Part shown: positions 1 to 21,205 of the stretch, piece by piece
Position numbering within the stretch: position 1 is the first letter of the stretch
Layout of the letters: each line of letters starts with the position of its first letter
IMG/VR virus record: IMGVR_UViG_3300046001_005272
Coordinates: 1 to 21,205 of that record
Reading direction: 5' to 3' (one strand)
Length of the DNA stretch: 21,205 bases
Origin: a virus
Translations under genes and position numbers: made by a program
The notes under the pieces: generated by a model
The model's database searches: none
The model's input: the letters and a program-made list of their open reading frames with translations, nothing else
What the model was told of the DNA's origin: nothing

Positions 1-621
1 GGACTTCGTGCGGCTTGCGTTGTTGTCGGCGTGGAGCGCATCGCCAAGGTCGATGTACAGCGCATGAGCTGAGGGCGGTGCCGATGCCACAAGGCGGTCG
101 GTCGCGGCGTTGTTGACCCGCTCGTACTCAACCAGGTCGAAGCCTTGCCCGGTTTCCTCGCGCCACGCGTACAGCCCGGCGTGTCCGTCGCCCTCGGGAT
201 AGACCGTCAGCAGATCGTCATCCGCATAGATCGGAGGCGTGACCGGGGCGATAGGCTGTAGGCTATCAAGAAGCCCGTCCCTGATAGCCTGTAGGCGTTC
301 GGCTTGGGCTTCGGCGTCAGGGTGCTGTCGTTCCCATGTACGCTCTACGGACCCGTCAGCGCCCCTCTGGACGGTGACTTTGCCTTGGCGGTATCCCGGA
401 GCCACGCCGCTGACGAAATGCCCCGGCGCGTGACCCTTGATCGCGGCCATCCGCTGATAGGCCCGGAGAGACTTGCTCACGCAATCATGGCTCAGGCCGA
501 GGGCCTTTTCCGCCGCCTTCGCGCTGCCGTGTTCCCTGACCGCTTCCAGATAGCGGACTTGTGTTGGTGTGACCCATTCGGGATATTCGCCGTCTTCGAT
601 TGGAACGAAGGACAGGGCCAT
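1..621 (-). CDS. HTH plus metallophosphoesterase-like phage protein, 3' end cut by window edge
   Basis: An open frame of 207 codons runs from ATG at 621 to the left edge without a stop, so the C-terminus is missing. Residues about 15-60 look like a helix-turn-helix region (segment VREHGSAKAAEKALGLSHD then SKSLRAYQRM). From about residue 140 the sequence LLTVYPEGDGHAGLYAWREE has a D-x-H motif, and near the edge DLGDALHADNNASRT has a G-D-x-x-H motif. This is the order of the first two metal-binding blocks of calcineurin-like phosphoesterases. I recall a phage family with this HTH plus phosphoesterase layout, with a similar HaGlyaW and GDalHaDN signature, but its substrate is unknown to me. The last block (GNHD/E) would lie outside the window. 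The start overlaps the o-spanin stop by one base (TGATG), so it is translationally coupled to the lysis genes. Confidence 0.72.
   Translation of the reverse strand, partial: MALSFVPIEDGEYPEWVTPTQVRYLEAVREHGSAKAAEKALGLSHDCVSKSLRAYQRMAAIKGHAPGHFVSGVAPGYRQGKVTVQRGADGSVERTWERQHPDAEAQAERLQAIRDGLLDSLQPIAPVTPPIYADDDLLTVYPEGDGHAGLYAWREETGQGFDLVEYERVNNAATDRLVASAPPSAHALYIDLGDALHADNNASRTKS
250..296. repeat. Pair of 14-nt imperfect direct repeats inside the phosphoesterase gene
   Basis: GATAGGCTGTAGGC at 250-263 recurs as GATAGCCTGTAGGC at 283-296 (13 of 14 identical), offset by 33 nt, which is exactly 11 codons. The encoded protein shows the echo as LQAI...SLQPI. The same stretch also gives a 9-bp inverted repeat (AGGCTATCA / TGATAGCCT). 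This is most simply a small in-frame duplication; no regulatory role is shown. Confidence 0.6.
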
Positions 622-896
622 CAGCAAGCCTTCTTGGCGGTTTCAACGACAGCCCAGCCGCGACGGCCCCAATCGAGGGCGGCGGCGACGGACTGGAGGA
701 AGTCCCGTTGCGCGGCCTGCTCTTCCGGCGTCACGGCCTGCACCAAACCACCCTCAATGCGGGGTTCCGGTTCGGCTCCTGCGCATACGCTAGGGGGTAG
801 GCTCAAGTCCGGGCTGGAGGGCTTCGCGCAGCTCGTCAGCGCCAATGATGTCACGCACAGCGCAACCAGTCGGATCGACATGGATCGGTCTGTCAT
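621..896 (-). CDS. o-spanin-like outer-membrane lipoprotein (Rz1-like), 91 aa
   Basis: The N-terminus MSIRLVALCVTSLALTSC is a lipoprotein signal peptide with a lipobox ending at Cys23 (LTSC). The mature part begins AKPSSPDLSLPP and is proline-rich, as o-spanins are. The gene begins inside the i-spanin gene in another frame and continues beyond its end; overlapping reading frames are the classic Rz/Rz1 arrangement. I chose ATG at 896 because GAGAG lies a few bases upstream; an in-frame ATG at 881 is possible. At 91 aa it is longer than many Rz1 proteins, and the C-terminal half is not obviously lipoprotein-specific. Its expected job is to bridge to the i-spanin across the periplasm and disrupt the outer membrane in the last step of lysis. 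Confidence 0.78.
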   Translation of the reverse strand: MTDRSMSIRLVALCVTSLALTSCAKPSSPDLSLPPSVCAGAEPEPRIEGGLVQAVTPEEQAAQRDFLQSVAAALDWGRRGWAVVETAKKAC

Positions 897-1122
897 AGAT
901 TCTCTCGATGCGGATTGCGGATGCGCGGGCGGCGTCAACGCGGGCGGTGCATTGCCGGGCCTGTTCCGTGGCGTCGTCCCTGCCGAGCTTCAAGGCGGCT
1001 TGCAGGGAGGCGTTCGCTTGCTTCAGGTCGTGCAGTTCGGTTCGGAGCCGTTCAACCCGCCACGTTTGGCCGGCGCATACCAGGGCGAGGACGCCGCATC
1101 CGATCAGGGCGTATTTCAGCAT
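790..1122 (-). CDS. i-spanin-like inner-membrane protein (Rz-like), 110 aa
   Basis: A single N-terminal membrane segment (residues about 4-18, ALIGCGVLALVCAG) is followed by a charged, helix-prone region (VERLRTELHDLKQANASLQAALKL and onward) that looks like a periplasmic coiled coil. This is the topology of lambda Rz. The start ATG has AGGGG a few bases upstream and overlaps the end of the 34-aa membrane peptide by 7 bp. The o-spanin starts inside this gene, which strongly supports the pairing. The C-terminus (HVDPTGCAVRDIIGADELREAL) carries a cysteine that could support dimerisation, though this is inference. Confidence 0.78.
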   Translation of the reverse strand: MLKYALIGCGVLALVCAGQTWRVERLRTELHDLKQANASLQAALKLGRDDATEQARQCTARVDAARASAIRIERIYDRPIHVDPTGCAVRDIIGADELREALQPGLEPTP

Positions 1123-1220
1123 CCGCCGACCCCTTTACGGTAGGCCCACAGGATAGCGATGAACACGCTGGCGATGCCGCAGAACCAGCCCGCCGCGAAT
1201 AGAAGGACGCCGCCGATCAT
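1116..1220 (-). CDS. 34-aa single-pass membrane peptide in the lysis cassette
   Basis: A short ORF starts at ATG 1220, overlapping the endolysin stop by four bases (ATGA), and ends seven bases into the i-spanin gene. The product is almost entirely one hydrophobic segment (GGVLLFAAGWFCG then IASVFIAILWAY) followed by RKG, giving a positive C-terminal end. There is no strong Shine-Dalgarno, so translation probably depends on coupling to the endolysin. Its position between endolysin and spanins suggests a small holin, antiholin or lysis regulator. Another holin candidate lies farther right at 2251-2487. I do not recognise a family; the function is inference from topology and context. Confidence 0.62.
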   Translation of the reverse strand: MIGGVLLFAAGWFCGIASVFIAILWAYRKGVGGC

Positions 1221-1708
1221 CGCTCATTCACCGTGATTGGAGCGCCGTTCGGACGCAGACGGACCACCTTCGCGGGGGGCAGCGGAACCTCATTTGGCCA
1301 GCGCATTTCCGACAGGCGCGAGCGGGCTATCCGGGTCACGGAAACCGCGTCCCCCTGATTGCCACCGAGGACGTGCAGGTGGGTGTCGTCTTCACCCACA
1401 TAGAAGCCGACGTGACCGCCGCCCTCGCGCACGAAGGTCAGGATGCAGCCGGGACGGGGAGCGACCAGCTTGCGGCCCCACTTGCCCCATGCCGAGGCAC
1501 GGACAGCAATAGGCGGCGAGGCGATGCCGACATGATCCATGACGTGCGCCGCGAACAGGCCGCACCACGGCACGGAATCAGCGGCATAGGTGATGCCGAG
1601 AACCTTTGCGCCGAGACGCTTGGCCCATCCCATGATTGTCGAGCTGTTGCCCGCACCGGGGACTTCGCGGACGCCGATCAGCGAACGCGCATAGGTCATC
1701 CAATCCAT
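1217..1708 (-). CDS. Endolysin, TIGR02594-type cysteine peptidase, 163 aa
   Basis: The protein matches the TIGR02594/NlpC-CHAP-like phage lysin pattern: a short N-terminal helix (MTYARSLIGVREVPG), a catalytic Cys49 in VPWCGLFAAHV, His99 in GGGHVGFYVG and a polar residue in VLGGNQGDAVSV (Asn117). These enzymes cleave amide bonds in peptidoglycan. There is no signal peptide, so a holin would be needed for access to the wall. The frame is open upstream to 1876, but ATG 1708 is favoured because the homologous domain begins there and GGAG lies 8 bases before it. It is separated from the holin candidate by an opposite-strand two-gene module, which is unusual for a lysis block. The small membrane peptide and spanins follow with overlaps. 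Confidence 0.86.
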   Translation of the reverse strand: MDWMTYARSLIGVREVPGAGNSSTIMGWAKRLGAKVLGITYAADSVPWCGLFAAHVMDHVGIASPPIAVRASAWGKWGRKLVAPRPGCILTFVREGGGHVGFYVGEDDTHLHVLGGNQGDAVSVTRIARSRLSEMRWPNEVPLPPAKVVRLRPNGAPITVNER

Positions 1709-1733
1709 TGGACGGACTCCGTGTTTTATGAGG

Positions 1734-1762
1734 TTGACACCCGGACAAAAAGTCCGCGTGTT
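1734..1762 (+). promoter_or_regulatory. Candidate promoter/operator for the plus-strand accessory module
   Basis: A perfect -35 hexamer TTGACA lies at 1734-1739. A 17-nt spacer holds a perfect dyad CGGAC-AAAAA-GTCCG at 1742-1756, and the expected -10 position (1757-1762, CGTGTT) is poor. A dyad inside the -35/-10 spacer is a typical repressor site. A related smaller dyad, CGGA-C-TCCG, lies at 1713-1721 over the endolysin ribosome-binding site. The region is the only intergenic space between the divergently transcribed endolysin and accessory genes, so a bound protein could affect both. The 57-aa HTH protein encoded downstream is an obvious candidate ligand, but this is inference. Confidence 0.42.
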
Positions 1763-1802
1763 GTGTGCATCAAGGGCGTGTTGCCCGGATGGAGAGAGAC
1801 AG

Positions 1803-2084
1803 ATGACCGAAGCTGAAATGGCGAACGACGGAACGGCCCGTTTCCGGGTGTGGTGGATTCCGCAAGTCCCCGGCAAGCCCTTCGAGGTGGATGCCGCCAG
1901 TTACAAGGACGGCAAGCGTATCGAGGACATTCTCGCCCGCTACGACGCCTTCCAGTTCGATAACAACATCAAGGGTGACTACTGCAATGCAGGGGGAACC
2001 CAGATGAACCACGCGGTTCTGACGGACGGAGAGTGGCATGACATCGAAGAAGACGAGGCTGAGGAGTTCGGCCTGACGGCATGA
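1803..2084 (+). CDS. Conserved small phage protein, possibly of the superinfection-exclusion gp17 family, 93 aa
   Basis: The product carries the signature FRVWWIPQVPGKPFEV near the N-terminus and RYDAFQFDNNIKGDYCNAGG in the middle, then an acidic tail (GEWHDIEEDEAEEFG). I recall small phage proteins with this W-x-IPQVPG ... YDxFQFxxxIKxDYCNAGG pattern; some databases label them superinfection exclusion gp17 after a P22 gene, but I cannot confirm that here and the mechanism is unknown. ATG 1803 is chosen over the upstream ATG at 1728 because GGAGAG precedes it and the conserved part begins just after. It overlaps the HTH gene by ATGA and runs against the surrounding lysis genes. No signal peptide or membrane segment is seen. 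Confidence 0.72.
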   Translation: MTEAEMANDGTARFRVWWIPQVPGKPFEVDAASYKDGKRIEDILARYDAFQFDNNIKGDYCNAGGTQMNHAVLTDGEWHDIEEDEAEEFGLTA

Positions 2085-2254
2085 CCCCTGACGCCTTCCG
2101 CTCGCATCTCTCCCGGCTTGGCTACAGTCAGGCCGGGTTTGCGCGTCTAATGGACGTTGACGAGCGAACCGTCCGCCGATGGGGAACGGATGAAACGCCC
2201 ATCCCCAAGTCGGTCAGGATGCTTCTGGAGGAAGAGCCGCTGAAACCGGCCTAA
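2081..2254 (+). CDS. 57-aa helix-turn-helix protein
   Basis: Residues about 5-36 form a compact XRE-type helix-turn-helix: FRSHLSRLGYSQAGFARLMD is followed by the recognition helix DERTVRRWGT. A short tail (IPKSVRMLLEEEPLKPA) ends the protein. Short one-domain proteins of this type are common in alphaproteobacterial phages and are usually taken as DNA-binding regulators. ATG 2081 overlaps the upstream stop by four bases, so the two genes form one coupled operon. The stop codon overlaps the 3' end of the holin gene by four bases on the other strand (convergent). A likely target is the dyad at 1742-1756, but no binding evidence exists in the sequence itself. Confidence 0.78.
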   Translation: MTPDAFRSHLSRLGYSQAGFARLMDVDERTVRRWGTDETPIPKSVRMLLEEEPLKPA

Positions 2255-2487
2255 GCTACGCCCCGGACCTTCTCAAAGGACTTGATGCCCAGCACGGCGG
2301 CGGCATAGGTCAGCCACGCCACCAGATAGCCCTCGTTCATGGGCTTCTCGATCATGGGGCCGAGGAACCCCGCGTAGGCCGTGCCGATGACGACAACCCA
2401 TCCAGCGGTCGGACGCCACAGACGGTCAAACGCCTGCCAAGCCCAATGCTTACGGATGGGGTGATCGGGGAGGGGGATGTCGGTCAC
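2251..2487 (-). CDS. Holin candidate, 78 aa, two hydrophobic segments
   Basis: A polar, His/Trp-containing N-terminus (DHPIRKHWAWQAFDRLWRP) is followed by two hydrophobic stretches, about residues 29-44 (GWVVVIGTAYAGFLGP) and 52-68 (NEGYLVAWLTYAAAVLG), and a short charged tail. Size and topology fit a small phage holin. The RPTAGWVVV start of the first segment recalls the GTA-type 3-TM holin family, but I would not assign it firmly. Translation starts at GTG 2487, which overlaps the upstream stop by four bases (GTGA), so it is coupled to the 77-aa membrane protein. Its expected role is to permeabilise the inner membrane for the endolysin. Confidence 0.66.
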   Translation of the reverse strand: MTDIPLPDHPIRKHWAWQAFDRLWRPTAGWVVVIGTAYAGFLGPMIEKPMNEGYLVAWLTYAAAVLGIKSFEKVRGVA

Positions 2488-2717
2488 CGGCCAGCCTCCC
2501 GCTCGATGCGGTCGAGCTGTTCCTTCATGGCCTTTGTCCGCTCGTCCAGACGGGCGAGGGTTCCATCGGCCAGCGGGGCAACGACGCGCTCCAGGTTCGA
2601 CACGCGCTGATTAAGCCCGCCGCCCCAGAAGATCAGCGCCGCAGCCTGAACGATCAGGGCGATAATCACCCCGATCATTGACCAGTTCAGTTTGCGGGCG
2701 TCGGAATGCAACGTCAT
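2484..2717 (-). CDS. 77-aa membrane-anchored coiled-coil protein of the lysis region
   Basis: Residues about 14-32 (MIGVIIALIVQAAALIFWGG) form one membrane segment. The rest (LNQRVSNLERVVAPLADGTL then ARLDERTKAMKEQLDRIERE) is charged with heptad-like spacing, so probably a coiled coil. There is no lipobox. The gene is first in a two-gene unit with the holin candidate and lies 111 bp downstream of the tail fibre gene. The topology resembles i-spanins and also small antiholin-like proteins, but a better i-spanin/o-spanin pair exists at 621-1122, so this is more likely a lysis accessory or holin partner. No specific family is recognised. Confidence 0.66.
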   Translation of the reverse strand: MTLHSDARKLNWSMIGVIIALIVQAAALIFWGGGLNQRVSNLERVVAPLADGTLARLDERTKAMKEQLDRIEREAGR

Positions 2718-2828
2718 CAGCGGGTCACTCGCTCTTAAGGGTTAGGCTGTCAGGAAGGGTTGTCGCGCGACCCGGCGGTCACTGTCGGGGCAGGGGTTGG
2801 TGTTCGCGCACCTTCCCCTGCTGCGGCT

Positions 2829-5447
2829 CTATTGCGGCGCGCTGAGGTACTTCGGCGGCATGAACAGGATGTTCCGGTTCGTCGCTGTGGAGCCGTTCGT
2901 GATCTCCACCCGCGTATTGAGGAAGACGCCCGAGTGGTCGTAGTTCGAGGTGCCGAGCGACACCGCGCCGACGAACCATTCCAGCGTTCCCCGCGATGAG
3001 TTCACCGATTCCGGGGTGAGCAGAACGGCAAGGTCTTTCACCGTGGAGGCCGCGCCGGTCGGCAGGGTCGCGCTGGTTGCCGATGCCACCAGTGCGCCGT
3101 TCGTCCAGCAGATGCCGTGGATGAGCGTGTTGGTCCCGTCGTTGCTGATACGGAAGCCCCAGCCGTTCGCCGTCAGGGTGCCGTTGTAGCCGCTGTTCCA
3201 CGCCACCGCGTCCGTGCGCTGGAGGATGAAGGCCAGCGCCTGAGCATCCCATGCGGTCGTCGTGCGGATGCGGACAGCGAAGCCCCGGCTTTCAGCGCGG
3301 ACGTTGCCCTGGTTGATGCCGAGCAGGGTGCCGTTCTGGTTGATGTAGGCACCGACGCCAGACGAAGCGGTCGCGCCCGTGGCGATGGTGATGTCCCCGG
3401 CATTGCCCCGCGCATAGGAGCCTGTGCCCGAGACCGCGCCAGCCCACGCACAGGTCGTAGTGTCGAACGCCGTCGATTGCAGCAGCAGCGCCGGGACGTT
3501 GCTGGCGATCAGCGGGCGTTGGGAGCCGGTGGACGTGGTGACCGGACCCTTGAGGGCAACCGCGCGGTCCGCATAGCCGCCGCCTTGGGGCTGCGAGGGC
3601 AGATAGCCGCGCGAGGCCAGCCAGGTCCGCGTCATCCACCGAGCGATCTCACCGCTGTAGTGGATGCCGTCGTTCTCGTAGCCCGCCGCCGTGGCCTCTG
3701 CCAGACCGCCGGACATAGCCATGCCGTCCAGCACGTCCCAGCCCAGACGGGTGGCGGCGAAGTTGTGGCAGTAGTCCGCCCGCTCGATGATGTCGTCATC
3801 GTCATACGGCGCGTTGTCATAGAACGGGTTGATGACCAGAAGGACGAGCGGGTCATGCGTCAGGCCGGCCCCGCTGATCGCAGTCTCCAGCAGGGGGAGG
3901 AAGTTCTGATACGCCGCAAGCCGGTCGTCCGACTCCACGATGATGATGTCAGGGTCATAAGCCGCGATCTGTTCGGCCTCGATGGTCGCCGCCGTGGACA
4001 GGGTGGCGGTGAAGTCGTTGGACGCCGTGCCGACACGCCAGACGTTGAACGCAGCCGCCGTCGAGACTTCGTGCATCAGGTGGCGAACGCGAACCTTGCC
4101 GCCCGAGGAGTGCGTAACCTTGACGGTCCACGAACCCAGCGCGACCGACAGGGTGACCATCTCCACGCCAAACGCCGCGTTGGCATCAACGATCAGTTCC
4201 GAGCCGGTCAAGGCATGGCCGGACGTGATCTGAGGGGCGGTCGGGTTGACCCACGTTCCGGCACCCAGGGCGGGGGGCGTCGTCGCGTTGGCGATCTCAA
4301 TTTTGACCGAACCAGCACCCGGCTCCGTGATGATCGGGATGTAAATCTTGTCGGCTTGGACCGCGAGGCCACCGATGGAGAAGTTCGACGCTTGGCCGGA
4401 CTCCAGCCAGATCAGGGTGCCGTCCCATCCGGCGTCATAGTCCAGCTTCTCGCGATAGGTGCCGGTGTAGTTGCGCGGAATGGCCGAGGCCGCAGCCGTG
4501 TCGGAGAAGGTGCCGTAGTTCAGGACCGCCAGCGAGTGAGCATAGACGGGCGTGGAGGTCATCCATCCCTCCAGCTCCTTCATCATCTGGATATGCACGT
4601 CGGACCACGTCACGCCGACGAGGCTGTCCCCGATGGCCATGATCTTGAGGGACTTGCGGGTGCCGGCGCGAATGTCAGACAGCGCCTTGCGGAGCTTCAG
4701 CCCCTGCGAGCGGTGGCCCTGCAAGATCGGGGGGACTTGCAGACGGCCCTTGTGGTCTTCAGACGTGCCGAGAACGGCCCCGACCTCGGTAGCCGAGCCT
4801 GCGTCGTCCCGGTAAATGCGGATGACGCCGCTGGTGTCAGGCTCAACCGAGAAGTAGCCACCGCTCGCCGTGGCAGCGAGGCCAGCAGCGGTCGTGGCGT
4901 ACATATTGGAGATGCCGGTCGCGATGTTGGCAGCGGCTTCAGCGCGGTCTGCGTCCGTGTCGGCGGCAGTCGCGGAGGCTGCGGCATTCGTGGCCTGGGT
5001 CGTGGCCGTCGTGGCTGCGCCGGTCGCGGTCGTGGCAGCGCCCGAGGCCGTGGTCGCGGACCCAGCGGCTGCGGTGGCGGACCCTGCCGCAGCGGTGGCC
5101 GAAGCAGCAGCGGCAGTCGCGGAGGCGTCAGCAGCGCCAGCCGCGAACCAGTCCACCGTCACGCTGTAGTCATCGAACACAGCGGGGTTGCCGATGCTCT
5201 CGCCGCTCGCGCCCGTGATGGCCACGGTGTAGAGGACCGCATCGCTTGCCCAGATCGAGGCGAAAGCGCCGGACGCATTGGCCACGACCGGATTGGCCAT
5301 TGGGGTCGTCAGGCCGGAATCCGAGAAGATCGAGGCGGGCGTGGTCGTGCCGTTGGTGTAAACGTACAGCTTCGCCCCGGCCACAAGCCTGTCGTTGCGG
5401 TCCCTTGCCGGGCTGTATTGGGGAACGACGATGCGACCAGCGGCCAT
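2829..5447 (-). CDS. Tail fibre/tailspike with SGNH-hydrolase-like domain, 872 aa
   Basis: Residues 1-100 (MAAGRIVVPQYSPARDRNDR and onward) look like a virion-attachment domain. Residues 102-172 are alanine-rich heptad-like repeats typical of trimeric fibre stalks. A hydrolase domain starts near residue 266 with IMAIGDSLVG (Gly-Asp-Ser275, SGNH block I) and ends near ENDGIHYSGE (Asp593, His596, block V). Between them about 120 residues rich in beta-strand patterns (about 345-460) look like an inserted domain. The usual GxND block III is not clear; VESDDRLAAYQNF is the nearest segment. Residues 650-872 are beta-rich and may form a lectin-like head. The enzyme is expected to de-esterify host surface glycan. 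ATG 5447 has GAGG 6-7 bases upstream, and an intrinsic terminator lies only 26 bp before the start. Confidence 0.85.
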   Translation of the reverse strand: MAAGRIVVPQYSPARDRNDRLVAGAKLYVYTNGTTTPASIFSDSGLTTPMANPVVANASGAFASIWASDAVLYTVAITGASGESIGNPAVFDDYSVTVDWFAAGAADASATAAAASATAAAGSATAAAGSATTASGAATTATGAATTATTQATNAAASATAADTDADRAEAAANIATGISNMYATTAAGLAATASGGYFSVEPDTSGVIRIYRDDAGSATEVGAVLGTSEDHKGRLQVPPILQGHRSQGLKLRKALSDIRAGTRKSLKIMAIGDSLVGVTWSDVHIQMMKELEGWMTSTPVYAHSLAVLNYGTFSDTAAASAIPRNYTGTYREKLDYDAGWDGTLIWLESGQASNFSIGGLAVQADKIYIPIITEPGAGSVKIEIANATTPPALGAGTWVNPTAPQITSGHALTGSELIVDANAAFGVEMVTLSVALGSWTVKVTHSSGGKVRVRHLMHEVSTAAAFNVWRVGTASNDFTATLSTAATIEAEQIAAYDPDIIIVESDDRLAAYQNFLPLLETAISGAGLTHDPLVLLVINPFYDNAPYDDDDIIERADYCHNFAATRLGWDVLDGMAMSGGLAEATAAGYENDGIHYSGEIARWMTRTWLASRGYLPSQPQGGGYADRAVALKGPVTTSTGSQRPLIASNVPALLLQSTAFDTTTCAWAGAVSGTGSYARGNAGDITIATGATASSGVGAYINQNGTLLGINQGNVRAESRGFAVRIRTTTAWDAQALAFILQRTDAVAWNSGYNGTLTANGWGFRISNDGTNTLIHGICWTNGALVASATSATLPTGAASTVKDLAVLLTPESVNSSRGTLEWFVGAVSLGTSNYDHSGVFLNTRVEITNGSTATNRNILFMPPKYLSAPQ
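4932..5144 (-). repeat. Alanine-rich 21-nt/7-residue repeat array in the tail fibre
   Basis: About ten degenerate seven-residue units (AAGSATA, AAGSATT, ASGAATT, ATGAATT and similar) occupy residues 102-172 of the fibre. The DNA shows recurring gcggcagtcgcgg/gtggc-like blocks. Such arrays form extended trimeric stalks and can change unit number by slippage or recombination, giving different stalk lengths. Confidence 0.75.
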
Positions 5448-5473
5448 ATGGAACCTCGCAGATTCCCGGCACG

Positions 5474-5499
5474 AAAAAAGGCGCTCCCGAAAGAACGCC
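5474..5499 (-). terminator. Intrinsic terminator between ejection and tail-fibre genes
   Basis: On the minus strand GGCGTTCT-TTCG-GGGAGCGCC (5499 to 5480) folds into an 8-bp stem, counting two G-U pairs, capped by a TTCG loop. It is followed at once by six T residues (5479-5474). It lies about 150 bp after the end of the gp16-position gene and 26 bp before the tail-fibre start. No room remains for a full promoter between the terminator and the fibre gene. Confidence 0.8.
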
Positions 5500-5518
5500 G
5501 TCGTGCTAGGTTGGTGAT

Positions 5519-5683
5519 GTGAAAGTGATCGAGGGTGAGTACCGGGTGCTGTCCGAGGACGGCGCTCCGGTCAGAAAGCGGAAGCCGCTATGGCTCCGCG
5601 TGGTCCGCTACATCGTGACCCGGCCAGTGTTCTGGCTGTGGGCCTTTATGGTCGGGTTTGTTGCGATGACGGAGGGTTGGTAG
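5519..5683 (+). CDS. 54-aa single-pass membrane protein, opposite strand to late operon
   Basis: An ORF starts at GTG 5519 and ends at TAG 5683. It has a charged N-terminal half (VIEGEYRVLSEDGAPVRKRK) and a hydrophobic stretch VFWLWAFMVGFVAM at about residues 37-50. Positive residues (RKRK, R, R) before the segment give a clear topology signal. Codon third positions are mostly G or C, as in real genes here, and the stretch is otherwise empty on the minus strand. The last 38 bp run antisense to the end of the gp16-position gene. The Shine-Dalgarno is weak (AGG at about -11), and no promoter is obvious, so the call is tentative. A superinfection-exclusion or other moron peptide would fit, but function is unknown. 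Confidence 0.48.
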   Translation: MKVIEGEYRVLSEDGAPVRKRKPLWLRVVRYIVTRPVFWLWAFMVGFVAMTEGW

Positions 5684-8561
5684 CGAGCTGGTAGCGGATG
5701 GCCCGCGCCAAGTTGCGAGCCTCCCGGCGCGTCATCCGTTCCGCCAGCATCGCGATCAGGCGATCAGTCTGGGCCGGGTCAACTGCGGCGGTGATGATGG
5801 CCTGGGCCTCGTTGTCGCTGAAACCGCGTGACCGGATAGCGTCCATCGCGCGGCCAGCAAGGCCGGGCAGGTTTCCGGTCACAGCATCCCGAGCCATTCC
5901 AGCCGCGCCCATAGCGTCCTGAGCGTTCATGCTCGTTGGCGAACCCTGAGACGGGTTGATGCCCTGAGCATTGCGGAGGGTCTGGAGTTCGGCACCCATA
6001 GCCCGCTGAACCGGCGCAGCGTCACCCGTCAGGGCCTCGGTGCGGGCCAGTTGCTCGCGCCCATTGGAAAGCCGTTGAGCGACACCGGGGGCCTGCCCCT
6101 GAGTGCCGGCCTGACGTTCGATCGCACGACGGGCGGCGGCCTGAGCGATCTGGCGCTCCTCCGGGGTTAGGCGAGCGACGGCGGCGGCAAACTGGTCCGC
6201 CTCCATCGACAGGAACTGTTCGCCAAGCTCAGTCGCCTGCGCCAGTCCGCTGTCGGCGGCATAGGAGTTCAGGGCCTCATCGTATCCTGGAACCTGCTGC
6301 CGCGCCCCGCCTCGCAGACGCTCCGCAAGCGCGAAGTAAGACGCGGCGGCGTCGTTGTTGCCCGCCCGCTGGAACGCCTCCGCACGGCCATTCAGGGAGC
6401 GGGCGAGGCGGTCGGCCATCCCCACGGTGATCTGAACGCCGTTCGGGTTGTCGAGCGCGCCATCGGTGAGTTGGCGAAGCAGGTTCGCCGTCTCGCTGTC
6501 GCCACGGTTCAGGGCGGCGGTCGCGGCCTCTTCAATGGCAGGACGCAGGGCCGGAGCGCGTAGGGCGTCGATGATGCCACGATCAGGCGACACCGGCTCG
6601 CCGCGCACGGCTCCGAACTGCTGATCGGCGCGCTGGTTGCGGGCCGTCGTGATCTCTTCGCGGATTTGCGCCGGCTGTCGCGGGTCTGACGAAATCGTCC
6701 GGCGAGCCTGAGACGACACACGGTCCTGAAGGCCAGCGGCGCGACCGTCCGCAAACTCACGGGCGGTTTGCCGGGCGGGGGTCTGGCGGGTGGCCAGCGC
6801 CCGCATAGTGCCGCGTCCGCCGTCGTTGACCACGTCAGCAAAGGTCGGGTCGATCTGTTCGGCGCGATACCGGGCGGCTTCGCTGTTCAGCGCGTTCACC
6901 TGTTGCGGTGAACGATCTGCAAGGCGGTTCATGCCCGAGGCCAGAGGATTGACCGCGTTTTCATCAATCAGGCGCTGCGAGCCTGGAATGTTGAGCGCGT
7001 TGCCAGCGCGGCCAGCTTGACGCGCGCCGAAGCGGCCAAGGCTCTGCAAGCCTTCAGCGACCGGGCGAATGAGGGCGTTTGCAGCGGGGGCGACGACACG
7101 CTCGACAACCGGCGCAGCAACAGCGCCCGCGACCATACCGACACCAGCGGCGGGCAGGCGGTCAGAAACGCCGCCCTCAGCGGAGGCGAAGCCGTAGGTT
7201 CCACCGAGGCCCGCGCCTTGGGCCATGCGCCCGGTGATGGTCGGCGCACCGCCCGGACCCAGCAAAGCGCCACCCAGCAGGTTGGCGGCGATGTTCTGGC
7301 CGGGGTTCTCACGCGCGAAACGCTCGCCGCCTTGGCGGGTCAGGTCGCTGACGGCCCGCGCACGATCAACCGCGCCGACCTCGATGTCCTGTCCGGTCAG
7401 GGTGCGTCCGAAGTTGGAAAGCGCCTGCGGAACGTAGCCTGCAACCCAGCCCGCCTCGTCGTTAAACGCGCCCGTCATCTGCCCCATGAAGCCGGGCTGA
7501 TCGTAGCGGCGGATGCCGCGCTGGCCGCGCTCCTCAAGGGTCGCTCGCTCTTGCGCCAAGGCGGTCTGATAGCCTTCGTCGGCCACGCCACGAATAAGCC
7601 CGCCGTTATCACCGCCGCCCGAGGGACCGGAAGGGCCAGCCGGGGGCGAGCCGCCGCCCATACCAGGGGGGAGATCGGACCCGACATTCCGGAACCACGT
7701 TCCGTCTGCGTCCTGTTGATAGCCTGCCGCACGAAGGCTCTCCGGCGTATCTTCCGGCGCGAGGTTCTGGCTGTTGACGACGGCGTACATCTTGCCGTCC
7801 GGGCCGCGACGCAGTTCAGCACCGGCAGGGATGGGCGAAACCTCTTGGCCGCCCTGAATCCCCGGATAGGTCGGAAGGCCGGTCGCGTCTTCAGGGCCAG
7901 CCATGCCATCAAAGCCCGGATAATCGGGCAGGGCGGCAGCGCCGGAACCGGCAGCAAAGCGCGTTCCCCGGAAGGTGTCAGCGCGCGACTGATAGCGTTG
8001 AGCGGCAAGTTGGTCGTTGCCACGGTCAAAGTTGATAGCCGCGACGCGGGCGATTTCAGGATTGGTGGCCGCAGCGCCCGTCAGTTGGCGAAGGTTGCCT
8101 TCAGCCCAGCGCAACTCAGCCTGACGGCCACGGTCGGAAACGTCGTCCCGGATGAGGCGTCCGAAGAAGTCGCCATCGAACGGGATAATCCCGGCGATGT
8201 CAGCGATCTGGTTGCGGATGGAGGCGGGGTTATACCCCTCATCGCGGGCGCGCTGGTAGTCGCGTTCGCCGCCGGCCATCATGCCGCCGTACAGGACAGC
8301 CTTGCCTTGGCCCTCAGTCAGCCTGCCGACATCATCCTCGCCGCCCGTGCCGCCCGTAGATACGACGGTGACGCCACCGCGAGGCCCGACGCGCTCGACA
8401 GTGCCGTTCGGAAGCTCGCGAGCGCCCGGACCCCATTGCGACGAGGCGTCGATAGGCCCGTTCGTGCGCCCAGTCTCGTCGGAACGATGCCACCCGCCGT
8501 AGCGGTACACCATGAAGTTGCCAGCGCCGTCTTCCGCGATGTCGCCTTCTTGCGGCTCCAT
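5646..8561 (-). CDS. Large ejection/internal virion protein in the gp16 position, 971 aa
   Basis: This is the last and longest gene of the head-tail-ejection run. In P22-like phages gp16, the membrane-interacting ejection protein, occupies this place, though at about 600 aa it is much shorter. The N-terminus has a GNFMVYRYGGW motif, a Gly/Pro-rich linker lies at about 293-322, and residues about 420-500 are Gly/Ala-rich and hydrophobic (NLLGGALLGPGG and VGMVAGAVAAPVV), suited to membrane insertion. The C-terminal half is charged, Arg/Ala-rich and probably helical, ending in RRARYQ-like basic segments. No lytic transglycosylase motif was seen. The ATG overlaps the upstream stop by one base (TAATG). 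The identification rests mainly on position and composition. Confidence 0.66.
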   Translation of the reverse strand: MEPQEGDIAEDGAGNFMVYRYGGWHRSDETGRTNGPIDASSQWGPGARELPNGTVERVGPRGGVTVVSTGGTGGEDDVGRLTEGQGKAVLYGGMMAGGERDYQRARDEGYNPASIRNQIADIAGIIPFDGDFFGRLIRDDVSDRGRQAELRWAEGNLRQLTGAAATNPEIARVAAINFDRGNDQLAAQRYQSRADTFRGTRFAAGSGAAALPDYPGFDGMAGPEDATGLPTYPGIQGGQEVSPIPAGAELRRGPDGKMYAVVNSQNLAPEDTPESLRAAGYQQDADGTWFRNVGSDLPPGMGGGSPPAGPSGPSGGGDNGGLIRGVADEGYQTALAQERATLEERGQRGIRRYDQPGFMGQMTGAFNDEAGWVAGYVPQALSNFGRTLTGQDIEVGAVDRARAVSDLTRQGGERFARENPGQNIAANLLGGALLGPGGAPTITGRMAQGAGLGGTYGFASAEGGVSDRLPAAGVGMVAGAVAAPVVERVVAPAANALIRPVAEGLQSLGRFGARQAGRAGNALNIPGSQRLIDENAVNPLASGMNRLADRSPQQVNALNSEAARYRAEQIDPTFADVVNDGGRGTMRALATRQTPARQTAREFADGRAAGLQDRVSSQARRTISSDPRQPAQIREEITTARNQRADQQFGAVRGEPVSPDRGIIDALRAPALRPAIEEAATAALNRGDSETANLLRQLTDGALDNPNGVQITVGMADRLARSLNGRAEAFQRAGNNDAAASYFALAERLRGGARQQVPGYDEALNSYAADSGLAQATELGEQFLSMEADQFAAAVARLTPEERQIAQAAARRAIERQAGTQGQAPGVAQRLSNGREQLARTEALTGDAAPVQRAMGAELQTLRNAQGINPSQGSPTSMNAQDAMGAAGMARDAVTGNLPGLAGRAMDAIRSRGFSDNEAQAIITAAVDPAQTDRLIAMLAERMTRREARNLARAIRYQLATNPPSSQQTRP

Positions 8562-9307
8562 TAGCGCCTCCTGATGGTGAAGCCCGGAGGCAACGTGGAA
8601 CCGCCACCGGGACGCGCCGGGGGATTGTTGGAACGGGGGGCCGAGACGTTGCCCGAGCGGGGCCTTTGGGGGGCGCGGCCAGCCGCAGCGCGGGTTCCGA
8701 TCACGCTCGGGTCAGCCGGGCCACCAGGGACCGCCTCAAGCCCGCCCTCGTTCGTCCAGCGGTAGCCAATGGGGGCCGCCTGCTCTGCCGGCTTCACCTG
8801 ATAGCCCATGCTGTAGTTGCCCGAGAACGGGTCACGCTCCACGATGCCATCGCGCGTGTTGTAGATCGTGTTCTGCGGAACCTCGCCGCCAAGGCTTGCG
8901 GCCAATCCGCGAAGGCTCTGGTCGGACAGGTCTTCCGGCCTGATCTGGGTCAGGTACTCACCCAGACCGAGTTCCTGAAACACCGGCCCGATGCGCGATT
9001 GCAGCATGGCCTGGCGTTGCTCGACAGGGACGTGCAGGAGGCCCGACACGGCTGCGGCGATAGCAGCGCGCTGTTGGTCCCGATCTGCCGTCTGTCGCTC
9101 CCGTCCGGCGTTCTGGACGGCCATACCGTCGCGAAGGTTTCCGCCCGCGTAGAGCGCGCCGGATGCGCCGTCGTAGTCGCCCGCCTGCAAGGCATTGCCC
9201 GCCGTTCGATTGACGCGAGCCTGCCGTCCGCCCTCCAGAGCGGCCATGCTGTCGTCAATGTTCCGCAGCGAGGCGTCGCGGGCGTTGGTGAACGCTTCGT
9301 AGCCCAT
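8561..9307 (-). CDS. Probable ejection protein in the gp20 position, 248 aa
   Basis: The true start is ATG 9307, which overlaps the gp7-like stop as TAATG; the frame stays open upstream but that part is a shadow of the neighbour. The N-terminal two thirds are helix-prone and Ala/Gln/Arg-rich (for example RERQTADRDQQRAAIAAAVS). Residues about 176-200 carry GYRWTNEGGLEAVPGGPADP, a motif I recall in several phage internal virion proteins. The C-terminus is Pro/Arg/Ser-rich and low in complexity (RPRSGNVSAPRSNNPPARPG). In P22 the ejection genes run 7, 20, 16; this gene takes the middle place. It probably travels in the capsid and is ejected with DNA, but no direct family match is claimed. Confidence 0.62.
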   Translation of the reverse strand: MGYEAFTNARDASLRNIDDSMAALEGGRQARVNRTAGNALQAGDYDGASGALYAGGNLRDGMAVQNAGRERQTADRDQQRAAIAAAVSGLLHVPVEQRQAMLQSRIGPVFQELGLGEYLTQIRPEDLSDQSLRGLAASLGGEVPQNTIYNTRDGIVERDPFSGNYSMGYQVKPAEQAAPIGYRWTNEGGLEAVPGGPADPSVIGTRAAAGRAPQRPRSGNVSAPRSNNPPARPGGGSTLPPGFTIRRR

Positions 9308-10152
9308 TACATGCCACCCTTCATGAACTGGCCCGCATAGCGAGCGATGGCGTCGGACCCGAACTTGCCGGTCATATCCCCCCAGAATCCGGAGGTCGCA
9401 TTGGCCTGCTGGCCGTAGGACGACGACAGGTTGTTGGCGTTCCACTGGAGCGCATTGCCCGAGTTGTTGGCGTAGCTCTGTCCGGCCTGTTGACTCTGGC
9501 CTTGCGCCGTCTGGCCCGTTCCGGCGATGCCAGCCAGCCGGTTGAACTGGTCGGAATAGATGCGGTCGCCGTAGTTCTGGCCGTAGCGGATAGCCTCGCG
9601 CGAAGCGTCGCCCGATTGCAGCCGACCTTGACCAGCCAGCCGCGCGTTCATTGCCCGCGCGCCTTCGTCGAAGTTGAACTGATAGCCCGGCGTGGAACGC
9701 AGCCAGTCGGTCGGGTTGAGCGCATTGCCGCCGCCGGTCGGCTGCTGGCCCGGCGCACCGGGGAGAACCTGCGGGTCGCCCGGCTGCTTGGGCATGACCT
9801 CCGGCCCCATGAGGGAGCCTGCCAGCGCGTTGTCGTTGCCGGAATACCCGTAGGAGCCACCCGCACCCATTCCTGTCGAGAGGGCCGGTTGCACCTGCGG
9901 CTGGCCTGCCGGGGACTGGCCTTGCGCTCCACCAGGGATTTGCAAGCCCATCAGTTGCGCCATCATGCGCGTGGCCGCATCGCCCGCATCGCGTTGAACC
10001 GCCGTGCCGGTCCATACCCGGTCAAACATCTCACGCTGAAGGGCGATGGTCTTGTCGGTCGCCGCCGTCGAGGCCGCGATGGATTTATCCGCCGCCCGCT
10101 CCTGCGCCTTCCGGGCCTTGTTCGCGCCGAAGATGTCGAGAATGTTGCCCAT
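9307..10152 (-). CDS. DNA ejection protein, P22 gp7-like, 281 aa
   Basis: The N-terminus MGNILDIFGANKARKAQERA is followed by a helical region, a Gly/Pro/Gln-rich linker (about 75-145) and a conserved core: WLRSTPGYQFNFDEGARAMN, then RLAGQGRLQSGDASREAIRY and YSDQFNRLAGIAGTGQTA. This TPGYQF...A.R.A..G...SG...RL..laG.Gq pattern is typical of gp7-type DNA transfer proteins of P22-like phages. It should form part of the ejectosome that passes DNA across the cell envelope. It is longer than P22 gp7 (about 229 aa), mainly through the linker. The start overlaps the upstream stop as TGATG. Confidence 0.8.
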   Translation of the reverse strand: MGNILDIFGANKARKAQERAADKSIAASTAATDKTIALQREMFDRVWTGTAVQRDAGDAATRMMAQLMGLQIPGGAQGQSPAGQPQVQPALSTGMGAGGSYGYSGNDNALAGSLMGPEVMPKQPGDPQVLPGAPGQQPTGGGNALNPTDWLRSTPGYQFNFDEGARAMNARLAGQGRLQSGDASREAIRYGQNYGDRIYSDQFNRLAGIAGTGQTAQGQSQQAGQSYANNSGNALQWNANNLSSSYGQQANATSGFWGDMTGKFGSDAIARYAGQFMKGGM

Positions 10153-10550
10153 CAGGCCCTCCCAATGAAGGTGTGTTCAATCGGGACGAAGCCAGCCCGC
10201 TGGTAGAGTTTGTCGAGTCGTGGGTCGGTCCTGTCGTGACGACAGACAGTCATCAGCCCGTCAGCCCACCGCCGACCCTCGCGCATCAAGGCATCCCCGC
10301 CCTTCGTCGCGTAGAAGAAGACTTCGCTCGTCAGCAGCGTGTCGTGATTGAACCACAGCGGAAACCGCGCCAGCATCAGGACGCCCCGGTCGCAGACGAA
10401 CACTGCCGCGTCGTCGCGCTCCATCAGGGCCAGCGCGCTCTGCCGGATGCTCTCCGGGTCGGCTTGGGCAAAGTCTTCCCATACCGAACCCTTGTGCGCC
10501 TCCAGAGCCAGATCCACGATCAGCGGAAGGTCCGCCTCGGTCGCGATCAA
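10152..10550 (-). CDS. Small virion-module protein resembling T7 gp13/GNAT fold, 132 aa
   Basis: The protein starts with ATEADLPLIVDLALEAHKGS and ends with DKLYQRAGFVPIEHTFIGRA. These are the first and last signature regions of GNAT-like folds, and the LYqraGFvPiEhtfi ending is common in phage proteins of the T7 gp13/DUF2833 type. It precedes the ejection genes, as gp13 and P22 gp14 do. The acetyl-CoA loop (Q/R-x-x-G-x-G/A) is not evident, so it may be a structural or assembly protein rather than an active acetyltransferase. Translation starts at TTG 10550 with a four-base overlap (TTGA) and GGAGG about 10 bases upstream. Confidence 0.6.
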   Translation of the reverse strand: MIATEADLPLIVDLALEAHKGSVWEDFAQADPESIRQSALALMERDDAAVFVCDRGVLMLARFPLWFNHDTLLTSEVFFYATKGGDALMREGRRWADGLMTVCRHDRTDPRLDKLYQRAGFVPIEHTFIGRA

Positions 10551-11305
10551 CGGACGAAAACCTCCAGCGACGCGCCGCCCGCTTCAATCAGGAACTCATC
10601 GTTGTTCAGGATCGCCATGCCCAGCACGATCACCGTGTGAGACCCGGCAGTCAGGCTGGCCGTCGTCACGATCTGTATAGAGCCGGTGTCGCCAGCCGGG
10701 TCGTTCTGCTCAACGAAGCGGTAGCGGGTCGGGTCGGACGTTTCGACCGCCCGGATGTTGTCCATGTTGTGGGTGCCGGAGAAGTCCACGAACAGCGCGG
10801 CTTCCAAGGTCTCGGCGTTCGTAGAGGTCAGCGTCGCCGTGAAGCGGATGATGACCGTGCCCGTGACCGGCACATCAAACGTCGCCGTCAGCAGCGTTGT
10901 CGCGCCCACCGCGCTTGTGCTGCCGCCCGTGAAGTTCAGGCCCTTGATGAGAACCTGGGCCGCGTTCGTCGCCGGAGCGCCCGGACGGATGGCCGTTGTC
11001 GAAAGTGCCGCCGTGTCCACCACGCCAACCGCAATCCCGGCGTTTTCAGCGACGATGGTTCCGCCGACGTTGACCGCCGTGAACTCCTCCGTTCCCGCCA
11101 GAATGCGGTTGATGCGGTCGATTTGCTCTTGAAGCGAAAGGTCGGTCGCGTCCTGCCGCCGTTCTTGCGCCTCTATCGTGCCGATCAGGTCGGTGTTGAA
11201 GAACTTGAGGAACTTGAGCGTCGGGCGACCCAGCGAGTCCGCGATCTGGTCGAGCGTCTTGAGCCGAGGAAGACGGAACAGGTCAGGCACGGGAACGACC
11301 CCCAC
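10547..11305 (-). CDS. Tail needle/knob candidate, 252 aa
   Basis: The gene follows the gp10-like hub, where P22 and Sf6 carry the gp26 tail needle. Residues about 1-45 (PDLFRLPRLKTLDQIADSLG and on) could be the hub-binding tip, and residues about 46-72 (EAQERRQDATDLSLQEQIDR) suggest a short coiled coil. The remaining 170 residues are Thr/Val/Ala-rich and beta-patterned, like a trimeric knob (Sf6 has a TNF-like needle knob). The coiled coil is much shorter than in P22 gp26, so a short fibre is an alternative. The start is GTG 11305 (23-bp overlap with the hub gene) or GTG 11290 (8-bp overlap, with a G-rich stretch before it). Confidence 0.5.
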   Translation of the reverse strand: MGVVPVPDLFRLPRLKTLDQIADSLGRPTLKFLKFFNTDLIGTIEAQERRQDATDLSLQEQIDRINRILAGTEEFTAVNVGGTIVAENAGIAVGVVDTAALSTTAIRPGAPATNAAQVLIKGLNFTGGSTSAVGATTLLTATFDVPVTGTVIIRFTATLTSTNAETLEAALFVDFSGTHNMDNIRAVETSDPTRYRFVEQNDPAGDTGSIQIVTTASLTAGSHTVIVLGMAILNNDEFLIEAGGASLEVFVR

Positions 11306-12614
11306 CTGCCGGGTTCAGGTCGCAGCCCGAGTAGCGCAGCAGGGCCGGGTCCGTCTGGCTGAACTCAATCACGCGGCCCGGCGCGTCTGCCATGCCGAGA
11401 CGGCGGAAAATCACCCGCTTGCGGTAGTCGCCACTGAAGCCCGTCGAGGCTTGTTTGTTGTCTGTCCACGTCCGGCCCTGATCGTCAGACCAGCGCATCA
11501 GCAACATGGCCGGCTCATCGCCCACACTCGTCACACCGGGCGAGAGGGTCACCTGCAAGGCGTCAACCGAAACCGGCGTGTCGGTCGGGATGATGGCGGT
11601 AAAGACCCGCTCCATCTCCGTCCCGTCATCGTCCCCGACCTCACTCAGAAGCCAGACCTTCGCCCCGCCGACATAGGTGCTTTGGCCGTCGTAGAGGCCA
11701 AGCGAGGGGAACGCAGCCGAGCCATAGGCATACGTCGCCCATCCGCCCGCCACGTCGTAAACCAGCGTCTCCGTGTCCAGCCCGATGACGTAGAAGGTGT
11801 GGCCGTCCCATGTGTAGGTGAAGGACGCCGCCGTGGTGGAGGACCGGATTTGCTCCTCAATCCCGTGGTCGGAGATGCGGGTCGGGATGTTCTCCATCCG
11901 ATAGACGACGTTGTCCTCGCCAACGAAGAACAGGGTGTTGTCGAGTTGGCTGATCGCGTCCCGAGACTTCAGGCCCCGATTGATCGAAGCCCCGTCAATG
12001 CGGACGAACGGAACCGCCGAGTCGCCCGTGGTCGAGAACAGTTCAACCGTCCCCGAGCCGAACACATAGAGGAAGTCGCCAAGCGTCCGCACGGCCAGCG
12101 CGGGGTCGGGCTTGCGCTCTGCCGAGAAGAAGTCCAGCGCGTTCCAAACCGTGTCGCCGGGGAGGCGGAAATAGATCGTTCCGGTGTCTTCCCGCACCGC
12201 CACCAGGATTGAGTTGATCTGCGTGATAGAGGCGACGTTCGCGCTGTCCGGAAAGGTGTCCGTGGCCAGCGTCGCGCCGTCGTACTGGTAGACGATGCCG
12301 CCCGACAGGATGAACAGCCCATCGACCGTGTAAGCCCATTCCGGGCGGTCCTCGCCGGGGAGGTCATCGACCAGAGTGCCGTCGCGGAACAGTTCCTCGT
12401 CCGAGACCGTGAACAGGTCGCCGTCAAAGACCCCGTCCTCGCGGTAAAGCCCACGAACCGCCTGATCGACGTGTTCGACCAGACCGGGCCGGGGAATGGC
12501 CACAACGCCACCCGGCGAGGTCGGGGATTGCTCCACATAGAGGTTGACCAGCCGCACCGAGGCCAGCCGGCCATCAACCCGAGAATAGGCGGAAAGGCCG
12601 AAGGGGAGGCGCAT
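11283..12614 (-). CDS. Packaged-DNA stabilisation/tail hub protein, P22 gp10-like, 443 aa
   Basis: The N-terminal pattern GLSAYSRVDGRLASVRLVNLYVE, an SGTVELFSTTGDS motif near the middle (compare SSTIEYFSLTG in P22 gp10), TFYVIGLDTETLVYDVAGGW, and a C-terminal RVIFRRLGMA...ALLRYSGCDLN region match the gp10 family. Length is close to P22 gp10 (472 aa). Gp10 joins the gp4 adaptor ring to the needle and closes the portal after packaging. The frame is open farther upstream, but ATG 12614 overlaps the gp4-like stop as TGATG and marks where homology begins. Confidence 0.85.
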   Translation of the reverse strand: MRLPFGLSAYSRVDGRLASVRLVNLYVEQSPTSPGGVVAIPRPGLVEHVDQAVRGLYREDGVFDGDLFTVSDEELFRDGTLVDDLPGEDRPEWAYTVDGLFILSGGIVYQYDGATLATDTFPDSANVASITQINSILVAVREDTGTIYFRLPGDTVWNALDFFSAERKPDPALAVRTLGDFLYVFGSGTVELFSTTGDSAVPFVRIDGASINRGLKSRDAISQLDNTLFFVGEDNVVYRMENIPTRISDHGIEEQIRSSTTAASFTYTWDGHTFYVIGLDTETLVYDVAGGWATYAYGSAAFPSLGLYDGQSTYVGGAKVWLLSEVGDDDGTEMERVFTAIIPTDTPVSVDALQVTLSPGVTSVGDEPAMLLMRWSDDQGRTWTDNKQASTGFSGDYRKRVIFRRLGMADAPGRVIEFSQTDPALLRYSGCDLNPAGGGRSRA

Positions 12615-13141
12615 CAGTAATAGGTCTCGCCGGTCTGCTTGCGGGTCGCCAGCGACAGGATGCCGAGGGCGCGTTGCCCCATCCGCAGTTGACGCGAGGT
12701 CGGCTCTCCGAAGGTCTCGCAATAGCGGCCCGCCAGCGCATCGGCGGCGGTGTTGTGCAGTTGAGCGTCGAACGGGATTTCGGAGTCCAGCGTCAGGCTG
12801 GAGGCCGTGACCCACCCCGCCTTATCGCCGCGATACACCGACAGGACCGGGACGCCGCTTGTGATGACCATGACCTTTGCGCCGGAGCGCGGGCGGCGTT
12901 CGCCACCGTCATCCACCAGGGTCGGCAGGGTGACGGTCGAGGTTGTGCTGATCCGCTCGTCTTCGCGGGCCTCATAGACCGCGTCTTTGTCCACGTCGGT
13001 CCAGCCGACATAGATTTCATCGACAAGCGATTGCAGCGACTGCAAACCGTCCGCGATCTCGTCGGCAGAAGGCGTCTCCCCGGAGGCAAACACCCGCCAC
13101 TTCTTCCCTGCAAGCAGGATGAGATCGCGGACGGTTTCCAT
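12614..13141 (-). CDS. Head completion/tail adaptor protein, P22 gp4-like, 175 aa
   Basis: METVRDLILLAGKKWRVFASGETPSADE, then LQSLVDEIYVGWTDV, IPFDAQLHNTAADALAGRY and an AxxxLGILSLATRK-type C-terminus match the gp4 adaptor family (P22 gp4 is 166 aa). Gp4 binds the portal after packaging and seals the DNA. In P22 gp4 also has muralytic activity; I cannot tell whether that applies here. The gene lies 11 bp after the probable decoration gene and overlaps the hub gene by one base. Confidence 0.82.
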   Translation of the reverse strand: METVRDLILLAGKKWRVFASGETPSADEIADGLQSLQSLVDEIYVGWTDVDKDAVYEAREDERISTTSTVTLPTLVDDGGERRPRSGAKVMVITSGVPVLSVYRGDKAGWVTASSLTLDSEIPFDAQLHNTAADALAGRYCETFGEPTSRQLRMGQRALGILSLATRKQTGETYY

Positions 13142-13152
13142 GACTCGCCGCC

Positions 13153-13623
13153 TTAGTTCAGGATGTAGTAGATGACGGCGGTGATCGTGCCGGCGGCGAA
13201 GGTGGCCGCCGCGACGTTGGCTTCCGCCTGAACGACCGTTTCAGCCGAGAACGACTGAACGCCCGAGGTCATCGGGAACGGGCGATAGTTGGAACCCGCA
13301 GCCAGCAGATCGGTGATCGCATCGCCAGACAGAACGCCCGCGTTGACGAAGCCGTCCGGGTCGGCGGCTTCAACGCCGTTCGCGGCCCAGCCGAGGTCGA
13401 TGTCCACGGCTTCGGTGCCGGTGTCCAGATCGCCAGCGTAGAAAGCGCCGCCGACCACGACCGCGCCAGCCGGAAGGCGGCACAGTTCAAAGATGTCACC
13501 ATCTTCGACGTTGGCCGCTACGGCATACGAGCCATAAGCGACGCGGAGAGTCCCGCCGAGGCCGTGCGAGGCGACAGGCACCCGCGAAGAGGCTCGCGAG
13601 CCAGTGAGAGTTTCAGCAGCCAT
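13153..13623 (-). CDS. Probable capsid decoration/structural protein, 156 aa
   Basis: The protein is Ala/Val/Gly-rich and beta-patterned, with DGDIFELCRLPAGAVVVGG near the middle and AVDIDLGWAANGVEAADPDG, then a hydrophobic tail (GTITAVIYYILN). I recall the GDI.elcrlPaGavv pattern in small proteins encoded next to phage capsid genes, so a head decoration or minor capsid role fits. ATG 13623 is chosen because AAGGAG lies 8 bases upstream; the GTG at 13632 sits against that site. It directly follows the capsid gene after a hairpin and precedes gp4. There are no membrane or signal segments. Confidence 0.62.
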   Translation of the reverse strand: MAAETLTGSRASSRVPVASHGLGGTLRVAYGSYAVAANVEDGDIFELCRLPAGAVVVGGAFYAGDLDTGTEAVDIDLGWAANGVEAADPDGFVNAGVLSGDAITDLLAAGSNYRPFPMTSGVQSFSAETVVQAEANVAAATFAAGTITAVIYYILN

Positions 13624-13670
13624 CGAGGCCACTCCTTTTCAGCTTGAATGGGGGGATGAAGAAGCAAGAC

Positions 13671-13696
13671 GGGGCGGCCCCGGATGGAACCGCCCC
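13671..13696 (-). terminator. GC-rich hairpin after the capsid gene, attenuator-like
   Basis: On the minus strand GGGGCGG (13696-13690) pairs perfectly with CCGCCCC (13677-13671) across a 12-nt loop, just past the capsid stop. The following GTCTTGCTTCTTC is only moderately T-rich, so full termination is doubtful. It may reduce downstream transcription or protect the capsid mRNA 3' end. Confidence 0.45.
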
Positions 13697-13704
13697 TGGT
13701 TGGT

Positions 13705-14805
13705 TTAGCTGTCGGCGGCGGCGGCGAAGAACGCCGTAACCATGCCGTGCTGCTTGCCGTTGAACGCCATCTTCTTGACGCCGCGCAGCTCTTCGATGGC
13801 CACACCCGGACGGAAGCCGTAGTCCTTGGTGCTGTCGGTCTTCGGAGCGGGTTCCTGACCCCACGCCACGCCAACGGCCTGCTGACCGCAGACGAACACC
13901 GGGCGGATGTCGCAGGACGACGCGCCGATGCCGTTGAGGTTGTAGGTGCCGGCGGCAGCGACGGTGTCGATCTCCGGGACTTCGCGGTGCACGACGCCGT
14001 CGTAGATCAGGTCGCCGTCCTGGAAGAGCGGGTTCGACTCCACATCACGCGGACGGGCCTCGCGGTTGGCCGCAGTGATGGTCGAGTCGGCCTTCAGATC
14101 GCGGAAGGTGCGCGAGCCGTGGAACGCGACGTAGAACTCCTTGCCGTCAGCCGTCTTGTAGGGACGGACGTGCGGGTCGGCCTGCTTGGCGATGCGCTTG
14201 GCCAGCGACATGCTGGCGGCGGTGCACTTGTCGTCGGTCGTGTCGATGTTGCCGACAGCGGTGGCCCAGGTTGCCGAGTAGTTCGAGACCAGCTTGCCAA
14301 ACAGCAGGCGGTCCGAGTTGGCGGCGTTGTAGGCGTTGCGGTTGGCAGCGGACGAGTCGGCCAGAAGGACGGTCGTGTCGCCGGTCGTGACCAGCGAAAG
14401 CATGGCCTCGATCACGTCGTCACGCAGGCCCTCCGAGGACCACTGCTTCAGCATGGCCTTGGCAGCGCCCAGGAGGTCGATCTCGGTCTTGAACGAGGTC
14501 GACTTCGGAACGCGGACGCCGTTGCGGAGCCAGTCCACCGAGATGCCGCAGTTGTAGTTGCCGAGGTCTTCTTCGTTGCCGTCCAGAACGGTCGAGCCGG
14601 TCACGCCCGCGCCGGTCAGGCGCGTGATGAGCGGGATGTTGATGGTCTTGCCGGCCTGCTCTTGCAGTTCGTAGGCAGCCATGATGATCGAGGTCGGGCC
14701 GCGACCCATGTACGGCATGAAGCCGGACTCGCGAACGTACTCTTTCAGGTAGTCTTTGCGCCAGACTTGCTTCTCAGAAGCGGTGGCGAGTTGCACTTCG
14801 GCCAT
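13705..14805 (-). CDS. Major capsid protein, N4-gp56/DUF4043-type HK97 fold, 366 aa
   Basis: The signature region GPTSIIMAAYELQEQAGKTI, then LITRLTGAGVTGSTVLDGNE and EDLGNYNCGISVDWLRNG is characteristic of the N4-gp56/DUF4043 capsid family. The rest (FYVAFHGSRTFRDLKAD, LFQDGDLIYDGVVHREVPEI, and a GVAWGQEPAPKTD...DYGFRPGVAIEELRG end) fits the same family. It forms the icosahedral shell. ATG 14805 has AAGGGA about 5 bases upstream and comes 3 bp after the scaffold stop. P22-like packaging genes with this capsid type rather than a P22 gp5-like coat are worth noting, though the folds are related. Confidence 0.9.
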   Translation of the reverse strand: MAEVQLATASEKQVWRKDYLKEYVRESGFMPYMGRGPTSIIMAAYELQEQAGKTINIPLITRLTGAGVTGSTVLDGNEEDLGNYNCGISVDWLRNGVRVPKSTSFKTEIDLLGAAKAMLKQWSSEGLRDDVIEAMLSLVTTGDTTVLLADSSAANRNAYNAANSDRLLFGKLVSNYSATWATAVGNIDTTDDKCTAASMSLAKRIAKQADPHVRPYKTADGKEFYVAFHGSRTFRDLKADSTITAANREARPRDVESNPLFQDGDLIYDGVVHREVPEIDTVAAAGTYNLNGIGASSCDIRPVFVCGQQAVGVAWGQEPAPKTDSTKDYGFRPGVAIEELRGVKKMAFNGKQHGMVTAFFAAAADS

Positions 14806-14808
14806 TCG

Positions 14809-15567
14809 TTATCCCTTGAAAATGGAGTCGAACGCCACGCCCTCCCCAACCGGCTGAGCGCCGGGTTTCGCGCCCCCTGCTGCGGGAGCGGATGCGAGAG
14901 ATCGAGGCGGCGACGGATGCGGCTGAGCCGCTGAAGATTGCGGGGTGGGGGCAGCGGATTGACCGGCTTGCCATGCGAGAAAGGCGTCGAGCCTTCCGGG
15001 GTCTTGCAGCGCGGATAGGGCCTGCGCCTGCTGGTATTCCTTCACCACCACATCAAACGGGTCATCCGAGGCGTGGAGGCGTTGGTTGAAGAACGGGTCG
15101 GCGTCACACTTGGCGATGCCCCATTCCTTGGCCTTGTCGAACACGTCGCCATAAGCCTGCTTGGCCATCCGCTCCGAGAACTGGAGCGTGAGCTTGCGGG
15201 TTTGGCCGATGAGTTGGCTTTGCAGCCAGTCATCGTAGGCGTCGGGGTCGGCGTAGCGGTCAGGAACCTGGGGCGCTTGCCTCTGGTTTTCGATTTGAGC
15301 GAGGCGAGCCTCTGCGGCCTTCAGCTTGTCCCGCGTGTCGAGCAGGGCCGTCAGGGGAACGTGTCCCGGTGGCGTCACTGCACTTTCAGGCGGGGGAGCG
15401 GGAGCGGTTGTCGGCTCCAGCGGCTGTTCGGCGGCTTGGGTGATCTCCTGCGGCGGCGCGGTTTCCGCTGCGGCCTTGGGAGCGAATCGTCCCGTCTCAT
15501 CGCGCACAGGTTCGGCGCGCGATTCATCACCGGACGGTTCCCCGTCCAGAAACTCCAGATTGTCCAT
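14809..15567 (-). CDS. Capsid scaffolding protein candidate, 252 aa
   Basis: It lies exactly between portal and major capsid genes, the usual scaffold position. The N-terminal 80 residues are acidic and Pro/Ala-rich. A helical middle (DTRDKLKAAEARLAQIENQR, then DWLQSQLIGQTRKLTLQFSE) and a low-complexity Pro/Ser/Ala-rich C-terminal part end in GVAFDSIFKG. This composition is typical of scaffolds, which shape the procapsid and then leave it. Sequence alone gives no specific family. The Shine-Dalgarno is weak (GGTGAAAC before ATG). Confidence 0.75.
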   Translation of the reverse strand: MDNLEFLDGEPSGDESRAEPVRDETGRFAPKAAAETAPPQEITQAAEQPLEPTTAPAPPPESAVTPPGHVPLTALLDTRDKLKAAEARLAQIENQRQAPQVPDRYADPDAYDDWLQSQLIGQTRKLTLQFSERMAKQAYGDVFDKAKEWGIAKCDADPFFNQRLHASDDPFDVVVKEYQQAQALSALQDPGRLDAFLAWQAGQSAAPTPQSSAAQPHPSPPRSLASAPAAGGAKPGAQPVGEGVAFDSIFKG

Positions 15568-15606
15568 GTTTCACCAGAACGCCCGAAACCCCGGCGGCGG
15601 GTTGCC

Positions 15607-17442
15607 CTACGCGAGCAGCGGATCGCCCGAGAAACCCGGCGGCGGCATGAGGGCGGACTGCTTGAGCATCCCGTCCAGCATTTCGTTTTGTGCCTTCGCG
15701 CCCGTCAGGGCTGCGTCGGCCTCCATTCCAGCGACCTTTGCCTCCGCACCGCGCTTGGCGATGCCAGCCTGTTCGGCCTGCTGCTGTTGTGCTTGCGGGT
15801 CGGTGTTCTGACCCTTGATCTTGTCCATCAACTCGCGCTTGTTCGGCAGCGAGGACGCCTCGAACAGAACCTGGCCCATCGGGCTTTGCAGATCGACGCC
15901 CGACTTGGCCAGTTCCACCAGCATGGCGAACTGCTCTTGCTGGAGGTTGGCCGTGTTCGGAACGCTGTCGAGGATGATGTCGATGTCGAGTTTCGCGATC
16001 TCGTTCTCTAGCCCGAGCAGCGGCTGGCCCATCTGATCGAGAACAGGCGGACCCATTTGAGGCTTGCCGCTCTCATCCATGACCGGCTGACCATCAGGCC
16101 CCGTCACGGGGAACCCTTTGGGCTGGTTCAGGCCGATGAAGTCCGCCACGCCATCATCATCCGTGACCCTGATCCACATCGGGGCCTGCCAGAACTGACG
16201 GGCGCGGTTCCACATCTGCCTATACAGGCGAAGCTCCCAATCCTCGACACCGCCGAAGATGATAGCCAACTCGGTAAGCCCGGCCTGCTGGCGCACCATC
16301 TGCGCCCGGCCCGAACTGTCGGCACCCTGCCGGCCAAGCATCGCCGGGTTAGGCCCCATGCGCTCGATCTCGGCCTTGGCCTCCGCGAGCAAGCTGGCCT
16401 GACCCGACGCCATGTCCGAGGTCGGCACCACCTGAACGCCGGACGGCAGCACACCATCGGGACGCGCGGCCTCCTTGCGGACCAACTCAACGTCAGCCCC
16501 GGCCAGCGCGCCGTACTCACTCTCTTGAACCTGACGAACGCTGACCAGATGGAGCAGCTTGGACCGGCGCTTGTTGATCTCGTCCTGCGGGCCTCGCATA
16601 TCGCGCACCAGGCCGTAACGGTTGTTCTCCCGGTCGATGTAACAGGACTGCGCCTCAATCGGGTTGCAGGGCCGTCCCTTGTCGTCCTGGTAGGGGCTTT
16701 CGGCCTTCGCGAGGACGCCGCCGGAGAAGAACACGCAACGCTGCCAGCCGCCCTCCTTGTGGTACATCTCCACGACCATCAGGCGGCGCTTCTTGGAGTC
16801 CACCCACGCGATCTCGCCATCCTTGGGGCGGTCTTGCATGGAGTCGTCCAGCGGCACGGCCTCACCGACGCCAATCTCAGTCTCCAGAGCCTGCTTGGCT
16901 TCCGGGTAAGCCTCCGCAACGTCGTCCGCATACATCCACTTGGCCACGCCCATGTAGCGGGCGTCGGTCAGGTCGAGCTTGCGGGCGCGCGGGTCGTAGA
17001 AGAATTCCTCATGGCGGATAAGCTCCACCTTGATCTCGTCGTCCGCGTACTCAACGACCGCAGCGCACGTCCCGGCAACCAGATAGTCCTTGGCCCCTTG
17101 CAGCTTCATGTCGTCAAAGCGGTTCTTGTCCGCGATGTAGCGCAGCGATTTTGACGCCACGTCCGCCGCGTCCGCATCCTTCGGGTTACGCGGATAGGCG
17201 CGCGGGTCCGTCTCGCCCTGCTGGATGACACCCAGCGTCCCGTTGATGGCCGGACGAACGCGGTTGAACACAAGGTCAGGCTGCTTGCGGGCCGTCAGGC
17301 TGCGCCGCTCCTCGGGCGTCCACTGATACCCGTCGTAATAGTCCTGGTCGATCTGCGAGTCCTTGCGGGCCGCTTCCGTCAGGGTCAGCGCCTCGGTCAG
17401 CATCCGCTTATAGGTAGCGAGGTCTTTTACGCCGTCCGCCAT
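15607..17442 (-). CDS. Portal protein, P22-like, 611 aa
   Basis: The N-terminus (MADGVKDLATYKRMLTEALT), the DQDYYDGYQWTPEERRSL motif, RKQPDLVFNRVRPAINGTLG and a middle part with RDMRGPQDEINKRRSKLLHL match the P22-like portal family. It forms the dodecameric ring that passes DNA. It is shorter than P22 gp1 (725 aa). The last about 70 residues include a Gln-rich stretch (PQAQQQQAEQAG) and a long helix, recalling the C-terminal barrel of the P22 portal. The start ATG overlaps the end of the terminase gene by 16 bp. Confidence 0.9.
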   Translation of the reverse strand: MADGVKDLATYKRMLTEALTLTEAARKDSQIDQDYYDGYQWTPEERRSLTARKQPDLVFNRVRPAINGTLGVIQQGETDPRAYPRNPKDADAADVASKSLRYIADKNRFDDMKLQGAKDYLVAGTCAAVVEYADDEIKVELIRHEEFFYDPRARKLDLTDARYMGVAKWMYADDVAEAYPEAKQALETEIGVGEAVPLDDSMQDRPKDGEIAWVDSKKRRLMVVEMYHKEGGWQRCVFFSGGVLAKAESPYQDDKGRPCNPIEAQSCYIDRENNRYGLVRDMRGPQDEINKRRSKLLHLVSVRQVQESEYGALAGADVELVRKEAARPDGVLPSGVQVVPTSDMASGQASLLAEAKAEIERMGPNPAMLGRQGADSSGRAQMVRQQAGLTELAIIFGGVEDWELRLYRQMWNRARQFWQAPMWIRVTDDDGVADFIGLNQPKGFPVTGPDGQPVMDESGKPQMGPPVLDQMGQPLLGLENEIAKLDIDIILDSVPNTANLQQEQFAMLVELAKSGVDLQSPMGQVLFEASSLPNKRELMDKIKGQNTDPQAQQQQAEQAGIAKRGAEAKVAGMEADAALTGAKAQNEMLDGMLKQSALMPPPGFSGDPLLA

Positions 17443-18710
17443 GTGTCAGCCTCCCGTCGCGGACGCCCCCAAAGGTCCGGGGGGTTTGGGTTAGCCGTGA
17501 TGACTGGAGCCGGACCCATCTTGCGGAGGCCCTCCAGCGCGTATCGCAGCGCGTCAATCGTGTTGTTGTGCTTGTCTTCCAGCACCGGCAGAACCTCGCC
17601 CGTCTGTGCGTCCACCTTGTAGGAGTAGAGCGTCAGCTCCTCGATCACCGGCTCGCAGCGCGGGTGCACGACGATGTCAAAGCTCTTCAGGAACTCGACG
17701 CCGTCCTCAATCGAGCCGGAACCCTTGATGGCGGATACGATCTTGAACGCCTGCCGGCGCATATAACTGACCGTCTCCGGCCTCGCGCTGTCCGCCGTGA
17801 TCGGCCACTTGCGGCTATCAGGCACCAGGTCAAACAGCGCCGGGGTCTTGTCGATCTCGCAGCCAACCTCTGAGACGCAGTGGTCAACGTAGAGCGTCCG
17901 GCTGTCGAGGTAGCAGCGGACCAGCACGGTCGGGTCAACCGCGAAGCCCCAATCGGCCCCAAACCTGAACCGGGCCTCGCGCGGCGTGTCGAACGCCTCA
18001 ACCCTCCAGTTTCGGAACACCCGCTGCTCACTGTTGCGGGAATACTCACCGAGCCAGACGTGCGCGTATTTGTCGGGGTCGCGAGCCTTGTCCCACTCCA
18101 TCTCTGACTTCAGCGGCTCACCGAACCACGGGTTTTCCGTGTAGTTCACCCGCCGAACTATCGAGCCTGGCGGCGGCGTTCCGCCTCGGAACATCAGGTC
18201 AACCGGGTCTTTATCGCTGTCGGGGTTCCAGTCCCACCAAATCTCCGACCCCTCAGCCCGGATGGTCGGCGTCAAAACCTTGATGCTGTTCTGACTGACC
18301 GTGCGGGCCTCGTTCACATATCCGATGGTGATGCCCTCGGTGGACTTCACGCTTTCGACGTTGGACCGCAGCCCCGCAAAATCAACCGTCGTGCCGTTCT
18401 TTGCCCTGATCTCGTACTGAAGACTCTCGTAAAAGCCGTCGCCGTTCGTCGGGCCGAACCCCATTTGCGGGATTAGGTCGTCCAGCAGAGTTTTGACCGA
18501 GCCGTCGATGCTCTTCTGAATCTCCCGGAAGCAGTAGATGCGCTCCGGTTTCACGAACCCCCGGACCAGAAGCGCGCGGGCGAACCCGTGAGACTTGGCC
18601 GAACCCCGACCGCCGTAAAGCGCCCTATGCCTGACCGGCAGGCCGTCATCGCCTGTTGGCGAGAACAGCGGGAACTCCAGGCACTCCGGCAGGTCCGCTG
18701 AAATCCTCAC
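17427..18710 (-). CDS. terL: Terminase large subunit (ATPase-nuclease), Sf6 gp2/PBSX-like, 427 aa
   Basis: The ATPase domain has Walker A GGRGSAKS (residues 33-40) and a Walker B-like segment ITIGYVNEA with Glu134, followed by WWDWNPDSD. The nuclease domain shows the expected acidic residues: Asp253 in RFGADWGFAVDP, Asp307 in ITADSARPE and Asp386 in NNTIDALRYAL. The layout is that of Sf6 gp2 and the PBSX-type terminases used in headful packaging. It pumps DNA into the procapsid and cuts it. The start is GTG 18710, overlapping the small subunit stop as GTGA. Length is slightly under Sf6 gp2 (470 aa), and nothing appears missing. Confidence 0.95.
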   Translation of the reverse strand: MRISADLPECLEFPLFSPTGDDGLPVRHRALYGGRGSAKSHGFARALLVRGFVKPERIYCFREIQKSIDGSVKTLLDDLIPQMGFGPTNGDGFYESLQYEIRAKNGTTVDFAGLRSNVESVKSTEGITIGYVNEARTVSQNSIKVLTPTIRAEGSEIWWDWNPDSDKDPVDLMFRGGTPPPGSIVRRVNYTENPWFGEPLKSEMEWDKARDPDKYAHVWLGEYSRNSEQRVFRNWRVEAFDTPREARFRFGADWGFAVDPTVLVRCYLDSRTLYVDHCVSEVGCEIDKTPALFDLVPDSRKWPITADSARPETVSYMRRQAFKIVSAIKGSGSIEDGVEFLKSFDIVVHPRCEPVIEELTLYSYKVDAQTGEVLPVLEDKHNNTIDALRYALEGLRKMGPAPVITANPNPPDLWGRPRREADTWRTA

Positions 18711-19144
18711 GCTTCGCCGGGCCGGACAAACCGCAAGACAACCTCGCCCTGCGTCTTGATCGGCGCGTCACCCTCTTCGCCGCCAACGTGCGCGACCTTG
18801 TCGCCGTACTTTTTCGGGGACAGCTTGGAGGCGTACCATTTGCGGGCGTCTATCCGGAGCCGATTGCGCGCCACCTCGACAGCGTCCGCGACCGCCTCGT
18901 CTGAAATCTCGACCACGTCCTCGGCGTAGAAGTCCGCCTGGTTCTCGCGCGCCTGCGCGTACTGCCGCCGAAACTCCGCGCTCCAATCCTCCGCACCCGC
19001 GAGCCAACGGCGCACCGTGGTCTCTGAGGGCATGAAGTCATCGCGGTCTGGACCGACGATCCTCCGCAGGCTTTCGCCCTTGGACATACGCTCACAAATC
19101 TCGTTGGCGATCTCGGGCGTAAAGTCGGAAGGACGACCAATCAT
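18707..19144 (-). CDS. terS: Terminase small subunit, Sf6 gp1-like, 145 aa
   Basis: The sequence GRPSDFTPEIANEICERMSK followed by TTVRRWLAGAEDWSAEFRRQ, a helical core (DEAVADAVEVARNRLRIDAR) and KWYASKLSPKKYGDKVAHVG follows Sf6 gp1 closely (GRPSDY, RLRVDTRKW, PRKYGDK), and the length is almost the same (140 aa). It binds the packaging site and loads the large subunit. The frame is open upstream to 19348, but ATG 19144 has AGGAGG just before it and matches the family start. A pac site may lie in this gene, as in P22, but cannot be read from sequence. Confidence 0.92.
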   Translation of the reverse strand: MIGRPSDFTPEIANEICERMSKGESLRRIVGPDRDDFMPSETTVRRWLAGAEDWSAEFRRQYAQARENQADFYAEDVVEISDEAVADAVEVARNRLRIDARKWYASKLSPKKYGDKVAHVGGEEGDAPIKTQGEVVLRFVRPGEA

Positions 19145-19592
19145 GCGCCCTCCTGTGTGTTGAGGCTGCTCGTCTCGTCTCCCCGTGCTGGCCATTGCCT
19201 TAGCTCCGAACACAGACGGGGTGATCGTGTCTCCCGCGCTTTGGGGGATGGGGTCCGCGCCACTAACCGCTCTTTGCGTAATGCTCTGGGCTTTTCGGGC
19301 GTGTCGGCTGGGCGCGGATGGTGTGGGCCGCTCGGCCAATAACTGCACCGGGTCATGACGCCGGCGGCCACCTGTAAGCGGTGGGCTTCAAGTCCCTAGT
19401 GGGAACTGGACGCAAAAAACTCTGCGGAGAAGCGGCGGGTCATCCCGTTGCCGCTCTCCCGGATCGACGCCCGCCCTCGCTGAAGGCTGTTTTTCTAAGG
19501 GCGCATTGCCCTTTGGCTGGTCCGCGCTCCACGCGTATCACGGACAAAACGAGAACGCAACAGGTTGTGGTGAGAAAAGTTCGGGACCACCA
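19145..19592 (-). promoter_or_regulatory. 448-bp gene-free leader between nusG-like and terS genes, several hairpins
   Basis: No convincing gene lies here on either strand; the open frame extending terS upstream has no coding support. In minus-strand order it holds AAGGGC-AATGC-GCCCTT (19513-19497), the larger hairpin at 19458-19427 followed by six T, a weak hairpin at 19407-19391, CCACC-7 nt-GGTGG (19384-19368) and GGCCG-AG-CGGCC (19337-19326). A weak promoter-like pair TTGCGT-17-TACGCG starts at 19560. The layout (regulator, leader with terminator-like structure, late genes) resembles the lambda Q-PR'-tR' arrangement, but promoter and antitermination site are inference. Confidence 0.45.
19414..19458 (-). 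terminator. Candidate leader terminator, imperfect
   Basis: On the minus strand GAGAGCGG-CAA-CGGG-ATGA-CCCG and CCGC-T-TCTC fold as one interrupted stem of about 12 bp (19458-19427) with a small bulge on each side. Six T residues follow at 19419-19414. The T tract lies 7 nt beyond the stem, farther than in an ideal intrinsic terminator, so this may pause or only partly terminate RNA polymerase. Confidence 0.36.
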
Positions 19593-20117
19593 TTAGGCGG
19601 CTTTCAGCACCTCCTCCAGATGGTCGCTGTCGATCACCGTCTTCCAGTTGAGCGCCGCGTTCAGCATCAGCTCGACCCGGCCCGCATCGGTCGCGGTCAG
19701 CACTTCCCCGATCAGGTCGCGGTAGGGGCCATCCAGCGTCACCTTGGCCTTGTCGCCGGGACGGTAGGTGCATTTGACCGCCGGGGTGTGGTCGAACTCG
19801 CCTGCGAGCTGTCGGGCTTGCAGGTCATAGACGAACCGGGCGTTGATCTCTGCCGGCACACCCATGCCGCACGATACCAGGCCCCGCACTCCGTCGATCT
19901 GGCGGACGTGGTAGAGCGATTGACCGGGGCAGAGGCCAACGAACAGGTAGCCGGTGAACAGGGGTGTATCGACCCGGTCGCGCTTCTTCGTGCGGGTGCT
20001 GCGCTTCCATTTGGTTTCCACCGGGAGGAAGACCGAGAAGCCATGCTCTTTGAGGCCCTTCGCAGCCTTGGCCTCGCAGACGGGGTTCGACTGAACAGCG
20101 TACCACTTGAGCATCAT
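19593..20117 (-). CDS. NusG-family transcription factor, phage-encoded (NGN plus KOW), 174 aa
   Basis: The N-terminal domain is an NGN fold by motif: KWYAVQSNPVCEAKAAKGLK, FSVFLPVE and DTPLFTGYLFVGL (compare PLFPGYVFV in NusG/RfaH). The C-terminal part YRPGDKAKVTLDGPYRDLIG followed by VELMLNAA looks like a KOW domain (about residues 118-155). NusG-type proteins bind RNA polymerase and alter pausing, termination and coupling to ribosomes; RfaH-like paralogues act on specific operons. It stands just before the late-operon leader, where lambdoid phages have Q, so operon-specific antitermination is the best hypothesis. The start ATG 20117 overlaps the micro-ORF stop (ATGA), with GGAG about 6 bases upstream. 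Binding partners cannot be read from sequence. Confidence 0.85.
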   Translation of the reverse strand: MMLKWYAVQSNPVCEAKAAKGLKEHGFSVFLPVETKWKRSTRTKKRDRVDTPLFTGYLFVGLCPGQSLYHVRQIDGVRGLVSCGMGVPAEINARFVYDLQARQLAGEFDHTPAVKCTYRPGDKAKVTLDGPYRDLIGEVLTATDAGRVELMLNAALNWKTVIDSDHLEEVLKAA

Positions 20118-20194
20118 GCTTCTCCAGTTTCATGGTTCACGTCTGCTTTGCAGCCGTACCCAGCCAGCTTGTTGGGACGTTCCGGGGTCATCAT
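20114..20194 (-). CDS. 26-aa micro-ORF coupled to both neighbours
   Basis: ATG 20194 overlaps the stop of the upstream gene by ATGA, and its TGA stop overlaps the NusG-like start by ATGA. GGAGG lies about 5 bases before the start, one of the strongest ribosome-binding sites in the window. The product (MMTPERPNKLAGYGCKADVN, then HETGEA) is hydrophilic, with one Cys and no membrane segment. It may be a real microprotein or a translational relay coupling the two larger genes. No family is recognised. Confidence 0.55.
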   Translation of the reverse strand: MMTPERPNKLAGYGCKADVNHETGEA

Positions 20195-20892
20195 GCGTAC
20201 CTCCGCGCCAGAAGCTCGCGCATCTCGGGCGACACACCGGCCTCGTCCACACGCGCGCACGGCGACGGACGCTCAAACTTGCTCCGCATCTTCAAGAGCG
20301 GGTCTTTGGCCTCCATCGTCATCTTGAACGAGGCCATCACGTCCGCGATCTCCTCCCGCGTCGGCTTCGGCCCGGCGATGCGCTCCGGCTTTTCGTCCAG
20401 CGGGACACGCGGGGCTGCGGTCGCCAGTTGTGCCCGGTAGTGAGCCTTGGCCCATCGGTTATCGCTCGGGACCGTCGTGGCCAGCTCGCGCAGCTTGCCC
20501 GGCTTGCACATGAACTCCGCATCCGCCGACCGAACCCAAGCCGCCATCCCGGCCTCAACCGCGAACGGGGTCAGTCCATCCATCGCGTCGAAGTAGTCAG
20601 CCCACCATGCGGCCCATTCCTGGGCGTTGCGCTGCGGCTGCGGGAACAGCGCGAACCGGGTCGAGATCACCGCCTTGATCTGGTCGTGCGTCGCCGGTCG
20701 AAGGGCCTCGGCCTTGAGCGCCGGCATCGCTCGCCGGGCCTCGTCCATCAGGATCTGGGACTTGCGAATGGTCTCGACCGCAACCGCGTCAGAACGCTCT
20801 ACGAGCAGCCATGAGTTCAGCGGCCCCGTCAGCGCCGGTCCAGCTTGCGGCGTAGTTGTCGTGGCGGGCAGCGAGTTTGTCGGGTCGGTCAT
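20191..20892 (-). CDS. Unrecognised 233-aa protein of the replication region
   Basis: I do not recognise a named family. The N-terminal 30 residues are Thr/Pro-rich (NSLPATTTTPQAGPALTGPL). The middle (HDQIKAVISTRFALFPQPQR, EWAAWWADYFDAMDGLTPFA, VEAGMAAWVRSADAEFMCKP) has the rhythm of small phage helicase-loader or replisome-accessory proteins, where an A..W..... and P...EL pattern recurs, but this is only a resemblance. The C-terminus is charged. ATG 20892 is preferred because GGAG lies 9 bases upstream; an in-frame TTG at 20907 sits over that site. It overlaps the upstream replication-type gene by 104 bp in another frame, which is long for this compact genome, and a later start cannot be excluded. 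Confidence 0.6.
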   Translation of the reverse strand: MTDPTNSLPATTTTPQAGPALTGPLNSWLLVERSDAVAVETIRKSQILMDEARRAMPALKAEALRPATHDQIKAVISTRFALFPQPQRNAQEWAAWWADYFDAMDGLTPFAVEAGMAAWVRSADAEFMCKPGKLRELATTVPSDNRWAKAHYRAQLATAAPRVPLDEKPERIAGPKPTREEIADVMASFKMTMEAKDPLLKMRSKFERPSPCARVDEAGVSPEMRELLARRYA

Positions 20893-21205
20893 TTCGGGCG
20901 GCTCCAAGGGCCTTCGGTTGCGGTGCGTCGTCTTCCCAGCGGCCCTGGTTGAGCCACGTCGCGGGGTTCGGGATGAACTGCGGGTCGTCCCAGCCGGGCA
21001 GCGCCCGCTCCAATCCGGCGAGGATGACGGCGAGAGGCTCGGCGGACGGGATGCGCTTCATCGCCCCGGCGAACGACTTGGCCGCTGCGTCCTTGCCGAC
21101 GCGCTTCGGATAGGCCGCCCAGAACGCCACGAAGCCTCTGGCGATCTCGGTTTGGGTCGGCCCCTTCGCGCGCGGGTTATATATATCCCCGTGGGTATGG
21201 GGGCG
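20789..21205 (-). CDS. C-terminal part of a phage replication protein, 5' end beyond window
   Basis: The frame is open to the right edge and includes GDIYNPRAKGPTQTEIARGF before VAFWAAYPKRVGKDAAAKSF. The FW..YP.r.gK..A...F pattern followed by ILAGLERALPGWDDPQFIPN and PATWLNQGRWEDD is the conserved C-terminal module of many phage replication initiator or helicase-loader proteins (often behind DUF1376 or winged-helix domains). The initiation domain would lie outside the window. The GTG at 21130 is probably internal, not a start, as no stop separates it from upstream coding sequence. It heads the replication part of the operon. Confidence 0.7.
   Translation of the reverse strand, partial: RPHTHGDIYNPRAKGPTQTEIARGFVAFWAAYPKRVGKDAAAKSFAGAMKRIPSAEPLAVILAGLERALPGWDDPQFIPNPATWLNQGRWEDDAPQPKALGAARNDRPDKLAARHDNYAASWTGADGAAELMAARRAF

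Follow-up and report, generated by a model that had tools for sequence, protein, structure and literature searches.

A NusG paralogue between the early genes and the late operon of a phage contig, and its leader: a probable late-gene switch

Genes and leader of the window

The window, that is the whole stretch of DNA that was analysed, is a viral contig of 21.2 kb (21,205 nucleotides), and its late operon is encoded by the minus strand. The operon opens with terS, followed by terL and a P22-like portal gene (Table 1). No recognizable gene was found in the 448 bp between terS and the gene for a NusG-like protein. The initial annotation had proposed this arrangement, with a NusG-like open reading frame of 174 residues as the last gene before a gene-free stretch and terS, and the profile matches of the two genes (PF02357 and phrog_6386 for the former, PF20901 for the latter) bear it out.

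Table 1. Features of the window; positions are those of the 21,205-nucleotide contig.
Feature	Positions	Strand	Evidence
Phage NusG paralogue, 174 aa	19593..20117	-	PF02357, phrog_6386, AlphaFold2, Foldseek
Exchangeable cassette: NusG gene and first 180 bp of leader	19416..20111	-	Window compared with L196
Gene-free late leader, nusG-like gene to terS, 448 bp	19145..19592	-	ORF list, sequence, folds
TGTTGCGTTCTCGTTTTGTCCGTGATA box directly after the NusG stop	19532..19562	-	Conserved in relatives
Conserved leader element GGACCAGCCAAAGGGCAATGCGCCCTTAGAAAAACAGCC: hairpin GGGC-AATGC-GCCC, then AAAACAGCC	19485..19523	-	Recurs in relatives
GC-rich hairpin GGAGAGCGGC..GCCGCTTCTCC and T6 run	19414..19459	-	Fold
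Second conserved leader block	19346..19409	-	91% to L008, 93% to L196
terS, first late-operon gene	18707..19144	-	PF20901, 4.5e-38
terL, Terminase_3 class	17427..18710	-	PF04466, PF17288
P22-like portal, after terL in the late operon	15607..17442	-	PF16510, 2.5e-107

The NGN domain of the NusG-like protein spans approximately residues 4–96 and was matched by Pfam family PF02357 at 59.6 bits (cut-off 22.2; E = 4.5e-16). In PHROGs the protein was matched by phrog_6386, 'transcription antiterminator' (E = 6.8e-21). A model was obtained with AlphaFold2 using an alignment of 44 phage relatives of the protein as input. The model has a mean pLDDT of 92 and consists of an NGN fold and a five-stranded C-terminal barrel of the KOW type (approximately residues 123–171), the C-terminal strands having block pLDDT values of about 75–92. 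In Foldseek the PDB entries that fitted the model best were those of NusG and RfaH; the NGN domain of RfaH superposed at 1.5 Å over 100 columns. Pfam KOW gave no match to the protein, even at E values of up to 1; the combination of NGN and KOW that had first been assigned from the letters alone therefore holds by PF02357 for the NGN domain and by the predicted barrel fold for KOW. Residues P52, F54 and Y57 are invariant among the relatives. Tyr-54 of RfaH is thought to contact the β′ clamp helices (PMC2871177), and the three residues, matched by motif, appear to fall in the patch around this tyrosine.

Scores against the curated NCBIfam families were low: 32.7 bits for the housekeeping NusG equivalog (TIGR00922, cut-off 135.7), 55.7 bits for the RfaH equivalog (TIGR01955, cut-off 144.5) and 52.1 bits for UpxY (NF033644, cut-off 100). 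The protein was absent among the matches listed for LoaP (NF033641), and in Pfam and PHROGs it was matched by families of the NusG type only, with no match to the Q antiterminator families. Because the NusG, RfaH and UpxY cut-offs are missed by far, the protein is taken as a separate branch, and on these profile scores it is placed outside the curated Q, RfaH, UpxY and LoaP families. Three host genomes were tested (two Microvirga and one Roseibium), and each carries one housekeeping NusG together with a second, phage-type copy.

The box at the start of the leader is 94% identical to that of the relative L008 over 32 nt, and its first letters, TGTTGCG, stand in the same place in L007, L032, L037, L044 and L048; it is a possible promoter region. 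The hairpin element that follows recurs in L007, L026, L032 and L037, is kept between proteins of about 31–35% identity, and is a candidate for the place at which the NusG paralogue is loaded. In the GC-rich hairpin, the stem occupies 19459–19426 and the T6 run begins 6 nt past it. The hairpins in the leader that had been noticed initially are seen in the folds. The terminator-like element is weak: in a comparison with the nearest relative, L007, the stem is kept and the T run is not, and no intrinsic terminator was called in the leader by terminator finders, strict criteria included. The leader of the window also gave no match to a sigma-70 promoter or to Rfam, and the RfaH ops sequence was absent from it at up to two mismatches; the window gave no ops match beyond chance. 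In the close relative L008 an ORF of 239 residues (2457–3176, plus strand), which by eye looks like an endonuclease of the GIY-YIG type, interrupts the leader, with the NusG gene on one side of it and the second conserved block on the other.

Position relative to TerL in the relatives

Relatives of the NusG-like protein were collected by a profile search of viral contigs, and the best 80 of 161 were taken. TerL profiles were built from ORF clusters, the representatives of which were checked with Pfam and PHROGs. All 65 loci with a recognized TerL (the window included, and a few near-duplicates among them) have TerL downstream of the NusG gene on the same strand, and none has it upstream or on the opposite strand; at least 5 kb of sequence is present on both sides in 32 of them. 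The NusG–TerL distance has a median of 1.40 kb and a range of 0.34–5.85 kb. The Q-like position, proposed in the initial annotation for the window, is therefore found in all of these loci, and with 5.85 kb as the largest distance none of them has the gene far from the late leader, an arrangement that had been named at the outset as evidence against the proposal. The same gene order is present in the annotated phages Bradyrhizobium ppBjS10J-1, Labrenzia vB_LagS-V1, Microcystis yong2 and Sinorhizobium phiLM21. Most of the matches in bacterial genomes are without a nearby TerL of these classes and fall in a different part of the tree.

The TerL proteins of the loci fall into four or more Pfam classes (Terminase_3, HK97-type TerL_ATPase/nuclease, GpA and Terminase_6). 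In a quick tree of the NusG proteins, the window falls in a clade of eight phage rows with 98% support, whose TerLs are of the Terminase_3, HK97 and GpA types. The Terminase_6-type TerL appears in the form of two ORFs of about 240 residues in L017, L022, L028, L060, L205 and L206, and in one locus two such ORFs lie about 3 kb apart; the gene is possibly split, or it may contain an intron or intein.

Inheritance and architecture of the leader

The contig L196 is a near-twin of the window and shares 98.7% identity with it along the 988 bp that end at the NusG start. Beyond this point L196 has a gene for 187 residues and a different leader sequence where the window has NusG and the initial 180 bp of its leader, and the two contigs match again at window positions 19415–19346 (93%) and 19261–19170 (99%). 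The second conserved block is kept in L196 despite the replacement of NusG and thus belongs to the late side. The 187-residue protein (L196, 3388–3951, minus strand; relatives in L197–L206) is unrelated to NusG and has no match in Pfam or PHROGs. In 9/9 testable loci its gene precedes TerL and shares its strand, and the family is a second candidate late regulator.

These data bear on whether the NusG gene is an ordinary neighbour of the late operon, adjacent by chance or passed on together with the late genes. The general conservation of gene order in phages would speak for this explanation, but all 65 loci have TerL downstream of NusG and on its strand, TerL classes are exchanged inside NusG clades, and an unrelated family fills the same slot. 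These counts exclude a chance neighbourhood, and the explanation as a whole is hardly credible.

Leader elements were also used as DNA-only probes on 2.9 million viral contigs, and the scans returned NusG carriers almost exclusively. Element D matched 17 contigs, 15 of them new; a NusG-like gene ends 77–653 bp upstream in 11/12 of the new contigs with at least 800 bp of upstream sequence, and four TerL groups are found downstream of the element. Element C matched 11 contigs, three of which are new, with NusG upstream in all 11. For the window, a pattern comprising a GGGC-AAYGC-GCCC hairpin and AAAACAGCC matched five contigs only, all of them NusG carriers that were already known; since the pattern was drawn from these five, only the absence of other matches is informative. 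No leader motif common to all NusG groups was found, the elements being group-specific. The comparison of leader and gene across relatives that the initial annotation had called for accordingly indicates that the leader co-segregates with NusG, in L196 as well as for elements C and D and the element of the window.

A perfect copy of element D is present in L180 (1461–1485) with no NusG gene nearby. It is flanked by stretches that resemble a broken portal gene, and L180 is possibly a degraded prophage. In L181–L194 a box (GCAAATCAG) stands upstream of element D, and short dyads (TTTAAC-n5-GTTAAA or GTACCG..CGGTAC) lie further upstream; the box is also present in L026, with a near copy (GCAAATCA) in L032. 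Box and dyads are possible activator or promoter elements.

Group C consists of prophages of Methylobacteriaceae and their relatives. Its leaders hold, in order, a promoter-like pair, a hairpin, the invariant sequence TGCGTTAGC and an intrinsic terminator. The pair, CTTG...TAG(A/T)(A/T)AT, is spaced at a constant 24 nt in 8/8 leaders. The hairpin stem is nearly invariant in 7/8 sequences, and that of L089 is different and one column out of register, so that covariation support is thin. In group D, a conserved 25 nt element is followed by a terminator in 10/17 leaders (L180 left out), with differing stem sequences. A putative late promoter with a short terminated leader is clear in group C and likely in group D, and is not seen in the window. 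By eye only, GCGTTAGC in group C and GGCGGCTTGTGTC in group D resemble ops.

Several group D leaders are matched by the alphaproteobacterial mmgR/suhB sRNA family (RF00519), two of them above the Rfam threshold. Sites resembling RF00519 lie at L191 (7723–7806, minus strand), L185 (8131–8215, minus strand), L179 (5814–5913, minus strand) and L186 (984–1052, plus strand). Either some of the mmgR/suhB copies in hosts may have come from phages, or this sRNA may be imitated by the phages. As mmgR/suhB is a stand-alone sRNA in the hosts, the leader could be a separate element, either a promoter or an mmgR-like RNA, with NusG merely the last early gene and acting early or globally, for example by altering host RNA polymerase after infection. 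The strict position of the gene over at least four TerL classes and the exchange of gene and leader as one block in L196 argue against this, and we consider it quite improbable.

Compact intrinsic terminators were found in 12/58 leaders, with 0.55 expected from shuffled sequences; the controls gave 3/50 for upstream regions and 0/58 for TerL (Fisher P = 0.00025 against the pooled controls). From these comparisons the terminators are real but confined to a minority, to which the window does not belong; 46/58 leaders are without one. A universal intrinsic terminator was rejected, since loose criteria gave 26 leaders against 22.8 expected and the enrichment under strict criteria was limited to the minority. 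The C>G content associated with Rho sites is slightly raised in the leaders; the effect is small and carries no weight in the conclusions.

The main rival to a dedicated switch is a general polarity suppressor, a NusG paralogue that eases the passage of polymerase through the long late operon by antagonizing Rho or coupling transcription to translation and has no dedicated loading site, the leader then being a late promoter and 5′ UTR. RfaH-type paralogues shield long operons from Rho (PMC7819879), and both the lack of a clear intrinsic terminator in the leader of the window and the slightly raised C>G content would fit such a role. However, the leader elements follow the NusG lineage and not the late genes. 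A site-independent factor would have no need of them, and the pairing of gene and leader is left unexplained. We regard this rival as rather unlikely.

Proposed late-gene switch and known systems

We consider it probable that the specialized NusG paralogue is a phage late-gene elongation switch that is loaded onto RNA polymerase in the leader and carries it into the late operon. From its position, the paralogue would be made at the end of the early operon. Its NGN domain, to judge from the fold and the conserved PLF-x-x-Y patch, would bind the clamp of host RNA polymerase. Loading would occur during transcription of the leader and would depend on a short element in it that acts as an RNA hairpin (as for LoaP) or as paused non-template DNA (as for RfaH). 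The modified polymerase would then pass termination or polarity signals, by antitermination, into terS, terL, the portal gene and the remaining virion operon. The signal that is passed may depend on Rho in the window and in the majority of the relatives; the sequence evidence for this is slight. The late genes would in this way depend on the paralogue, which would replace Q as the switch of the virion operon.

This switch is the best explanation for several results taken together: the 65/65 position relative to TerL, with TerL classes varying within one NusG clade; the co-segregation of the leader (the swap in L196, elements D and C, and the element of the window); the leader layout of group C, the terminator enrichment and the short terminated RNA of group D that resembles mmgR/suhB; and the second, phage-type NusG in host genomes, with LoaP as a precedent (PMC12691694). 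Points against it are the leader of the window, which has no recognizable intrinsic terminator or sigma-70 promoter, the 46/58 leaders without a compact terminator, the absence of NusG from L180, the difference in leader elements between NusG groups and the slight Rho signal.

The placement and the matching leader in dozens of unrelated phages suggest a second, NusG-based late-gene switch. It also seems fairly plausible that phages, mainly alphaproteobacterial in this sample, possess a modular NusG paralogue with a cognate leader as a counterpart of lambda Q, a single cassette that recombines onto unrelated virion modules and itself exchangeable for at least one other, uncharacterized regulator family. 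The late antiterminators known from phages, Q among them, are proteins particular to phages, and the known NusG paralogues that are dedicated to single operons act in capsule, antibiotic and conjugation systems. The label and position of the gene have been annotated before in at least one phage, phiLM21, and antitermination of particular operons by NusG paralogues is an established kind of regulation. New are the occurrence across TerL classes, the leader cassette that accompanies the gene, and the exchange of the two together; none of these was found in the open-access literature, which also yielded no account of a NusG paralogue regulating from the Q position. If the proposal is true, it would join the study of phage late control to that of operon-specific NusG paralogues, late-gene control in many phages without Q would be explained, and many natural protein–leader pairs would become available for studying target choice by NusG paralogues.

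In phage lambda, the gene for the late switch Q is the last of the early side and stands directly before the late leader. The gene in the window likewise lies directly upstream of a late leader and the terminase genes, and the promoter-like site, short leader and terminator of the group C relatives resemble pR′–tR′. The protein folds are unrelated, so that the likeness to Q is one of position.

RfaH, UpxY and ActX share with the window protein the NGN and KOW domains, a PLF-type patch with a conserved tyrosine and the context of a dedicated operon (PMC7819879, PMC7593976). The C-terminal domain of the window protein is predicted to be a barrel, whereas that of RfaH is an autoinhibited helical hairpin; the protein is also far below the RfaH and UpxY cut-offs, and its leader has no ops. 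A paper on Helicobacter pylori prophages mentions a NusG-like protein, which is compared with N (PMC11321410). In Sinorhizobium phiLM21 (KJ743987), the gene was labelled 'NusG-like transcription anti-terminator' by the depositors, and the order dnaA-like / NusG-like / ... / terS / terL agrees with that described here. Its product differs in having a C-terminus without an obvious KOW domain; it is known as an annotation only, and no leader or mechanism is described for it in PMC12429752 or PMC5537653.

LoaP is a NusG paralogue of Bacillus for which experiments have shown action through a hairpin and a terminator in the leader (PMC12691694). Like the protein proposed here it is dedicated to an operon, and its leader, with a small hairpin and an intrinsic terminator, has the layout of the group C relatives. 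Its targets are antibiotic operons, whereas here they would be phage late genes, and its hairpin loop is UNCG, whereas the loop in the window is AATGC, with no intrinsic terminator called. By analogy, then, the phage NusG paralogue is best likened to lambda Q in its position and to LoaP in its family and leader layout.
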